This document shows positions 1 to 64,000 of a stretch of DNA of 64,000 bases, piece by piece. A model generated the notes under the pieces. The model was given only the letters and a program-made list of their open reading frames with translations, had not been told where the DNA came from and made no database searches. How positions within the stretch are numbered: the stretch's first letter is position 1; each line of letters opens with the position of its first letter. The translations under genes were made by a program, and so were the position numbers. The stretch spans positions 1,394,394 to 1,458,393 of the forward strand of contig NC_019702.1 of assembly GCF_000317085.1 (NCBI RefSeq), given 5' to 3'. The DNA comes from Synechococcus sp. PCC 7502. GTDB lineage: Bacteria > Cyanobacteriota > Cyanobacteriia > Pseudanabaenales > Pseudanabaenaceae.

Positions 1-22
1 TTGAGTTTGCTAAATTAAAGTT

Positions 23-1405
23 ATGTCCTTACCCATTGTTGCTGTTGTTGGTCGCCCGAACGTGGGTAAGTCTGCTTTAGTGAATCGCCTGACTGGGGAA
101 AATTATGCCATTGTTTATGATCAGCCAGGTATAACTCGCGATCGCACCTATCGACCAGCTTTTTGGAATGGACATGATTTTACCATTGTTGATACGGGCG
201 GTTTAGTTTTTGCCGATGATACGGAATTTTTACCGATGATCCGTCAACAGGCTTTTGTGGCGATCGAGCAGTCCTGTGCTGTGATTTTTGTGGTTGATGG
301 CATGACAGGCATTACTGCCGCCGATTGGCAAATTGCCCAGTGGCTAAGGGAGCAGTCTGTCCCAGTGGTATTAGCAGTCAACAAGTGCGAATCCATGAAT
401 TTGGGCATGGCGCAGGCAGCAGAATTCTGGCAGTTAGGACTAGGTGAGCCGATCGCTTTGTCTTCTTTGCATGGTAATGGTACGGGGGAATTATTAGATG
501 CCCTAGTGCAGCACTTACCTGATCCAGATACGGTTGAGCCAGAGAGCGATGAAATTAAAGTGGCAATTATTGGTCGCCCCAATGTCGGTAAATCCAGCTT
601 ACTAAATGCCTTTACGGGTGAAGAACGCTGTATTGTTAGCCCGATTGCGGGAACTACCCGTGATGCGATCGATATGATAGTCTCTCGCACTGTAAATGGA
701 GAAGAGCGCAATTACCGTCTAATTGATACCGCAGGAATTAGGCGCAAACGTGGGGTAGAATACGGGGCTGAATTTTTTAGCATTAATCGAGCTTTTAAGG
801 CGATCAGCAGATCGGATGTGGTGCTTTTAGTAATTGATGCGATCGATGGGGTTACAGATCAAGATCAAAAACTGGCAGGCAGAATTAACGATGAAGGTAA
901 AGCCTGTGTGCTAGTAATTAACAAGTGGGATGCGGTAGAAAAGGATTCCTATACCATCTATGACTACACGGAACAGGTACAATCTCGGATGATGTTTGTG
1001 GACTATGCTCCAGTGATATTTGTCAGTGCTTTGACTGGGCAAAGGGTTCCTAAAATCTTGGATCAAGTTGATATTGTGGCAGAGCAGCATCGGCGCAGAG
1101 TTCCTACGGCAGTTTTAAATGAAGTTTTAACTGAGGCTGTTTCTTGGCATTCTCCTCCCACTACTCGTCAAGGGAAACAAGGTAGAATCTACTATGGTAC
1201 CCAAGTTTCAGCTTCCCCACCTGCAATTATTCTCTTTTGCAATGATCCAAAGCGATTTAATGATAGCTATCGTCGTTATGTGGAGAATCAATTTCGCACT
1301 TCCTTAGGGTTTACAGGTACCCCGTTGCGATTAATTTGGCGTGGCAAGAAAGAAAGAGAAATGGAGCGAACTGCTAATCGTGCCACTAAGGTAAAGCTCT
1401 CTTAA
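23..1405 (+). CDS. der: Ribosome-associated GTPase Der (EngA)
   Basis: Double GTPase needed for maturation of the 50S ribosomal subunit. Two G domains lie in tandem: the first P-loop GRPNVGKS is at residues 10-17 and a second GRPNVGKSS lies near residue 185. The second domain has a standard NKWD specificity motif, while the first has NKCE. A basic KH-like domain fills the last 110 residues. The length of 460 residues is normal for the family. It begins 22 bases into the window, so its promoter is not visible. The family assignment is secure from the duplicated G domains alone. Confidence 0.97.
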
Positions 1406-1500
1406 AACAGTGTGTAAGGCTCGGTTCTCATCCAAGTGGATTTTGATCTCGTATAAAATAATATATCGTCACTATATCTAGTAAGTAAGAGTTAAACATT

Positions 1501-1935
1501 ATGGCTATTTCAAGAGATCAAACAAAGGATCAAAACTTTGCTGTTACCAAAACTGAAGAAGAATGGAAGTCAATTTTGACCCCAGAGGAATTTCATGTGC
1601 TGCGTAAGCATGGTACGGAGAGGGCAGGTACAAGTCCATTGGATAAGGTTTATGATCCTGGAACTTACGTTTGTAAGGGTTGTGGGACTCCTTTATTTAC
1701 CTCTGATACCAAGTTTAATAGTGGTACGGGCTGGCCCAGTTTCTATGATCCCCTTGAAAATAGCGTGGAAACCACTACGGATCGGAGCTTTTTCATGACC
1801 AGAGTGGAAGTGCATTGCCGTAACTGTGGTGGACATTTAGGACATGTATTTAACGACGGTCCTGCACCTACGGGGCAACGCTACTGTATGAATGGGGTTT
1901 CTTTAAAGTTTGTGCCTGATGCTGAGGCAAGTTAA
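1501..1935 (+). CDS. msrB: Peptide-methionine (R)-S-oxide reductase MsrB
   Basis: Reduces methionine-R-sulfoxide in oxidised proteins, a repair step important in phototrophs. The 144-residue protein has two zinc-binding CxxC pairs (C58/C61 and C106/C109), the conserved GTGWPSF and GGHLGHVF segments, and the catalytic cysteine C129 in RYCMNG. Its stop overlaps the end of the convergent DUF1003 gene by four bases. The gap to der is 95 bases and contains an AT-rich TATAAAAT stretch that could serve as a -10 element. Confidence 0.96.
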   Translation: MAISRDQTKDQNFAVTKTEEEWKSILTPEEFHVLRKHGTERAGTSPLDKVYDPGTYVCKGCGTPLFTSDTKFNSGTGWPSFYDPLENSVETTTDRSFFMTRVEVHCRNCGGHLGHVFNDGPAPTGQRYCMNGVSLKFVPDAEAS

Positions 1936-2411
1936 TTATCTTCTTGGGGTTGGGGATGGTTGGCGTTGATTTCACGGGAAAGCATAGTTTCTAGGCGTTG
2001 AATTGTCTCATTTTGCATGGTCAGCATACGGTTGAGTTCAGCAATTTCTCGATCTTTTAAGCTATCAATTTTTTGATGTAGAGATTCTATTTCCATTTCT
2101 GCCTTAGTATCAATATCCAAGTCTTGTTTTGCTTTAAGGCGATCAATTTCAGACTGGCGATTTTGGCTCATTAAAATAAATGGCGTGGCGTATGCAGCTT
2201 GAAAACTTAAAGCCAAGTTCAAGAGAATAAAAGGATATTCATCCCAATGTTTAATCCAGCCCACAACATTCAAGACTATCCATAGACCCAGCAGAAAGCT
2301 TTGAATCAGAATAAATCGCCATGAACCAACCGTAGCTGTCACAATATCAGCGATGCGCTCTCCGCTAAGTGACTTAGATGATCGAGTATGGGGCGACTTA
2401 CTTGATTTCAT
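1932..2411 (-). CDS. DUF1003 family membrane protein
   Basis: Small membrane protein of the DUF1003 family, whose function is unknown. The 159-residue product has a basic N-terminus, a signature region reading IADIVTATVGSWRFI, two predicted transmembrane helices at roughly residues 33-55 and 63-82, and a long charged C-terminal region (residues 85-150) that looks like a coiled coil. It is convergent with msrB and divergent from the DUF2237 gene. Family membership rests on the conserved FILIQS...WI..N helix pattern. Confidence 0.85.
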   Translation of the reverse strand: MKSSKSPHTRSSKSLSGERIADIVTATVGSWRFILIQSFLLGLWIVLNVVGWIKHWDEYPFILLNLALSFQAAYATPFILMSQNRQSEIDRLKAKQDLDIDTKAEMEIESLHQKIDSLKDREIAELNRMLTMQNETIQRLETMLSREINANHPQPQEDN

Positions 2412-2491
2412 TATTTATGGGCAGATTCACTAAATCAAGGCTTGAGTGTTATACCATAGTGACACAATTCCCCAGTTAGTCATTTATCCCT

Positions 2492-2860
2492 ATGCCACAG
2501 GTTGAATCACAGTTAAAAAATGTATTAGGTGAGCCTTTACAGATTTGTTGTACTGCACCGATGACGGGCTTTTATCGAAATGGGAAATGTGAAACGGGGG
2601 CACAGGATCGAGGAGTGCATGTGGTTTGTGCGGAAGTTACCAGTGAGTTTCTTGCTTTCACTAAGTCTAGGGGCAATGATTTAAGTACCCCGACTTTTAG
2701 TTTCCCCGGTTTGAAGCCCGGCGATCGCTGGTGTTTATGTGTATCTCGTTGGCAAGAGGCTTTAGAGGCTGGCGTGGCTCCCCCAATTATTTTAGCGGCT
2801 ACCCATGAAGCTACCTTAAAGTCAGTAAGTTTAGAAGTGCTGAAAGAATATGCCATTTGA
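2492..2860 (+). CDS. DUF2237 family protein
   Basis: Conserved 122-residue protein of the DUF2237 family with no established function. Visible hallmarks are the N-terminal NVLGEPLQICC, then TGFYRNGKC, and a central SFPGLKPGDRWCLC segment followed by RWQEAL. Four of its cysteines sit in these conserved blocks, which may mean metal or redox chemistry, though this is inference. Its 3' end overlaps the start of the following thioesterase gene by 11 bases, so the two are probably co-transcribed and translationally coupled. Confidence 0.85.
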   Translation: MPQVESQLKNVLGEPLQICCTAPMTGFYRNGKCETGAQDRGVHVVCAEVTSEFLAFTKSRGNDLSTPTFSFPGLKPGDRWCLCVSRWQEALEAGVAPPIILAATHEATLKSVSLEVLKEYAI

Positions 2861-3266
2861 TTATGAACAGCCTTACCATCGCACAGTTCACTTCCAAGAT
2901 ACAGATGCGGCGGGAGTGGTTTTTTTTGCCAATATTTTAACGATCTGCCATGAGGCATACGAGTATTCATTACAGCTACAGGGGATTAATCTCAAGCTGT
3001 TTTTTAGTAATTCGGGAGATTATGCTGTTCCGATTGTGCGGGCTGAGGTGGATTTCTTTAAACCCATATTCTGTGGAGATCGCCTGCTAGTCGAGCTTAA
3101 ACCCCAACAAATAGATAGTTATAGTTTTACAATTAGCTATAAAGTTACTAATGAGGACGCCAAGGTATTAAGTACTGCCCAAACTAAGCATGTATGTATT
3201 AGTACTAGTGATCGCACTAGGCTAGAAATTCCCGAAGAACTACAACAATGGATTAACGGATTATGA
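2850..3266 (+). CDS. Hotdog thioesterase, probable DHNA-CoA hydrolase
   Basis: Hotdog-fold acyl-CoA thioesterase of the 4-hydroxybenzoyl-CoA type. In cyanobacteria this group includes 1,4-dihydroxy-2-naphthoyl-CoA hydrolase of phylloquinone synthesis. The key motif QDTDAAGVVFFAN near residues 16-28 contains the catalytic aspartate, and ICHEAYEYSL follows as in the cyanobacterial family. The length of 138 residues is typical. The ATG lies inside the end of the DUF2237 gene, implying coupling. Substrate assignment is by family resemblance, so another acyl-CoA substrate remains possible. Confidence 0.82.
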   Translation: MPFDYEQPYHRTVHFQDTDAAGVVFFANILTICHEAYEYSLQLQGINLKLFFSNSGDYAVPIVRAEVDFFKPIFCGDRLLVELKPQQIDSYSFTISYKVTNEDAKVLSTAQTKHVCISTSDRTRLEIPEELQQWINGL

Positions 3267-3465
3267 ACCTGAAGGCAGTTATACCTTAACAGAGAAGGGA
3301 AAAGAGTTAACATTCAAGCACTACCTATTTACCCACTCTTTTTTATAGCCCAGCCCATTAATACTACAAAAATCTTTTAACAACTTTGTAACATTATTCC
3401 CAGTTCAATCAAGATTAGGACAAACTGGATTATATAGTCAGAGAGGAGCTACACCAATCAAGCCT

Positions 3466-4176
3466 ATGTATCTTCTAAAATCTACTTGCATTCTCGGCAT
3501 AATTGCGATCGCTCCCTCTATAAGTAATGGAGTTACTGGAATTGCTCGACTTCACCCTATTACCACTATTACTATTAGTCAAACTTCTAATCAGCTTAAT
3601 CAAGAGTATATTCTTAAAGGCACTGAGTTAACTGATCGAGGTAAATATTTTGATGCCATTCTTGAGTACACTAAAGCGATTGATCAAGACCCTCAGAATC
3701 CTCTGCTTTACTATGATCGAGGTGTTGCCTTATCCCATCTCCACAAATACGAAGCGGCGATCGCTGATTATACCCAAGCCATTAAATTAAAATCTAACTT
3801 TGTAGAAGCATATAAAAATCGAGGTTTGGTTTATGCCCAGTCCCAATCCTATCAAGAACTGAAACAGGCAGTTATAGACTATGATCAAGCCATTAAACTA
3901 GCTCCCCAAGATGCCACCAGCTATTTAGGCAAAGGTTTGGCTTTGTTTCGCCAAGGGAAAAATGACGCAGCTATCATGGCAGTTACGCAAGCTAATGAAA
4001 TTAATCCGGAATTAGCGATCGCTTATTTTTTAAGAGCAAGTATTTATATCGAACTTGGGAACAGGGAATTAGCTTTAAGTAATTATCAAAAAGCCGCTAC
4101 TCTCTATGAACAACAAGGTAATCAATCAGGTTATGACAAGAGTTTAGAGGCGATCGCTGAACTTGATTTGAAATAG
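3466..4176 (+). CDS. Secreted TPR-repeat protein
   Basis: The 236-residue protein starts with a hydrophobic signal-like segment (residues 1-22) followed by several tetratricopeptide repeats between about residues 47 and 215, with the usual alternating A/Y/G pattern such as YYDRGVALSHLHKYEAAIADYTQAI. TPR proteins act as protein-protein scaffolds, and the signal suggests periplasmic or membrane-side location. A GGAG purine stretch lies about 15 bases before the ATG, further than ideal for ribosome binding. It is followed by a toxin-gene remnant on the other strand. The partner is unknown. Confidence 0.8.
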   Translation: MYLLKSTCILGIIAIAPSISNGVTGIARLHPITTITISQTSNQLNQEYILKGTELTDRGKYFDAILEYTKAIDQDPQNPLLYYDRGVALSHLHKYEAAIADYTQAIKLKSNFVEAYKNRGLVYAQSQSYQELKQAVIDYDQAIKLAPQDATSYLGKGLALFRQGKNDAAIMAVTQANEINPELAIAYFLRASIYIELGNRELALSNYQKAATLYEQQGNQSGYDKSLEAIAELDLK

Positions 4177-4181
4177 AAGTC

Positions 4182-4278
4182 ATAATAGTTTCAATCTTGA
4201 TGTGTGAAATATTCTGAAAATCTTTAGGATTGTGGGTTACTAAAGTTAGCTGATAGTCTAGGGCTGTGGCTGCTATCC
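4182..4278 (-). pseudogene. Remnant of a VapC-type PIN toxin (C-terminal piece)
   Basis: Reading the minus strand gives an uninterrupted peptide beginning IAATALDYQLTLVTHNPKDF and ending near IKIETIM. This matches the C-terminal third of VapC PIN-domain ribonucleases, including the AATA, LVT.N and DF blocks. No upstream part of the gene and no antitoxin can be found, so this is a decayed fragment of a toxin-antitoxin locus. The reading frame runs on into the 3' end of the TPR gene before reaching a stop. Confidence 0.55.
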
Positions 4279-4584
4279 ATTAGACTTAATTGGAAATAGC
4301 AAAAGACCTGATATATAGGGGTTTCAGAGATCGGCAAAAACAAGCGTGAAATACTCTCAGTCCTAGGAGTGAATGAGTAACCGCTCAAGAACTAGGATTG
4401 TAACAACGTGGGAAGTTATCCTTAGTAAAAAAGCCCAATACGAATAAGTTTTAATAACTTGTAAAAAAAATTTTAGGTACCAGAATAAAGGTATTAAAAA
4501 TGTGGCAATAGGTACTGTATATTTTGCGATCGCCACTAAGCTATAGAATTAGCGTAAATTGATCACACCATACCTCCTCTCAAT
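4279..4584. other. Intergenic region upstream of carB
   Basis: About 300 bases with no convincing gene. A 25-codon reading frame at 4373-4447 (plus strand) is preceded by AGGAG but is too short to call. AT-rich sequence near 4510-4550 with one GCGATCGC site probably holds the carB promoter. I see no clear PyrR-type or arginine-type leader, and no riboswitch that I recognise. Confidence 0.4.
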
Positions 4585-7500
4585 ATGCCAAGACGTAACG
4601 ACATTCACAAAATTTTACTGATTGGGGCAGGTCCCATTGTCATTGGGCAAGCCTGTGAGTTCGACTATTCAGGGACTCAAGCCTGTAAAGCATTACGAGA
4701 TGAGGGCTACTATGTCATTCTGGTCAACTCCAATCCCGCCACGATCATGACTGATCCAGTTACTGCTGATCGCACCTATATTGAGCCTATAACTCCAGAG
4801 ATTGTGGCACAGATCATTGAAAAAGAGCGTCCTGATGCCCTATTACCAACTATGGGGGGACAAACAGCCCTAAATACAGCAGTGGCTCTGGCTAAAAATG
4901 GCACCTTAGAAAAATATGGGGTCGAATTAATTGGGGCAAAATTACCTGCGATCGAAATGGCAGAGGATCGTAAGCTGTTTAAAGAGGCAATGGCACGGGT
5001 CGGAGTTGCGGTTTGTCCTTCGGGTTTAGGTCACACAATGGCAGAAGCTAGGGAAATTGCCGCAGAGATCGGGACTTATCCCCTAATTATCCGTCCAGCC
5101 TTTACCATGGGTGGTACAGGTGGTGGGATTGCCTATAACCAAGAAGAATTTGAAATGATTGCTGCCTCTGGGCTAGAAGCCAGTCCCAATTCCCAAATTT
5201 TAATTGAGAAGTCTCTGATTGGTTGGAAGGAATACGAGCTAGAGGTAATGCGGGACTTGGCGGATAATGTTGTAATTATTTGCAGCATTGAGAATATAGA
5301 TGCGATGGGCATACATACAGGGGATTCTATTACCGTAGCACCTGCCCAAACCTTGACGGATAAGGAGTATCAGCGTTTAAGGGACTACTCTATTAAAATT
5401 ATTCGGGAAATTGGCGTAGAGACAGGCGGCTCAAATATTCAGTTTGCGATTAATCCCGTCAATGGTGAAGTGGTGGTAATTGAAATGAATCCCCGCGTAT
5501 CTCGTAGTTCTGCCCTTGCCTCTAAAGCTACAGGGTTCCCGATCGCCAAGTTTGCGGCGAAGTTAGCTGTAGGCTATACCCTAGATGAAATTCCCAATGA
5601 TATTACCAAGAAAACCCCTGCAAGCTTTGAGCCGACCATAGATTATGTGGTCACGAAAATTCCGCGCTTTGCCTTTGAAAAATTCCCCGGTTCCCAAGCT
5701 GTCCTAACTACCCAAATGAAGTCCGTGGGTGAAGCGATGGCAATCGGGCGCACTTTCCAAGAATCCTTCCAAAAGGCATTAAGATCATTGGAAACAGGTA
5801 GATTTGGCTTTGGTGGTGACAAGGATGAAGTGATTCCTACCCTAGAACAGATTAAAACCAGTTTGAGAACTCCTAATCCTGATCGGATTTTCTCAGTTAG
5901 ACATGGATTCCTTTCGGGCTTATCCGTGGGAGCGATCGCTACTTTGACGCATATTGATCCTTGGTTCTTACAGAAATTACGGGAATTAACGGATATAGAG
6001 TTAGCTCTTAAGGATCGCAGTTTAAGTGATATTCCTGTGGAAGAACTCACTGAAGTGAAAAGGATGGGATTTAGCGATCGCCAAATTGCCTATCTTACCC
6101 ACTCCACTGAAGATGAAGTGAGAACTTATCGTAAATCCCTCGGCATTATTCCCTCCTATAAAACCGTTGATACCTGTGCGGCAGAATTTGAGGCTCTGAC
6201 ACCTTACCACTATTCTACCTATGAAGAAGAGTCGGAAGTTTTGCCCTCTGAGAAACGCAAAGTAATGATTCTGGGGGGAGGACCTAACCGCATTGGACAG
6301 GGGATTGAGTTTGATTACTGTTGCTGTCATGCTAGTTATTCCCTCAGGGCGGCAGGATTTGAAACGATTATGGTTAACTCTAACCCTGAGACTGTCTCTA
6401 CTGATTACGATACAAGCGATCGCCTGTATTTTGAACCCCTAACCCGTGAGGATGTATTAAATATTATTGAAGCAGAACAGCCCGAAGGTATAATCATTCA
6501 ATTTGGTGGGCAGACTCCCTTAAAGTTATCGGTTTCTTTGCAAAAATACCTAAATGAGCATCAAGATACCCTGAAAACCAAGATTTGGGGAACATCACCT
6601 GACTCCATTGATACAGCTGAGGATCGGGAAAGATTTGAAGCAATATGTCAAGAATTAGGAATTAAGCAACCTAATAACGGGCTAGCTCGTTCCTATGCCG
6701 AAGCTTTAGAAGTGGCACAAAGAGTCGGCTATCCCGTGGTAGTTCGTCCCAGTTACGTTTTGGGTGGTCGAGGTATGGAGGTGGTTTACTCCGATGCGGC
6801 ACTGGAAGAGTATATGCACAAAGCGATTCTGATTGAACCAGAACATCCAATTCTCATCGATCAATTCCTAGAGGGAGCAATTGAAGTTGATGTTGATGCG
6901 ATCTCCGATCCCACTGGACAGGTGGTAATTGGTGGCATCATGGAACATATTGAAGAAGCGGGTATCCATTCGGGAGATTCTGCCTGTGCTATTCCTACAT
7001 TCTCGCTTTCAGAAGACGTGTTGACAACAATTCGAGAATGGACAGTAAAACTGGCAAAGAGTTTGAAAGTAGTAGGTTTAATGAATATTCAGTTTGCCGT
7101 GCAAGTAAATCCCAACAATCCAAAGCAAGAACAGGTATTTATCCTTGAAGCTAATCCCCGTGCCTCGCGCACTGTTCCCTACGTTAGTAAAGCCACGGGA
7201 GTTCCTTTAGTTTCCTATGCTTCCCAGATTATGTCGGGTAAAACTTTAGATGAGTTGCGCTTTACAAAGGAAGTAATTCCCACCCATATTTCCATCAAAG
7301 AAGCAGTCTTACCTTTTGCTAAATTTGCAGGTACAGATATTATTCTGGGACCAGAAATGCGCTCCACGGGTGAAGTCATGGGCATTGATACGGAATTTGG
7401 TAAGGCATTTGCTAAAGCTCAGATTGCCGCAGGGGAGAGGGTACCTCTGGCTGGGACTGTATTTATTTCCGTTAATGATCGGGATAAGGCTGGGGTAACT

Positions 7501-7842
7501 GCTGTTGCCGAAGGCTTTATAGAATTAGGATTTAAGATTATTGCTACCGAAGGCACCCATAAAATCCTGTTACGTAAGGGCATTGACAGTGAACTAGTCC
7601 TCAAAGTCCACGAAGGGCGACCTAACATTAGTGATGTGATTAAAAATTCCCAAGTTCAGATTATTATTAACTCCCCCAGTGGCGAAGATGCTAGTTTAGA
7701 TGGCAAATTAATCCGTAGAAGTGCTTTAAGTTATAAAATTCCAGTGATTACGACCCTAGCTGGGGCAAAGGCAGCGATCGCCGCAATTCGATCTTTACAA
7801 ACCCAACCTTTGCAGGTGCAAGCCCTTCAGGATTATGCCTAA
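4585..7842 (+). CDS. carB: Carbamoyl-phosphate synthase large subunit
   Basis: Makes carbamoyl phosphate from glutamine-derived ammonia, bicarbonate and two ATP, feeding arginine and pyrimidine synthesis. The product of 1085 residues is full length. Two homologous ATP-grasp halves are visible: the N-terminal half begins [22 protein letters not shown], and the second begins near residue 555 with [20 protein letters not shown]. The last 150 residues form the allosteric MGS-like domain. The small subunit gene carA is not adjacent, which is common in cyanobacteria. Confidence 0.98.
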
Positions 7843-7900
7843 CAAAACTACTCATAATGAGCCATAATCAGCAGTGGGGATTAGGTGAAAATCAAAAATC

Positions 7901-8518
7901 ATGGAATGGCATAAAAGTGATGTCCAAGGACTAGCAGTAATTGATGCTGAACTTGACGGCTATCAACCAGCTCAGTATGAAATTATCCGTCAGGTGATCT
8001 ATGCTACGGCTGACTTTGAGTATAAAGACTTAATTCAGTTTAGCGATCAAGCCATAGAAAAAGGGACGGCAGCGATCGCAGCTAGAACTTCTATAGTTGT
8101 GGATGTGGCATCTGTGCAAATAACGGTTGCGCCAATACTCCAGTCCACCTTTGCCAATGGTGTATATGCCTGTACGGGCGTAATTACTCGACCTCAACGC
8201 TATAAATCTCAAGCAGCTTGGGGGATGGAAACTTTAGCTCAGAGGTATCCTAGCGGCATTTTTGTGGTTGGAGAGTCTCAATCTGCCCTTGAAACCTTAG
8301 TTAATCTGATGACTAGCCAAGTAATTGCTCCATCTTTGGTAATTGCCACACCATCGGAGTTTGTAAATGTGGGGATAGCTAAATCTCAACTCCAGCGATC
8401 GTCAATTCCCTATATTCTTATTAATGGGCAGAAAGGCGGGGCAATGGTGGCTGCTAAAATCCTCAATGCTTTGGTATTACTGGCATGGGAAGTTTACGAT
8501 ATCAAGGATGACTTGTAG
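7901..8518 (+). CDS. cobH: Precorrin-8X methylmutase (CobH/CbiC family)
   Basis: Family member of the enzyme that moves the C-11 methyl group to C-12 to give hydrogenobyrinate or cobyrinate in cobalamin synthesis. The 205-residue length fits. Conserved features include EIIRQVIYATADFE (residues 27-40), DV.SVQ, the GVITRPQ-like loop, and the C-terminal GQKGGAMVAAKILNAL. The position that carries the catalytic histidine in characterised CobH/CbiC enzymes reads Tyr34 here, so activity is not certain. It lies 58 bases after carB and 25 before the permease gene, in the same direction. Confidence 0.82.
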   Translation: MEWHKSDVQGLAVIDAELDGYQPAQYEIIRQVIYATADFEYKDLIQFSDQAIEKGTAAIAARTSIVVDVASVQITVAPILQSTFANGVYACTGVITRPQRYKSQAAWGMETLAQRYPSGIFVVGESQSALETLVNLMTSQVIAPSLVIATPSEFVNVGIAKSQLQRSSIPYILINGQKGGAMVAAKILNALVLLAWEVYDIKDDL

Positions 8519-8543
8519 GTAATTTGCGGATAATTTTTTAGGT

Positions 8544-9365
8544 ATGACGGTTTTAACTGATATTAATACAGCTAGTTCTAATCGGACGGTCTTAGCGATC
8601 GCTCGATACTGGCAACTGTTGAGGGTTTTAATTGAACGTAATCTTAAAGTCCGCTATCGTGGCTCTTTTTTAGGCATATATTGGTCTTTGATTAATCCCT
8701 TGATTAGTACAGGGCTATACACGGCTATTTTTGGTGCTACCTTTGCTTCCTATTATGGCAATTCCATTGTTAACTATGTTTTGGCAGCTTTTACGGGGTT
8801 AATGGTGATGACTTTCTTTTCATCCTCCACATCCCAGGCACTACCCAGTGTGGTTAATAATGGAGCATTACTCAATAAAATTTACCTGCCCGTTAGTATT
8901 TTCCCGGTCTCAATGATAGGCTCTAACGTGTTTCAACTATGTATGGGGACGCTACCCCTGCTGATCATAATCACTGTAATTACCTCTAAAAGTATTGTTA
9001 ATGTGCTGGCACTGTTTGTTCCCTGCCTAGGCTTAGTCTTTGCCTCGATGGGGGTATCATTTTTAGTTAGTGCTTTGTATGTATTTTTTCGAGACTTATC
9101 CTATTTCTATGAATTAGTGATTTTTGTGTTAGGAATTAGCACGCCAATTTTTTATCCCTCCGCAATTGTTCCTAATCAAGTTAAGCCATTTTTACAGTTA
9201 AATCCCCTTGCTCCCATAATTGAGAGTATTCGTCAAATTGCGCTGTCGGGAAATCCTCCTGATTGGCAAATGGCAGCACCTGCGGTTTTAAGTGGTTTAA
9301 TCTGTCTGACTGTAGGATGGACTTGTTTTAGGTCGTGGCGATCGCAGTTTATGGACTTACTTTAA
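8544..9365 (+). CDS. ABC-2 type polysaccharide export permease
   Basis: Integral membrane permease of the ABC-2 family (Wzm/TagG/KpsM group), which exports O-antigen or other cell-surface glycans. The 273-residue protein starts with a cytoplasmic stretch containing the diagnostic LIERNLKVRYRGSFLGIYWS, followed by six hydrophobic segments. No ATPase partner is adjacent in this window, so it must be encoded elsewhere. It is co-directional with the following membrane protein and rodA, consistent with an envelope theme. Confidence 0.9.
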   Translation: MTVLTDINTASSNRTVLAIARYWQLLRVLIERNLKVRYRGSFLGIYWSLINPLISTGLYTAIFGATFASYYGNSIVNYVLAAFTGLMVMTFFSSSTSQALPSVVNNGALLNKIYLPVSIFPVSMIGSNVFQLCMGTLPLLIIITVITSKSIVNVLALFVPCLGLVFASMGVSFLVSALYVFFRDLSYFYELVIFVLGISTPIFYPSAIVPNQVKPFLQLNPLAPIIESIRQIALSGNPPDWQMAAPAVLSGLICLTVGWTCFRSWRSQFMDLL

Positions 9366-9387
9366 GCATGAGGTAATGAATTAAATT

Positions 9388-10002
9388 ATGAGAGTCTATA
9401 CCAAACTTTTTGAGACTTTACCCAAAACTATTTATTTCTGGCTGCCCCTAATCGCTATAGCTGTGAATTATGGCTTGTTTGGTTATCTACTCAGAGTGTT
9501 AATAGTGACTAGCGCAAATCCCATAACCTTAGGACTGCTTTTGGCTTTAGCGATCGGTAATACGTGGGCTTTAACCTTGGGCAATGGTGGATTAGTAGCG
9601 ACAATATTGGCTTTAGGATTGGGTTTTAAGACTGGTGGTGTTAATTTGGGTGGTATAGCGATCGCCTGTGCTGGATGTATGATGTGGTTGGGTTTTTTTC
9701 ACACTGATCAGGAACGTGTATCTGAACAAAAACTCAGCATTGGTGAAATTCTCTCTACAGTAGTGATCGTGATTTGGGCAGTTGTAGGGACTCTAGGAAT
9801 TTATGAGATCATTAGTGGGATTACTGCGGCTGTGGTACTTGGAGCGATCGCTGGCAGTTATAGTGTGATTGGCAATCAAATTAAAGCATCGGGCATTACC
9901 CATATCCAGTCACTCCAATTAATTGGCAACATTGCGGGCATTGGCTTAGCGATCGGGTGGATTTATGCTTGGCTAACCTTTAAAGTATTTATACCTAGTT
10001 AA
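9388..10002 (+). CDS. Hypothetical polytopic membrane protein
   Basis: A 204-residue protein made almost entirely of hydrophobic helices: about six membrane segments, at roughly residues 15-38, 42-62, 65-82, 84-102, 122-165 and 178-200. I do not recognise a catalytic motif or named family. It lies between an exporter permease and rodA with short gaps on both sides (22 and 33 bases), so a role in the envelope is plausible by context only. Confidence 0.65.
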   Translation: MRVYTKLFETLPKTIYFWLPLIAIAVNYGLFGYLLRVLIVTSANPITLGLLLALAIGNTWALTLGNGGLVATILALGLGFKTGGVNLGGIAIACAGCMMWLGFFHTDQERVSEQKLSIGEILSTVVIVIWAVVGTLGIYEIISGITAAVVLGAIAGSYSVIGNQIKASGITHIQSLQLIGNIAGIGLAIGWIYAWLTFKVFIPS

Positions 10003-10035
10003 TTTCTAGTTGATGTTAAGTAAAAGCAGATACCT

Positions 10036-11277
10036 ATGAATATTCGTGCCTGGGGCAGTTTATGGCGAGAGTGGCGTGATCTTGATCTAATACTGCTCCT
10101 ATTACCTGTATTCCTGACTGTAATTGGTGGTATGAGTATCTACAGTACAGAACTAAATGCGGGCTGGACAGATTGGTGGCAACATTGGTTTATTGGGGCG
10201 ATCGGCATAATTTTAGCTTTAGTTATTGCGCGCTTTGCCTACGATCAGCTTTTGTATTACCACTGGTTTACCTATGCTATTACTAATATTTCTTTGTTGT
10301 TAGTTTTAATTATTGGTCGCTCTGAACTCGGCGCACAGCGATGGATTCCCATTTTGGGTGTTAATGTTCAACCTTCGGAATTTGCCAAATTAGGCTTAAT
10401 TATTACCCTTGCCGCAATTTTACATGATCGCCCCATTCAACAACCCTTTGATATATTTAAAACCCTGTCGGTTACAGTTCTACCTTGGGGGTTAATTTTT
10501 TTGCAACCAGATTTAGGCACTGCCTTGGTATTTGCGGCAATTTCTCTGGGAATGCTGTACTGGGGGGGAGCAAATATCGGCTGGCTGCTGCTGTTGGGAT
10601 CACCTTTAATTTCCATGATTTTGTTTAATGTTTATATTCCCGCTTGGTTAGCTTGGGTTGCCTTAATAGGAGCGATCGCTTGGAAAACTCTGCCCTGGTT
10701 CCGCTTAATTGGAGGTATCACCGCCGTCGTTGTAAACTTAATTGCTGCCGAAGTGGGACATATACTCTGGGGATTACTGCAAGACTATCAAAAGCTAAGG
10801 ATCACCCTATTTCTTGATCCCAGTCAAGACCCCCTTGGGGGTGGGTATCACCTAATCCAGTCTCGCATTGCCATTGGTTCTGGCAGTCTGTGGGGTAAAG
10901 GTTTTTTGCGGGGGACTCAAACTCAGTTAAATTTTATTCCTGAACAGCATACGGATTTTATTTTTTCAGCGATCGGTGAAGAATGGGGATTTGCGGGATC
11001 AGTGCTAATTTTATTAATATTCCTAGGAATTTGTTGGCGATTACTATCGGTGGCAATGGCAGCAAGGGATAATTTTGGTTCTCTGTTGGCGATCGGAGTA
11101 TTCTCGATGATTTTATTTCAAACGGTGGTTAATATTGGCATGACCATTGGTGTTGCCCCTGTGACTGGGATTCCCCTACCTTGGATTAGCTATGGGCGAT
11201 CGGCACTACTAACTAACTTTATTGCCCTCGGTTTAGTCGAGTCTGTGGCATTACATCAGCGGACAATTAAGTTTTAG
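10036..11277 (+). CDS. rodA: Rod-shape peptidoglycan glycosyltransferase RodA
   Basis: SEDS-family glycosyltransferase that polymerises glycan strands during cell elongation together with a class B penicillin-binding protein. The protein of 413 residues has about ten membrane helices and the SEDS signatures GAQRWIPILGVNVQPSEFAKL, FLQPDLGTALVF and QTQLNFIPEQHTDFIFS. The C-terminal GIPLPWISYGRSALL is the usual SEDS end motif. RodA is preferred over FtsW because of the short N-terminus and the PDLGTA context, but the two are close relatives. Confidence 0.93.
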   Translation: MNIRAWGSLWREWRDLDLILLLLPVFLTVIGGMSIYSTELNAGWTDWWQHWFIGAIGIILALVIARFAYDQLLYYHWFTYAITNISLLLVLIIGRSELGAQRWIPILGVNVQPSEFAKLGLIITLAAILHDRPIQQPFDIFKTLSVTVLPWGLIFLQPDLGTALVFAAISLGMLYWGGANIGWLLLLGSPLISMILFNVYIPAWLAWVALIGAIAWKTLPWFRLIGGITAVVVNLIAAEVGHILWGLLQDYQKLRITLFLDPSQDPLGGGYHLIQSRIAIGSGSLWGKGFLRGTQTQLNFIPEQHTDFIFSAIGEEWGFAGSVLILLIFLGICWRLLSVAMAARDNFGSLLAIGVFSMILFQTVVNIGMTIGVAPVTGIPLPWISYGRSALLTNFIALGLVESVALHQRTIKF

Positions 11278-11367
11278 CAAGTTTTAGCCTTACACAAAGA
11301 CTTTACACAAAGAAATGTTAACTTAAATGTTAATTTAGTTAGTAACGCAAGTATAAAAACCTAACCC

Positions 11368-12237
11368 ATGCCCCAATGTGTAATTAACAGACGTGCTCAA
11401 TTTTCCGCCAGCCATCGTTATTGGCTCAACCAACTATCAGAAGCCGAGAATTACAGGCTCTTTGGTGCCTGTGCAAATTTTCCGGGACATGGGCATAACT
11501 ATGTTTTATTTGTCTCGATGTTGGGAGAGGTGGATCAAAGTGGCATGGTACTAAATCTGTCTGAGGTAAAACATATAATTACTAAGGAAGTTACCTCTCA
11601 GCTTAACTTTAGCTATTTGAATACGGCTTGGAAAGAATTTGAAGATACCTTACCCACCACAGAAAACTTAGCGCGGATCATCTGGCAGAGACTTCAACCC
11701 TATTTGCCGATCGTTAATATTCAACTGTTTGAAAGTCCAGAACTTTGGGCGGATTATCAAGGAAATAATATGGAAGCACATTTAACAATTAGTACCCACT
11801 TTTCGGCAGCCCACCGTTTGGCTCAGGATCATCTCAGCTTAGAGGAAAATACCGTCATCTATGGTAAGTGTGCCAGACCCAACGGACATGGTCATAACTA
11901 TCATCTGGAAGTGACGATCAAAGGCGAAATGGATGCCCAAACTGGGATGATTGCTGATCTAGGCGAGTTTCAAAATATTGTGGATTACTATGTACTTCAG
12001 CCCCTTGATCATACGTTTCTAAATAAAGATATTCCCTACTTTGCTCATGTGGTTCCAACTGCGGAAAATATTGCCCTCTATATTCAAAATGTCTTGACCC
12101 AGCCCCTAATTAATTTAGGCGTGCAGTTGCATAGGGTTAAGCTGATTGAGAGTCCAAATAATTCCTGTGAAGTCTATGGAAATGGTGTTCCCATCGATCA
12201 AACCCTAGCTAGGTCTTTATTTACAGTCTTGGCTTAG
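11368..12237 (+). CDS. Fused double PTPS/QueD-like protein
   Basis: Two 6-pyruvoyl-tetrahydropterin-synthase-like modules are joined in one chain of 289 residues. Enzymes of this group act on dihydroneopterin triphosphate in queuosine or pterin synthesis. The second module (residues 138-289) has zinc histidines H149, H174, H176, catalytic C168 in GKCARPNGHGHNY and the D214-H215 pair. The first module keeps H16, C35, H41 and H43, but the Asp-His pair is replaced by N80-F81 and the GMVxxD aspartate by N63, so it is probably non-catalytic or altered in substrate. Confidence 0.85.
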   Translation: MPQCVINRRAQFSASHRYWLNQLSEAENYRLFGACANFPGHGHNYVLFVSMLGEVDQSGMVLNLSEVKHIITKEVTSQLNFSYLNTAWKEFEDTLPTTENLARIIWQRLQPYLPIVNIQLFESPELWADYQGNNMEAHLTISTHFSAAHRLAQDHLSLEENTVIYGKCARPNGHGHNYHLEVTIKGEMDAQTGMIADLGEFQNIVDYYVLQPLDHTFLNKDIPYFAHVVPTAENIALYIQNVLTQPLINLGVQLHRVKLIESPNNSCEVYGNGVPIDQTLARSLFTVLA

Positions 12238-12257
12238 GCTGAATTTAAAGAGGCTAA

Positions 12258-12959
12258 TCACCTACTATCACTTGATTCGGAGGATAAATTAGTAAGTAAA
12301 TCGGGGCGGCGATCGCGGGTTCTATTTAGACTTTCCTGTTTTCGCCATGCTGCAATGTGGGCATGATTCCCAGATAAAAGGACTTCAGGTACTTCCCAAC
12401 CTCGAAAATTTTGAGGACGAGTATATTGGGGATAGTCTAGTAATTCGGTTTCAAAGCTTTCTAGTTTCAAAGATTCAGGTTTACCAACTGTACCCGGTAG
12501 CAGTCGCACCACCCCATTAATTAAAGCCAAGGCGGGAATTTCTCCGCAGGTTAGGACAAAATCTCCCAAGGAAATTTCCCTAGTGACTAAATGCTGACAT
12601 ACCCGTTCATCTACGCCTTCATAGCTGCCACAAATTAGTACCAGTTGATCGTACGTAACTAATTCCTTAAGAAGATTTTGTTTGAGTGGTTCGCCCTGGG
12701 GAGTCAGAAAAATGATCTCCCGCTTTGGTAAAGTTGGTAATGACTCCACCGCCGCAAAGATTGGGTCTGGCTTCATCAACATTCCCACCCCGCCACCGTA
12801 GGGTTCATCATCGACTCGATGGTGCTTATCAGTAGTAAAATCACGGGGATTAGTTAAAACCACTGTGGCAATTTCACGGGCGATCGCCTTACCCAAAAGG
12901 CTAGTAGATAGGGGTGAAGTAAAAAAGTCTGGAAATAATGTAACAACGTCAATTCGCAT
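12258..12959 (-). CDS. trmD: tRNA (guanine-37-N1)-methyltransferase TrmD
   Basis: SPOUT methyltransferase that makes m1G37 next to the anticodon and prevents frameshifting. The 233-residue protein has the N-terminal IDVVTLFPDFF start, the DDEPYGGGVGML segment, the knot motif GSYEGVDERV and the C-terminal YTRPQNFRGWEVPEVLLSGNHA. It lies 10 bases downstream of a coiled-coil protein gene on the same strand, probably as one transcript. Confidence 0.97.
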   Translation of the reverse strand: MRIDVVTLFPDFFTSPLSTSLLGKAIAREIATVVLTNPRDFTTDKHHRVDDEPYGGGVGMLMKPDPIFAAVESLPTLPKREIIFLTPQGEPLKQNLLKELVTYDQLVLICGSYEGVDERVCQHLVTREISLGDFVLTCGEIPALALINGVVRLLPGTVGKPESLKLESFETELLDYPQYTRPQNFRGWEVPEVLLSGNHAHIAAWRKQESLNRTRDRRPDLLTNLSSESSDSR

Positions 12960-12969
12960 CAGGCATGTA

Positions 12970-13335
12970 TTAACTATTTTTTTGCCTTAATTGTTCTAGC
13001 TCTGCCCTTAACTCTGCTAACTGTTGGGTTAAATCCTGCAAATCACTTTGCACATTACTATCAACTACCGTAGTTGCCGTAGTTGTGATAGTTGTCGTCT
13101 CAGAATTAGGAATTTGTTGAGCAATTAAACTATCTACTAATTTACGCGCCTCAGATTCTGTGACCGCCCCTTTATCTGCCAGTTCATCGGTAAGTTGACC
13201 AAAGTCTTGAAACAGTGCGTTAACCTGTTGATCCAGCTTGCGGGGGTCTTGGAGTACTTCAATCAAATTAGCTGTAGCACCTAAGGTGACGTAGTATCCT
13301 CTTTGCAACAGCTTAGCTATATCAGTAGAGTTCAT
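12970..13335 (-). CDS. Coiled-coil protein, phasin-like
   Basis: A 121-residue acidic protein with two parts. Residues 1-75 resemble the helical core of cyanobacterial phasin-like proteins (YVTLGATANLIEVLQDP, then QDFGQLTDELADKG), and the Thr-rich linker at 77-92 leads to a C-terminal leucine coiled coil (QQLAELRAELEQL). No enzymatic motif. It probably shares a transcript with trmD. The function is not known, and the phasin resemblance is pattern-based only. Confidence 0.65.
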   Translation of the reverse strand: MNSTDIAKLLQRGYYVTLGATANLIEVLQDPRKLDQQVNALFQDFGQLTDELADKGAVTESEARKLVDSLIAQQIPNSETTTITTTATTVVDSNVQSDLQDLTQQLAELRAELEQLRQKNS

Positions 13336-13409
13336 AGGAGCTTGGCAATATTGTGTAGTTTTGTTTCTTAATTCTACTCCCTTCCCACTAAAAATAGACT
13401 TAATTTAAT

Positions 13410-13470
13410 CGGGTTAAGGGGTGAAACCCCTTCGTGGGGGCGCAGACCCCAAACCCCCGACACCCTAATT
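13410..13470. repeat. GC-rich palindromic repeat unit
   Basis: A compact stretch whose GC content is far above its surroundings. It contains the perfect hairpin GGGGT-gaa-ACCCC at 13418-13430, followed by a second G-run/C-run pairing at 13435-13460. It looks like a dispersed palindromic intergenic element, but no second copy is seen in this window. It lies upstream of the phasin-like gene and beside the IS1-like element. Confidence 0.35.
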
Positions 13471-13579
13471 TGACTAGGAAAGGAGTAACCGATGATCTAG
13501 CTAATTATGCCAGTTACTAACTTTTCTGGTAGTGCATCAAGATGAGGTAGTATAGAGAAAAGAGATAGTAGATAAAGAC

Positions 13580-13984
13580 ATGGAATGCCTATTGTGTGGA
13601 CATCATAAAGTTTATGGACATGGTACAACCAGCAAAGGCAACGTCAGGTATGAATGTCCTAAATGTAAGAAGACATTTGTGGAGACCTTGGATACGATTT
13701 ACTATCATCGGCATATAGATGCAGAAAAGATTCATTTAGTCCTGCAAAGCCAAAGTGAAGGAGTAAGCTTACGAGGTATAGCAAGATTGAGTGGATTAGC
13801 ATATAACACAGTGGTTAGCATAATTAGACAAGCCTCACAGAAAGCCCAAATGGTTCATAACCAAGAAGTTAAAGCAGTAGAGACAGAAGAAATCAGTAGT
13901 GATGAAATGTGGTCATTCGTAGGAAAAAACAGAAAAACTGCTTACCAACAGAACTTGAGTCAGGAGACTGTTGGATTGGGGTAA
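13580..13984 (+). CDS. IS1-like transposase InsA part
   Basis: N-terminal half of an IS1-family transposase. It has a zinc ribbon (CLLCG and CPKC at residues 4-8 and 26-29) and a helix-turn-helix (EGVSLRGIARLSGLAYNTVVSII) for end binding. The frame overlaps the InsB frame at an A AAA AAC heptamer that allows a -1 shift. The tail after SFVG is read only if no shift occurs. InsA alone usually acts as a repressor of transposition in this family. Confidence 0.8.
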   Translation: MECLLCGHHKVYGHGTTSKGNVRYECPKCKKTFVETLDTIYYHRHIDAEKIHLVLQSQSEGVSLRGIARLSGLAYNTVVSIIRQASQKAQMVHNQEVKAVETEEISSDEMWSFVGKNRKTAYQQNLSQETVGLG

Positions 13985-14398
13985 GCATAGGTAATGATAG
14001 TGGATTGATTTTAGCGGCAAGAGTAGGAAAACATACGGATGAATTAATTGAGGAGATAGTTAGGAAAGACCGATTGCCAGCATTGGAATACTGATGGGTG
14101 GGGAGGATATGAGAGAGTGTTGGCAGAATATGTAGAACACTATATCGGCAAAGATCGCACTCAAAGAATAGAGAGGACGAATGGTATTTTAAGGCAACAG
14201 ACAGGTAGATTTCATCGACGACAGCATAAATTCAGCAAGTTATGGGAGTGGACTGAAATAGCAGTCAGATTATTAGTCACATTTTTTAATTGGATATGGA
14301 TTCACTCTCGAAAAAAGACAACTGCTGCCCAGAGAGCTAATTTAACCAATAGAAAGTGGACTTGGGATAATATTTGCACCTACTCTACTTTACTTTGA
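13909..14398 (+). pseudogene. IS1-like transposase InsB part, frameshifted
   Basis: Catalytic half of the IS1-type transposase. The frame reads CLPTELESGDCWIGVSIG and then breaks near 14060, where the expected reading (TDCQHWNTDGWGGYERVL) moves to another frame. The C-terminal block GKDRTQRIERTNGILRQQTG contains the conserved catalytic-region glutamate. A small deletion near the VRK/GKT junction best explains the break, so the copy is probably inactive. Confidence 0.7.
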
Positions 14399-14402
14399 CG
14401 CA

Positions 14403-15041
14403 CTACCACTTTTCTAGGCTCTGAACAGGGGTATCCGATGTTGAAACTATTTCTAAAATTTGATTCTGTGCCTGCTCACAAAATAGGGAATCAACACAAA
14501 CCTCAGCCACTTTAGATCGAGGAATACTACCTTCAAATAGAGTATCCGCTTTACCAAGTACAACTCCACCGATCGCATCTTGATTTTTTAATCCACCGGG
14601 ACGCACGATTGTATAGGTTACTCCACTGGCTTTGAGATGATTTTCAGCTTGTTTTTTCCAAAATAGGATCAGCCAAAATAAATTCAAAGGGTGAAATAGC
14701 CGAGATACACACAACGAAGATACCAGCACAAATTGCTTAACGCCATTGGTTTTAGCAATATTCACCAGATTGTTGGTACCAACGTAATCTACTAAAAGCG
14801 GAGCAGTAAAATTAAAACTGGGCTTAGCTCCAGTGGCACAGATAATTACGTCACAGTCAGCGATCGCTATACTCGCTTTATCCAATACATCCCCAACTAC
14901 TAATTCCGCCTCCTTAGGTAATACCTGCTGTGCTAGTTCTAAATTTCTAACTAATGCCCTAACTGCGATCTGTCTTTTGACTAGTTCTGAGACAATGCGG
15001 CGACCAGTTTGCCCAGTAGCTCCTGCAACAAATACTTTCAT
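14403..15041 (-). CDS. Atypical SDR-family NAD(P)-binding protein
   Basis: The 212-residue protein has an N-terminal Rossmann glycine motif GATGQTGRR (residues 7-15), the D.VIICATGA strand and YTIVRPGGL, which place it with the atypical short-chain dehydrogenases (NAD(P)H-binding, Ycf39 relatives). The catalytic YxxxK is not evident, so it may be a regulatory or assembly factor. The stop codon lies inside the IS1-like element: before insertion the frame would have run about ten codons further (..LEKLVTGIIS), and it now ends LEKW. Confidence 0.82.
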   Translation of the reverse strand: MKVFVAGATGQTGRRIVSELVKRQIAVRALVRNLELAQQVLPKEAELVVGDVLDKASIAIADCDVIICATGAKPSFNFTAPLLVDYVGTNNLVNIAKTNGVKQFVLVSSLCVSRLFHPLNLFWLILFWKKQAENHLKASGVTYTIVRPGGLKNQDAIGGVVLGKADTLFEGSIPRSKVAEVCVDSLFCEQAQNQILEIVSTSDTPVQSLEKW

Positions 15042-15057
15042 ACTGTTAACTATTCCA

Positions 15058-15987
15058 CTAACTGTTCCACAATTTACTGATATTAGTCTCTAACCTTTGT
15101 TCTGCCTCAGCTAAAACTTGCTCACGCTGATCGATAAATTCACCAGCATGATTTTCCAAAATTTTAGTAGAAAGGGAAATCCGATTACGAGATTCATCTA
15201 TATCCAAAATCACAGCTTTAATCGGTTCGCCGATCGCAAATACTGAATTTACATCACCTATATACTTTTGGCTAATTTCCTTAATATGCAGCAGTCCCGT
15301 CACGCCCCCAAAATCAATAAATGCCCCAAAGGGTCTCAGGCTGGTCACTGTTCCTGTCACTAGTTGCCCCTTAGACAGTTGACTCATTGCCGAGGCTTTC
15401 ACGGCTTGGGTATTAGAAAGTACGAGCTTATTGCGAGTTTGATCCAATTCAACTAAAACTACGGATAAAGTTTTACCAACTAAGTCATTCATATTTACCT
15501 TATCTACAAGGTGCGATCGCGGAATAAATCCCCTAATTCCCTGCACATCCGCAACTACACCACCTTTATTGACATTGATAACTCGACAGTTAAAAGCTTT
15601 TCCTTCTGCTTGTAAATCCTGTAAATTTAGCCAAGCTTGCTTGATTTTCAGGAGTCGAATCGATAATTTAACCTCACCATCAGCATCTTGATCGCTAATA
15701 ATCATGAACTCGCGATCGCTATCTATGGGTAATAATTCCGCTAAATCTGAGGCAGAAATTCCCGATGCCTTAGTGGTGGCTTCATCAATGGGTAAAAATC
15801 CGGGCGACTTACCGCCAATATCAATGTATGATCCTCGACTTTCGTGGGCAATTACCTTGCCTTTAACAATTTGTCCTACCTTAAATTCATAATCATGAGC
15901 AACTAAGGCATCAGCAAAATCACTCATGGAAAAAGATTGTTTAGGTGTTTTGGTATTCATGGAGGACTTGGTATTTATAGATGACAA
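15058..15987 (-). CDS. S1-domain ribosomal protein, Rps1b type
   Basis: RNA-binding protein with three S1 OB-folds, at roughly residues 34-105, 120-185 and 205-272. The third is the most regular (GQLVTGTVTSLRPFGAFIDFGGVTGLLHIKEIS). The 309-residue size with three repeats matches the second S1 protein of cyanobacteria (Rps1b) and not the six-repeat enterobacterial protein. It should help mRNA binding to the 30S subunit. It is divergent from tRNA-Asp, with about 140 bases between them, and is followed closely by the SDR-like gene. Confidence 0.88.
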   Translation of the reverse strand: MSSINTKSSMNTKTPKQSFSMSDFADALVAHDYEFKVGQIVKGKVIAHESRGSYIDIGGKSPGFLPIDEATTKASGISASDLAELLPIDSDREFMIISDQDADGEVKLSIRLLKIKQAWLNLQDLQAEGKAFNCRVINVNKGGVVADVQGIRGFIPRSHLVDKVNMNDLVGKTLSVVLVELDQTRNKLVLSNTQAVKASAMSQLSKGQLVTGTVTSLRPFGAFIDFGGVTGLLHIKEISQKYIGDVNSVFAIGEPIKAVILDIDESRNRISLSTKILENHAGEFIDQREQVLAEAEQRLETNISKLWNS

Positions 15988-16053
15988 TAGCGAAAGACAA
16001 GTTTTAATGTATAGAGAATTCTAGCAGTAAAAACAAAGTCCCCAAAAAAGTAA

Positions 16054-16082
16054 TTGACAAATGCTGATTTAATCGGCACAAT
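16054..16082 (+). promoter_or_regulatory. Probable promoter of tRNA-Asp
   Basis: A perfect -35 TTGACA (16054-16059), a 17-base spacer and a -10-like CACAAT (16077-16082) lie about 45 bases before the tRNA-Asp gene. The position and spacing fit a sigma-70-type promoter, inferred from sequence only. Confidence 0.55.
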
Positions 16083-16126
16083 GTAGATCGCTCAAATTTG
16101 AGTGCTTGCATCTAAACAATGTAATT

Positions 16127-16200
16127 GGGATTGTAGTTCAATTGGTTAGAGCACCGCCCTGTCACGGCGGAAGTTGCGGGTTCGAGCCCCGTCAATCCCG
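16127..16200 (+). tRNA. tRNA-Asp (anticodon GTC)
   Basis: A complete cloverleaf: acceptor GGGATTG pairs with CAATCCC, the D arm holds AGTTCAATTGGTTAGAGC, the anticodon stem CCGCC/GGCGG encloses loop CTGTCAC with anticodon GTC, and the T arm has GCGGG-TTCGAGC-CCCGT. CCA is not encoded. Its 3' part is duplicated at 32,407-32,465, marking it as the attachment site of the adjacent island. The gene remains intact after integration. Confidence 0.97.
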
Positions 16201-16203
16201 TTC
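16145..16203 (+). repeat. attL: 59-bp direct repeat in tRNA-Asp
   Basis: Identical over all 59 bases to 32,407-32,465. It covers the tRNA from the D arm to the 3' end plus three bases. This is the left junction copy left by site-specific recombination at the tRNA gene. Confidence 0.95.
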
Positions 16204-16241
16204 AATATTTCAAGCATTTCTAGGCTCTCACCCTATACCCT

Positions 16242-16262
16242 TTTAGGACAATTTTAGGACAG
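16242..16262 (+). promoter_or_regulatory. Probable integrase arm sites, left outer pair
   Basis: Two direct copies of TTTAGGACAR start 11 bases apart (16242 and 16253), about one helical turn. The same pair with the same spacing occurs at the other island end (32316 and 32327). Arm-type binding by the adjacent integrase is the simplest reading. No binding data are available. Confidence 0.6.
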
Positions 16263-16263
16263 G

Positions 16264-16293
16264 GGGATGCTCTAACCAATTGAGCTACATCCC
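16264..16293 (-). pseudogene. 5' half of a tRNA gene (fragment)
   Basis: On the minus strand the sequence starts GGGATGTAGCTCAATTGG and continues TTAGAGCA, which is an acceptor strand plus complete D arm of a tRNA, then ends in an unrelated C-run. It differs from the tRNA-Asp D-arm region at only one base over 21, yet lies in the opposite orientation. It is a remnant and cannot make a tRNA. Confidence 0.7.
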
Positions 16294-16355
16294 AGCTACG
16301 CTTTTGCCAGCTATTAGGTATTTTCTAAACTGACTAACTGTTTCTAAGCATTAGG

Positions 16356-16377
16356 TTTAGGACAGTACTTAGGACAG
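16356..16377 (+). promoter_or_regulatory. Probable integrase arm sites overlapping int start
   Basis: TTTAGGACAG at 16356-16365 and CTTAGGACAG at 16368-16377 repeat the motif found at both island ends. The second copy overlaps the GTG start codon of the integrase gene, so binding there could repress integrase synthesis. The regulatory role is inferred. Confidence 0.5.
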
Positions 16378-17480
16378 TGAAAGAAATTAACCCAATAAAC
16401 AATAATGGTAGTATCCAGCTAAAGTTCACCGTTAATGGTAAAAGATATAGCTTTAATCCTTTTCAAGGTGGGCAGTTTGACAACAAGAGGGACTTAGCTC
16501 AAGCCAAAGCAATTGCAACTAAAATCCAGAATGATATCATTGCTGATTGTTTTGACAATACTCTCAATAAGTACAAACCAAAAAATCTTAACTCACTAAC
16601 AAAGACTGTCAATCTTAAGACGGTTAAATCTTTTATAGTGGTTTGGGACTCATGGGTTGATACTCTAGACCTGTCAGCAGCTACAAAAGCCGACCATTAT
16701 GAAATGATTAGGCGAATGATTGTAAAGGCTGATGCAGGGGGAGATGATATTTCTTGGTTCATCAATGCCAAACTTTCTCCAAGTACTTTTAACAAGCGTT
16801 TAGGCTATCTAAAATCCTGTTGCCAATGGGCAGTGTCTCAGAAATTATTCGTAAGCAACCCTTTTGAGAGAGTCAAGGCTAGAAAATCTACTAAGGCTGA
16901 AATTAAACCGTTTACTATCGAAGAGATTAGGGCAATTATTACTGAGTTCGATATTAAATATAGCCACTATTCAGCTTTTGTTCGGTTTCTGTTTCTTACT
17001 GGTACAAGAACATCAGAAGCCATCGGATTACAATGGAAACAAATTGACTTTGAACGTAAGCAAGTAACAATTTCAGAATCTATGCCAAAAGACAGAACAG
17101 GGAATGGCTATCAGAGAATTAGGAAAGAGACTAAATCTGGAAATGTGCGCTATTTAACAATTAATTCTGAGTTAAATAGCTTGCTGTTAGACATTAAACC
17201 CGATAAAGTAAATCCTGACGACCTTTTATTTAAGTCTTCGAGAGGTTTTACCATTGATAGTGGCAATTTTAGAGAGGACTGGAAAAAAGTACTTAGCAAT
17301 ATCGGTATTGAGTACCGTAAGCCATATACAACGAGGCATACTTTATTAAGTCACGCTATTGAACAAGGCATCCCTATTACTGGTGTAGCCTATTTAGCAG
17401 GGCATACAGATACAAGAATGGTTATGCAGACTTATGGACACATGATTAACCGTCCTGTATTACCAGAATTTAAGCTTTAG
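16377..17480 (+). CDS. Tyrosine recombinase, island integrase
   Basis: A 367-residue phage-type integrase. The N-terminal arm-binding-like domain (residues 10-55) is followed by a SAM-like core-binding domain (about 80-165) and a C-terminal catalytic domain. Catalytic residues visible are R211 in TGTRTSEAIGL, K253, R320-H321, H343 in AGHTDTRMVMQTYGH and nucleophile Y353. The usual first histidine of HxxR is Y317, a tolerated variation. The start is GTG inside a repeated TTAGGACAG motif. It should catalyse integration at and excision from tRNA-Asp. Confidence 0.94.
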   Translation: MKEINPINNNGSIQLKFTVNGKRYSFNPFQGGQFDNKRDLAQAKAIATKIQNDIIADCFDNTLNKYKPKNLNSLTKTVNLKTVKSFIVVWDSWVDTLDLSAATKADHYEMIRRMIVKADAGGDDISWFINAKLSPSTFNKRLGYLKSCCQWAVSQKLFVSNPFERVKARKSTKAEIKPFTIEEIRAIITEFDIKYSHYSAFVRFLFLTGTRTSEAIGLQWKQIDFERKQVTISESMPKDRTGNGYQRIRKETKSGNVRYLTINSELNSLLLDIKPDKVNPDDLLFKSSRGFTIDSGNFREDWKKVLSNIGIEYRKPYTTRHTLLSHAIEQGIPITGVAYLAGHTDTRMVMQTYGHMINRPVLPEFKL

Positions 17481-17552
17481 GTTGTTGTTGAAATGGGGGA
17501 AAGTTTTAAGGTCAGACCATAACCCCAGAATGGCAATAAATGTTAGCAATGT

Positions 17553-17670
17553 ATGTTAGTTGGAATGTTCTTTCAGCTTATTTTAGATTGGCGGGATGTG
17601 GGGGTGCTACCTCTGCCTCCAGTATTAGACAAACCTGCCAAAAGACTGTAATTAGATAAGCAACTAACAT
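17553..17670. repeat. 10-bp inverted repeat between int and the next gene
   Basis: ATGTTAGTTG (17553-17562) is exactly complementary to CAACTAACAT (17661-17670), 98 bases apart. The left arm is preceded by another ATGTTAG at 17540. The enclosed region is GC-richer than its surroundings. It could be a terminator-like RNA structure or a replication or control site for the following replication gene. No specific call is possible. Confidence 0.4.
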
Positions 17671-17671
17671 A

Positions 17672-17899
17672 ATGGACAAATATAATTTCAAAAAAATTAT
17701 ATTCGACAGAAAAATAAGGTATCTATATAAATCCACTAAGTTGTTATTCGACAAGCTTTTGGGCTTTAGAAAGAAAGTTATTATGGTTGATAGTATTTAC
17801 TGCGTTTTAATCACTAACTACCGTTTGCTAACGATTAAGCAGTGTCGTATCCCTTTGTCTCAGATTTATATTAGAGCTAAATTTTATGATTCAAAATAA
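17672..17899 (+). CDS. Small basic hypothetical protein
   Basis: A 75-codon frame rich in Lys, Tyr and Ile, with no recognised domain. It starts right after an inverted repeat and its end overlaps the start of the large primase-helicase-like gene by 14 bases, as expected for translational coupling. A shorter form could start at the ATG near 17783. It may be a leader or regulatory peptide, but it may also be non-coding. Confidence 0.35.
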   Translation: MDKYNFKKIIFDRKIRYLYKSTKLLFDKLLGFRKKVIMVDSIYCVLITNYRLLTIKQCRIPLSQIYIRAKFYDSK

Positions 17900-20621
17900 T
17901 ACAGACTACTTAAGTGATGATGATTTTCAAGATGAAGAGATTGTTCAAATAAGCAAACACAAACTTTTGCTTGATAAAGTTGAATATTCTAGTAAACCCA
18001 AAGACAACGAAATTGGAATAATTACCAATCGAATCATTAAGTGTCCTGTAGAAATAACAATACAAGAATTAGCTAAAGCCGCCGCCTCAGGACAAACATG
18101 GGTATCAAGTTTATGTAAAATAAAGAGAAATGACGCAAGCTTTATATCTAGTTCTGTCCTAGCTTTAGATTTTGATAGTGGTATTACATTAGATAAGGTA
18201 TTAGAGCGATTAAAACAACATGGCTTAGATTGCACCTTTGCTTATAGCACTTTTAGTAGCAAACCTGAGCTACCAAAGTTTAGAGTCGTTTTTCAGCTTG
18301 GTAAAGTAATTGATAAGTTAGCTGAACGTAGGAATATACAACTAGCTGTAATGGCACTTTTCCATGAAGTTGACCCAGCACCTAAAGCACCCAGCAATTT
18401 ATTTTTTGGTGGAAAATCAATTATTTATCCTAACTATGAATACTTTTTAGATTTAGAAAATGATTTCATACAAACTCAACTGCTTGAACAACAGAAAAAA
18501 ATAAGAAAACGAATAAGCGGAGCTATTGAAAAAGTAGCGAGTGAAGTAAAAAATAATAAAGGTATTAGTAAAGCCTTACAAAATCATGACAAGGAATGGG
18601 AGAAAAACGATGGTCTCTATAATAAATATATAGACAGCATCGGAAATCTCCCACTTTCAGACACTACACAAACACAAAAACAGGTTGATATTGACGCACT
18701 TACAAAAAAAATTCATATTCTAGATGATTTAGTAAAAGGTAAATGGCTAACTTATCCAGACTATTTTGGTTTAGTTACAAATTTAGTTCCTATAAAAGGT
18801 GGAGTTAAATTATATAAAGAATCATTAGATAAGATGGTAGAAATAAACCAAGATAAGATTGAGTTTAAGCAAGCCTTGCTAGAGAAACCTAATTTTCTTA
18901 ACAAATTATATTTTCTACCATCAGTTATTAACTATTACGTTAGAAATTATGATTATCATCCTACTAACTTAAAAAACTTTTCGCCTTATAAAAATGATTG
19001 GTACTATATCAATCTAATGATTGCGTCACAAAAAAAGCGACCTGTCAGAATACATGAATATGAGACTATTTCAATTAGGGAAGCAAGACAAGAGCTAAAA
19101 AGAATTTTTGATTATGTCATTCAATCAACTGATAACAAAGTTCATGTATTAAAGGTAGCTACAGGATTAGGTAAATCAGAATTATGCACAAACCTAACTA
19201 ATGTCGTCCTAGCATTTCCTAATCATCTTCTTAAAGCTGAAATGTCAGAAAGAATGAAGATTAACCATGAAATCACCCCTAACCAAGAAGAACTTCCTAC
19301 AGAGATTAAAAAACACCTAACTTATTTTTATTCTATAGGTGCTTATTCGCAAGCTGTAAAATACCTAGTTGAACATTCGGAAAACAATCAGCAAGTAAAA
19401 GAGTATTTAGAACAAATTCATGATTGCTATAAATATACTGAGACGGTCTTAACCACTCATCAAAAATCTTTATTCGTACCTTGGAAAAATCATAATACGA
19501 TAATTTTTGATGAAGATATAACCACATCTTTACTTCCTACTGGTTTTATTAAAATAGATGAATTAAATGAACTAGAATCAAAAATCAAAAATGCTAAAGA
19601 CAAGAAAAATCTTGCTGAATTTATTAAAAATATCAATAATGGAAAAGCCAATACCCCCAAAATATTAGACCTACGCTTTGAAGATTTCAGGAGTATTGAG
19701 AATGAATTACTTAATAACAAAATCTACACAAGCAATATTTTACAATTTCTAAAATCAAAAATTTATGTAACCGATTCTCAAGATAAAAATACAATTCACT
19801 TCATTAGCAGACTTGAGCTACCTAAAGACAAAAAAATCATTATTCTGTCAGCTACTGCAAATGAAAATATATATAGAACTTTATTAGGAGAGAGACTAGA
19901 GTTTTACGATGTAAGTAATGTAGAGCCTGATGGACTAATTATTCAAGATACAATATATTCTCTCAGTAGGAATTCTTTAAAAGAAGAAAATCCTCTTAAG
20001 TATATTGTTGATATTCTAAAACCGAATCAAGTTCCAACAATTACATTTCGAGGCTTCAGAGACCGATTAAAAGCTCTAGGAGTTAATGTTGTTGAAGATA
20101 TATATTTTGGTAAAACCACAGGCTTTGATAAGCTAAAAGGGCAAGATATAGCTGTTGTGGGAACTCCCCATGTAAATTCAATTACTATTAAGTTGTATTG
20201 CAAGTTGCTAAATGTCGGATTAGCACTAGAAGAAGGGGATTATAAAACTCGTCAACAAGAAGTTGAGCATAATGGTTTTAGATTTTTGTTCAAAGCATAC
20301 GATAATGAGTATCTAAGAAACCTTCAGTTTTTCTTCATTGAGTCAGAACTAATGCAAGCAATCGGAAGGGCTAGAGTAAATACTAAACCTTGCACAGTAA
20401 CTGTTTATTCTAACTATCCTTTGCCTGAAGCTTGTATTAATGAAAATGAGAAAGTATTAGGTGAAGAGCGTTCTATAAAGAAAATACTAAAAACTTCTTC
20501 ATTATTTGAAGATGATTACAGGGAAATTGAGGCATATAATCAACCCAACTCTGGAGAAATTGAAGAAGAAGAAAGATTTTCTAGGGATATTGAAGACTAC
20601 CATGATACTTTTTTTTATTAG
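17886..20621 (+). CDS. Putative primase-helicase replication protein
   Basis: A 911-residue protein with two recognisable parts. The N-terminal part (about residues 55-190) has a hydrophobic strand ending in D95xD97, then YSTFSSKPELPKFRVVFQL (120-138) and DPAPKAPSNLFF (163-174), an arrangement like archaeo-eukaryotic primase/PrimPol domains of mobile elements. The C-terminal part is an SF2-like helicase: Walker A ATGLGKSE (425-432), Walker B FDED (541-544), SAT (655-657) and arginine-finger motif QAIGRAR (824-830). It probably replicates the excised island. The primase assignment is less sure than the helicase. Confidence 0.65.
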   Translation: MIQNNTDYLSDDDFQDEEIVQISKHKLLLDKVEYSSKPKDNEIGIITNRIIKCPVEITIQELAKAAASGQTWVSSLCKIKRNDASFISSSVLALDFDSGITLDKVLERLKQHGLDCTFAYSTFSSKPELPKFRVVFQLGKVIDKLAERRNIQLAVMALFHEVDPAPKAPSNLFFGGKSIIYPNYEYFLDLENDFIQTQLLEQQKKIRKRISGAIEKVASEVKNNKGISKALQNHDKEWEKNDGLYNKYIDSIGNLPLSDTTQTQKQVDIDALTKKIHILDDLVKGKWLTYPDYFGLVTNLVPIKGGVKLYKESLDKMVEINQDKIEFKQALLEKPNFLNKLYFLPSVINYYVRNYDYHPTNLKNFSPYKNDWYYINLMIASQKKRPVRIHEYETISIREARQELKRIFDYVIQSTDNKVHVLKVATGLGKSELCTNLTNVVLAFPNHLLKAEMSERMKINHEITPNQEELPTEIKKHLTYFYSIGAYSQAVKYLVEHSENNQQVKEYLEQIHDCYKYTETVLTTHQKSLFVPWKNHNTIIFDEDITTSLLPTGFIKIDELNELESKIKNAKDKKNLAEFIKNINNGKANTPKILDLRFEDFRSIENELLNNKIYTSNILQFLKSKIYVTDSQDKNTIHFISRLELPKDKKIIILSATANENIYRTLLGERLEFYDVSNVEPDGLIIQDTIYSLSRNSLKEENPLKYIVDILKPNQVPTITFRGFRDRLKALGVNVVEDIYFGKTTGFDKLKGQDIAVVGTPHVNSITIKLYCKLLNVGLALEEGDYKTRQQEVEHNGFRFLFKAYDNEYLRNLQFFFIESELMQAIGRARVNTKPCTVTVYSNYPLPEACINENEKVLGEERSIKKILKTSSLFEDDYREIEAYNQPNSGEIEEEERFSRDIEDYHDTFFY

Positions 20622-20748
20622 CCAAAAAAGAATATGGTGAAAGTAGTTTGCAAAAAAATTATTAGGTATTTCTTATATACTTCCATGAAAGAAAAATCAC
20701 CTAATTTTGTCTAAATACGTTTTCACCTTACCTATCAACTATTTTTCC

Positions 20749-20783
20749 TTTCTGTCACCGAACGGAAGCGTAGCGAGGTGAGG
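20749..20783 (+). repeat. Island repeat copy 1
   Basis: Contains TTTCTGTCACCGAACG followed, after a short insertion, by GCGAGGTGAGG. It matches four other intergenic copies in the island in its TTTCTGT, CGAACG and GTGAGG blocks. Confidence 0.6.
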
Positions 20784-20820
20784 TTCCCATTTTTAAAGTT
20801 ATGCTGAGGTCTACGCTGTA

Positions 20821-20853
20821 GAGTCTCACTGCGTTCGCTCTACCTACAGAAAG
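20821..20853 (-). repeat. Island repeat copy 2
   Basis: Minus-strand copy reading CTTTCTGTAGGTAGAGCGAA and then CGCAGTGAGACTC. It is inverted relative to copy 1, which lies 40 bases away. Confidence 0.6.
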
Positions 20854-20895
20854 ATAAAAAGTATTTGGATTCTCTGTTAGGTGTAAAAAATATGC

Positions 20896-22820
20896 CTAGC
20901 TATAGATACTAATGTCTTTGCCTGAATAGGACTCAAATATATGCTGATAAACTTCTTGGCATTTTTGCTCGTAAATTTCTATGGTGTAACGCCTTGGGAG
21001 CTTATCTAGAATGTATTTAATGGTTATGTCTACTTCTGCTTTGCTCTGCTGACGTTTACGCCAGTCTAGGACTAATTTATCCTGTTTCAGTGTCTCCAAT
21101 AATTCCTTAGATACATTTTTGACTTCTTGCCTCTCTTGATTAGTTAGCTCAAGCTCAGGCTTAGTGAGCAAGTCAAAGATAACTAGCTCTTCATCGGTCA
21201 GTTTTTCTGCTAGTTTTCTCCTGTCTTCCACATTTAGTTCATCATGGAATTTAAGTAACTCTCTAAAAAATATTTCTTGGTTTCGAGAACCTGAGTTATA
21301 CTCATCAATCATTTTCTGGAACTTTTCTAGATAGTTCATCCTAGTTCGATTGACTTGAATCATCTGCTTAAGATTTTGGCTAATATTGCCTTTGAGCTTC
21401 TCGATAGCCGTTTGTTTGTATCCAGAGTTGAACTTGGCTTTAAGAGCTTCAACATCAAGCTTAAAGTCTATTTTAGTAATATCGACTATAGGGTTTAAAC
21501 CATGAATAATAAACTCACCAGCAGTAATCGAATCATCTAGTAGCTCATTTACTTCTTCTAGTACCTCTGAAATATCTGTCACCTCAATTTCTTGACGGAT
21601 TTTATCGGCTAATCTTTCTAGCAAAAATCTAGTGTTAGCAAATTCATTTGCTGAGGTATCTGGTAAAACTGCTTTGAATAGGCTATTTACAGTATTGACT
21701 ATAGAAAAGTAGTTACGCTTTGATTGTTCATCAGCCAAAGAATTTACAGCTTCATCCCATAGCTTTGTTCTGTTAAATGGGTCTTTTGTTGTATCTAACT
21801 TAATGAGGTCTATATTTCTAGTGTTACAAAATGCTAAAGCTTCAGTTATTGCCTTTCTAAGCTGCTCTACAAGGGCTTTCTTATCTTTTACTGGTGTATC
21901 ACCTTCACCTGCACTAGAGCCATAAATAGCTAAGGCATTTTGTAGGTCTCTAAACACACCTATGTAATCTACTATCAATCCGTTGACTTTGCCCTCATAG
22001 ACTCTATTAGCTCTAGCGATAGTCTGCATTAGCGTATGGTTACGCATGGGCTTGTCTAGGTAGATAGTGGAGCAGTTGGGTACGTCAAAGCCAGTAATCC
22101 ACATAGCACAGACAAAAACTATCCTCAGTGGGTTATTTGGGTCTTTAAATTTCTCATCTAGTTTAGGTGATTCATTAACTATTCTTTTTCTGTGAGGTGT
22201 GATGTCTAAATCTTTTTTCTGAAAAGCTTCTACTTCATTCTGTGATTGAGATATGACAACAGCCATATCTGTTTCTTCTACATATTTAATTTGCTTGGAT
22301 AATTTCTTAATCTCAAACTCGCTGATTATTGGTCTAGCTAATTGGGCTTTAAGGTCATCTAGATATACTTGCCAGTGGTATTTAACCTTGTTGTACATCT
22401 TTACGGCTGTAAAGCGGTCTATGGCGATAAACATTGCTTTACCTTGATAGCCTCTACCTAGAAAATGAGTCACTAGGTCAGCAGCAATCTTTTCAAGTCG
22501 GTCATCTCTGACAATTAGTTGATATTGTCTGGTACATTGACGCTCTAGTTTTTTCTCTTCTTCTTCATCTAGCATCGCAGCTTCAACAATCTGCTCCATA
22601 TCACCATTAATGTCTTCATTGCTTAACTGTAGTTCTGGTATGCGATTTTCATAGTACAAAGGAACGGTTGCACCATCTTCTACTGATTGCCTAAAGTTAT
22701 AAACGCTGACATAATCGCCAAATACTTCTCTGGTTTTCTCTTCACCAGATATTAAAGGTGTACCCGTAAAGCCAATAAAAGCAGCATTAGGCAGGGCATT
22801 TCGCATATTTAAAGCATATA
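20896..22820 (-). pseudogene. hsdR: hsdR, 3' part (split by IS)
   Basis: C-terminal two thirds of a Type I restriction endonuclease subunit, the DNA-translocating motor. It resumes at [12 protein letters not shown] and carries FIGFTGTPL (motif III), [10 protein letters not shown] and MQTIARANR (motifs V and VI) and the helical C-terminus that binds the methylase core. The first few codons of the open frame (MKQAL) come from the IS end. Joining 24,970-23,727 to 22,816-20,896 gives 1055 codons in frame, a normal HsdR of 1054 residues. Confidence 0.93.
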
Positions 22821-22829
22821 GAGCCTGTT

Positions 22830-23414
22830 TCATATCTCATGAGTAGCAATTCTTTTTAGCATCAAACGAATAAAGCAAAGATTGAGTTTAGCTGTAGCAT
22901 TAACGAGAGTTCTCTCAAAGTTCTTAACTAAGATTTTGCATCTTTCAACCCAAGCATTTGACCTTTCAATTACCCACCTTGTCGGCACAACTACAAACCC
23001 AGACAGACCTTTTTCTGCCTTCTGTTGCTTTGATACCTTAGGAGAAATTTCAAACCTAATCTTAGTCATAATCTCAGGATAAACCTTCTGTAAATCAGTC
23101 GTCAATTTTTCGATATGATAACCACTATCCAGCAATATCGTAGTTAGCGTAATGTCATCTGGTTTCGATTTGAAGTAATCAATGTTAATCGTTAACATCT
23201 CAATCAGTCCTTGGTCATCTGATACATTTGCTCTTGTTAAATAGGTAAAGAAAGGAAATCCCAGAGTGTCAACGGCTAAATGTCTTTTGATCCCGTTAGT
23301 TGCTTTGTAGGAGCAGAAGCCCTTGGATTCTATACTTGCATTACAAGTATTTTTCACTGCTTGTGAGTCAATGATGATTAAAGTTGTCCATTTTGATTTT
23401 TTTTGACTGTTCAC
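22830..23414 (-). CDS. IS427-type transposase OrfB (copy A)
   Basis: Catalytic half of a DDE transposase, 194 residues. [11 protein letters not shown] holds the first Asp, LLDSGYH the second, and [10 protein letters not shown] the Glu. The frame is +1 relative to OrfA and overlaps it at A8, so the active enzyme is probably an OrfAB fusion made by slippage. It differs from copy C by several residues near [13 protein letters not shown]. Confidence 0.9.
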
Positions 23415-23679
23415 GGGCTGTTGAATGCAAGGTTTCCATAATCGCAGTAAATGTACCTGTATCTTTCCACTCCTTGTAGTATCGATAGACTGTAGAGAAT
23501 GGTGGTAAGTCTCGGGGCATATCTCGCCAATTACAACCGTTTTTGAGTTGGTAGAGTATGCCGTCTAAAATTTGTCTTTTTGTCCAAGTTGGCGGTCTAG
23601 TTTGCTTTTTCTTTGGGAGCAATGGTTCTATAATTTCCCATTCTTTATCTGTTAGGCTACTTGAGTATGGATTTAGCAT
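23368..23679 (-). CDS. IS427-type transposase OrfA (copy A)
   Basis: N-terminal DNA-binding half, 103 residues, of the DUF4096-like type with [35 protein letters not shown] and [10 protein letters not shown]. It ends after the A8 run that is shared with OrfB. Confidence 0.9.
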   Translation of the reverse strand: MLNPYSSSLTDKEWEIIEPLLPKKKQTRPPTWTKRQILDGILYQLKNGCNWRDMPRDLPPFSTVYRYYKEWKDTGTFTAIMETLHSTAREQSKKIKMDNFNHH

Positions 23680-23726
23680 TTTCTAAGCATCATACATCTT
23701 GCTCATAATAGATATGAAACAGGCTC

Positions 23727-24970
23727 TATATATCATATTGGCTTCTATGTGCCTCATCAGCGATAACTATGATGTTTGAGCGGTCTGATAGTTTAGTGTA
23801 AGTAGTTCCTTTTTCGGTTCTGAATTTCTGGATTAGTGTAAAGATATAGCGATGGTCTTCTTGCAGTAGTAATTTTAGGTGTTCTGCACTATCTGCTCTG
23901 ACATCGGTTTCAGGCTCTGTAACTGCTCCTGAGTAAGCAAAGTTTTTATAGATTTGCGAGTCTAAATCATCTCGGTCAGTGATGATAATAAAAGTCCAGT
24001 TTCCTAATATTTTGCGTAAGATTTTCTGAGCAAAAAATACCATTGAGTAACTTTTGCCACTGCCTGTGCTATGCCAAAAGATGCCTAACTTGCCTTGATT
24101 GTGGCTAATTTGGCTTACGGCTGCAATTGCATTGTTAACACCTAAGAATTGATGATTTTTAGCAATGATTTTTGAAGTTGTACCACCTGAATTATTGAAA
24201 ATGGCAAAGTTTTCGATGTAGTCCAATAGCTTATTTGGGTCACAAACACCTCTAATCATGGTGTCTAGTGAGATAACTCCTTCTTCACCCTCATTATTTA
24301 TCTTTTTCCAGTGGCTAAAGTGTGAATACTCAGCAGTTAGACTGCTGATTTTGCTCTGACTGCCATTAGACAGAATAATTATGGAGTTGTACCAGAAAAG
24401 CTGAGGTATTGTGTTTTTATAGTCTTTGAGGTTATTGTAGTAGGCATTTACTAGCTTTTGATGGTGTGCTTTGAGTTCGATAAATACTAACGGGATACCA
24501 TTAACAAAGCCGATTAAGTCAGCCCTCCTAGTGTAAGTTTCGCCTGTTACCCAAAATTGAGAAGCTAGGAAGAAATCGTTGTTTAATGGGTTATTCCAGT
24601 CAATGATTTTGACAGTTTCGACTGTTTCAGCGTTATTTTCATCTCTATAGCGAACCTTTACCCCTGATTTCAACAGTTGATAAATTTCTTGATTGGCATT
24701 GACTAGACTTAGGGAATTACGACTACCTTTTATTTCTTCTGTAGCAAGGTGTAACGCCTCATTGGGTAAGCTTGGGTTTAATCGCTGTAGTGACGGTAGT
24801 AATTTAGAGACTAAGACCACCTCATCTTTGCTACTTCTGCCTAGAGTGCTATTAGTAGCTCCTACAACCTCATTAAAGCAGTTTGCACTAGTCCAGCCTA
24901 ATTGCTCAAATACTAGCATTGCAGCATTTTCTAGGGCTTCTTCTGAGTCTGGATGAGGTGCTTTAGGCAT
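23727..24970 (-). pseudogene. hsdR: hsdR, 5' part (split by IS)
   Basis: N-terminal part of the Type I restriction subunit. It has the RecB-like nuclease core (RADLIGFVNGIPLVFIELKA, with Asp and ExK), Walker A STGSGKSYSMVF and the DEAH box VIADEAHRSQYD, after which the frame runs into the IS. The truncated product would have the nuclease but no complete motor, so restriction is expected to be off while the IS is present. It lies two bases from the HEPN gene. Confidence 0.93.
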
Positions 24971-24972
24971 GG

Positions 24973-25347
24973 CTAGTTAAAATACTGGTTTGCAAAGGTT
25001 AGAAATAGGTTTGCTCTCTCAATTTGTTCGATGGCTTCTATTTCAGTTGTATTAAAACTAGCATCATAATCTGCTCTAAGCCTTGATTGCTCTGCTTCGA
25101 TAAGGTGACGATGAAACTCTATGGGTACACGATTTGTTTTAGCAAAGTATTCTCCAAATTTGCTGATAACGGCTGAATGTTTAGAAAAAGATAAGCCCTC
25201 TCCTATTAAAAATGCTTCTGCTATATAAAACATGGCATAGTAGGCACGAGATACTGCAAAATCATTTAACCCTTCGTTGGTTAGTAGTTGAGCAGCTTTG
25301 ATGCTATTAGCGGCTTTTGTTAATAGTTGCTGTTGCTCAGTTGTCAT
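24973..25347 (-). CDS. HEPN-domain protein
   Basis: A 124-residue four-helix HEPN-domain protein with the typical LNDFAVSRAYYAMFYIAEAFL segment (residues 26-46). It overlaps the upstream nucleotidyltransferase gene by four bases, forming a classic MNT-HEPN pair. The RNase motif Rx4-6H seen in toxic HEPN ribonucleases is not obvious, so it may serve as the nucleotidyltransferase partner. The pair lies inside the restriction-modification operon, between hsdS and hsdR. Confidence 0.85.
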   Translation of the reverse strand: MTTEQQQLLTKAANSIKAAQLLTNEGLNDFAVSRAYYAMFYIAEAFLIGEGLSFSKHSAVISKFGEYFAKTNRVPIEFHRHLIEAEQSRLRADYDASFNTTEIEAIEQIERANLFLTFANQYFN

Positions 25348-25667
25348 ATTGGTATGCCCTCTCGCTTAACATTACGCATAAGGGCTGTATTTTGCTCTGA
25401 GAACTGTTGAGCAGAAACAAAGATATTGTTAATCAAAATATTATTTTCAAGGCTTAGTTGAGCTATAAATCCACCTGTACGCTTAATTTCTGTCCATGAG
25501 TCAACTTCATCTTTAAGGATAACCAAAATGTCAATATCAGAGTCTTGGTTAGCTTCACCTCTTGCTTGTGAACCAAATAAAACTAAGCTATGCAATCTAT
25601 CTGCATAAATTTCTTTCATGTGGAGTTGCAGTTCTTGTAGGATTGGAGATAGTTGTTGCTGTGTCAT
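25344..25667 (-). CDS. Minimal nucleotidyltransferase (MNT)
   Basis: A 107-residue MNT/DNA polymerase beta-fold protein. The core VLFGSQARGEANQDSDIDILVIL (residues 28-50) contains the GSxxRG motif and the DxD metal-binding pair, and a third acidic position is plausible in the next strand. MNT proteins of such pairs can AMPylate or otherwise modify their HEPN partner. It lies five bases after hsdS, so it is probably expressed with the RM genes. Confidence 0.88.
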   Translation of the reverse strand: MTQQQLSPILQELQLHMKEIYADRLHSLVLFGSQARGEANQDSDIDILVILKDEVDSWTEIKRTGGFIAQLSLENNILINNIFVSAQQFSEQNTALMRNVKREGIPI

Positions 25668-25672
25668 GGTGT

Positions 25673-26926
25673 TTAAGCTGCCATTTCTAAGGTTTCAATA
25701 TCTAGTTTTTCTACATCAATTTCGCCTGAGATGAGTTTAGGTAATAGTAAATCACGGGTTTTCTGGAGATTGATATTTCTTTGGTTTAAATTGTAAATTA
25801 ATGAAAAGTAAGGAGCCACTAGAGTAGAGAAGTATTGAATTATCTCTTGTGTAGGATGAGCAAACATAAATGAATTAAAACAGATTTCTCTTACCCTTTG
25901 TCTACCTGTAGCACCAGACATACTTTTGATTGCGTTATCTCTAAAACTATCAGAACGAGATAGTAAATAGACATATTCAGGACAAAGTGTTTTAGAGCGA
26001 AGAACAATAAATTCAGTAGAACCAAATGCAACACTATCTATAGATTCTAAGAATTGAACAAATCCAGTCTTACCATTTTCTAGGCATGGTGTAATTCTTG
26101 CAAACAAAGTATCGCTATTCTTAAATTTTGAGCCGCTATTACCTGTACGAGACTCAATATCATTTATAAGCATTGAATCGTTCGACAAACAACCCATAGG
26201 AACAAAGGGCTTTATACCTTCTTTGGGCACTTGAGTTTTAGGATTAACAAAAATAGCTTCAGTAATAGGTTTAACCTCCCAACCTTCAGGAATTAACCCC
26301 AACTCAGACTCAACCATTTTGACATTTTCATGATTAGGAAAGCGGAAATTAACAAACCACTCACGATAGAGCATCTGTGCCATTTCTTCTAATATCTTGA
26401 TGCGTCTGGTGTTGTTTTCGATTAGGTCATCATAGCCTGAGAGGATAGAGGCAATTTTGCGTTGAGTTGGTAGTGGATAGTAGGGAATTCTCACTTTTCT
26501 TAGTTCGGCTTGCTTGATTCCAAGAACTGTAGTTCCTGTAGACCTTGCATTTAGCTCTGCTTTCACAAAATCGGACTTTACAGCCTGAAAATAATATCTT
26601 TGGTCTATCTTTTTTGGATTACCTCTGAGCAAAATGACTCTTTGAGCAAGAGCAATTCGTTCAGCAGTCTTAAGCTGAGCAACCTCGCCTAATGGAGCCT
26701 CTGTAGTTATTAAAATATCACCTTGTTTTGGAAATCCTCTTTTCATGTAAGTTGAATATGTTTCTTCAGAAATATACTCATGGTTTCCATCTGATATGCG
26801 TCCATCTTTTATGACTTTTGCAGTAATTAACTTAATACCTTCATTAGTCTTTGGTGGTGTCTTGCCTCGGTAGTCAATTAACACCTCTGTAATTTCTTCA
26901 ATAGTTTTAGTTTCTGAGACTTTCAT
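25673..26926 (-). CDS. hsdS: Type I RM specificity subunit HsdS
   Basis: Target-recognition subunit, 417 residues. It has two target recognition domains, at about residues 1-150 and 210-370, each followed by a conserved helix (PLPTQRKIASILSGYDDLIENN and the C-terminal LLLPKLISGEI). The TRDs set the bipartite DNA target. The gene is intact even though hsdM and hsdR are interrupted. It is seven bases downstream of the hsdM stop. Confidence 0.94.
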   Translation of the reverse strand: MKVSETKTIEEITEVLIDYRGKTPPKTNEGIKLITAKVIKDGRISDGNHEYISEETYSTYMKRGFPKQGDILITTEAPLGEVAQLKTAERIALAQRVILLRGNPKKIDQRYYFQAVKSDFVKAELNARSTGTTVLGIKQAELRKVRIPYYPLPTQRKIASILSGYDDLIENNTRRIKILEEMAQMLYREWFVNFRFPNHENVKMVESELGLIPEGWEVKPITEAIFVNPKTQVPKEGIKPFVPMGCLSNDSMLINDIESRTGNSGSKFKNSDTLFARITPCLENGKTGFVQFLESIDSVAFGSTEFIVLRSKTLCPEYVYLLSRSDSFRDNAIKSMSGATGRQRVREICFNSFMFAHPTQEIIQYFSTLVAPYFSLIYNLNQRNINLQKTRDLLLPKLISGEIDVEKLDIETLEMAA

Positions 26927-26933
26927 AAATTAA

Positions 26934-27327
26934 TTAATTAAGAAGTAGTTGGATATTTTGAGAAATTCTTTCTTCTATCTCTCTTGCCTCACAGTTTAAA
27001 ACCTCTAACTCTTCATTCAACTCCTCCAACCTCTCAGAAAAAATAAAATCATCTACTTCTCTTTCTGCTACTCCTACATATCTGCCAGCATTCAAACTCC
27101 AACCCTGAGCCTCAATTTCATCAATAGACGCAACCTTACACAAACCAGCAATATCTACATAAGCATTATCAGGAAATTTCTCATATAGTAAAGCCCTACT
27201 ACCACTAGTCACTTCAACGGCTTCACCCCTATATAACCTGACAATATTTGCTAAAAATTCAATTTGCTCTGGTGCAAACTCTCTATGCGCTCGGTCAACT
27301 TGTGTATAAAGGTGTCTAGCATCTATA
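26934..27327 (-). pseudogene. hsdM: hsdM, 3' part (split by IS)
   Basis: C-terminal part of the modification methylase. The minus strand reads [17 protein letters not shown] directly after the IS end and continues to the stop at 26,934. The open frame starting at 27,212 is only part of it. Joining 29,802-28,630 to 27,323-26,934 gives 521 codons in frame, i.e. a 520-residue HsdM, a normal size. Confidence 0.93.
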
Positions 27328-27723
27328 GAGCCTGTTTCATATCTATTATGAGCAAGATGTATGATACTTAGAAAATGCTAAATCCATACTCAAGTAGCCT
27401 AACAGATAAAGAATGGGAAATTATAGAACCATTGCTCCCAAAGAAAAAGCAAACTAGACCGCCAACATGGACAAAAAGACAAATTTTAGACGGCATACTC
27501 TACCAACTCAAAAACGGTTGTAATTGGCGAGATATGCCCCGAGACTTACCACCATTCTCTACAGTGTATCGATACTACAAGGAGTGGAAAGATACAGGTA
27601 CATTTACTGCGATTATGGAAGCTTTGCATTCAACAGCCCGTGAACAGTCAAAAAAAATCAAAATGGACAACTTTAATCATCATTGACTCACAAGCAGTGA
27701 AAAATACTTGTAATGCAAGTATA
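27328..27723 (+). mobile_element. Truncated IS427-type element, copy B in hsdM
   Basis: The 5' 396 bases of the same element, in plus orientation, with the GAGCC end next to TATA at 27324-27327. It stops where copy C begins at an internal TATA (27720-27723); the uninterrupted copies continue there with GAATCC. The 3' part of this copy is gone. Confidence 0.9.
27375..27686 (+). CDS. IS427-type transposase OrfA (copy B)
   Basis: Complete 103-residue OrfA, identical to the other copies except for Ala in place of Thr in EALHST. Its OrfB is truncated after about 25 codons, so no active transposase can be made from this copy. Confidence 0.85.
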
Positions 27724-27732
27724 GAGCCTGTT

Positions 27733-28317
27733 TCATATCTCATGAGTAGCAATTCTTTTTAGCATCAAACGAATAAAGCAAAGATTGAGTTTAGCTGTAG
27801 CATTAACGAGAGTTCTCTCAAAGTTCTTAACTAAGATTTTGCATCTTTCAACCCAAGCATTTGACCTTTCAATTACCCACCTTGTCGGCACAACTACAAA
27901 CCCAGACAGACCTTTTTCTGCCTTCTGTTGCTTTGATACCTTAGGAGAAATTTCAAACCTAATCTTAGTCATAATCTCAGGATATATCTTCTCTAGTTCT
28001 TGGATCAGTTTCTCGATATGATAACCACTATCCAGCAATATCGTAGTTAGCGTAATGTCATCTGGTTTCGATTTGAAGTAATCAATGTTAATCGTTAACA
28101 TCTCAATCAGTCCTTGGTCATCTGATACATTTGCTCTTGTTAAATAGGTAAAGAAAGGAAATCCCAGAGTGTCAACGGCTAAATGTCTTTTGATCCCGTT
28201 AGTTGCTTTGTAGGAGCAGAAGCCCTTGGATTCTATACTTGCATTACAAGTATTTTTCACTGCTTGTGAGTCAATGATGATTAAAGTTGTCCATTTTGAT
28301 TTTTTTTGACTGTTCAC
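27733..28317 (-). CDS. IS427-type transposase OrfB (copy C)
   Basis: 194-residue DDE catalytic half with IIIDSQ, LLDSGYH and [10 protein letters not shown]. It differs from copy A in the segment KLIQELEKIYPEI, showing that the copies have diverged slightly or come from different donors. Confidence 0.9.
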   Translation of the reverse strand: MNSQKKSKWTTLIIIDSQAVKNTCNASIESKGFCSYKATNGIKRHLAVDTLGFPFFTYLTRANVSDDQGLIEMLTINIDYFKSKPDDITLTTILLDSGYHIEKLIQELEKIYPEIMTKIRFEISPKVSKQQKAEKGLSGFVVVPTRWVIERSNAWVERCKILVKNFERTLVNATAKLNLCFIRLMLKRIATHEI

Positions 28318-28582
28318 GGGCTGTTGAATGCAAGGTTTCCATAATCGCAGTAAATGTACCTGTATCTTTCCACTCCTTGTAGTATCGATAGACTGTAGAG
28401 AATGGTGGTAAGTCTCGGGGCATATCTCGCCAATTACAACCGTTTTTGAGTTGGTAGAGTATGCCGTCTAAAATTTGTCTTTTTGTCCAAGTTGGCGGTC
28501 TAGTTTGCTTTTTCTTTGGGAGCAATGGTTCTATAATTTCCCATTCTTTATCTGTTAGGCTACTTGAGTATGGATTTAGCAT
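28271..28582 (-). CDS. IS427-type transposase OrfA (copy C)
   Basis: 103-residue OrfA, identical in protein sequence to copy A, overlapping OrfB at the A8 run. The probable product is an OrfAB fusion. Confidence 0.9.
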   Translation of the reverse strand: MLNPYSSSLTDKEWEIIEPLLPKKKQTRPPTWTKRQILDGILYQLKNGCNWRDMPRDLPPFSTVYRYYKEWKDTGTFTAIMETLHSTAREQSKKIKMDNFNHH

Positions 28583-28629
28583 TTTCTAAGTATCATACAT
28601 CTTGCTCATAATAGATATGAAACAGGCTC

Positions 28630-29802
28630 TATAAACAAAACCTTATTTTTTCTGATAGTTCCAGTTTTCCCTTTATCCAAAAACCATAATGTACACGGAA
28701 GAGTCACTGTATAGAAAAAATTAGAGCCAACAGCAACCATCACATCGACAGAACCAGACTGAATCAACTTTTTACGAATCTCTAGCTCAGAACCTCTTGC
28801 ATCACTAGCCGAATTAGCCATGACAAACCCAGCCCGACCTTTTGGACTCAAAGAGCTATAGAAATAATGAATCCATAGATAGTTAGCATTATCAGCCCTT
28901 GGCATTCCAAACGCTTTAAGTCTTGGGGCACTCTCGATTCTATCCTTATCAACCTTATCCACATTAAACGGTGGATTTGCCATCACAAAGTCAAACTTGC
29001 CTAGACTGTCGTGAATATCGTCGTAATAGCTGTTACCTTCCTTGATGTCGCCAGATAAGCCATGTACGGCTAGGTTCATGTGACAAAGACGAACCGTCTC
29101 ACCTACCTTTTCTTGACCGTAGATACTAATTTCTTTATTAGCTTCCTTCTTATGCCTTTCGACAAACAAAGCACTTTGGACAAACATACCCCCCGAACCA
29201 CAAGCAGGGTCAAAAATACGACCGTGAAAAGGCTCGATGATTTCTACTATTAGTTTTACCACTGAGGTAGGCGTAAAAAACTCTCCCCCCTTTTGCCCTT
29301 CACTCCTAGCAAACTTGCCTAGAAAATATTCATAGATTTTCCCAAAAGCATCACCTTCTAAGTCAGTCCCCATATCAATGCTGCTAAACTTCTTCAGAAG
29401 CTCAACTAACAAGTTGTTTTCTAGCTGATTGTAATTTTTCGGTAGGACATTATTTAGAGCAGGATTATCAAGTTCAATCGCTCTCATTGCCTCATTGATG
29501 GCTTTACCTGTGTTTTCACCTTCTGGCAAAGCTTGCAGCCTAGAGAACCTTGCAGTATCAGATAGGTACATAACCCCTTTAGCTTGATAGTCCGTTTTAG
29601 TAATTGCTCTTCTACCAGTACCTTTACTTTTTAGCTCTTCTTCTACCTTAGAAAATTTCCAGTCAGCGTAGCGTAGGAAAATAAGCCCTAAGACAGGTAC
29701 AGAGTATTCTGATGACTTTAGTTTAGAGTTTGCTCTTAGTTCATCTGCTGCTTCCCATAGTCGTTTCTCTAAATCAGTTGTATTAGCAGCCATAGCGGAC
29801 AA
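28630..29802 (-). pseudogene. hsdM: hsdM, 5' part (split by IS)
   Basis: N-terminal three quarters of the Type I DNA adenine methylase. Visible are the HsdM N-terminal helical domain ([19 protein letters not shown]), the AdoMet-binding motif [14 protein letters not shown] and the catalytic NPPF in [11 protein letters not shown]. Translation runs past VLFI into IS sequence and stops after seven foreign residues. Without the C-terminal part that contacts HsdS the enzyme is probably inactive, so both modification and restriction are likely silent. Confidence 0.93.
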
Positions 29803-30200
29803 TATAAATAAAATGCAGTTACTCTTAATTAGCAGAGTTTAAGCATTTTGTCATGTCTATACTTAAAAACCTTCAAGAACTATATGGAGAAAGTCAAAGA
29901 TTATTAAATTCTAAACAGGTATTTATATTTTCTGGGAAAATTTTTTAGTGTAAGGAAATTGCTATCAACTTTTACTTTTCTGTAGACCGAACGCAGTGAG
30001 GTTCTAACTTCTTGGAGTTAGGGACAAAGCCCCACAATCGTTTATGTCAGTCGTTAAATGAAGCAGGTTTTTGTAAATAATGGGAAAAAATCATCGCACT
30101 GGTATGTACAAATAGGTTAAGCTCTGCTAAGAAAATTTCCCATGTATGTATACGAATTATATGAACATCACTGCCATGATGTTTACAGAAAGATATAGCT
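29803..30200. other. Intergenic region upstream of hsdM
   Basis: About 400 AT-rich bases between the divergent hsdM and the 171-residue gene. Promoters for both must lie here, but no clear -35/-10 pair stands out. It contains island repeat copy 3. A 31-codon frame at 29,852 has no supporting features. Confidence 0.4.
29975..30004 (+). repeat. Island repeat copy 3
   Basis: TTTTCTGTAGACCGAACGCA followed by GTGAGG. This is the cleanest version of the five-copy family. Confidence 0.65.
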
Positions 30201-30716
30201 ATGTCTAGGGGATATGTAGCCATTCTTATTTCCCAATACTTTATTCAAGAAATAGAAGAGACTGGGTTTGAGGCTGTTAAATTTTTTTGGGCAGATAGTA
30301 TTGACTATTTCCCTGAATTAGAAACTCGTTTGGAAGATTGGATGGCAAACCTTCATCTTTTACTATCAGGAAGCGAAAATTTTTCTATGCCATCTTTCAT
30401 TATTTCTCATGATATGGAGGGGAAAGAAGTTTTGCTAATCAATGCTTTGATGGGATGTCATAACATTGAGAATAATGAATATCATGCTTCATATTTGTAT
30501 CCATCAGAGGTAAAAGAAGTGTCCAAACACCTACCAGAAATATTAAGTGAGGATTTAAGTATTAGGTGGAGCCACTTAGAAGGTAAACAGAGACTAGCTT
30601 GGGATTGGGATTTAGATAAAGCAAAAGAATACATTAAGGAGAAGTTAATACCGTTTTATGATAAAGCCTCTGACTATGAATCTGGCATTTTAGTCATCTT
30701 ATTGCCATTCCCTTAG
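30201..30716 (+). CDS. Hypothetical protein, weakly DUF1877-like
   Basis: A 171-residue acidic protein with no clear enzymatic motif. The C-terminal layout (LPEILSEDLSIRW, a tryptophan-rich DWDLDKAKEYIKEKLIPFYDKA, then a hydrophobic end strand GILVILLP) resembles the small DUF1877/YfbM group, but this is only a pattern impression. It is divergent from the restriction-modification operon and may be an accessory cargo gene. A short peptide-like stretch follows in another frame. Confidence 0.55.
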   Translation: MSRGYVAILISQYFIQEIEETGFEAVKFFWADSIDYFPELETRLEDWMANLHLLLSGSENFSMPSFIISHDMEGKEVLLINALMGCHNIENNEYHASYLYPSEVKEVSKHLPEILSEDLSIRWSHLEGKQRLAWDWDLDKAKEYIKEKLIPFYDKASDYESGILVILLPFP

Positions 30717-30840
30717 CTACAGATAGAATTGAAGCTCTGTGCCTAAAAAAACAGCAATTCAGTCAATCTATCTTTAATGTCTATCCTGAGATTTTGGATA
30801 CTGTTGAGAATGAGATTAGAAAATAGAGATAAATACTTCT

Positions 30841-30869
30841 TTTTCTGTTATCCGAACGTAGTGAGGAGG
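30841..30869 (+). repeat. Island repeat copy 4
   Basis: TTTTCTGTTATCCGAACGTA followed by GTGAGGAGG. Intergenic, 3' of the 171-residue gene. Confidence 0.6.
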
Positions 30870-30961
30870 TTTGAGAGTTCACTAATTATATTGACTAGGC
30901 TCTAGGCTAATTGCCTTTTCTCCTCATCTCATAACATACTGAGTTAAGCTGGTCAATTTAG

Positions 30962-31642
30962 CTATTTCAAAAGAGTCTTTAACTCCTGCGATAGTAAGTT
31001 CTGTTCTTCTCCAATTAATTCAAGTCGGCTTAAAATTACTGCAATTCGTTCTTGACTTTCAGACTTTTGCATCACCACACTATCCTTTTGAAAATAATTT
31101 GAAATTAGCCTATATACACTCGACATCAGATTAAATGGATAAGTCAAAATAAATAACCAAAATTTCTCTGTTATTTTTGATATAGCCCCTAGTAAACCTA
31201 AGAAGAAAAACAACCCTAATAGCGATATGCCAAGACTTTGTAATGGATGATTGATTAGCCAAATCAACTGTGGATGGTTATCAACCCAAGTCTTTAAGGA
31301 AGTATTAATTGATGCTTGAATACCCTCAGAAAGCGTTTGGTTAAGATTATTTATCTTTTCTAAGGTTGCCTCTAGAGATTTATTTATATTGACAGTTGTA
31401 TTGCTTATCCCATTGATTAATTGACTGGTTTTTTCTGTGACAGTACCAGCAGCCTCAGTTAGATTTAGCTTTGCTTTTTCTGCTAGATTGTTGACAACTT
31501 CAATAGATTGACTGCTACGCTCTAAGAATACAGTTCTGGCTTGTTGAGCGTCTTGACTAACAGAGTTTACCGTAGCATCAAGAAAGTCTTTAGTATTTTG
31601 TGTAACGCCTTTTAGTGAAGGGATTTGCATAGCTAATGTCAA
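30962..31642 (-). CDS. Hypothetical coiled-coil membrane protein
   Basis: A 226-residue protein with an N-terminal region of about 120 residues rich in Ala, Thr, Gln and Asn in heptad-like order (SVSQDAQQARTVFLERSSQ), then two hydrophobic segments at about residues 130-160 and 163-185, and a short charged C-terminal coiled coil (SRLELIGEEQNLLSQEL). It should be anchored in the inner membrane with a long helical arm. I do not recognise the family. As the only clear membrane protein of the island it may be a surface or defence component. Confidence 0.6.
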   Translation of the reverse strand: MTLAMQIPSLKGVTQNTKDFLDATVNSVSQDAQQARTVFLERSSQSIEVVNNLAEKAKLNLTEAAGTVTEKTSQLINGISNTTVNINKSLEATLEKINNLNQTLSEGIQASINTSLKTWVDNHPQLIWLINHPLQSLGISLLGLFFFLGLLGAISKITEKFWLFILTYPFNLMSSVYRLISNYFQKDSVVMQKSESQERIAVILSRLELIGEEQNLLSQELKTLLK

Positions 31643-31986
31643 AAATTTTGAGTTATTTTACCACTAAGATTTAAGAGCTATTTAGTAGGTATGTCTCTTG
31701 ATGGGGGATATTTACAGTGGTATAGAGTATCCTCTATGATATTATCAAGAAATCATAGTATTTAATCTATGCAGTCTTGACAGGATGACCGTAATGACCA
31801 AAATCTAAAGTTAAAGCTTTGATTGCAATGATTTTCACGACCTACCTTTTTTTTTATTCTGTAGAACGAACGTTAGTGAGGCTTCTTGATTTATATCGAA
31901 CGTATCTCGCTATAAGTCTCATACTATTTTTGCCATAAATTGACTTTAAGGTGTGTAAATGATAATATTCTTTATAGTTAAATCAC
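31643..31986. other. Divergent intergenic region with a repeat copy
   Basis: A gap of 344 AT-rich bases between divergent genes, containing island repeat copy 5. I see no open frame worth calling and no convincing promoter pair. Confidence 0.4.
31855..31883 (+). repeat. Island repeat copy 5
   Basis: ATTCTGTAGAACGAACGTTA followed by GTGAGGC, matching the family with one extra base before AGTGAGG or GTGAGG. Confidence 0.55.
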
Positions 31987-32001
31987 TTGTGTCAAGTGTA
32001 T

Positions 32002-32301
32002 ATGTTAAAAACTAGAGGGCATGAAGCAACTCTTAAGAAATTTTTACCTGTATGGAAACATGGGAAAACGAAAACTATACGAGTACCTATAGTTCTGGCA
32101 GGACAAATTCTTGAGTATGCTAGAAGCCTAGATGCAGATGAAGCTATTCTTAGCGAACATCAGAGTCAAGGTAATGTCTTATTAACAGTGGTGGAAATGT
32201 TAGAGTCCGTTGCTACAGCGAAGTTTAACAATTTTACTACGGAACATGAGTTGAAGCTGTCAAAGGCTATAGAGATGCTCAAATATATGAAAACAAAGTG
32301 A
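32002..32301 (+). CDS. Small hypothetical protein at island right end
   Basis: About 99 residues from the ATG at 32,002; a TTG five codons upstream (31,987) gives 104. The core KTIRVPIVLAGQILEYARSLD recalls small proteins encoded in cyanobacterial accessory DNA, followed by a hydrophilic helical tail. No helix-turn-helix is obvious. Its place right beside the right-end arm repeats is where excisionase-type factors often lie, but that role is a guess. Confidence 0.55.
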   Translation: MLKTRGHEATLKKFLPVWKHGKTKTIRVPIVLAGQILEYARSLDADEAILSEHQSQGNVLLTVVEMLESVATAKFNNFTTEHELKLSKAIEMLKYMKTK

Positions 32302-32315
32302 TTTACAAGTAAACG

Positions 32316-32346
32316 TTTAGGACAGATTTAGGACAGTTTAGGAAAA
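32316..32346 (+). promoter_or_regulatory. Probable integrase arm sites, right end
   Basis: TTTAGGACAG at 32316-32325 and again at 32327-32336, followed by a degenerate TTTAGGAAAA. The motif, orientation and 11-base period are the same as the left outer pair, placed 61-91 bases inside the right attachment copy. Confidence 0.6.
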
Positions 32347-32406
32347 TATTTAGGTTTGTTTGGCTGAAGTTATGTTCTAAAAGGCTTATTATGTCTAGAA
32401 GTTAGT

Positions 32407-32465
32407 GTTAGAGCACCGCCCTGTCACGGCGGAAGTTGCGGGTTCGAGCCCCGTCAATCCCGTTC
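32407..32465 (+). repeat. attR: 3' fragment of tRNA-Asp
   Basis: Perfect 59-bp copy of 16,145-16,203. The acceptor 5' strand and most of the D arm are missing and replaced by unrelated sequence, so this is not a functional tRNA gene. It marks the right end of the island, and HIP1-like sequence reappears from about 32,528. Confidence 0.95.
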
Positions 32466-32583
32466 TTTTATTACTTTTCATCTATCCCCTACCAAGCCCC
32501 TGTCAGGAATTTGCTATTTATTGATTAGCGATCGTGAGTCATAATAGCCAATATTGCTGATTATTTGCTGACTAAAAACCGCT

Positions 32584-35424
32584 ATGACTTCCTCTGATTC
32601 CAACTCTAGTTCTAAAGTTGACTATAAAGATACTGTTAATTTACCTCAAACTAATTTCTCCATGCGTGCCAATGCGATCGCCAAGGAGCCAGAAATTCAG
32701 AGGTTTTGGGCAGAGGAAAAAATTTATGAAGACTTAGCAGCTAATAACTCTGGCGAGAAGTTTATTTTGCATGATGGTCCTCCCTACGCCAATGGGAGTC
32801 TGCACATGGGACATGCCCTCAATAAGATTTTGAAGGATATTATTAACCGCTATCAAATCCTACGGGGCAGAAAAGTCCGCTATGTTTTGGGCTGGGATTG
32901 TCATGGATTGCCTATTGAGCTTAAGGTGATTCAAAATCTAAAACCCGAAGAACGTAAAGCTTTAACCCCTTTAGAATTGCGCCGTAAAGCCAAAGATTTT
33001 GCCTATAGTGCGATCGCCGAACAGTCAACAGGATTTAAACGGTGGGGCGTGTGGGGTGATTATGAAAATGCCTATTACACTCTAAAGCCAGAGTATGAAG
33101 CTGCTCAGATTGGGGTATTTGGCAAAATGGCATTAAATGGCTATATCTATCGAGGCTTGAAGCCAGTATATTGGTCGCCTAGTTCTCAAACCGCTTTAGC
33201 AGAAGCAGAATTGGAATATCCCGAAGATCATGTTTCCAAAAGTATCTATGTTGCTTTTCCCGTAACTAAGATTAGCGATACCTTTCAATTAGTTCTAGGC
33301 GATCGCCAATTCTCAAATCTTCATGCTGTAATCTGGACAACCACGCCTTGGACAATTCCTGCTAACTTAGGCATTAGTGCCAATCCCCATTTAAACTACA
33401 GTATTGTTTTGGCTGGCGAAAAACACTATATTATCGCCACAGATTTAGTTGATAAGTTATCTGCTACCTTTGGGGAAGAATTATCCATTCAACTGACTTT
33501 TAAGGGAGAAGTTTTAGAACATACGATCGCCCAGCATCCGATTTTTGATCGTCTTAGTCCGATCTTGCTTGGAGATCACGTTACGGCAGAGTCTGGGACT
33601 GGCTTAGTACATACTGCTCCTGGGCATGGTAAAGATGACTTTATTGTTGGGAATAGATATGGTTTAGGAGTTCTCTCTCCTGTAAATGACTATGGCATTT
33701 TTACGGAAGAAGCAGGGCAATTCTCTGGCTTAAATGTCCTAAAGGAAGGGAATACTAAGGTAATTGAAGTGCTTAGTGAACTAGGAGCATTAGTTAAAAC
33801 CGAAGACTATAAACATAAATATCCCTACGACTGGCGTACCAAAAAACCGACAATTGTTAGAGCGACAGAACAATGGTTTGCCTCCGTTGATGGCTTTAGA
33901 GACATTGCCTTAGGTGCGATTAAAGAGGTAAATTGGATTCCTGCGATCGGTGAAAATCGGATTACAGCTATGGTGCAAGAGCGATCGGATTGGTGTATCT
34001 CTAGGCAACGCAGTTGGGGGGTGCCAATTCCCGTGTTCTATGACATGGATACCAATGAGCCGCTATTTACCCCTGAAACCATTGCCCATATTCAAGAAAT
34101 TTTTAGAGTTAAAGGTTCGGATGCTTGGTGGGAACTGAGTTTAGAAGAACTTTTACCTCAGGAATATCAAAATAATGGTAAGAATTACCGCAAAGGCACA
34201 GATACGATGGATGTCTGGTTTGATTCTGGTTCCTCTTGGTCAGCAGTAATCAAGCAAAGGGAAGAGTTAAAGTATCCCGCCGATTTATATTTGGAAGGTT
34301 CCGATCAGCATCGGGGTTGGTTTCAATCTTCGCTTTTAACTAGCTGTGCCACCAATGGCATTGCCCCCTATAAGACAGTTTTAACCCACGGTTTTACAGT
34401 GGATGAGAATGGTCGAAAGATGAGTAAATCTCTGGGAAATGGCGTTGACCCGATGGTGATTATCAATGGTGGTAAAAACCTGCAACAGGAACCAGCTTAT
34501 GGAGCAGATGTTTTAAGGCTATGGGTGGCAAGTGTTGACTATAGTTCTGATGTCCCCATTAGTAAGAATATTCTCAAGCAAATTAGTGATGTTTCGTTTA
34601 AGATTCGGAATACTGCCCGCTTCCTTTTAAGTAATCTGTTTGATTTTAATCCCAGTGAGAATGCTATTGCTTTTGAGGAGTTACAGGAAAGCGATTGCTA
34701 TCTTTTACATCGACTATATGAAATCACCCAAGAAATCACCGAGGCATATAATAATTTCCAATTCTCTCGCTTCTTCCAGCTAATTCAGAATTTCTGTGTA
34801 GTTGACCTATCTAGCTTTTATTTAGATATTGCTAAGGATCGACTATATATCAGTGCCGCAAATTCCCCACGTCGTAGAGCCTGTCAGACGGTTTTAGCTT
34901 TGACCGTACAAGCGATCGCTACTTTAATTGCCCCTGTCCTTTCTCATCTAGCTGAAGATATTTGGCAACACTTACCCTATCCAGTCTCTACTAAGTCAGT
35001 GTTTCAAGCGGGTTGGGTAACTAGCCCAGAGCAATGGCATAATCCTGAACTAGCAGCAAAATGGGATATTCTCCGAGATGTGCGATCGGAAGTGAATAAA
35101 GTATTGGAATCGGCAAGAAATGCTAAGGCGATCGGATCTTCTCTTGATGCTAAGGTTTTACTTAAAGTTGAGAACCCTGAACTTAAAGATAAATTAATTT
35201 CTTTGGGTAAGGATTTAACCTATTTGTTTATTGCCTCGCAAACTGAATTAGCTGAAAACTTACCCAACTCAGAATATACGGGTACAGCCGCAGGTTTAGG
35301 AATTGCCGTAGTCAATGCTGATGGTGAGAAATGTCCCCGTTGTTGGAATTATTCTACGCATATTGGCGAATCTACTGAACATCCTCATTTGTGCGATCGC
35401 TGTGTTGATGCGATTACTAATTAG
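32584..35424 (+). CDS. ileS: Isoleucyl-tRNA synthetase
   Basis: Class I synthetase that charges tRNA-Ile, with editing against valine. The 946-residue protein has the HIGH-type motif in PPYANGSLHMGHALNK, a large CP1 editing insertion, the KMSKS motif in GRKMSKSLGNG (near residue 615) and a C-terminal zinc finger CPRCWNYS...CDRC. The zinc-finger form is the usual bacterial type 1 enzyme. It is the first chromosomal gene after the island. Confidence 0.98.
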   Translation: MTSSDSNSSSKVDYKDTVNLPQTNFSMRANAIAKEPEIQRFWAEEKIYEDLAANNSGEKFILHDGPPYANGSLHMGHALNKILKDIINRYQILRGRKVRYVLGWDCHGLPIELKVIQNLKPEERKALTPLELRRKAKDFAYSAIAEQSTGFKRWGVWGDYENAYYTLKPEYEAAQIGVFGKMALNGYIYRGLKPVYWSPSSQTALAEAELEYPEDHVSKSIYVAFPVTKISDTFQLVLGDRQFSNLHAVIWTTTPWTIPANLGISANPHLNYSIVLAGEKHYIIATDLVDKLSATFGEELSIQLTFKGEVLEHTIAQHPIFDRLSPILLGDHVTAESGTGLVHTAPGHGKDDFIVGNRYGLGVLSPVNDYGIFTEEAGQFSGLNVLKEGNTKVIEVLSELGALVKTEDYKHKYPYDWRTKKPTIVRATEQWFASVDGFRDIALGAIKEVNWIPAIGENRITAMVQERSDWCISRQRSWGVPIPVFYDMDTNEPLFTPETIAHIQEIFRVKGSDAWWELSLEELLPQEYQNNGKNYRKGTDTMDVWFDSGSSWSAVIKQREELKYPADLYLEGSDQHRGWFQSSLLTSCATNGIAPYKTVLTHGFTVDENGRKMSKSLGNGVDPMVIINGGKNLQQEPAYGADVLRLWVASVDYSSDVPISKNILKQISDVSFKIRNTARFLLSNLFDFNPSENAIAFEELQESDCYLLHRLYEITQEITEAYNNFQFSRFFQLIQNFCVVDLSSFYLDIAKDRLYISAANSPRRRACQTVLALTVQAIATLIAPVLSHLAEDIWQHLPYPVSTKSVFQAGWVTSPEQWHNPELAAKWDILRDVRSEVNKVLESARNAKAIGSSLDAKVLLKVENPELKDKLISLGKDLTYLFIASQTELAENLPNSEYTGTAAGLGIAVVNADGEKCPRCWNYSTHIGESTEHPHLCDRCVDAITN

Positions 35425-35519
35425 ATGTAGGTAGAAAATCATTATCACCTAAGACTAGTTTCGGCATGAGATTACAAAACAATCACTGTAATCTGAGTCT
35501 GTCAATACTAATGGCGGGA

Positions 35520-36470
35520 CTATTGGCGGAGATTTTTAATTTGCTGCTCACTAGCTTCTGCCCATTGACTATTTTTCTGCACATTAAATAAAGCTTGGGC
35601 AGTAATAAAGGCTTGCAGAGCCTCTTGTTTTTTCCCCAGTTGTACCTGAGCAATTCCTAAGCCGTAATAAGCATTGGCGTAATCTTTTTTGTGAACTAGA
35701 GCCTGTTGGAAATAGCCGATCGCTTCTGTAATTCTTTGCGTAATTTTTTCTGGGGGTGGACTTTGGAGCAGAATAGCTGCGGCTAAGTTATAGTAAGCCT
35801 CGGCATATTTAGGATTAATCACTAGAGCTTTGCGGTAATAACCTATGGCTTGATCAAAATTGCCAGTTTCCTGAATTAATAAACCAAGGTTATAGGCAGT
35901 TTGGGAAGATTGAGGATCAAGGCTTTCTGATTTTTGTAGTTGAGCGATCGCTCCTTTTATATCCTTTTGCTGTTTTAACCCTAGTCCGAGATTATAGTAA
36001 GCAATGGCAAGGTTGGGAGCTAATTCTGTGGCTTTTTTCCCATAAAGAACTGCCGTAGTCGGATCACCAACTTCTAAGGAGGCAGCCGCAATATTGCTAT
36101 AGGCGATCGCCAAGTCGGGTTTAAGCTGAATACTTTGATAAAAAGCTTTAATTGCCTCCTTGGGCTTTCCTATTTGTGCCAGTGCTAATCCTAGGTTGTA
36201 ATGGGCTGCAACTAAGTTGGGATTTTTTTGAATAGCTAATTGAAATGTGGCGATCGCCTGCTCCAGATTTCCTAAACGCACATAGGCAGCACCTCTTTCC
36301 AGCAGTTGATCGGAGGTTTCTGTGGTTTTGAGATTAATAGAGCTAGGTTGAGAGTTTTTAGGTGAATTTGTAAGTTTAGGCTCCGCCATTAAAGGTGCTA
36401 TTAAAGGCTGAAGATGTAAAAAAAAGATAGATGCCACACCTAAAGTAAAATACACCAGCCCGTGATTCAT
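35520..36470 (-). CDS. Exported TPR-repeat protein
   Basis: 316 residues with a hydrophobic N-terminal segment (about residues 7-28) and at least six TPR units between residues 52 and 300, for example AAHYNLGLALAQIGKPKEAI and AIAYYNLGLGLKQQKDIKGAI. It is probably membrane-anchored or periplasmic and acts as a protein-binding scaffold. It lies 65 bases downstream of another TPR protein on the same strand, so the two may be co-transcribed. Confidence 0.85.
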   Translation of the reverse strand: MNHGLVYFTLGVASIFFLHLQPLIAPLMAEPKLTNSPKNSQPSSINLKTTETSDQLLERGAAYVRLGNLEQAIATFQLAIQKNPNLVAAHYNLGLALAQIGKPKEAIKAFYQSIQLKPDLAIAYSNIAAASLEVGDPTTAVLYGKKATELAPNLAIAYYNLGLGLKQQKDIKGAIAQLQKSESLDPQSSQTAYNLGLLIQETGNFDQAIGYYRKALVINPKYAEAYYNLAAAILLQSPPPEKITQRITEAIGYFQQALVHKKDYANAYYGLGIAQVQLGKKQEALQAFITAQALFNVQKNSQWAEASEQQIKNLRQ

Positions 36471-36535
36471 AGCTTGTAAATCTGAAATTTAGTGTTTACT
36501 AGTGTTCAAATGCTAAGGATAAATTAGAGACTTGG

Positions 36536-37417
36536 CTAAATACAACTAGAACCAGTAATTCCCGTACATTCACTATTAATTTGGTTAACTAAATCTTGGG
36601 GAAGTTGGTTACGTTTGGCGATCGCTGCCCGATATTGTTTTTTAGCTGCCTCTAGGTCATTGCGTAGCCAGAGTATTTGTCCCTTTAGATAAATTAATTC
36701 AGGATTTTGAGGTGCTGCTTCAATCGCCTTATTCACTGCTTCAAGAGCCTTATCCGTATTTTTAGCATCCCGATAACCGATCGCTATACCCCGCCATTTT
36801 AAGTAATCGGGAGAAGATACCCGCAGGCTAGCAAGGGCAGATTCTAAATCCGTTAGGGGTAAAGCTGTGGCAATTAGCATATCCATATAGCCTTTAATCA
36901 CGTTAAGTTCTGGATCATTAGGGGCGATCGCTTGGGCGGATTTAATTTCATCAAATAACTTTTGGACGAATCCCAATGCTTTAGGTGCACCATTGACAAT
37001 GCCATCGGTTTTAACTATGGAGCCAGCCTCGATCAAGTAGCCAACTGCCATGTAAATATGACCACGCAATTTATCGGTAGCCATGAGCTTTTCGGCTGCG
37101 GCTCTGGTTTTAACGGCATAGAGCTTCATTCCCACAAAATCCTGATCAATATAGGCAAAGGAAGCTTTCATTCCCTGTACCAATGGATCATCTGCCTCTG
37201 TGCGTAGAGCCTTGTCAATTTGCTTAGCGGCGGCGGGATAGTTACCATCACGAAACATTAACTCAAAGGCTTTTTGCGCCTGATTGCCTATGGGTCTGGG
37301 ATTACTGGAGCGAAAGGGATCGCCAGCATATATAGGAGCAGTGGCGATCGCTGCCGAGGTAAATGCTAAAGTGGCAATGGAGAGTAAAAGCTGAGGTATG
37401 GGTTTGAGCAAATTCAT
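36536..37417 (-). CDS. Sll0314-like TPR protein
   Basis: 293 residues with a signal peptide (residues 1-31) and a helical repeat region. The body resembles the cyanobacterial Sll0314/Alr1548 TPR family: an N-terminal FELMFRDGNYPAAAKQIDKAL, a long conserved middle (MYAVGYLIEAGSIVKT-like) and a clear TPR pair near the C-terminus (ALEAVNKAIEAAPQNPELIYLKGQI). Two C-terminal cysteines (CTGITGSSC) could form a disulfide in the periplasm. The function is unknown. Confidence 0.82.
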   Translation of the reverse strand: MNLLKPIPQLLLSIATLAFTSAAIATAPIYAGDPFRSSNPRPIGNQAQKAFELMFRDGNYPAAAKQIDKALRTEADDPLVQGMKASFAYIDQDFVGMKLYAVKTRAAAEKLMATDKLRGHIYMAVGYLIEAGSIVKTDGIVNGAPKALGFVQKLFDEIKSAQAIAPNDPELNVIKGYMDMLIATALPLTDLESALASLRVSSPDYLKWRGIAIGYRDAKNTDKALEAVNKAIEAAPQNPELIYLKGQILWLRNDLEAAKKQYRAAIAKRNQLPQDLVNQINSECTGITGSSCI

Positions 37418-37569
37418 GGCAAGGTTATGATTTTAAATTCTTTTTAAATTCTTGAAAGTATAGGTATGGGATGATTTTAGAAGTTGCCAGAGGTATTTGA
37501 CGCAATGGGTTAGGTTAAAGTTGCTATAGCACTAATGCCAATTTTAGTCCTAATTCCTAATAATTTTAA

Positions 37570-38208
37570 TTGATTATGCTGCTTGTTCAAGGTCTTTCCT
37601 ACCATCCGCCCGCTACAATGCACCCAGTCTTGGATAATATCTCCCTAGAACTACCTCACCAACAATTGGGTTTAGTGATCGGTGCCAGTGGTTCGGGTAA
37701 AAGTACGCTCCTCGAAGTCCTAGCTGGATTTATCACATGGCATAGTGGTTCAGTTTTGTGGCGCAGTCAACAGTTAGATACCGAAGAGCTAGAGCAGTTA
37801 TGTGGTTTGGTGTTTCAGTTTCCAGAGCGACATTTTTGTGGTGCCACGATTTTAGAAGAATTACGCCTTGGACATACCAACTTAGATGGCGATCGCATTG
37901 ATCATGCCCTAGAATCCGTGGGATTAAGTCAATTAAGCTTAAGTGCTTCGCCCCAGTCCTTGAGTGGTGGACAGCAGCGACGTTTGGCTTTAGCAGTACA
38001 ACTTATTCGCCAGCCCTATTTACTGCTTTTAGACGAACCGACGGCGGGACTTGATTGGTCAATGCGAAAACAGTTAATTGCCCTATTGGAAAAACTCAAG
38101 GAAAATTGGACAATTCTAGTGGTTACCCATGAACCCGATGAACTTAAACATATTTGCGATCGCTCTTGGCAAATGTCTGCAGGTTGTCTTACCCCTTTGT
38201 ATGACTAA
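37570..38208 (+). CDS. ABC transporter ATPase, NAP14/ABCI11-like
   Basis: A stand-alone 212-residue ABC ATPase. It has Walker A GASGSGKST (about residues 38-46), the Q-loop FQFPERHFCGAT, signature LSGGQQRRLALA and Walker B LLLLDEPTAGLDW, ending with the H-loop VVTHEP. The FQFPE Q-loop and the GLDW D-loop match the plastid NAP14/ABCI11 proteins and their cyanobacterial relatives, which are linked to metal homeostasis and resemble energy-coupling-factor ATPases. No membrane partner is adjacent. Confidence 0.88.
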   Translation: MIMLLVQGLSYHPPATMHPVLDNISLELPHQQLGLVIGASGSGKSTLLEVLAGFITWHSGSVLWRSQQLDTEELEQLCGLVFQFPERHFCGATILEELRLGHTNLDGDRIDHALESVGLSQLSLSASPQSLSGGQQRRLALAVQLIRQPYLLLLDEPTAGLDWSMRKQLIALLEKLKENWTILVVTHEPDELKHICDRSWQMSAGCLTPLYD

Positions 38209-38291
38209 TGCTTGAACTCACCTGCCGTCAATAACTTTGGATAATATTGATAACTTGCAATATGGTCGGGTGTATTGATTTATTATCCCTC

Positions 38292-38552
38292 TTACATCTT
38301 AGCTATTAATTTGTCATAATCTTGGTGTGAGCCTATCCAAATCCACAAATATCCATCTTCAACCTCTGCGGATACTGCGCGATAACTTATCCCAACTCTA
38401 GCAGACCAGACTCTGCCTACTTTCTTGAACTGTAATGATGGATGATAAATATCGCTCTTAAGTAGCTCAAAGTTCTTGTTAGCAAGATTGCGAATTTCTA
38501 TAGGCAGGTTTTCATAGCATTTCCAAAAGCTTTTTGCTGTTTTGTGTATCAC
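38292..38552 (-). CDS. RelE/ParE-family toxin
   Basis: An 86-residue toxin-like protein with KSFWKCYENLPIEIRNLANKNFELLK, then LQFKKVGRVWSARVGISYRAV and a C-terminal WIGSHQDYDKLI. This is the RelE/ParE superfamily arrangement of basic strands, close to the mRNA-cleaving YafQ/HigB-like group. The start overlaps the antitoxin stop by four bases. It is a second-gene toxin in a standard antitoxin-toxin operon. Confidence 0.82.
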   Translation of the reverse strand: MIHKTAKSFWKCYENLPIEIRNLANKNFELLKSDIYHPSLQFKKVGRVWSARVGISYRAVSAEVEDGYLWIWIGSHQDYDKLIAKM

Positions 38553-38755
38553 AAGTCTTTTGCTTTCCCTTGATGATACTCAGTCAATGCGGCATTAATC
38601 AAGAAATCCAGTTTTCCTGTGGTAGAATCTGCTTCGATTTTCTTGTCCCAAACAGAGTGATCAAACTCAATAAACCAGTCCCGTAATCTGATATAAGAAT
38701 CACGATCAAGTTCTGCAATCTGTTTCTCTATGGTTTCTAGTTGATTCATGTCCAT
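38549..38755 (-). CDS. Antitoxin partner of the RelE-like toxin
   Basis: 68 residues. The segment LDRDSYIRLRDWFIEFDHSVWDKKIEADSTTGKLD is typical of small antitoxins placed before RelE-like toxins: a helical domain with a conserved W and F and a DxxxGKLD motif, followed by an acidic toxin-wrapping tail. It lies directly upstream of the toxin gene with a four-base overlap. Confidence 0.8.
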   Translation of the reverse strand: MDMNQLETIEKQIAELDRDSYIRLRDWFIEFDHSVWDKKIEADSTTGKLDFLINAALTEYHQGKAKDL

Positions 38756-38935
38756 CTAAATTAAAAAATGACTCCCTAGTCAAATTAATCATAAACTATG
38801 TCTTCCCAGTCTGGCTCAGGTTTATAGTACTCATTCCTTGGCATAAATAAGAGTTATCGTTTTTGCTGTGCCAAAGCTCATAATTCATTTGATTGGTTGG
38901 CATAATATATGACTAACTAGCTAAATAAAATAATT

Positions 38936-39787
38936 ATGTCCGATCAAACCATAGCGATCGCTGCGCTGCAATGTGCCTTAAATGATGATCTAAATACTAA
39001 TATTTCACGAGTTTCCGAATTAGTAACCCAAGCTGCAAGCCAAGGAGCGCAGGTAGTTTTACCACCAGAATTATTTGAAGGTAGTTATTTTTGTCGGGAA
39101 GAAAAAGATATTTTTTTTGATTGGGCATATCCCATCGATCAAAGCCCAGCGATCGCCCATTTTCGGGTTTTAGCAAAGCAATTAAATGTCATAATTCCCC
39201 TGTCGTTTTTTGAACGAGATCGCCAAATGTATTACAACAGCCTCGCCATGATTGATAGCGATGGGGAAATCCTCGGCATTTATCGTAAAAGTCATATTCC
39301 CGATGGACCTGGCTATGAAGAAAAGTTTTATTTTCGTCCCGGTAACACTGGGTTTAAGGTGTGGCAGACCAAATTCGGTAATCTCGGTGTGGGGATATGC
39401 TGGGATCAGTGGTTTCCTGAATGTGCAAGGGCAATGGTATTAATGGGTGCAGATATTTTATTTTATCCGACAGCGATCGGTACTGAGCCAGAAGAACCAA
39501 CCCTAAATACCAAAGACCCGTGGCAGAGAGCCATGATCGGGCATGCTGTTAGCAATGTCATTCCTGTGGTGGCAGCCAATCGCATCGGGACTGAGGGCAA
39601 CCAAACTTTCTACGGACATTCCTTCATCGCCAACCAAAGGGGTGACAAAGTAGCGGAACTGGATGATCAGCAAAGTGGAATTATTACTGCTAAGTTTAAC
39701 CTAGGGGAAATTCGCCGCAATCGAGCTTCCTTCGGCTTTTTTCGCGATCGCCGCCCCGAACTTTACAGCATTCTTACAGAGAAATAA
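38936..39787 (+). CDS. aguB: N-carbamoylputrescine amidase
   Basis: Carbon-nitrogen hydrolase that turns N-carbamoylputrescine into putrescine, CO2 and ammonia in the agmatine route. The Glu-Lys-Cys triad is visible: E in LPPELFEG, K in YRKSHIPDGPGYEEKFYF and C in GVGICWDQWFPE. The IPDGPGYEEKFYF block is typical of AguB and separates it from other nitrilases. The 283-residue length fits. The partner agmatine deiminase gene is not in the window. Confidence 0.94.
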   Translation: MSDQTIAIAALQCALNDDLNTNISRVSELVTQAASQGAQVVLPPELFEGSYFCREEKDIFFDWAYPIDQSPAIAHFRVLAKQLNVIIPLSFFERDRQMYYNSLAMIDSDGEILGIYRKSHIPDGPGYEEKFYFRPGNTGFKVWQTKFGNLGVGICWDQWFPECARAMVLMGADILFYPTAIGTEPEEPTLNTKDPWQRAMIGHAVSNVIPVVAANRIGTEGNQTFYGHSFIANQRGDKVAELDDQQSGIITAKFNLGEIRRNRASFGFFRDRRPELYSILTEK

Positions 39788-39796
39788 CCACTAATC

Positions 39797-40528
39797 CTAG
39801 CCTAAGCGGTAGCCGAAGCCCCTGACCGTGACTAGATATTTGGGATCACTGGGATCAGCCTCTAATTTTTCCCGCAGCCAGCGAATATGCACATCTACGG
39901 TTTTACTGTCGCCGACAAAATCAGCCCCCCAAATTTTTTCTAATAACTGTTCCCGTGACCAGACTCGACGGGGATGGCTCATAAATAGTTCTAAAATCCG
40001 AAATTCCTTGGGTGCTAGGTTTACCTCTTCGCCTCTAACCGTAACTCGACATTCTTGGGGGAAGATGGTGATGTCAGCAAATCTTAGGGTTGAACCTTGG
40101 GTTTGATAATTTTGATTTTTGCGCCTTACCAGAGCATTACACCTGGCTAATAACTCTTTCATGCCAAAGGGCTTAGGTAAATAGTCATCGGCACCAACCT
40201 CCAGCCCTATAACCCGATCGGATTCATTGCCCTTGGCACTTAACATTAATATAGGAACGCCATTCCCTTCGTGGCGGATCATCCTACACAAATCCAGCCC
40301 ATTAATGTAGGGAATCATGACATCTAAGATAATCAAATCTAGGGTATCGGTGCATTTATGGGTAATACTTAGGGCGTTATAACCATCTTCTGCCACTAAA
40401 ACTTCGTAGCCTTCATCCCGCAGGGACATAACTACCATTTCTCGAATTATGGTTTCATCCTCTACGACCAAGACAGAGCCTAAAGAAGAACTGGACTTCG
40501 GCTTAGATAATGCTTCTGTGGCAAACAT
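39797..40528 (-). CDS. OmpR/PhoB-family response regulator
   Basis: 243 residues. The receiver domain (about 17-132) carries the acidic pair in VVEDE, phospho-acceptor D in LIILDVMIP and K in PKPFG. The C-terminal winged helix (about 145-243) ends with GDSKTVDVHIRWLREKLEADP and VRGFGYRLG. This C-terminal form is shared by SphR/NblR-type regulators of cyanobacteria. The exact regulon cannot be decided, and no cognate kinase is adjacent. Confidence 0.88.
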   Translation of the reverse strand: MFATEALSKPKSSSSLGSVLVVEDETIIREMVVMSLRDEGYEVLVAEDGYNALSITHKCTDTLDLIILDVMIPYINGLDLCRMIRHEGNGVPILMLSAKGNESDRVIGLEVGADDYLPKPFGMKELLARCNALVRRKNQNYQTQGSTLRFADITIFPQECRVTVRGEEVNLAPKEFRILELFMSHPRRVWSREQLLEKIWGADFVGDSKTVDVHIRWLREKLEADPSDPKYLVTVRGFGYRLG

Positions 40529-40634
40529 AGGATTTTATGATTTTAGTCTGTAACCAATATTACCAGATCAAGCAGATGAAACAGAATGATTGATTTTACT
40601 TAAATTAGCAAAGCTTAAATTAGCAAACCACAAC

Positions 40635-41942
40635 CTAGGCGATCGCTTGTCCCGCTAACCAACCCGTTGTCCATGCACTTTGAAAATTAAAACCACCAGT
40701 CACACCATCTATATCTAAAATTTCTCCCGCTAAATATAAATGGGGACATTTACGACTTTCCATCGTTTTAAATTCCACTTCCTTGAGATTTACCCCGCCA
40801 CAGGTGACAAACTCTTCTTTAAACACCCCTTTACCAGTGATGGTATATTGTCCTTGGGTGAGTTCGGTTAAGAGTTGATTCACTTGTTTTTTGGATATAT
40901 CTGCCCAACGCAGGGAACTATCTATGGCGATCGCTGCTAATAAACTCTGCCATAACCGTCTGGGAATTTGCTTAAATAGACAATGCCCTGTGATTAAACG
41001 TTGAGCCAACGCTGATTTAGCTGTATTTAATTGTGATCGCACCGCTTCAGTACTTAACTCAGGTAACCAATTAATTTGCAGATGTGCTTGATAATGGCGA
41101 TCGCCCAACCATCTGGCACCCCATGCTGATAGCTTTAAGACCGCAGGTCCACTTAGTCCCCAGTGGGTAATTAATACGGCTCCCGTTTGCTCTAGGTTGG
41201 GATCAGCTTTTTTTACAGACAGATCAGGATCAATCAATTTAATTTTTACTTGATCGGCACTAACTCCAGCTAAGCCCTCTAGGCGCCGATCGCTAATATT
41301 AAAGGTGAAAAGTGAAGGTAAAGGTTTAATAATTTCATGCCCTAAGCTTCTAGCAATCTCAAAGCCCGAAGGATGACTACCCGTTGCTAAAAGTAAGCGA
41401 TCGCCATTTAAATGCTGCCCTGACTGTAACTCTACTAAAAACTCAAATTCTAAGTCTTGATCATTCTCCTCTGCAAAAAAGGTTGACTTTGCGATCAAAG
41501 GCTGTTTTCGCACTGATCTTACCCCTACCCCTGTCCAAATCTTCACACCCAAGGATTCTGCCGATTGGATCAGACACTGCACAATGGTTTCCGAATTATC
41601 AGATACGGGAAAAATCCTGCCGTCAGCTTCGGTTTTTAATTTCACGCCTCGAGACTCAAACCAAGAGATCGTCTGCTGGGGCTGAAACCGACTAAAAGCT
41701 CCCCGTAGGGCATTGCCACCTCTGGGGTAATTTTGGCTTAATACATGTGGATCAAAACAGGCATGGGTAACATTACAACGCCCACCGCCGGAAATTTTAA
41801 CTTTAGCTAGGGGTTTTCTTGCGGTTTCAATTAAGGTGACATCACTTCCCTGTTCTGCTGCGGCGATCGCTCCAAAAAATCCCGCCGCTCCGCCCCCGAC
41901 TACAATTACTTTTATGGGTTTGCTTATGGGTCTACTCCGCAA
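40635..41942 (-). CDS. FAD-dependent oxidoreductase, HI0933/BaiN family
   Basis: Flavoprotein of 435 residues related to HI0933 and BaiN. The N-terminal dinucleotide-binding motif VVGGGAAGFFGAIAAAEQG (residues 14-32) is followed by the family block KVKISGGGRCNVTHAC, and the C-terminus has the FAD-contacting LYLAGEILDIDGVTGGFNFQSAWTTG. The natural substrate of the cyanobacterial members is not established. It is divergent from the ethylene-receptor-like kinase. Confidence 0.9.
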   Translation of the reverse strand: MRSRPISKPIKVIVVGGGAAGFFGAIAAAEQGSDVTLIETARKPLAKVKISGGGRCNVTHACFDPHVLSQNYPRGGNALRGAFSRFQPQQTISWFESRGVKLKTEADGRIFPVSDNSETIVQCLIQSAESLGVKIWTGVGVRSVRKQPLIAKSTFFAEENDQDLEFEFLVELQSGQHLNGDRLLLATGSHPSGFEIARSLGHEIIKPLPSLFTFNISDRRLEGLAGVSADQVKIKLIDPDLSVKKADPNLEQTGAVLITHWGLSGPAVLKLSAWGARWLGDRHYQAHLQINWLPELSTEAVRSQLNTAKSALAQRLITGHCLFKQIPRRLWQSLLAAIAIDSSLRWADISKKQVNQLLTELTQGQYTITGKGVFKEEFVTCGGVNLKEVEFKTMESRKCPHLYLAGEILDIDGVTGGFNFQSAWTTGWLAGQAIA

Positions 41943-42062
41943 GGTTTTTACTCTAAATCTAGTTTATTGAATTTAATTGATCAAGCCGAACCTATCTGGA
42001 AGTTTAGGTATACTCAATCCTAGGCGATTTTATGCAATCAATTCACTCATCAAACCCAATTA

Positions 42063-44027
42063 TTGCTTATGCTGGAGCATTTGAGAGATTTCTACATTCC
42101 CCATGGACATTGCTATCTGTGGCAGCCAGTTTTGGTATATCTCAATGTTGCAGGGGACGCAATTATCGGACTTAGTTACTACTCTATTCCGATTACGATT
42201 ATTGATTTTGTGCGCCGCCGCCAAGATTTACCTTTCAACTGGATATTTGTCCTATTTAGCATATTTATTCTCGCCTGTGGTTCAGGACATTTTGCCGATA
42301 TTTGGACATTGTGGTTTCCCGATTATTGGCTTTCCACAGGGATTAAAGTCATAACGGCTGCTGTTTCTTTAATAACGGCGATCGCCATAGTTGCCCAAAT
42401 CCCTAAGGCACTTGCCCTACCTAGTCCTGCCCAACTGCGTGATGCCAATACTAAGCTCGAAGCTGAAATCTTACAACGGCAAAAAACTCAAGAGTATTTA
42501 GAAAAAAGTGAAAAACTCTTGGCTTCCTATAATCTTGATCTCGAACAACTAGTTAAAGCTAGAACGCAAGAACTAGAACTAGCTAAACAGGCAGCCGAAT
42601 TTGCCAATAAAGCCAAAAGTAGTTTTCTTGCCAATATTAGCCATGAACTGCGCACTCCATTGAATGCCGTGATTGGATTTACGGAGCTAATGCTTAAAGA
42701 TAGTAGCTTCTTAGAATCCCAGCGTCAAAATCTTAGAATTGTTAATAGTAGTGGTTCCCATCTGCTGTCTTTAATTAATAACGTCTTAAATATGTCTCGG
42801 ATTGAGGCAGGTCAAGATCAAACGGAAATTACCTTAGTTAATCTACCCGAACTCATGGAAACTTTACGTTCGATGCTGAGCCTTAAAGCTAAGACCAAAA
42901 ATATTGATTTGTCTATTATCTATGCTCCAAATTCACCAAACCTGATAGAAACCGATGAACGTAAGCTTAAACAGGTTTTGATTAACTTAGTTGGTAATGC
43001 CCTCAAATTTACACACCAAGGTCATGTGCAGGTTTTTGTCGGCTTTAATTCTCAACCCGATCGCTCTAGTCTCCAGATTGCAGTTAAAGATACGGGCATA
43101 GGTATTCCTGAAGTTGAAATTTCCCAAATATTTACACCCTATAATCCTGTTAGTGGGCGATCGCCAGACGGTACGGGCTTAGGACTATTTCTTAGTAAAA
43201 AATTAATTGAATCCCTCGGTGGTACCATTCAAGTTTCTAGCCAACTTGGACAGGGAACAACCTTTAGTTTTGATCTGCCCGTAACCATTATTCCTGAGCC
43301 TAATATTGCCAAGACTGAGCAAATAGATAAAACTGGTGAAGTAAGGGAATTATTGGTGAGGCTGGCTCCCGATCAACCTCAATACCAAATTTTAGTAGTG
43401 GATGATGAATATACCAATCGCCAACTGTTAACTAGAATTCTCACTGATATTGGTTTATCGGTACAAGAGGCAATTAACGGGGATGAAGCGATTAATTTAT
43501 GCTGCCTTAATAACTACGATCTGATATACATGGACTGGCAAATGCCGATTATTGACGGGGCTGAAGCTACTAAAACTATTAAGACCAGAGCTAATAAAAC
43601 TAATCAACTCCAACCTAAAATTATTGCCGTCACCGCTAACATTTTTGTAGATCGTCAAACTATGTTGGATATCGGCTGTGATGACCTAGTCCATAAGCCA
43701 TTTAAGCATCAAGATATTCTGGATATGCTAGCTAAACATTTAGACTTACAGCTAGTTTATGAGACAATAAACCTAAACGTTGCAAATGCTACAAATGCAC
43801 TAACACAAAAGTCTTTACTTTCTTTATCACCTCAGATAGTTACCGATTTAGAGGGGGCAATTCACAGTGCTGATTTGGATACTGTTAATCATGTGATTAC
43901 CCAGATTCGCTCCCAAAATGCAGGTTTAGCAGATATTCTCGAAATTTATACTAAAGAGTTTGCCTACGAACTAATTTTGCAAGCGATCGCTGACACCAAA
44001 ACCATAGACCTTAATGACCAAGCCTAA
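42063..44027 (+). CDS. Ethylene-receptor-like hybrid histidine kinase
   Basis: 654 residues. Three N-terminal membrane helices (about 21-115) form an ETR1-type ethylene-binding domain. All key residues are present at a constant offset of seven from Arabidopsis ETR1: D32, Y39, I42, P43, and copper ligands C72 and H76 in ACGSGHF. A coiled coil leads to the kinase ([13 protein letters not shown] near residue 192, then N, G1 and G2 boxes), followed by a receiver (about 445-560; D in YMDWQMP) and an HPt-like tail. It overlaps the next gene by 14 bases, so the two should act together. Confidence 0.93.
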
Positions 44028-45111
44028 TATTCTGATCGTTGACGATACGCCCTTAAATTTAACCCTTTTAGTAGAAATTCTAAATAAAGGTGGCTACCAC
44101 GTTCGTCCTGTGCCTAGCGGTAAGTTGGCATTAATTGCCGTTAAAAAGGCTGCCCCAGATTTGATTCTACTGGATATTATGATGCCAGAAATGAATGGCT
44201 ATGAGGTGTGTCAGGCTTTAAAACAGGATGACTTAACTAAATATATCCCTGTAATCTTTATTAGTGCGATCGACGAATTGTCGGACAAAATTAAAGCCTT
44301 TGAAGCTGGAGGTGTTGATTACATTGTTAAGCCGCTCCAACCCCAAGAAGTTTTAGCAAGGGTGAAAACCCACTTAGAACTGCGATCGCTTCAAATCCAA
44401 ATGCAGCAAAGTAATGAGAACTTAAAAAAACTGAATGAAGAGAAAAATTACTTTCTAGGTATAGCGGCGCACGACCTGCGTAATCCCCTAGCTGCCATTA
44501 CATCTATGGCACAGTTATTATTATCTGAAACTAATCTCCAAGACGAACAAAAAGAATTAGTAACGGATATCAAGTCTGCTACTGATTTTATGCTATCTCT
44601 GCTCAAGGATTTATTGGATATTTCGGCGATCGAATCGGGAAAGCTTAATTTGCATCTTCAGCCTATAGATGTGCAGAAGTATGTAGAGCGAATTGTCTCC
44701 CGTTATCGGATGATTGCCCGATCAAAAAATATTCAAATTGAACTGATCGTCACCAATCAAGTACCAATTATTAGTGTTGATCCCAATAAATTTGAACAAA
44801 TTTTGAGCAATTTGATTAGCAATGCCATTAAGTTTTCCCATGATCACACCGTAGTTAAAGTCTCCATTTCCGCCCAAGAAAATCAAGTTTTATTCGTGGT
44901 TGCAGATCAAGGACAAGGTATTCCCGAAACCGAACGAGAACAGCTATTCAAACCTTTCTCCCTGACTAGCGTTAAATCTACCGCAGGAGAAACTAGTACA
45001 GGGCTAGGACTGGCAATTACCCATAGGCTAGTCTCTGCCCATAATGGTAAAATATCTGTGGAAAGTGAAGTGGGTAAAGGGTCAGTTTTTTCCGTGGCAT
45101 TACCTTTTTAA
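44014..45111 (+). CDS. Response regulator-histidine kinase (REC-HK)
   Basis: 365 residues with the receiver first: [10 protein letters not shown], phospho-acceptor in [18 protein letters not shown] in IVKPLQ (residues about 3-120). A HisKA domain with the phosphorylatable His in [14 protein letters not shown] (about 150) and an HATPase domain (N box [12 protein letters not shown]2 box TGLGLAI) follow. The 14-base overlap with the ethylene-receptor-like kinase indicates coupled expression and a likely phosphorelay partner. No output domain, so it must pass the signal on. Confidence 0.93.
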
Positions 45112-45205
45112 GTGCGATCAAATTCTTCTTGAATAACAGTCATACTAAAACTAGTATTGACAAACTTACCTCAATTTGCGATGCTTAATAAACACAAAAT
45201 TATAT
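45112..45205. promoter_or_regulatory. Promoter region of tRNA-Gly
   Basis: TTGACA at 45157-45162, a 17-base spacer and a weak -10-like GATGCT at 45180-45185 place a start about 15 bases before the tRNA. This is the only good -35 box in the gap. Confidence 0.4.
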
Positions 45206-45277
45206 GCGGGTGTGGCTCAGTGGTAGAGCGTCTCCTTGCCAAGGAGAATGTCGAGAGTTCGAATCTCTTCACCCGCT
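45206..45277 (+). tRNA. tRNA-Gly (anticodon GCC)
   Basis: Acceptor GCGGGTG pairs with CACCCGC. D arm GGCTCAGTGGTAGAGC, anticodon stem TCTCC/GGAGA with loop TTGCCAA (anticodon GCC), and T arm with GTTCGAATC. CCA is not encoded. Confidence 0.97.
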
Positions 45278-45486
45278 TACTAAATCCATTCTTTTTTTGT
45301 TAAAAAGGTTCAGTAAGACACTTAATGTAATTAGATAAGTAAGCAACGTTGCTTATTTTGTTACTTAGATTTTATCCTCTTTAATCTTAATTCTATTTGC
45401 TCAATTTGTTCTATTGCCATATGGCTTACAGACAAAAAGAAGACCCTGAGACTCAATCAGGGCTAGAAGTATTGATTTATCGGATA

Positions 45487-45558
45487 TCGGGATGGTAGGG
45501 ATTGAACCTACGACATCCTGCTCCCAAAGCAGGCGCGCTACCACTGCGCTACATCCCG
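45487..45558 (-). tRNA. tRNA-Pro (anticodon TGG)
   Basis: On the minus strand acceptor CGGGATG pairs with CATCCCG. D arm AGCGCAGTGGTAGCGC, anticodon stem CCTGC/GCAGG with loop TTTGGGA (anticodon TGG), T loop GTTCAATCC and discriminator A. It lies between tRNA-Gly and glmM, opposite to both. Confidence 0.97.
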
Positions 45559-45607
45559 TGCGTAAACACTATATTAACCCATGTTGTCAGCAAGTGCAAA
45601 AAATTAC

Positions 45608-45636
45608 TTGACATTTTACGACTCTAAGTCTGAAAT
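45608..45636 (+). promoter_or_regulatory. Probable glmM promoter
   Basis: Perfect TTGACA at 45608-45613, a 17-base spacer and TGAAAT at 45631-45636, about 35 bases before the glmM start codon. A sigma-70-type promoter inferred from spacing and sequence. Confidence 0.5.
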
Positions 45637-45671
45637 ATAGTTGGGTAAGGAGTGAGTGTGAAATTAAAACA

Positions 45672-47036
45672 ATGAAATTATTTGGCGCATTATTTGGCAC
45701 TGATGGAATTCGTGGTCATGTCGGCACTTTTTTGACGGCTCCGATCGCTTTACAGGTTGGCTTAGCGGCGGGTTTAGTTCTGAAGGAAGAAGCTAGTTGC
45801 AGTGATCGCCCCGTGGTTTTAATTGGTCAAGACTCTCGCACCTCTGGGAATATGCTAACTTCGGCTTTAGCGGCGGGTTTAACCTCTGCGGGTTTAGATG
45901 TGTGGAATTTAGGCTTATGTCCCACCCCAACTGTGGCATATTTAACTTCTTGCTTACCTGAGGCGATCGCTGGGGTCATGGTGTCTGCCAGTCATAATCC
46001 TCCCGAAGATAACGGGATTAAGTTTTTTGGTGCCGATGGGACGAAATTAAGTAAGGCTCTACAAGCTCAGGTGGAAGAGACCTTACAGGCATCATCTTTA
46101 GGCACAACCTATGGCTCTTGGGGGAATTATAGTGAGCGATCACCCCTAGTGGAACTGTATCAGCAATCGTTGTGCAAATCGATTTCTACGGACTTACAAG
46201 GAATCAAGGTGGTTTTGGATTTGGCTTGGGGGGCAGCGAGTTTTGTCGCTCCTAAGGTATTTACTAGTCTGGGGGCAGAGGTAATTTGTTTACATGATCA
46301 ACCCCTTGGCGATCGCATTAATGTTAATTGTGGCTCCACTTGCCTAGACCCTCTACGGGCAGCAGTACAAGAGCATAAAGCTGACATGGGCTTTGCCTTT
46401 GATGGGGATGCGGATCGAGTTTTAGCAGTGGATAACTACGGCGGAATTATCGATGGAGACTATATTTTGTACCTGTGGGGACAGCATCTGCTGGAATCAC
46501 AACGCTTACCTGAAGCTCGACTAGTCACTACGGTTATGGCAAATCTTGGCTTTGAGAAGGCTTGGCAAAAACTTGGTGGTCAGATGGTACGCACTGCTGT
46601 TGGCGATCAGTATGTCCATGCGGAAATGCTCAAATCTGGAGCAATGCTGGGAGGTGAACAGTCAGGGCATGTACTATGCCGTCACTATGGAGTTAGTGGT
46701 GATGGTTTACTTACGGCAATTCATCTCGCAGTTTTGGGTAAGGAGCGATCACCGTTATCAGACCTGATGGCACAAAGTTTTACCCCCTATCCGCAATTAC
46801 TGAAAAATGTACGAGTTGAAGATAAATTGAAGAGATTGCATTGGCAGGAATGTGAACCCGTATATCAGGCTCTACAGGCAGCTATTTCCGATTTAGGCGA
46901 TCGAGGAAGAGTTCTAGTCCGCCCCTCAGGCACTGAGCCACTGATGCGGGTAATGGTGGAAGCAGAGACCTTGGATTTAGCACAATACTGGACTGATGAA
47001 CTTACCCATAGAATTAAACTGCATCTGGTTTCCTAA
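45672..47036 (+). CDS. glmM: Phosphoglucosamine mutase
   Basis: Interconverts glucosamine-6-phosphate and glucosamine-1-phosphate for UDP-GlcNAc and peptidoglycan. 454 residues with the N-terminal FGTDGIRG, catalytic phosphoserine in [14 protein letters not shown], the metal loop DGDADR and the phosphate-binding [14 protein letters not shown] near the end. Its stop overlaps the start of the DUF3493 gene by one base, so the two form an operon. Confidence 0.96.
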
Positions 47037-47290
47037 TGCGACCTAAGACTCCTAAGGATTACGAAAAGCTCAAAGCAGAACTCAAGACTCCATTTTTGGG
47101 ATTGCGGCGATTTATTTATTTAGCCTGTGGTACCTCTGGTGCCTTGGGAGCTTATATATTTTTAACCCAACTATTGGCAGGGAAGTCCGAGGTTAGTACT
47201 ACCCTGAGTAATTTAGCAGTGCAAATGGGAGTGATTGGCTTAATGATCTTGCTCTACCGCATAGATCGACCCAAAACCCCTAAGGTTTAA
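47036..47290 (+). CDS. DUF3493 family small membrane protein
   Basis: 84 residues with two predicted membrane helices (about 27-45 and 58-77) framed by basic ends rich in RPKTPK. The segment LKTPFLGLRRFIYLACGTSGALGAYIF is characteristic of DUF3493, a family of cyanobacteria and plastids that includes plant LPA3-related proteins implicated in photosystem II accumulation. It overlaps glmM by one base and is convergent with the SpoIID-like gene, overlapping it by 11 bases. Confidence 0.85.
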   Translation: MRPKTPKDYEKLKAELKTPFLGLRRFIYLACGTSGALGAYIFLTQLLAGKSEVSTTLSNLAVQMGVIGLMILLYRIDRPKTPKV

Positions 47291-48098
47291 CGGGTTCGTC
47301 ACGGTACCACCAAGCCAAAATTTGTACCCAGTTCCAGCCTCTTTGTGCCATTTGCTGACTAATTTTTTGATCAAGATGCTTACCATCGGATACGGGCATA
47401 AACCCATTACCCCAATTAATCCAACTCACAGGCAAACTGGCTCGATAATAGCCCTTAAATCCATCGCGTAAGACGTATCCTGCGGTTTCAACTACGGCTA
47501 GGTCGCTATTTTGATGAATGACTGGTACTGGCGTAGGTTGCTTGGGATCAAATTTGAAGAAACCACTATAAACTTGATCACGGGTATCGCTGACTAGATC
47601 GTAGGGTGCAGTTCCCCACTTACGTTGTTTTTGAGTATTAATGGCATAACTGCGAGCAGCAACAGCTTGTGCCTTAAGTGCGTCTAAGTGCCAACTAGCT
47701 GGCATCTCCGAAGGTACGACACTACGCAGATATTCTTCGAGAGGTAAAATGTTGACAGCGATCGCTTTGCTATTCCAAGACCGAATTTCGATATTACCTG
47801 GGTAAAGGCGATCACCAATCTGGGTTAGTCCGTTGTTAGAGGGCTGAATTAGATTAACTTGAGTTCGAGGCAGAAAGTACCATTTACCCGGATTAAGTGT
47901 AATAGGTTCAGAGTTATTACCAGTGGTTAAGGTTGCAGGCTGGGTTACAGCTACAGGCATTTGTGCATCTGCTTCTTCTTTGATGAGAACCCGTAAAATA
48001 GCAGCATTAGCAGCAGCACCAAGGTTAGCCGAAATTAAGCAGACACACAAACTCAAGAATACTTTTTTAATCATTAGGTAACTCACAGGATCACTCAC
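47280..48098 (-). CDS. SpoIID/LytB-domain protein
   Basis: 272 residues with an N-terminal membrane or signal helix (about 10-32) and a SpoIID domain: LPLEEYLRSVVPSEMPASWHLDALKAQAVAARSYA (residues 118-153) contains the conserved catalytic-region Glu and the PSEM signature, followed by a QVYSG motif. In Bacillus SpoIID is a lytic transglycosylase acting on denuded peptidoglycan. Cyanobacterial members are thought to act in cell-wall processing. Periplasmic location is inferred from the signal. Confidence 0.88.
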   Translation of the reverse strand: MSDPVSYLMIKKVFLSLCVCLISANLGAAANAAILRVLIKEEADAQMPVAVTQPATLTTGNNSEPITLNPGKWYFLPRTQVNLIQPSNNGLTQIGDRLYPGNIEIRSWNSKAIAVNILPLEEYLRSVVPSEMPASWHLDALKAQAVAARSYAINTQKQRKWGTAPYDLVSDTRDQVYSGFFKFDPKQPTPVPVIHQNSDLAVVETAGYVLRDGFKGYYRASLPVSWINWGNGFMPVSDGKHLDQKISQQMAQRGWNWVQILAWWYRDEPVKP

Positions 48099-48223
48099 AC
48101 ACGTTACTTTCGTAAACTTAATGGCTAAACATTATGATTAAACATTAAATTACTGAAAAATTTAGTCTAATAATGTCAGTGTCCCTAAGTTTATGTCAAG
48201 ACCTAAGGATTAATTACATAGAA

Positions 48224-48403
48224 TTAATTGAACCTTTTTTTGCGGCGGCGGGCGATCGCCTTACGCTTTAGTTTTTCAATTGGGGTCTCGAAATGTCTTA
48301 ATCGTTTCATGTCGGCAAAAATTCCAGCTTTGGCTACCTGTCTTTTAAATCGCCGCAAAGCTGACTCAATTCCTTCATTTTCCCCAATATTCACTTGTGT
48401 CAT
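48224..48403 (-). CDS. rpsU: 30S ribosomal protein S21
   Basis: 59 residues read from the minus strand starting [20 protein letters not shown] and continuing with [19 protein letters not shown] to a very basic tail (ARRRKKRFN). This is the S21 family, which binds near the anti-Shine-Dalgarno end of 16S rRNA and helps initiation. The basic C-terminal tail is usual. Bases on the opposite strand give a longer but meaningless frame. Confidence 0.95.
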
Positions 48404-48428
48404 TCTGTATTACTCAAAAAATTTTTAA

Positions 48429-48833
48429 CTAGGTTTTAAGAAATTTTACTTTAACGAACTTTATAATTACCGAATCCATAGACTCAGAAGAGTCAGGTTA
48501 TAGCGATCGCATCAAGTACTTACTGATTTAAGTTGCTGGTTATTTAGTTTTCGTTATAGCTACCTTGAAATTCACTACATACTCCCTTACTACTATAAAA
48601 ACACAGCTAATTAAAAGGGGTAAAGGCTACACGCCCATACTCCCAATACGGTAATCTTTCACTACGAAGGGAGTATATCTAAATAATCGATCAAAATATT
48701 TAGATAAAAAAGTGAAGCTGATATGAACTAGATGAATCCATGTCACTTCACGTTAATTTAATTTTGTGATTAATTTTTTGTGATTAATTAATGATCGATT
48801 TCGACAAAACTAAAGCAGTGCTTTGCATCGAGT
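48429..48833. other. Structured intergenic region between rpsU and the RRM gene
   Basis: Just over 400 bases without a gene but with several inverted repeats: ATACTCCCTT (48579-48588) with AAGGGAGTAT (48667-48676), TATCTAAATA (48676-48685) with TATTTAGATA (48697-48706), and GTGAAG (48712) with CTTCAC (48746). The octamer TTCACTAC occurs at both ends of the first pair. It may carry a small RNA or terminators for the RRM gene. Neither is proven. Confidence 0.4.
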
Positions 48834-49139
48834 TTAGTAACGGCGAGAAAATCCATCTCTGTTACCACCACGTCCACCACCACCAGGAGCTCTTTCTTCT
48901 CTAGGTTTGGCTTTATTAACCTTAAGGTCACGCCCCATCCACTCTGCACCGTCTAGGGCTGAGATTGCTGCTTCTTCTTCGGCATCAGTATTCATTTCCA
49001 CGAAACCAAAACCGCGCATTCTGCCAGTTTCACGATCTGTAGGGAGTTGAACACGCTTAACACCGCCATACTCGGCAAAAATGTTAGAAATATCTTGTTG
49101 AGTAACATCATAGGAGAGGTTACCGACGTAAATAGACAT
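48834..49139 (-). CDS. RRM-type RNA-binding protein (Rbp)
   Basis: 101 residues with a single RRM: RNP2 IYVGNL at residues 3-8 and RNP1 RGFGFVEM near residue 43, then a short Gly/Arg tail (GGGGRGGNRDGFSRRY). Cyanobacterial proteins of this form are often cold-induced and bind RNA. The ATG at 49,139 is chosen because a GGAG site lies just upstream and the extra 32 residues of the longer frame are not RRM-like. The preceding 5' leader is AT-rich. Confidence 0.9.
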   Translation of the reverse strand: MSIYVGNLSYDVTQQDISNIFAEYGGVKRVQLPTDRETGRMRGFGFVEMNTDAEEEAAISALDGAEWMGRDLKVNKAKPREERAPGGGGRGGNRDGFSRRY

Positions 49140-49318
49140 GAAATGTATCTCCAGAATCAAATAATTATTGAAGAGATTTAGATTCGGGAAGATGATTGCT
49201 AGATTAGAGAACCTGTCAGCCGAATTAATGCTCACGGAAAATCATAACACAGGTAGAGCTATTATAAACTTAATTTATCTTAACTATCAAAAATTCATTT
49301 ACAAATTCATTTAGAAAT

Positions 49319-50653
49319 TTAAAACTTTTGGAGCTTGGCAATAAAGAAGCCATCCATATTAGATTTATGGGGTAAAATTTTTAGCCACGGATGACTAGAA
49401 TCTGATTGTAACTGGGGAGCAATATTTGGAGTCACAAGTTTCCAGTGGGGGTGGGTTGCCAGAAACTGCTTGATTACAGCTTCATTTTCATCTGGATGAA
49501 TTGTACAAGTTGAATAGACCAGAATACCTCCATTTTTAACCCAAGTTGCGGCTTGATTCAGGAGTTCAGTTTGTAAAATGGCTAGTTTTTTTGATTCCTC
49601 TGGGTTTTGTCGCCACCGAGCATCTGCGTGACGATGAAGAGTTCCTAATCCTGAGCAGGGGACATCTAATAAAACTCGATCCGCTTGATTTTGAAAATCA
49701 GCAAACTCTCTACTATCTCCCACTCGAATTTGCACAATTGATAACCCTAGCCGATCGCAATTTTGTTGGAGTTTTTGGAGACGGCTGGCAGTGCGATCGC
49801 AGGCATAAATTAAACCCTGATTGCCCATGAGTTCAGCTATATGGGTAGTTTTACCCCCAGGAGCAGCACAGGCATCAATTATAGTTTCATTAGGCTGGGG
49901 ATCAAGAATTAAGCCAGTTAGTTGTGCGCTGGCATCTTGAACAGTCCATAAACCTTCCGTAAATCCGACTAGGCTGGGAATATTTCCCGATCCTGTATTT
50001 AGCCTTAGGGCATTAGGGATGAGGGGTAGAGATTGCACTTTAATCTCGGTCGCTTCAAACAAGGTAATTAATTCTGCGGTGGTTATTTTTAAAATATTTG
50101 TGCGCAAATCAATATGGGGCGACTGATTAAACCATTGACATAATTGATCGGTTTCTTCCCTGCCAAATTGTTCTATCCATAATTCAATTAACCAATCGGG
50201 AAAACTATGCAGAGTGCCTAAATCATGAATATTATTAAAAAGTGTGTGTTGTTCCTGCTCTCGGCAAATCTTTCTGAGGACTGCATTTACTAGTCCCGAT
50301 AATCCCCCTAGTTTTACGGATTTAGCTAAATCGACAGTAGTATTCACAGCCGCAGAATTGGGAATCTGGTCTAAAAAAACAATTTGATAAATCCCTATGT
50401 GTAAAATTAATCGGAGATCGGGTGGTTGTTTTGCGGTTGGTTTACCTGTAAATTCGGCAATTAAAGCATCAAGGGTACGTTGCCTGCGGGTAATGCCATA
50501 GACTAACTCTGTTACTAGGGAGCGATCGCTTTTAGAAATATCTGGATAACTCTGCAATAGGCGATCGAGGGCGATATCAGCAAAAGCTTTCTGTTTATTT
50601 ATGGACTTGAGGGCATCAAAGGCTAGTTTGCGGGCATTGGTCATAGATACCAA
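49319..50653 (-). CDS. rsmB: 16S rRNA (cytosine-967-C5)-methyltransferase RsmB
   Basis: 444 residues. An N-terminal NusB-like helical domain (about 5-135) precedes a Rossmann methyltransferase with AdoMet motif DACAAPGGKTTHIAEL and the two RNA m5C motifs DVPCSGLGTLHRH and YSTCTIHPDENE, which carry the release and catalytic cysteines. This domain pair defines RsmB/Sun. Confidence 0.95.
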   Translation of the reverse strand: MVSMTNARKLAFDALKSINKQKAFADIALDRLLQSYPDISKSDRSLVTELVYGITRRQRTLDALIAEFTGKPTAKQPPDLRLILHIGIYQIVFLDQIPNSAAVNTTVDLAKSVKLGGLSGLVNAVLRKICREQEQHTLFNNIHDLGTLHSFPDWLIELWIEQFGREETDQLCQWFNQSPHIDLRTNILKITTAELITLFEATEIKVQSLPLIPNALRLNTGSGNIPSLVGFTEGLWTVQDASAQLTGLILDPQPNETIIDACAAPGGKTTHIAELMGNQGLIYACDRTASRLQKLQQNCDRLGLSIVQIRVGDSREFADFQNQADRVLLDVPCSGLGTLHRHADARWRQNPEESKKLAILQTELLNQAATWVKNGGILVYSTCTIHPDENEAVIKQFLATHPHWKLVTPNIAPQLQSDSSHPWLKILPHKSNMDGFFIAKLQKF

Positions 50654-50744
50654 TTAAACTGAAGATATTAGGCGTTATTTGACTGAGATTTACTGAAGTT
50701 TATTGAATATAGAGAGTATTTTATGGCTTGAGCCAGTAAATAAT

Positions 50745-51683
50745 TTAAGGCATTGACACTGTATCTAAAAGCCTTTGAATGATCTGCTTGGGCGATCGCC
50801 GACCCGCAGGAATAATCCGATGTCCTAAAACATAGGGTGCTAGAAACTTAACATCATCAGGAGTGACATAATCTGCCTTGCGGTTGGGATCAAGGTTAAT
50901 TCGTAAAAATGCCAGACTTTGAGCAGTGCGCTGTAATGCTACTGTGCCTCTGGGACTGGCTCCAAGGGTAATTTCACTATCTTCACGGGTTGCCCTCACC
51001 AAATCCACAATGTATTGGCTGGTGTTGCGGTTAATTTTAATCTGCCGACACTTTTGGCGCAAAGCCAGAATTTCCTCGGGAGTAATACAGGGTTCTAACT
51101 TAGTCACACCGATCGCCCCTGACTGCATTTTTAAGAGGATTTCAATTTCCTGATCACGGCTAGGATAACCAAGGGTAAAGGCAAGCACAAACCGATCAAG
51201 CTGTGCCTCTGGAAGGGGGAATGTGCCTTGATATTCAATGGGGTTTTGGGTAGCGATCGCAAAAAATGGAGACGGAACCGCACGAGAAACGCCATCTATA
51301 GTTACCTGCGCCTCTTCCATAACTTCGAGTAAAGCTGACTGCGCCCGTGGGGTGGCTCGATTAATTTCATCAGCTAATAAAATATTGGCAAATACAGGAC
51401 CGGGTAAAAATTGAAATTGTCCCGATTGGGGATTCCAGATATTTGTGCCAGTGATGTCCGTGGGTAATAGATCAGGAGTACATTGGATTCTTTGAAAAGA
51501 GCCAGCGATCGAGGCAGCTAAGGACTTTGCCAATAGGGTTTTGCCAACTCCGGGTACATCTTCTAATAGGGCATGACCACCAGCCAGTAAAGCCACTAAA
51601 GTAAGCTCAATCGCCTCACCTTTACCCACGATCGCCTTACCTAGATTTTCGACTAGCTGTTGAATCTTGTATTGATCGTCCAT
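50745..51683 (-). CDS. MoxR-family AAA+ ATPase
   Basis: 312 residues. Walker A GVGKTLLAK (about residues 44-52), Walker B ILLADEINRATPRAQSALLEVMEE, sensor 1 in ATQNPIEYQGTFPLPEAQLDRF and the AAA lid domain are all present. MoxR proteins act as chaperones, often with von Willebrand factor A-domain proteins that insert metals or assemble complexes. No such partner is adjacent here. Gene size and motif order are normal. Confidence 0.93.
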   Translation of the reverse strand: MDDQYKIQQLVENLGKAIVGKGEAIELTLVALLAGGHALLEDVPGVGKTLLAKSLAASIAGSFQRIQCTPDLLPTDITGTNIWNPQSGQFQFLPGPVFANILLADEINRATPRAQSALLEVMEEAQVTIDGVSRAVPSPFFAIATQNPIEYQGTFPLPEAQLDRFVLAFTLGYPSRDQEIEILLKMQSGAIGVTKLEPCITPEEILALRQKCRQIKINRNTSQYIVDLVRATREDSEITLGASPRGTVALQRTAQSLAFLRINLDPNRKADYVTPDDVKFLAPYVLGHRIIPAGRRSPKQIIQRLLDTVSMP

Positions 51684-51844
51684 GAGTTATTACTGCAGAT
51701 GACTGGCTTATATTTTTAGGAACTTATATTTTTAGGAAATAGGTTTGAAATATATTTCTGAAACTATGATGTAAAAATTATGACACTAAAATTTACAAAA
51801 CAATTTACAAAAGAATTTACGAAACCAGATTAAGACAACCAAAA

Positions 51845-52342
51845 CTAAAACCGAAATCCTACACCTGTTTGAATTGCTGTAGCTGTACCACCAGCATTAC
51901 GATAACCATCGATCGCAAAAATAATATTGCCAAAAACCACTAAATTACTATTAGGAATAGTGTAATCAATCCCCGGTTGGAAAACTAAGGCTGTTTTATT
52001 ACCTACGGGAGTATTGGTGGAACTATTAGTAAAAGCTATGCCTGTTCCCAAATAAATATCCGTATCAAAGTTAAGAGGATAATCAAAGGAAACTGTAGGC
52101 ACAATGGCAGTACTGCTCCCAAATAATACTTGAGTTCTCAGAGAAATCGGAATTTCTAAAAACTTATACCTCAATGCCGCTACAGCAGAAGTATTTCTAC
52201 CTTCGTTACTATTGACATTACCTTCACTCACGCCAAAACTTAGTCCACCACCGATGTAACTACCATAGGCGGGTTGTGCCTGTACTTGAGAGGTAAAAGC
52301 GAGAAGACCTAGCCCAATTCCTAGTCCTAGTATGATTTTCAT
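51845..52342 (-). CDS. Small outer-membrane beta-barrel protein
   Basis: 165 residues with a clear signal peptide cleaved near QAQ-PAY (residue 23). The mature part consists of alternating hydrophobic/polar strands of about ten residues with glycine turns and ends in GVGFRF, the aromatic C-terminus of outer-membrane barrels. Eight strands are likely. It is probably a small porin or opacity-type protein with no more specific assignment. Confidence 0.75.
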   Translation of the reverse strand: MKIILGLGIGLGLLAFTSQVQAQPAYGSYIGGGLSFGVSEGNVNSNEGRNTSAVAALRYKFLEIPISLRTQVLFGSSTAIVPTVSFDYPLNFDTDIYLGTGIAFTNSSTNTPVGNKTALVFQPGIDYTIPNSNLVVFGNIIFAIDGYRNAGGTATAIQTGVGFRF

Positions 52343-52577
52343 TGTAGTTCTCCATATTTAAAGACTTTTGCTTGGGATTGTATCAGATCAGCGCATAAAT
52401 AGTTGATTTGGGGAGTTAATTGGCTAATGAATTGGCGATCGCTGACTTGAAAGTATAAAAAGCGTAAATAAATACATCTTATCTAAGGTAAGTGTAAGCT
52501 TTGTTTAGCCTGTGCAGAATTACTAGGGATTTTTAGTACAATCAGTGACTTACGGTGATTATTGGCAAGCTCTCTAA

Positions 52578-55500
52578 ATGACTGAAAAACTTACTGAAAA
52601 AGTGATTGAAACAGGCGATCGCATTCCTTTAATTTTAATTATCAGCAGCAAGCCAGATTTCCTGTTAAATTTCAAGTTAAACCATATTCAGCAATGTGAG
52701 TCTATTTCAGAAGCCTTAAAACTGGCATTAGCATCACGAACGGATCAACAATCACAGTGTATTTTGCTTGACTGGGAATTATCAGAATGTTCTCAGCTTA
52801 CCTGTATGAGCGTAACTACTTTGATCGAAAAGAAAGAGGTGCTTCAGCAGTTAGACAAAGCATCCCAAAATTTTGTACCAGTTTTAATCTTAATAGGGAC
52901 AAAGCAGGAAGAAAAGCTTAAAGAAATAGTTACTCCTCTGCATCTAGATTATCTGCTTAAAGAAAGTTTGAGTCAGGAATTTTTAAATTTTGCTATTAAT
53001 CAGGCGATCACTAAGGCAAATCTAAACCAAAAATTAGCAGAAACCGAACGGAAATTACAGAAATATGAACCTAAGAGAAAAAGTAGTAAAAGGATTAGGC
53101 TTAAATCTCTTAAATCTCCAGAAAAATCTCTATCCCTTTATCAATTTGACCCTCAGATTCTTGACCAAGTCAGTGATGCGGTGATTCTGATAGACAAAGA
53201 TTATCGAGTAACCTACTGCAACGATTCTGCTTTAAATCAGTATAAGCTTCCAGCAGATAAAATGCGTGGTAAATACTTAAGCGAATGCTATGAATTTAAG
53301 TGGCTGAATCCTGAAGATGAACATAGAGCCATGGCAGCAATCGAAACTCAGGGCTATTGGGAAGGTGAAAATATCCATCGCCTTTTAAATGGGGAAGAAT
53401 TATGGGTCGGCTCCAGAGTAGTTACACTTAGGGATGAAAGTGGAAATTCTATTGGGTTGTTGGCAACAATCCGCAACATCACAAAGCAAAAATTAGCTGA
53501 ACAATCTCTCAAGGAAAGCGAATTAAAGTTAAGAAAACTAACTGATAATATTCCCGTTGCCCTTTATCAATTTCTGCTCAAACCTGATGGCTCAATGTCC
53601 TTCCCATTTACGAGTCAGGGTACTTTCTCGCTTTACGAACTTACCCCAGAAGCAATTCAAGCGGATGCCAATATCATTTTTACCTTAGTACATCCCTTGG
53701 ATGTGGAACCTTTGTATCAATCCATCCAAATTTCGGCTCAAACCCTAGAACCTTGGCGATGGGAAGGCAGAATATACACGGCTTCAGGAAAATTAAAGTG
53801 GATTTCAGGGATTTCTCAACCCGAACTACTGCCCAATGGTGACATTCTTTGGCATGGCATGGCTAGGGATATTAGCGATCGCAAGGAATATGAAATTGCA
53901 TTACAAAAAAGTGAAGCAACTAATCGTACTATGCTGAATGCTATTCCTGATTTGATCCTACGACTTGCCAGTGACGGCACCTGTTTATCCTATAAAAAGT
54001 CTGGAATTGGAGTAGATAATTGCCAACCAATTAAAAATCATATTTCAGAGGTTTTAACCCCAGAATTGTTGCAACAACAGATGCAAACTATTGAGCAAGC
54101 GATCGCCACAGGAGAATTACAGATTCATGAACATAAACATCTTAAACCCAATCGTATTGTTTATGAAGAGGTGAGAACCTTAGCGATTAATGATCAAGAA
54201 GTTCTGGTGATCGTGCGTGATATTAGCGATCGCAAACAAGCAGAAATTGAACTCAAAACCAAAACTACCGAACTTGATCGATTTTTCTCTGTATCCCTAG
54301 ATTTACTTTGTATTGCGAATATGGACGGTTATCTCCTCCGCCTTAATCCTTCTTGGCAGACTACTCTAGGCTATAGTTTAGATCAACTGGAGGGGAGTTA
54401 TTGCATTGATTATGTTCATCCCGAAGATGTAAAAAGGACTTTGGATGCGATCGCACTTTTTAATACTCAGCCGTACATTGCCAAATTTGTAAATCGCTAT
54501 CGATGCCGTGATGGCTCCTATCGTTGGTTCGAGTGGAGAGGCGCAAGCAGTGGTAACTTGATTTATGCTGCCGCTAGAGATATTACTGATCGGAAACAAA
54601 TAGAAGAGAAATTACGGCGAAGTCAAGAAAATTTATGCCAGAGTGAAGAGCTATTGAAACTAACAATTGACAATACTCCCGTTGGTATCTGCACTTTCAA
54701 CCTTGAAAATCAATTTTTAACTGTCAATCAGTACTTATGTCAAATACTTGGCTACTCACCTGAAGAGCTTATCAAAAAAACTACCTTAGAATTTAGCCAT
54801 CCCAGTTATGCAGAAACCTGTTTGGCAGCTATTTCCCGACTGTTAGCTAATATCACAAAACATGAATGTATAGAGAAACAGTATTTACATAAAAATGGAA
54901 CTCTAATTGATGCTATTACTCGAATCAGTTTGATTAAAAATGCTAAAGGTGAGCCATCTCACTTTGTCGCCACTGTGGAGGATATTACCCAGCGTAAACG
55001 TACAGCGATCGCTCTCCACCAAAGAATAGAGTACCAAAATGTTTTAATGACCCTTACCCAACAGATTCGTCAATCTCTGAACCTAAATCTCATCCTAGAA
55101 ACTACTGTAACCGAAGTCAAAAGAATCTTAAATTGCGATCGGGTAATCATCTATCAGTTGCTTGAAAATGGCTTGTCTAAAATTGTCCAAGAATCTGTAA
55201 ACCCAACTTACCCAGTTATTCTGCATAGCAGTTGGCATGACACACATCTAACATCTGAAATGTTTGAATATTTTATTAACTCTAATATTTTGATTGAGAA
55301 TAATGTTTCCGAACATTCCTTTTTTAAAGATTTATCAGAGTATATGCAGGAAGCAAAGATCAAATCCAAGATTATTGCTCCAATTGTGCATCATATTAAT
55401 AATGTCAATAACGAGGTTAATAATAAAGTTGAAGTCACTAGATGGCAAAGATATGATAAACAGCTATGGGGGCTATTAATTGTGCATTCCTGCGGAGAAT

Positions 55501-56747
55501 TGCGGCACTGGCAACCTGAAGAAGCTGAATTATTAGAACAGATTACTAATCAACTGGCGATTTCTATTCAACAGGCAAGTCTCTACCAACAACTGCAAAA
55601 TCAAGCTAAGGCTGATCGCATCCAGACTGAGGTTACTTTAATAATTAATCAATCTAACAGCGTAAAAGAAGCACTAGATTTGATCTTAAAAAAAGCAAAG
55701 GATTTCCTACAGTGCGATCGCATTCAAATTTTTCAACTAGATGTCAACTGCAACGGCTATGTCCTAAAAGAGGAAGTCTGCTGTCCCGAATTATCAATGC
55801 TGAATACCGTATTTAAAGATAGTTGCTTTGCCCCCAAAGATATAGCCACAGAATATCTGAATGGTCAAGTTACCTATATCAATGATGTGGAAAATGACCC
55901 AAATATTGCTCCCTGTCATGCTGAAATATTGCGCCAGTATCAAGTTAGGGCAAATCTTGTCGCTCCTATTATCTTGGGCGATAGCCTGTGGGGACTATTA
56001 CTCGTACATCAATGCACTGAACCAAGGTATTGGCAACCATTAGAAATCAGCTTTATCCAGCAAATAGGGATGCAGATTAGTACAGCTGTGCAGAAAGAGA
56101 ATCTATATCTACAAATATGTAATGAATTAGATCAAAAGAAAATACTATTGCAAGAAATACACCATCGGGTGAAAAATAACCTGCAAGTTATGTCCAGCAT
56201 CTTGTTTCTCCAGTTTCGTAATGCCCCACTTGCAACTCAGTTAAGCATAGAACAGTATCAAAGCCGCTTGGAGTCTATGGCATTAATTCATGATCAACTC
56301 TATCGTAGTGATGATCTTAGCCTCATTGATTTCTCTAGCTATATTCATAACTTAACCGCCAACCTATTACAGTGTTACTATCCCCATCCAGACCTAATTG
56401 AACTAAACATAGAGGTTAATAACGTATTTCTATCCCTAGATCAATCTATTCCTTTAGGGTTAATTATTAATGAACTGGTCTCTAATTCTTTGAAATATGC
56501 CTTCCCCAATCAGTATGGCAGAATCAATATTCAGCTAACAAAGACCATTCCGCTAAACAAGATGCCAATATCTTTAACACTCTTGGTATCAGATAATGGG
56601 GTAGGTATAAGGCAGGATTCAGCCCTAGACACTTCTCAAAATTTAGGATTACAGCTAGTCCAGAGTTTAACCGAACAATTAGAGGGAGATATTAGCTTTG
56701 ATTATAAAAATGGCTTTAGCGTGCAAATAACTTTCCCGATTACTTAA
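52578..56747 (+). CDS. Multi-PAS/GAF sensor histidine kinase (HisKA_2)
   Basis: A soluble kinase of 1389 residues. Order: a receiver-like segment (about 17-150, acceptor Asp kept in CILLDWEL but the first acidic pocket lost), then five PAS modules (about 195-310, 315-440, 445-560, 565-685 and 695-810), two GAF modules (about 830-1005 and 1020-1175), a HisKA_2 dimerisation segment EIHHRVKNNLQVMSSILFLQ (near 1195) and an HATPase domain. The GAF domains have no obvious chromophore cysteine. It precedes the REC-AraC gene by 164 bases and is its likely partner. Confidence 0.93.
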   Translation: MTEKLTEKVIETGDRIPLILIISSKPDFLLNFKLNHIQQCESISEALKLALASRTDQQSQCILLDWELSECSQLTCMSVTTLIEKKEVLQQLDKASQNFVPVLILIGTKQEEKLKEIVTPLHLDYLLKESLSQEFLNFAINQAITKANLNQKLAETERKLQKYEPKRKSSKRIRLKSLKSPEKSLSLYQFDPQILDQVSDAVILIDKDYRVTYCNDSALNQYKLPADKMRGKYLSECYEFKWLNPEDEHRAMAAIETQGYWEGENIHRLLNGEELWVGSRVVTLRDESGNSIGLLATIRNITKQKLAEQSLKESELKLRKLTDNIPVALYQFLLKPDGSMSFPFTSQGTFSLYELTPEAIQADANIIFTLVHPLDVEPLYQSIQISAQTLEPWRWEGRIYTASGKLKWISGISQPELLPNGDILWHGMARDISDRKEYEIALQKSEATNRTMLNAIPDLILRLASDGTCLSYKKSGIGVDNCQPIKNHISEVLTPELLQQQMQTIEQAIATGELQIHEHKHLKPNRIVYEEVRTLAINDQEVLVIVRDISDRKQAEIELKTKTTELDRFFSVSLDLLCIANMDGYLLRLNPSWQTTLGYSLDQLEGSYCIDYVHPEDVKRTLDAIALFNTQPYIAKFVNRYRCRDGSYRWFEWRGASSGNLIYAAARDITDRKQIEEKLRRSQENLCQSEELLKLTIDNTPVGICTFNLENQFLTVNQYLCQILGYSPEELIKKTTLEFSHPSYAETCLAAISRLLANITKHECIEKQYLHKNGTLIDAITRISLIKNAKGEPSHFVATVEDITQRKRTAIALHQRIEYQNVLMTLTQQIRQSLNLNLILETTVTEVKRILNCDRVIIYQLLENGLSKIVQESVNPTYPVILHSSWHDTHLTSEMFEYFINSNILIENNVSEHSFFKDLSEYMQEAKIKSKIIAPIVHHINNVNNEVNNKVEVTRWQRYDKQLWGLLIVHSCGELRHWQPEEAELLEQITNQLAISIQQASLYQQLQNQAKADRIQTEVTLIINQSNSVKEALDLILKKAKDFLQCDRIQIFQLDVNCNGYVLKEEVCCPELSMLNTVFKDSCFAPKDIATEYLNGQVTYINDVENDPNIAPCHAEILRQYQVRANLVAPIILGDSLWGLLLVHQCTEPRYWQPLEISFIQQIGMQISTAVQKENLYLQICNELDQKKILLQEIHHRVKNNLQVMSSILFLQFRNAPLATQLSIEQYQSRLESMALIHDQLYRSDDLSLIDFSSYIHNLTANLLQCYYPHPDLIELNIEVNNVFLSLDQSIPLGLIINELVSNSLKYAFPNQYGRINIQLTKTIPLNKMPISLTLLVSDNGVGIRQDSALDTSQNLGLQLVQSLTEQLEGDISFDYKNGFSVQITFPIT

Positions 56748-56911
56748 AACCGCCATTCTGACTAACCCATTAACAAATACCTTAACTACAGAGAGATGAT
56801 GGAATATACTGCTAAATAATCGCAAAGTTCGCCTTTTTATCATGAGGATCAATTGGTAATTACTGGTAACTAATAGTAGTGTATAAAATTAATAGTACTG
56901 TTTGGATGTAA

Positions 56912-57676
56912 ATGCTTGAGGTTATGGGTACCAAAACATTAATTGTCGAGGACGAAAAGCTAGTCGCCCAACATATTTCACAGCTTTTAAAGGATGAAGA
57001 TGGCAGTATCTGCGAAATTGCCTCTGATGGTAATACAGCAATCAAAAAAATTGCAGACTTTCAGCCTAAACTTATCCTCCTCGATATCCGCCTCAAAGGA
57101 GAAATGGATGGTATAGAAGTTGGTGAGCATATTCAATCTTTGTATGATATTCCTTTCCTTTACCTCACTGCCTTCAGCGATCGCGAAACTATTGAACGTG
57201 CTAAACATACCTATCCTGCGGGATATATTCTCAAGCCTTTTCGCCGTGAGCAACTAACTTCGGCAATTAAAATAGCTATGTCAACTCATAGCGCTCAAAA
57301 AAATGCTCAAATAAATAAGCTTGCCTTAGAGCATGATTCATCTCCAGCAGAAAAAGTACTAGCTAATTATCGGCTGAAACCAATACTTGACTACATCAAT
57401 AAACATTTTGATCATGAGATTAATTTGGAAACTTTAGCTGATTTGATCAACATGAATCCTTCTTATTTTTGCCGATTTTTTAATCAAGAAGTTGGCTGCT
57501 CTCCCTATCAATATATTATTCAAACCCGTATAGAAAAGGCAAAAATTCTCCTGAAGCAAAAAGATTTATTCATTAATGATATTTGTTTTCAATGTGGATT
57601 TACTTCCCACAGTCAATTTAATCGCCACTTCCGCCGTTTTGTAGGTATGACACCCAAAGAATTTCGTGACTTATAG
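56912..57676 (+). CDS. Response regulator with AraC-type DNA-binding domain
   Basis: 254 residues. The receiver (about 8-125) has the acidic pair in VEDEK, phospho-acceptor D in LILLDIRLKGEMDG, T in LTAFSD and K in ILKPFRR. The AraC domain (about 150-254) contains two helix-turn-helix units (LETLADLINMNPSYFCRFFNQ and INDICFQCGFTSHSQFNRHF) and the closing MTPKEFR. A transcription regulator of this form is a plausible output for the kinase just upstream. An in-frame ATG five codons downstream is an alternative start. Confidence 0.92.
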   Translation: MLEVMGTKTLIVEDEKLVAQHISQLLKDEDGSICEIASDGNTAIKKIADFQPKLILLDIRLKGEMDGIEVGEHIQSLYDIPFLYLTAFSDRETIERAKHTYPAGYILKPFRREQLTSAIKIAMSTHSAQKNAQINKLALEHDSSPAEKVLANYRLKPILDYINKHFDHEINLETLADLINMNPSYFCRFFNQEVGCSPYQYIIQTRIEKAKILLKQKDLFINDICFQCGFTSHSQFNRHFRRFVGMTPKEFRDL

Positions 57677-57934
57677 AAATTAATATCAGTAAGCTTAAAT
57701 TCTATAGTTATTACAGTTTTTATGAAAAAAGGGACAAAGTAGGGTTGCAGGGCTAGGTTCCCCGTTATGGTTTTATATTTCTTTTTGTGCTGCTTAAAAC
57801 TGATAAGCGCAATATAAATGTAGTTATAAATACTTAAAACTCATATCAATTAATAACTAGGTTGTAAAAAACGGGTTAACGCTTTCGGCTGGATTTACTC
57901 TAATGTCTCTGTGTATCGCAAAGGAGATGTACCA
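57677..57934. other. Gap between the AraC regulator and pseudo-receiver gene
   Basis: About 250 bases, AT-rich, with a GC-rich patch near 57735-57760. No open frame of note. An AAGGAG ribosome-binding site at 57921-57926 fixes the start of the next gene at the GTG at 57,935. Confidence 0.45.
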
Positions 57935-58801
57935 GTGCAGTTACTAAACAGAAATGTGAAATCCAGTTCCGTTCAGGAGCGATCGCTTGTGGTAGTTATT
58001 GCGGAGTCTGATTATTCAACTTCTCAGCTAGTGGTTGCAGAACTAAGGAAAGATCGGCATTTGGTCATAGTCCGTGACAACTTTGAAGATATTGATGTAG
58101 CTCTAAGTATTCAAATACCTGATCTATTAATTTTAGGAAATGTGCAGGGAGTTAGATTCTTAGATTCATTACGGAAATATTCTAAGTTACATCCGAATAT
58201 GCGGATCATTTTACTCACTGGTGATGAGAAGGTAAATCAAACTTTTCGAAATTGGGCAATCTCTAAGGGATTTTATGATGTTCTTAGTTCCTACTACTCA
58301 AATTTACATCTATTGAGAGAAGCATTACAGGAAATTCTCTATTCATATCAGAACAATCCTCAAGAAATTCCAGAATTTAACACTTCAATTTCCGATTTAG
58401 TTATTCCTGAACTGCCCTTAGACCTGAATTTAGAAACAAACCTAACTTTAGAAACACTAAGCTATCGGCAAACTCTATATGCACTTAACCAGATCACCCA
58501 ATTTAGCAAGCAATATTTTAATGAAATGATACTGGCTAATTATTGGAATAAGTCTTACAGAAGTCTAATTGTCGAACACCATTGGCTAGAGTCTTGGTCT
58601 ATCAATCATAACGGCACAATTTCGTATTTTAGTGAAGAAATACCAGAGGGGCGACTTACCGAATCCGAATATGCAAGCTTAAAGTTATGGGTTCAGGGCT
58701 TTCTACAGGAATGCGATCGCCTAATTAATGACTACACCTCAATTTTACAAAAAGCTAAGTTATCGGTTCCAGTTAATCAAATCATTGGTTTTATAAGTTG
58801 A
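57935..58801 (+). CDS. Pseudo-receiver domain protein
   Basis: 288 residues from the GTG at 57,935, chosen because AAGGAG lies eight bases upstream; a GTG at 57,911 would add eight residues. The first 130 residues have receiver topology (VVVIAESDY as strand 1, PDLLILGN as strand 3, IILLTGD as strand 4), but the phospho-acceptor position is Gly (LGN, about 67-69) and the acidic pair is reduced. The C-terminal half is helical with no known family. It overlaps the next gene and resembles its N-terminal domain. Confidence 0.7.
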   Translation: MQLLNRNVKSSSVQERSLVVVIAESDYSTSQLVVAELRKDRHLVIVRDNFEDIDVALSIQIPDLLILGNVQGVRFLDSLRKYSKLHPNMRIILLTGDEKVNQTFRNWAISKGFYDVLSSYYSNLHLLREALQEILYSYQNNPQEIPEFNTSISDLVIPELPLDLNLETNLTLETLSYRQTLYALNQITQFSKQYFNEMILANYWNKSYRSLIVEHHWLESWSINHNGTISYFSEEIPEGRLTESEYASLKLWVQGFLQECDRLINDYTSILQKAKLSVPVNQIIGFIS

Positions 58802-58809
58802 CGAGCATA

Positions 58810-59832
58810 ATGACCTTAGACCCAAATTCATCTCATAATTCCCATAATATAATTCCTGGTTATCACCTGAACCTATCAACCCTGCGGATAGTCATAGCTG
58901 AATCCAATCCAAAAATTCTGAACAGCTTACTTCAGAAAATGCTAAGTATTAGCAACTGGCATATTTATACCTGTGGTGAGTACACGGAATTACTTGAGGT
59001 TTTGAGTTTTGGTACCGTCGATTTATTGCTACTAGGAAATATTAATCAAAGTAATTGTCGGGAAATTTCTCAAATTTGTCGCCAAGAGTGGCAAGATTTA
59101 CCAATAATTTTCATTAGTCATGATCCGATGATTCCGGGCTTTTATCGCAGCTTGATTGCCGACAGTCAAGGACTTGGCGATGTCGTTAGTAGTACTGCTG
59201 ATAAACATGATCACTTTGTCAAAGTAATTCAAAATGTGACTGGTGTAATTCATGCCCAAAAACAAGTTCTATCTTGCCTATCTCTCGCTCCAACTACTGC
59301 CAAGGAAGATTTGATTTCACTAATAATTGATGGTAAACCTACTACTTCACCAAAGGGAACTCAACTGCTCAAAGCATTGTTAGGTAATCAAGCTAAATTG
59401 CTAAAAGCCTGTGGTGGGCAAGGAAGGTGCGCTACCTGTCATGTATTTGTCCAAGCAGGAATGGATTATTTAACGCCTCCAACTGCTTCAGAACTAATGA
59501 CCCTAGACCTGATGGGGATTAAAAACCCTAATGCTCGCCTTGCCTGTCAATGTCAAATTCTTGCAGCAGGGGTAGAAGTTGAAGTCCCAAAAGGTAAATA
59601 TATTGGTTCGGAAGCGGAACTGGAATCATTAATTGGTAAGAGGGCGCAACAGTCGTTTATTGATCCGAGCACGGGCGAAATTCTCATACATGAAGGTAAA
59701 TTGATCTTAAGATCAGCCCTACAGAAGATGCAGGAAATTAATCAAGAGTTAGCAAAAAAGCTGGGTATTTTGTTATGCCGCAAATCTATGCAAAAGCCAA
59801 CTTCAGTTACCTATTCCCTAAAAGACCTCTAG
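58810..59832 (+). CDS. Pseudo-receiver fused to 2Fe-2S ferredoxin domain
   Basis: 340 residues from the ATG at 58,810; a TTG at 58,798 would overlap the upstream stop. Residues about 25-145 are receiver-like (LRIVIAESNP, VDLLLLGNI) with Gly at the phospho-acceptor position, as in the neighbour. Residues about 170-270 form a plant-type ferredoxin domain: cysteines 201, 207 and 210 in KACGGQGRCATCHVF and 246 in ARLACQ are the expected 2Fe-2S ligands. The tail is helical. A redox or oxygen sensor working with the upstream kinase/AraC pair is a reasonable inference. Confidence 0.8.
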   Translation: MTLDPNSSHNSHNIIPGYHLNLSTLRIVIAESNPKILNSLLQKMLSISNWHIYTCGEYTELLEVLSFGTVDLLLLGNINQSNCREISQICRQEWQDLPIIFISHDPMIPGFYRSLIADSQGLGDVVSSTADKHDHFVKVIQNVTGVIHAQKQVLSCLSLAPTTAKEDLISLIIDGKPTTSPKGTQLLKALLGNQAKLLKACGGQGRCATCHVFVQAGMDYLTPPTASELMTLDLMGIKNPNARLACQCQILAAGVEVEVPKGKYIGSEAELESLIGKRAQQSFIDPSTGEILIHEGKLILRSALQKMQEINQELAKKLGILLCRKSMQKPTSVTYSLKDL

Positions 59833-59848
59833 GTAAATCTTGAGATTT

Positions 59849-61252
59849 TTATTCGGGGTAAAATCTGGCTGTACTCATCTCCTCTAGGTTCAGAATTTCC
59901 GCTAACTGCTCGGCATTAAGTAACCCTCGATCTAAAACAATCTGGCGTAAGGATTTCCCCGTAGCTAGGGATTCTTTGGCAATATCGGCACTATTCAAAT
60001 AGCCAATGTGCGTATTCAAAGCTGTAACTAAAGATAAACTTCCTTCGGCGTATGCCAGACAGCGATCGCTATTAGCAGTAATGCCACTAATACATTTTTG
60101 TGCCAAGCTATTCAGGGCATTACCTAAAATTTCCATGCTATGTAAGAGGTTATAGGCAATCAATGGCATCATCACGTTAAGCTCTAATTGTCCTGCTTGG
60201 GCAGCGATCGCAATGGCAGCATCATATCCCATCACTTGAATGCACACCATATTTGTCATCTCAGCAATTACGGGATTATATTTACCCGGCATGATCGAGG
60301 AACCCGGTTGCACAGGCGGTAGTTGAATTTCTTTAAACCCAGTTTTTGGTCCTGAATCTAATAAACGTAGATCATTGGCAATTTTGATCGAGTCTTGAGC
60401 TAGATTGCGTAAGCTTCCCGAAACATTAACAAAGGCGGACATACTCTGCATTGCTGCCATGGGATTAGGAGCAGGCTTCAAATTAAATTTAGTCAGTTCG
60501 CTCAGTTTCTGTGCCACTTTAACCGCATAGTCTGGATGGGTATTCATGCCCGTACCCGCCGCACTACCGCCCAGTCCCAGTTCAGTTAAATCTAGGGCAG
60601 CAATCCGAATCCGTTTAGCATGATCGGTAATAATTTGAGCGTATGCCAGAAATTCATCGCCTAAACGCACAGGTACAGCATCTTGGAGATGAGTCCGTCC
60701 AGATTTAATCACATCTTTAAATTCGGTGGCTTTGAGTTGAAGTTGACTGATTAAATGATCTAAGGCGGGATAAATATATTTTTCCAGTGCCATTAAACCA
60801 CCAATTCGGATCGCGGTGGGGATAACATCATTGGTAGATTGCCCATAGTTGACATGATCGTTAGGACTGATGCGGTTGTAGTTCCCTTTGCGATCGCCTA
60901 GTAATTCTAAAGCTCTATTTGCTAGAACTTCATTGATATTCATGTGATGGGAAGTTCCCGCCCCTGCTTGATACACATCCACTACAAATTGCTCCCGCAT
61001 TGCTCCTGCCAGTACCTGATCACAGGCGATCGCAATCATTTCGCCAACCTCACTGGGAATACAACCTAGTTCCGCATTAACTAGGGCAGTCGCTTTTTTA
61101 ATCGTGATCCCTGCATCTATGTAAATCGGTAAAGGTTTAATACCACTAATCTGAAAATTGGCGATCGCCCGTGCCGTTTGAATTCCATAGTAAGCAGTTT
61201 CAGGGATTTGTAATTCTCCCATGGAATCTTTTTCGGTGCGATACTCAGTCAC
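59849..61252 (-). CDS. aspA: Aspartate ammonia-lyase
   Basis: Converts aspartate to fumarate and ammonia, or the reverse. The 467-residue protein starts with EKDSMGELQIPETAYYGIQTARA, typical for AspA, and has the superfamily signature GSSIMPGKYNPVIAEM with the catalytic serine and the HMNINEVLANRA motif. Fumarase C is a close relative, but the N-terminus and the KNY..H-type segments favour AspA. The 3' end is convergent with the ferredoxin-domain gene, separated by 16 bases. Confidence 0.9.
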   Translation of the reverse strand: MTEYRTEKDSMGELQIPETAYYGIQTARAIANFQISGIKPLPIYIDAGITIKKATALVNAELGCIPSEVGEMIAIACDQVLAGAMREQFVVDVYQAGAGTSHHMNINEVLANRALELLGDRKGNYNRISPNDHVNYGQSTNDVIPTAIRIGGLMALEKYIYPALDHLISQLQLKATEFKDVIKSGRTHLQDAVPVRLGDEFLAYAQIITDHAKRIRIAALDLTELGLGGSAAGTGMNTHPDYAVKVAQKLSELTKFNLKPAPNPMAAMQSMSAFVNVSGSLRNLAQDSIKIANDLRLLDSGPKTGFKEIQLPPVQPGSSIMPGKYNPVIAEMTNMVCIQVMGYDAAIAIAAQAGQLELNVMMPLIAYNLLHSMEILGNALNSLAQKCISGITANSDRCLAYAEGSLSLVTALNTHIGYLNSADIAKESLATGKSLRQIVLDRGLLNAEQLAEILNLEEMSTARFYPE

Positions 61253-61457
61253 GTTTTACTCCTTTTAATTAATGCCACTTAATCAATGCCAATAGCAAGA
61301 ATGCTCGAACCATTGTAAATCGAACTGCCTAATAAATATCCATAAATAGAAATTTCACTGTTTGTCATATTTGCTTTATGCTCAAAGCTTGTATCTGCTG
61401 GCTTTTGCAAATCCTTTTTTTGTTCCAGTTTTAGTAAGTTCTAAATTATGGTAGTGA

Positions 61458-61789
61458 TCAAGAGGGCATGATGCAGAACTTAGAGTGAATTTCAGAATTG
61501 TAGTGATGGATAAATATCCAAATAGCACCGATATGATTTTCTAATTTCTTAGAAAAAGAAAGAGTTTTTCTAACAAGGCGAGAAATTCTTTGCCTTAAAG
61601 TACAATTGAACCTTTCAATATGATTAGTCTGTCCAGACTCTTTGCCCACAGCCTTATGGCGTTTTTAGGCAAAATACAGCTATAAGCTTGCCAGAAGTCA
61701 GTATAACAAACAGCCCATTGTCGATAAACGGTTGGTAAAGATTGCCATAACCCCAAGGCTGTTTCTTGGTCTCGACTACCAACAAACAC
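61458..61789 (-). pseudogene. IS1-like transposase InsB part, frameshifted
   Basis: Catalytic half, broken once more. The frame goes from FVGSRDQETALGLWQSLP to CILPKNAIR, whereas the conserved continuation (PKKRHKAVGKESGQTNHIERFN) is in another frame. One missing A in an A-run near 61,665 explains it. The C-terminal block HIERFNCTLRQRISRLVRKTLSFSKK holds the family glutamate region. Confidence 0.8.
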
Positions 61790-61887
61790 TCCAACAATTT
61801 CTCTAGTATTTCGGTCAATTGCTAACCAAATCCATACCTTACATTTTTTATCCCCTACAAATGACCATAGTTCATCGCACTCAATGG

Positions 61888-62190
61888 TCAGGCGTGCTTT
61901 TTTTTAGGGATTACCTTAACTTGCGGCTCTACACTGACAGACTTACCATTTACATAACTCTGTAACCACTGTAATGACACCTTGGCAACACGCTTAATCC
62001 CTCGCATGGATATACGTTCTAGCAGCAGATTATCGACTAATTTAATTGTGGATTCAGCTATTGGCTGGTTTTTGGGATTAATCACAAATTGACGATTACA
62101 CTTTTTACATTTGTAGTTTTGTTTTTTGTGACGGGTTATGCCATTCTTAACTATCTGGTCACTTTCACAGTAAGGACATTTTACTTCCAT
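61888..62190 (-). CDS. IS1-like transposase InsA part
   Basis: 100 residues with a zinc ribbon (CPYCESDQ and CKKCNRQF) and a helix-turn-helix region. The frame ends just after a run of eight A followed by G, where a -1 shift joins it to RLTIECDELWSFVGDKK of the InsB part, as in programmed frameshifting of IS1 relatives. Confidence 0.8.
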   Translation of the reverse strand: MEVKCPYCESDQIVKNGITRHKKQNYKCKKCNRQFVINPKNQPIAESTIKLVDNLLLERISMRGIKRVAKVSLQWLQSYVNGKSVSVEPQVKVIPKKKHA

Positions 62191-62312
62191 AGTTACTTCT
62201 ATTTTGTTTTACCCCTTTTTTTATCTATCATGCCCTCTTGATCACTACCAAATTTACTTATCGATCCCAACCATATCCATGCCAAAATTCTAACTGAATG
62301 GCAAAAAAGCCT

Positions 62313-62782
62313 ATGACCTACCTTATCCTCGACACCGAAGGTAAAGAATATCTGTACGAAATTGCTCTTATCGACCAAGCAGGTAACCTCATCTACGAAG
62401 CCTTCACCACCCTAAAACCGCAGACACCCGACTTAAACTCAAACCCCTAGAACAAATCCTACAAGAAGTCACTGCGATCGCCACAGGTAAAACCCTCTGT
62501 CATTACTCCAAACATGATCGCCAAGTCATTGAAAACAGCAACCGCTATGCCAACCTTACCATCTCCAAATTTTCCTACGCCTGCACCTGTGAACTAGCAA
62601 AGCAGATATTCCTCACCCTTCTCAGCTACTCCGTCCCTAATCTCAGCAGGCACTTTAACCTTAAATTTGAACCAATCCTAGTAGCTGCAAAATTTCAAAT
62701 ACTCCATCATTACTATCGACCAACTGGAATGCCCATCGAAGAATGCTCGTGGCTAGTCATGGTGGCTCATAAAGCTAGCTAA
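62313..62782 (+). pseudogene. Degenerate DEDD-family 3'-5' exonuclease
   Basis: The start MTYLILDTEGKEYLYEIALI has the DxE exonuclease motif I of the RNase T/DnaQ fold. The frame stops after about 46 codons but continues in another frame (KLKPLEQILQEVTAIATGKTLCHYSKHDRQVIE), then ends with a C-terminal tail at 62,782. A frameshift near 62,430 and a short total length indicate a decayed gene. It may once have been a DNA-repair or RNA-processing nuclease. Bases between the IS and this fragment hold nothing else. Confidence 0.6.
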
Positions 62783-62857
62783 TGGGAAATATCCCTTCAC
62801 TTTCTTTCTGGGCGGCGATCGCACTCCATAAACATAAAAACTCTTTCAGAGTAATAC

Positions 62858-63866
62858 TCAAATTGTGGGGGACGTGAGAAGAGTTAGCAGGATTATCCAC
62901 CAAGGCACTCTAATATCTGGAATAAACTTAGCTTTAAGCATTGGCAAACCTTGGGGCAGTATAAATCTGATTGAGCTTAAAGAAGCTGGGCGACAATCGT
63001 ATTCATCAACAATTCCATAACGAGCCGCCAATTCCGCCACAATATGTACTTTACCAGTTCGACGCATCAGATCAGGAGTATTAAATAAGGCAGCAATTAC
63101 TCTACCCACAAATAAATGAGTTTCCCAATTAAACTTATCTAGGATTCTTACAGATGAGTTTCCCTTCTCGGCAACGCCAAGATTACTCTCAGTATTTTGA
63201 AGGTTGTCATCAACTAGCCTATGAAAATGCTCAGTGCCAATAATACCGGGATAAAGTGAAATCGAAACAACATTAAATGGCTTAAGTTCGACTGCCATAT
63301 CTGCCGCAAGGCGATCGCAAGCAGATTTACCAGTTAGTTCCATAGGCTACTCCAAAGATAGGAGCTAATCCGCCCCAAGAAGATATGGTCACGATTAATC
63401 CTTGCTTGCGTTGGGTCATCATCTTCGCTGCCCAATGACTTGACACATAGTGACTGCTCAACCCAACTTGATTGCAAGCATCCCAAAGACTAATATCCGA
63501 TTCCCAAAATGGCTTGCCTTTGCTCTCTATCAGCGATCGCACTCCGCCATAGGCATTGTTTACCAATAGATCTAATTGTCCATTTTGTTCCCTATCAATT
63601 TGCTCAAATAGAGATTTAATCTGTATATCATCACTGTGATCGGTGGGTATAGCAATACAAATTCCACCCGCCTTTTCTACTGCATTCTTAGTATCTAATA
63701 AGTCATTCGATAACAGTTCTGGAGAATTACTACCATCAAAACTGCGCCCCGTAATATAAACCAACGCACCTGCTTCACCCAAAGCGATCTCAATACCCTT
63801 GCCAATTCCCCGTGATGCCCCCGTTACAAGTGCGACTTTACCATTCAAATTTCTTGGCACGAACAA
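62858..63866 (-). pseudogene. SDR-family dehydrogenase, frameshifted
   Basis: Short-chain dehydrogenase resembling the DHRS1 group. The N-terminal part (179 codons, 63,866-63,327) has TGASRGIGKGIEIAL, the NNAYGG strand and the active-site ISSWGG...VAYG, and the C-terminal part (from 63,343) resumes TGKSACDRLAADMAVEL. The catalytic YxxxK is interrupted: the direct repeat AGTTAGTT (63331-63338 plus strand) is a 4-bp duplication, and removing one unit restores YGTGK in frame. A recent loss of function, or a sequencing error, is likely. Confidence 0.85.
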
Positions 63867-63964
63867 TAACCTCCATTTTACGAACTACCTTACAAGTATC
63901 ACTCAAAGAATAGAAAATTACATCAGTCCTTTGGTAAAAGCGAAGTGATAAATAAAGTGATAAA

Positions 63965-64000
63965 ATGAAAATAGCAATAGTCGGTTCCAGAGAATATCCA
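63965..64000 (+). CDS. Start of a DUF2493/SLOG-like protein (partial)
   Basis: Only 12 codons lie in the window, reading MKIAIVGSREYP. This matches the start of DUF2493 (YspA-type SLOG) proteins, a nucleotide-binding fold often encoded in accessory regions. The rest is outside the window. It is divergent from the SDR gene, with a 98-base gap between them. Confidence 0.5.
   Translation, partial: MKIAIVGSREYP

Follow-up and report, generated by a model that had tools for sequence, protein, structure and literature searches.

A cluster-type ferredoxin joined to a phosphorylation-dead receiver domain beside a probable light-sensing two-component system in Synechococcus sp. PCC 7502

What does a receiver-like domain do on a 2Fe-2S ferredoxin that is encoded next to a histidine kinase and a response regulator? 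This question is raised by a locus in the window analysed here, a stretch of 64,000 nucleotides of Synechococcus sp. PCC 7502 (contig NC_019702.1, one of three contigs that make up a genome of about 3.58 Mb). Four genes follow one another on the forward strand: a multi-sensor histidine kinase (52578..56747, 1389 aa), a REC-AraC response regulator (56912..57676, 254 aa; Response_reg 1.6e-20, HTH_18 7.6e-25), P0001 (57935..58801) and, after a gap of 8 bases, P0002 (58810..59832). The Pfam domain search recovered the kinase and the regulator upstream of, and co-directional with, the two other genes, as the first-pass annotation had described. P0001 may start at 57911 or 57935, the GTG at 57935 being the likeliest start with AAAGGAG upstream of it; P0002 may start at 58798 or 58810, and the ATG at 58810 is preferred. 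Unless stated otherwise, residues are numbered from 57911 for P0001 and from 58798 for P0002.

As modelled, both N-terminal domains (residues 27-148 of P0001 and 30-161 of P0002) are pseudo-receivers, that is, receiver folds devoid of the phosphotransfer residues. Using alignments of relatives as input, AlphaFold2 predicted a receiver architecture of five beta-alpha units in both proteins; the mean pLDDT is 85.5 for the whole P0001 model and 81.6 for that of P0002, with values mostly around 95 over the receiver regions. In P0001 this domain is followed by a helical C-terminal domain (about 185-295); in P0002, a 28-residue helix runs from the pseudo-receiver toward the ferredoxin domain, the inter-domain arrangement being uncertain (pTM 0.51). 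Foldseek, with TM scores normalised by target length, matched the P0001 model to receivers (about 0.84) and the P0002 model to the FdC ferredoxin (0.84), to receivers (about 0.8) and to KaiA. Searched by sequence, P0001 matched no solved structure, and Pfam Response_reg reached E values of only 0.016-0.047 on the two domains, under the Pfam cut-off, which marks them as divergent. The family profile also matches receiver-type proteins of about 255 aa (around 1e-9). Structure prediction and fold comparison agree on a receiver fold for both N-terminal regions, as had been proposed from the sequence. Aligned with each other over 110 aa, the two domains are 27% identical (E=0.004), and on this alignment the pseudo-receiver of P0002 is related to that of the neighbouring gene.

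The shared motifs first noticed in the two domains were also confirmed: VIAES occurs at strand 1 in both, and LGN ends strand 3 in both, in the place of the phospho-acceptor. Across 25 aligned domains, the phospho-acceptor Asp is replaced by Gly in all 25, most have Glu-Ser where the acidic pair would follow strand 1, and the Lys of strand 5 is missing, with a Ser present there. With Asp, acidic pair and Lys lost, the sequences exclude phosphorylation at the usual position throughout the pseudo-receiver family. In 23 of the 25 domains strand 2 ends with a Cys, which P0001 lacks.

The second half of P0002 matches Fer2 (E=4.8e-8), and the solved structures closest to it are ISC-type and adrenodoxin-type ferredoxins. 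The cluster-binding loop CGGQGRCATC (59410..59439), which is invariant in the five fused proteins and retained in unfused relatives, provides C205, C211 and C214, and C250 is the fourth ligand (codon 59545..59547); counted from the ATG at 58810, these correspond to the C201, C207, C210 and C246 initially assigned to a 2Fe-2S domain. In the alignments all four are conserved in fused and unfused relatives, while C252, just after the fourth ligand, is an extra Cys of the fused clade. The core is followed in this clade by a conserved extension (GKY..SEAELESLVGK.AQQ...HP.TGE.LV.EGKLILR.AL), and a similar extension is present in unfused ferredoxins of a known cyanobacterial cluster, slr0144-slr0149 (BBAG).

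In Synechocystis PCC 6803, this cluster encodes a ferredoxin, two V4R proteins and a globin of bilin-binding type (PMC10151467) and has been tied to bilin biosynthesis and photosystem II assembly (PMC10151467, PMC9145668), slr0144-slr0152 being described as a photosystem II assembly operon (PMC9145668). Its ferredoxin, Slr0148, is the adrenodoxin-like Fed5 (PMC4284462). P0002 combines the four cysteine ligands with the C-terminal extension and groups in one tree with the cluster ferredoxins; by its sequence, its ferredoxin is of the Slr0148/Fed5 kind, with an ancestry in the slr0144-slr0149 cluster and in no signalling family, the link to Slr0148 being made through the cluster neighbours and the published cluster, since the tree holds no sequence named slr0148. 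Unlike Fed5, P0002 has an N-terminal pseudo-receiver and the extra Cys.

Two further ferredoxin copies of the same genome clarify this relation. At L011, a second fusion (58% identical to P0002) stands in the order kinase, Uma2-like gene, REC-AraC, EAL, fusion, V4R, small ORF, phycobilisome-like globin, V4R; the fuller order at L089, in Pseudanabaena sp. lw0831, is kinase, REC-AraC, pseudo-receiver/C-terminal-domain gene, EAL, fusion, V4R, small ORF, globin, V4R. The cluster globin matches Phycobilisome PF00502 (4.9e-14) and one of the V4R proteins matches PF02830 (8.2e-19). At L012, a third, unfused copy has one V4R neighbour. The arrangement of ferredoxin, two V4R and globin was met at L011, L089, L090 and L091 and is absent from the window locus, which keeps P0001 and P0002 with the kinase and regulator genes and is best read as a partial duplicate. 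The window regulator is 62-69% identical to those at L011 and L089; weaker relatives exist in G387, G388 and G389, none of which adjoins the cluster. Compared with the canonical cluster, these loci differ in the fusion itself, in the kinase and REC-AraC genes alongside and, at L011 and L089, in the EAL gene.

Around such clusters, other variants were observed. In many canonical clusters, a gene shares the C-terminal domain of P0001 behind an N-terminus that is not a receiver and looks roadblock-like by eye (no Pfam match). More widely in cyanobacteria, this C-terminal domain, for which the Pfam search returned no family, lies behind varied N-termini (roadblock-like by eye, pentapeptide repeats and others), often near V4R or ferredoxin genes (L095:8817-9800, L139:1012-1845, L138:1465-2145). 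Several relatives encode a second ferredoxin upstream of the pseudo-receiver gene, divergent and about 145-169 aa long (L096:10421-10861, L097:5476-5913, L098:9984-10493).

Full-length fusions were seen only in the family of the window genome, to which Pseudanabaena also belongs: two in the window genome (G000) and the others in Pseudanabaena sp. lw0831 (G193), G390 and G387. Most other carriers have the pseudo-receiver/C-terminal-domain gene just upstream of a separate ferredoxin, and the complete gene of this type was found in 5 of the 386 sampled cyanobacterial genomes (G000, G193, G346, G197 and G058). The fused pseudo-receivers form a single clade in the tree (100/100), which argues for one origin. 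Three unfused ferredoxins, from G391, G388 and G389, join those of the fusions in one clade (99/100); this mixture suggests a single gain followed by loss, an order that the tree does not resolve. Among the fused proteins, identity is 60% in the pseudo-receiver, 66% in the ferredoxin core and 13% in the linker. A literature search of partial coverage returned no paper in which a 2Fe-2S ferredoxin is fused to a receiver or pseudo-receiver. The cluster is known, and what is new is its ferredoxin joined to a phosphorylation-dead receiver beside a probable light-sensing two-component system.

The light-sensing assignment comes from the kinase, which comprises an N-terminal receiver-like region, PAS domains, two GAF domains, HisKA_2 and HATPase. 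Its second GAF (residues about 1030-1171) has matches among solved cyanobacteriochromes (6oap ranking first, E=4e-31) and contains a DSCF and a PCH (CH) motif, whose cysteines we take to be those of the DXCF type; the domain is therefore a cyanobacteriochrome-type GAF with both cysteines. This kinase differs from described DXCF kinases in its HisKA_2 core, its REC-AraC partner and the adjoining pseudo-receiver genes. The receiver of the regulator is intact (LLD and KPF motifs). The kinases at L011 and L089 lack the chromophore cysteine pair, so light sensing is no conserved trait and the sensor differs among paralogs.

How closely is the fusion bound to signalling genes? The HisKA_2 kinase/REC-AraC pair adjoins three of the five fused loci, in two genomes (window, L011 and L089), so that the linkage recurs outside the window genome; at the other two fused loci and in the split-gene relatives, the pair is not beside the cluster. 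Judged by reading coordinates, a kinase, regulator or EAL gene lies directly beside the cluster at 7 of the 8 loci of the window's ferredoxin clade and at 2 of 10 other pseudo-receiver clusters, and among 27 canonical clusters about one shows this. The contrast of 7/8 with 1/27 gives p=9e-6 in a Fisher test, a value that is overstated because the loci share ancestry, the window and L011 being paralogs and L093 and L094 sisters. The adjoining modules vary in kind (HisKA_2 with REC-AraC; EAL alone; REC-EAL; another kinase with a multi-receiver regulator), which indicates a repeated association with signalling and not one fixed pathway.

These results bear on the hypothesis that was first put forward, a phosphorylation-independent redox branch of the two-component pathway, in which the 2Fe-2S redox state would alter the pseudo-receiver, which would bind the kinase or the REC-AraC regulator and tune the pathway. 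Linkage at three loci, the nearly equal conservation of fused pseudo-receiver and ferredoxin core and the helix directed from one toward the other are in its favour; neither of the two objections foreseen for it, a lack of co-occurrence in other genomes and N-terminal regions of another fold, was borne out. Nevertheless, we consider it unlikely, and the analysis lent it no direct support, since the pair is missing beside the cluster at two of five fused loci and in the split relatives, the ferredoxin normally sits among V4R and globin genes (except in the window) and its ancestry lies in the slr0144-slr0149 cluster. The broader version, a single circuit of bilin-sensing kinase, pseudo-receiver pair and 2Fe-2S domain in which redox state would be read through the phosphorylation-dead receiver and merged with the light signal at the kinase or the regulator, appears to us rather improbable.

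The pseudo-receiver could also sense a small molecule, either a bilin or quinones as in KaiA and CikA, and gate the attached ferredoxin. Those are likewise cyanobacterial receiver folds without phospho-acceptor, whose redox link is quinone binding (PMC12632262, PMC13421787), although they belong to other proteins with other partners, and in P0002 the domain is fused to a 2Fe-2S domain. The binding of quinones by the KaiA and CikA pseudo-receivers (PMC12632262), the KaiA match of P0002 (22% identity) and the widely conserved strand 2 Cys agree with such a role, but KaiA is just one among many receiver-fold matches and P0001 lacks this Cys, and we regard a sensor of this kind as quite unlikely. 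The remaining reading, that the fusion is a neutral accident of rearrangement and that the pseudo-receiver contributes nothing of its own to P0002, draws on the three close relatives (G391, G388 and G389) with the same ferredoxin type unfused, in which the fusion seems dispensable. It is in our view highly improbable, given fused pseudo-receivers that remain about 60% identical across genera, with many invariant residues, against 13% in the linker.

The explanation that we prefer, tentatively and with slightly less than even confidence, is that the locus partially duplicates a signalling-linked form of the slr0144-slr0149 cluster, that its transcription is set by light and that its pseudo-receivers dock the ferredoxin to its partners. 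A Slr0148/Fed5-type ferredoxin would have gained an N-terminal pseudo-receiver related to the P0001 domain. The cyanobacteriochrome-like kinase and the REC-AraC regulator would work by ordinary phosphotransfer and adjust transcription of the locus to light, and the pseudo-receivers of P0001 and P0002 would act as phosphorylation-independent protein-docking modules. Docking may bring P0001 and P0002 together or bring the ferredoxin to V4R and globin proteins, which, as the window locus has neither, would have to be encoded elsewhere; the docked ferredoxin could then hand electrons to tetrapyrrole metabolism or photosystem maintenance. Several observations count against this docking model: no V4R or globin gene in the window, no chromophore cysteine pair in the L011 and L089 kinases, a repeat instead of an operator (see below) and an adjacency statistic that ignores kinship. 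A cluster ferredoxin joined to a pseudo-receiver beside two-component and c-di-GMP genes suggests that, in some lineages, signals control the cluster. P0002 is, moreover, a small protein suited to asking what pseudo-receivers bind, and in it the question of what the slr0144-slr0149 proteins do meets that of how bacterial pseudo-receivers switch (PMC12632262).

A candidate operator was considered in the gap between the regulator and P0001, where a 29-base block, GCAGGGCTAGGTTCCCCGTTATGGTTTTA (57747-57775, forward strand), is common to the window and L011. The block occurs five times in the genome, three of them by unrelated genes, and twice, less exactly, in a genome of the same genus, with similar flanks at several sites; it was rejected as an operator and classified as a dispersed intergenic repeat, so that no operator was found in this gap. 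Scanned for promoters and terminators, positions 56700-58900 yielded little beyond chance expectation.

Elsewhere in the window, a hybrid histidine kinase (42063-44027, forward strand) carries the ethylene-receptor domain ETR1_N at its N-terminus (E=1e-36), HisKA, HATPase and a receiver. On the reverse strand, a Type I restriction R subunit (20896-24970) is in two pieces, N-terminal (23726-24970) and C-terminal (20896-22833), separated by another ORF, and appears broken or interrupted. Also on the reverse strand are an insertion-sequence fragment with an InsA-type zinc-ribbon (61888-62190) and a short-chain dehydrogenase-like gene (62858-63866) read in two frames that overlap near 63327-63343, probably as the result of a frameshift.
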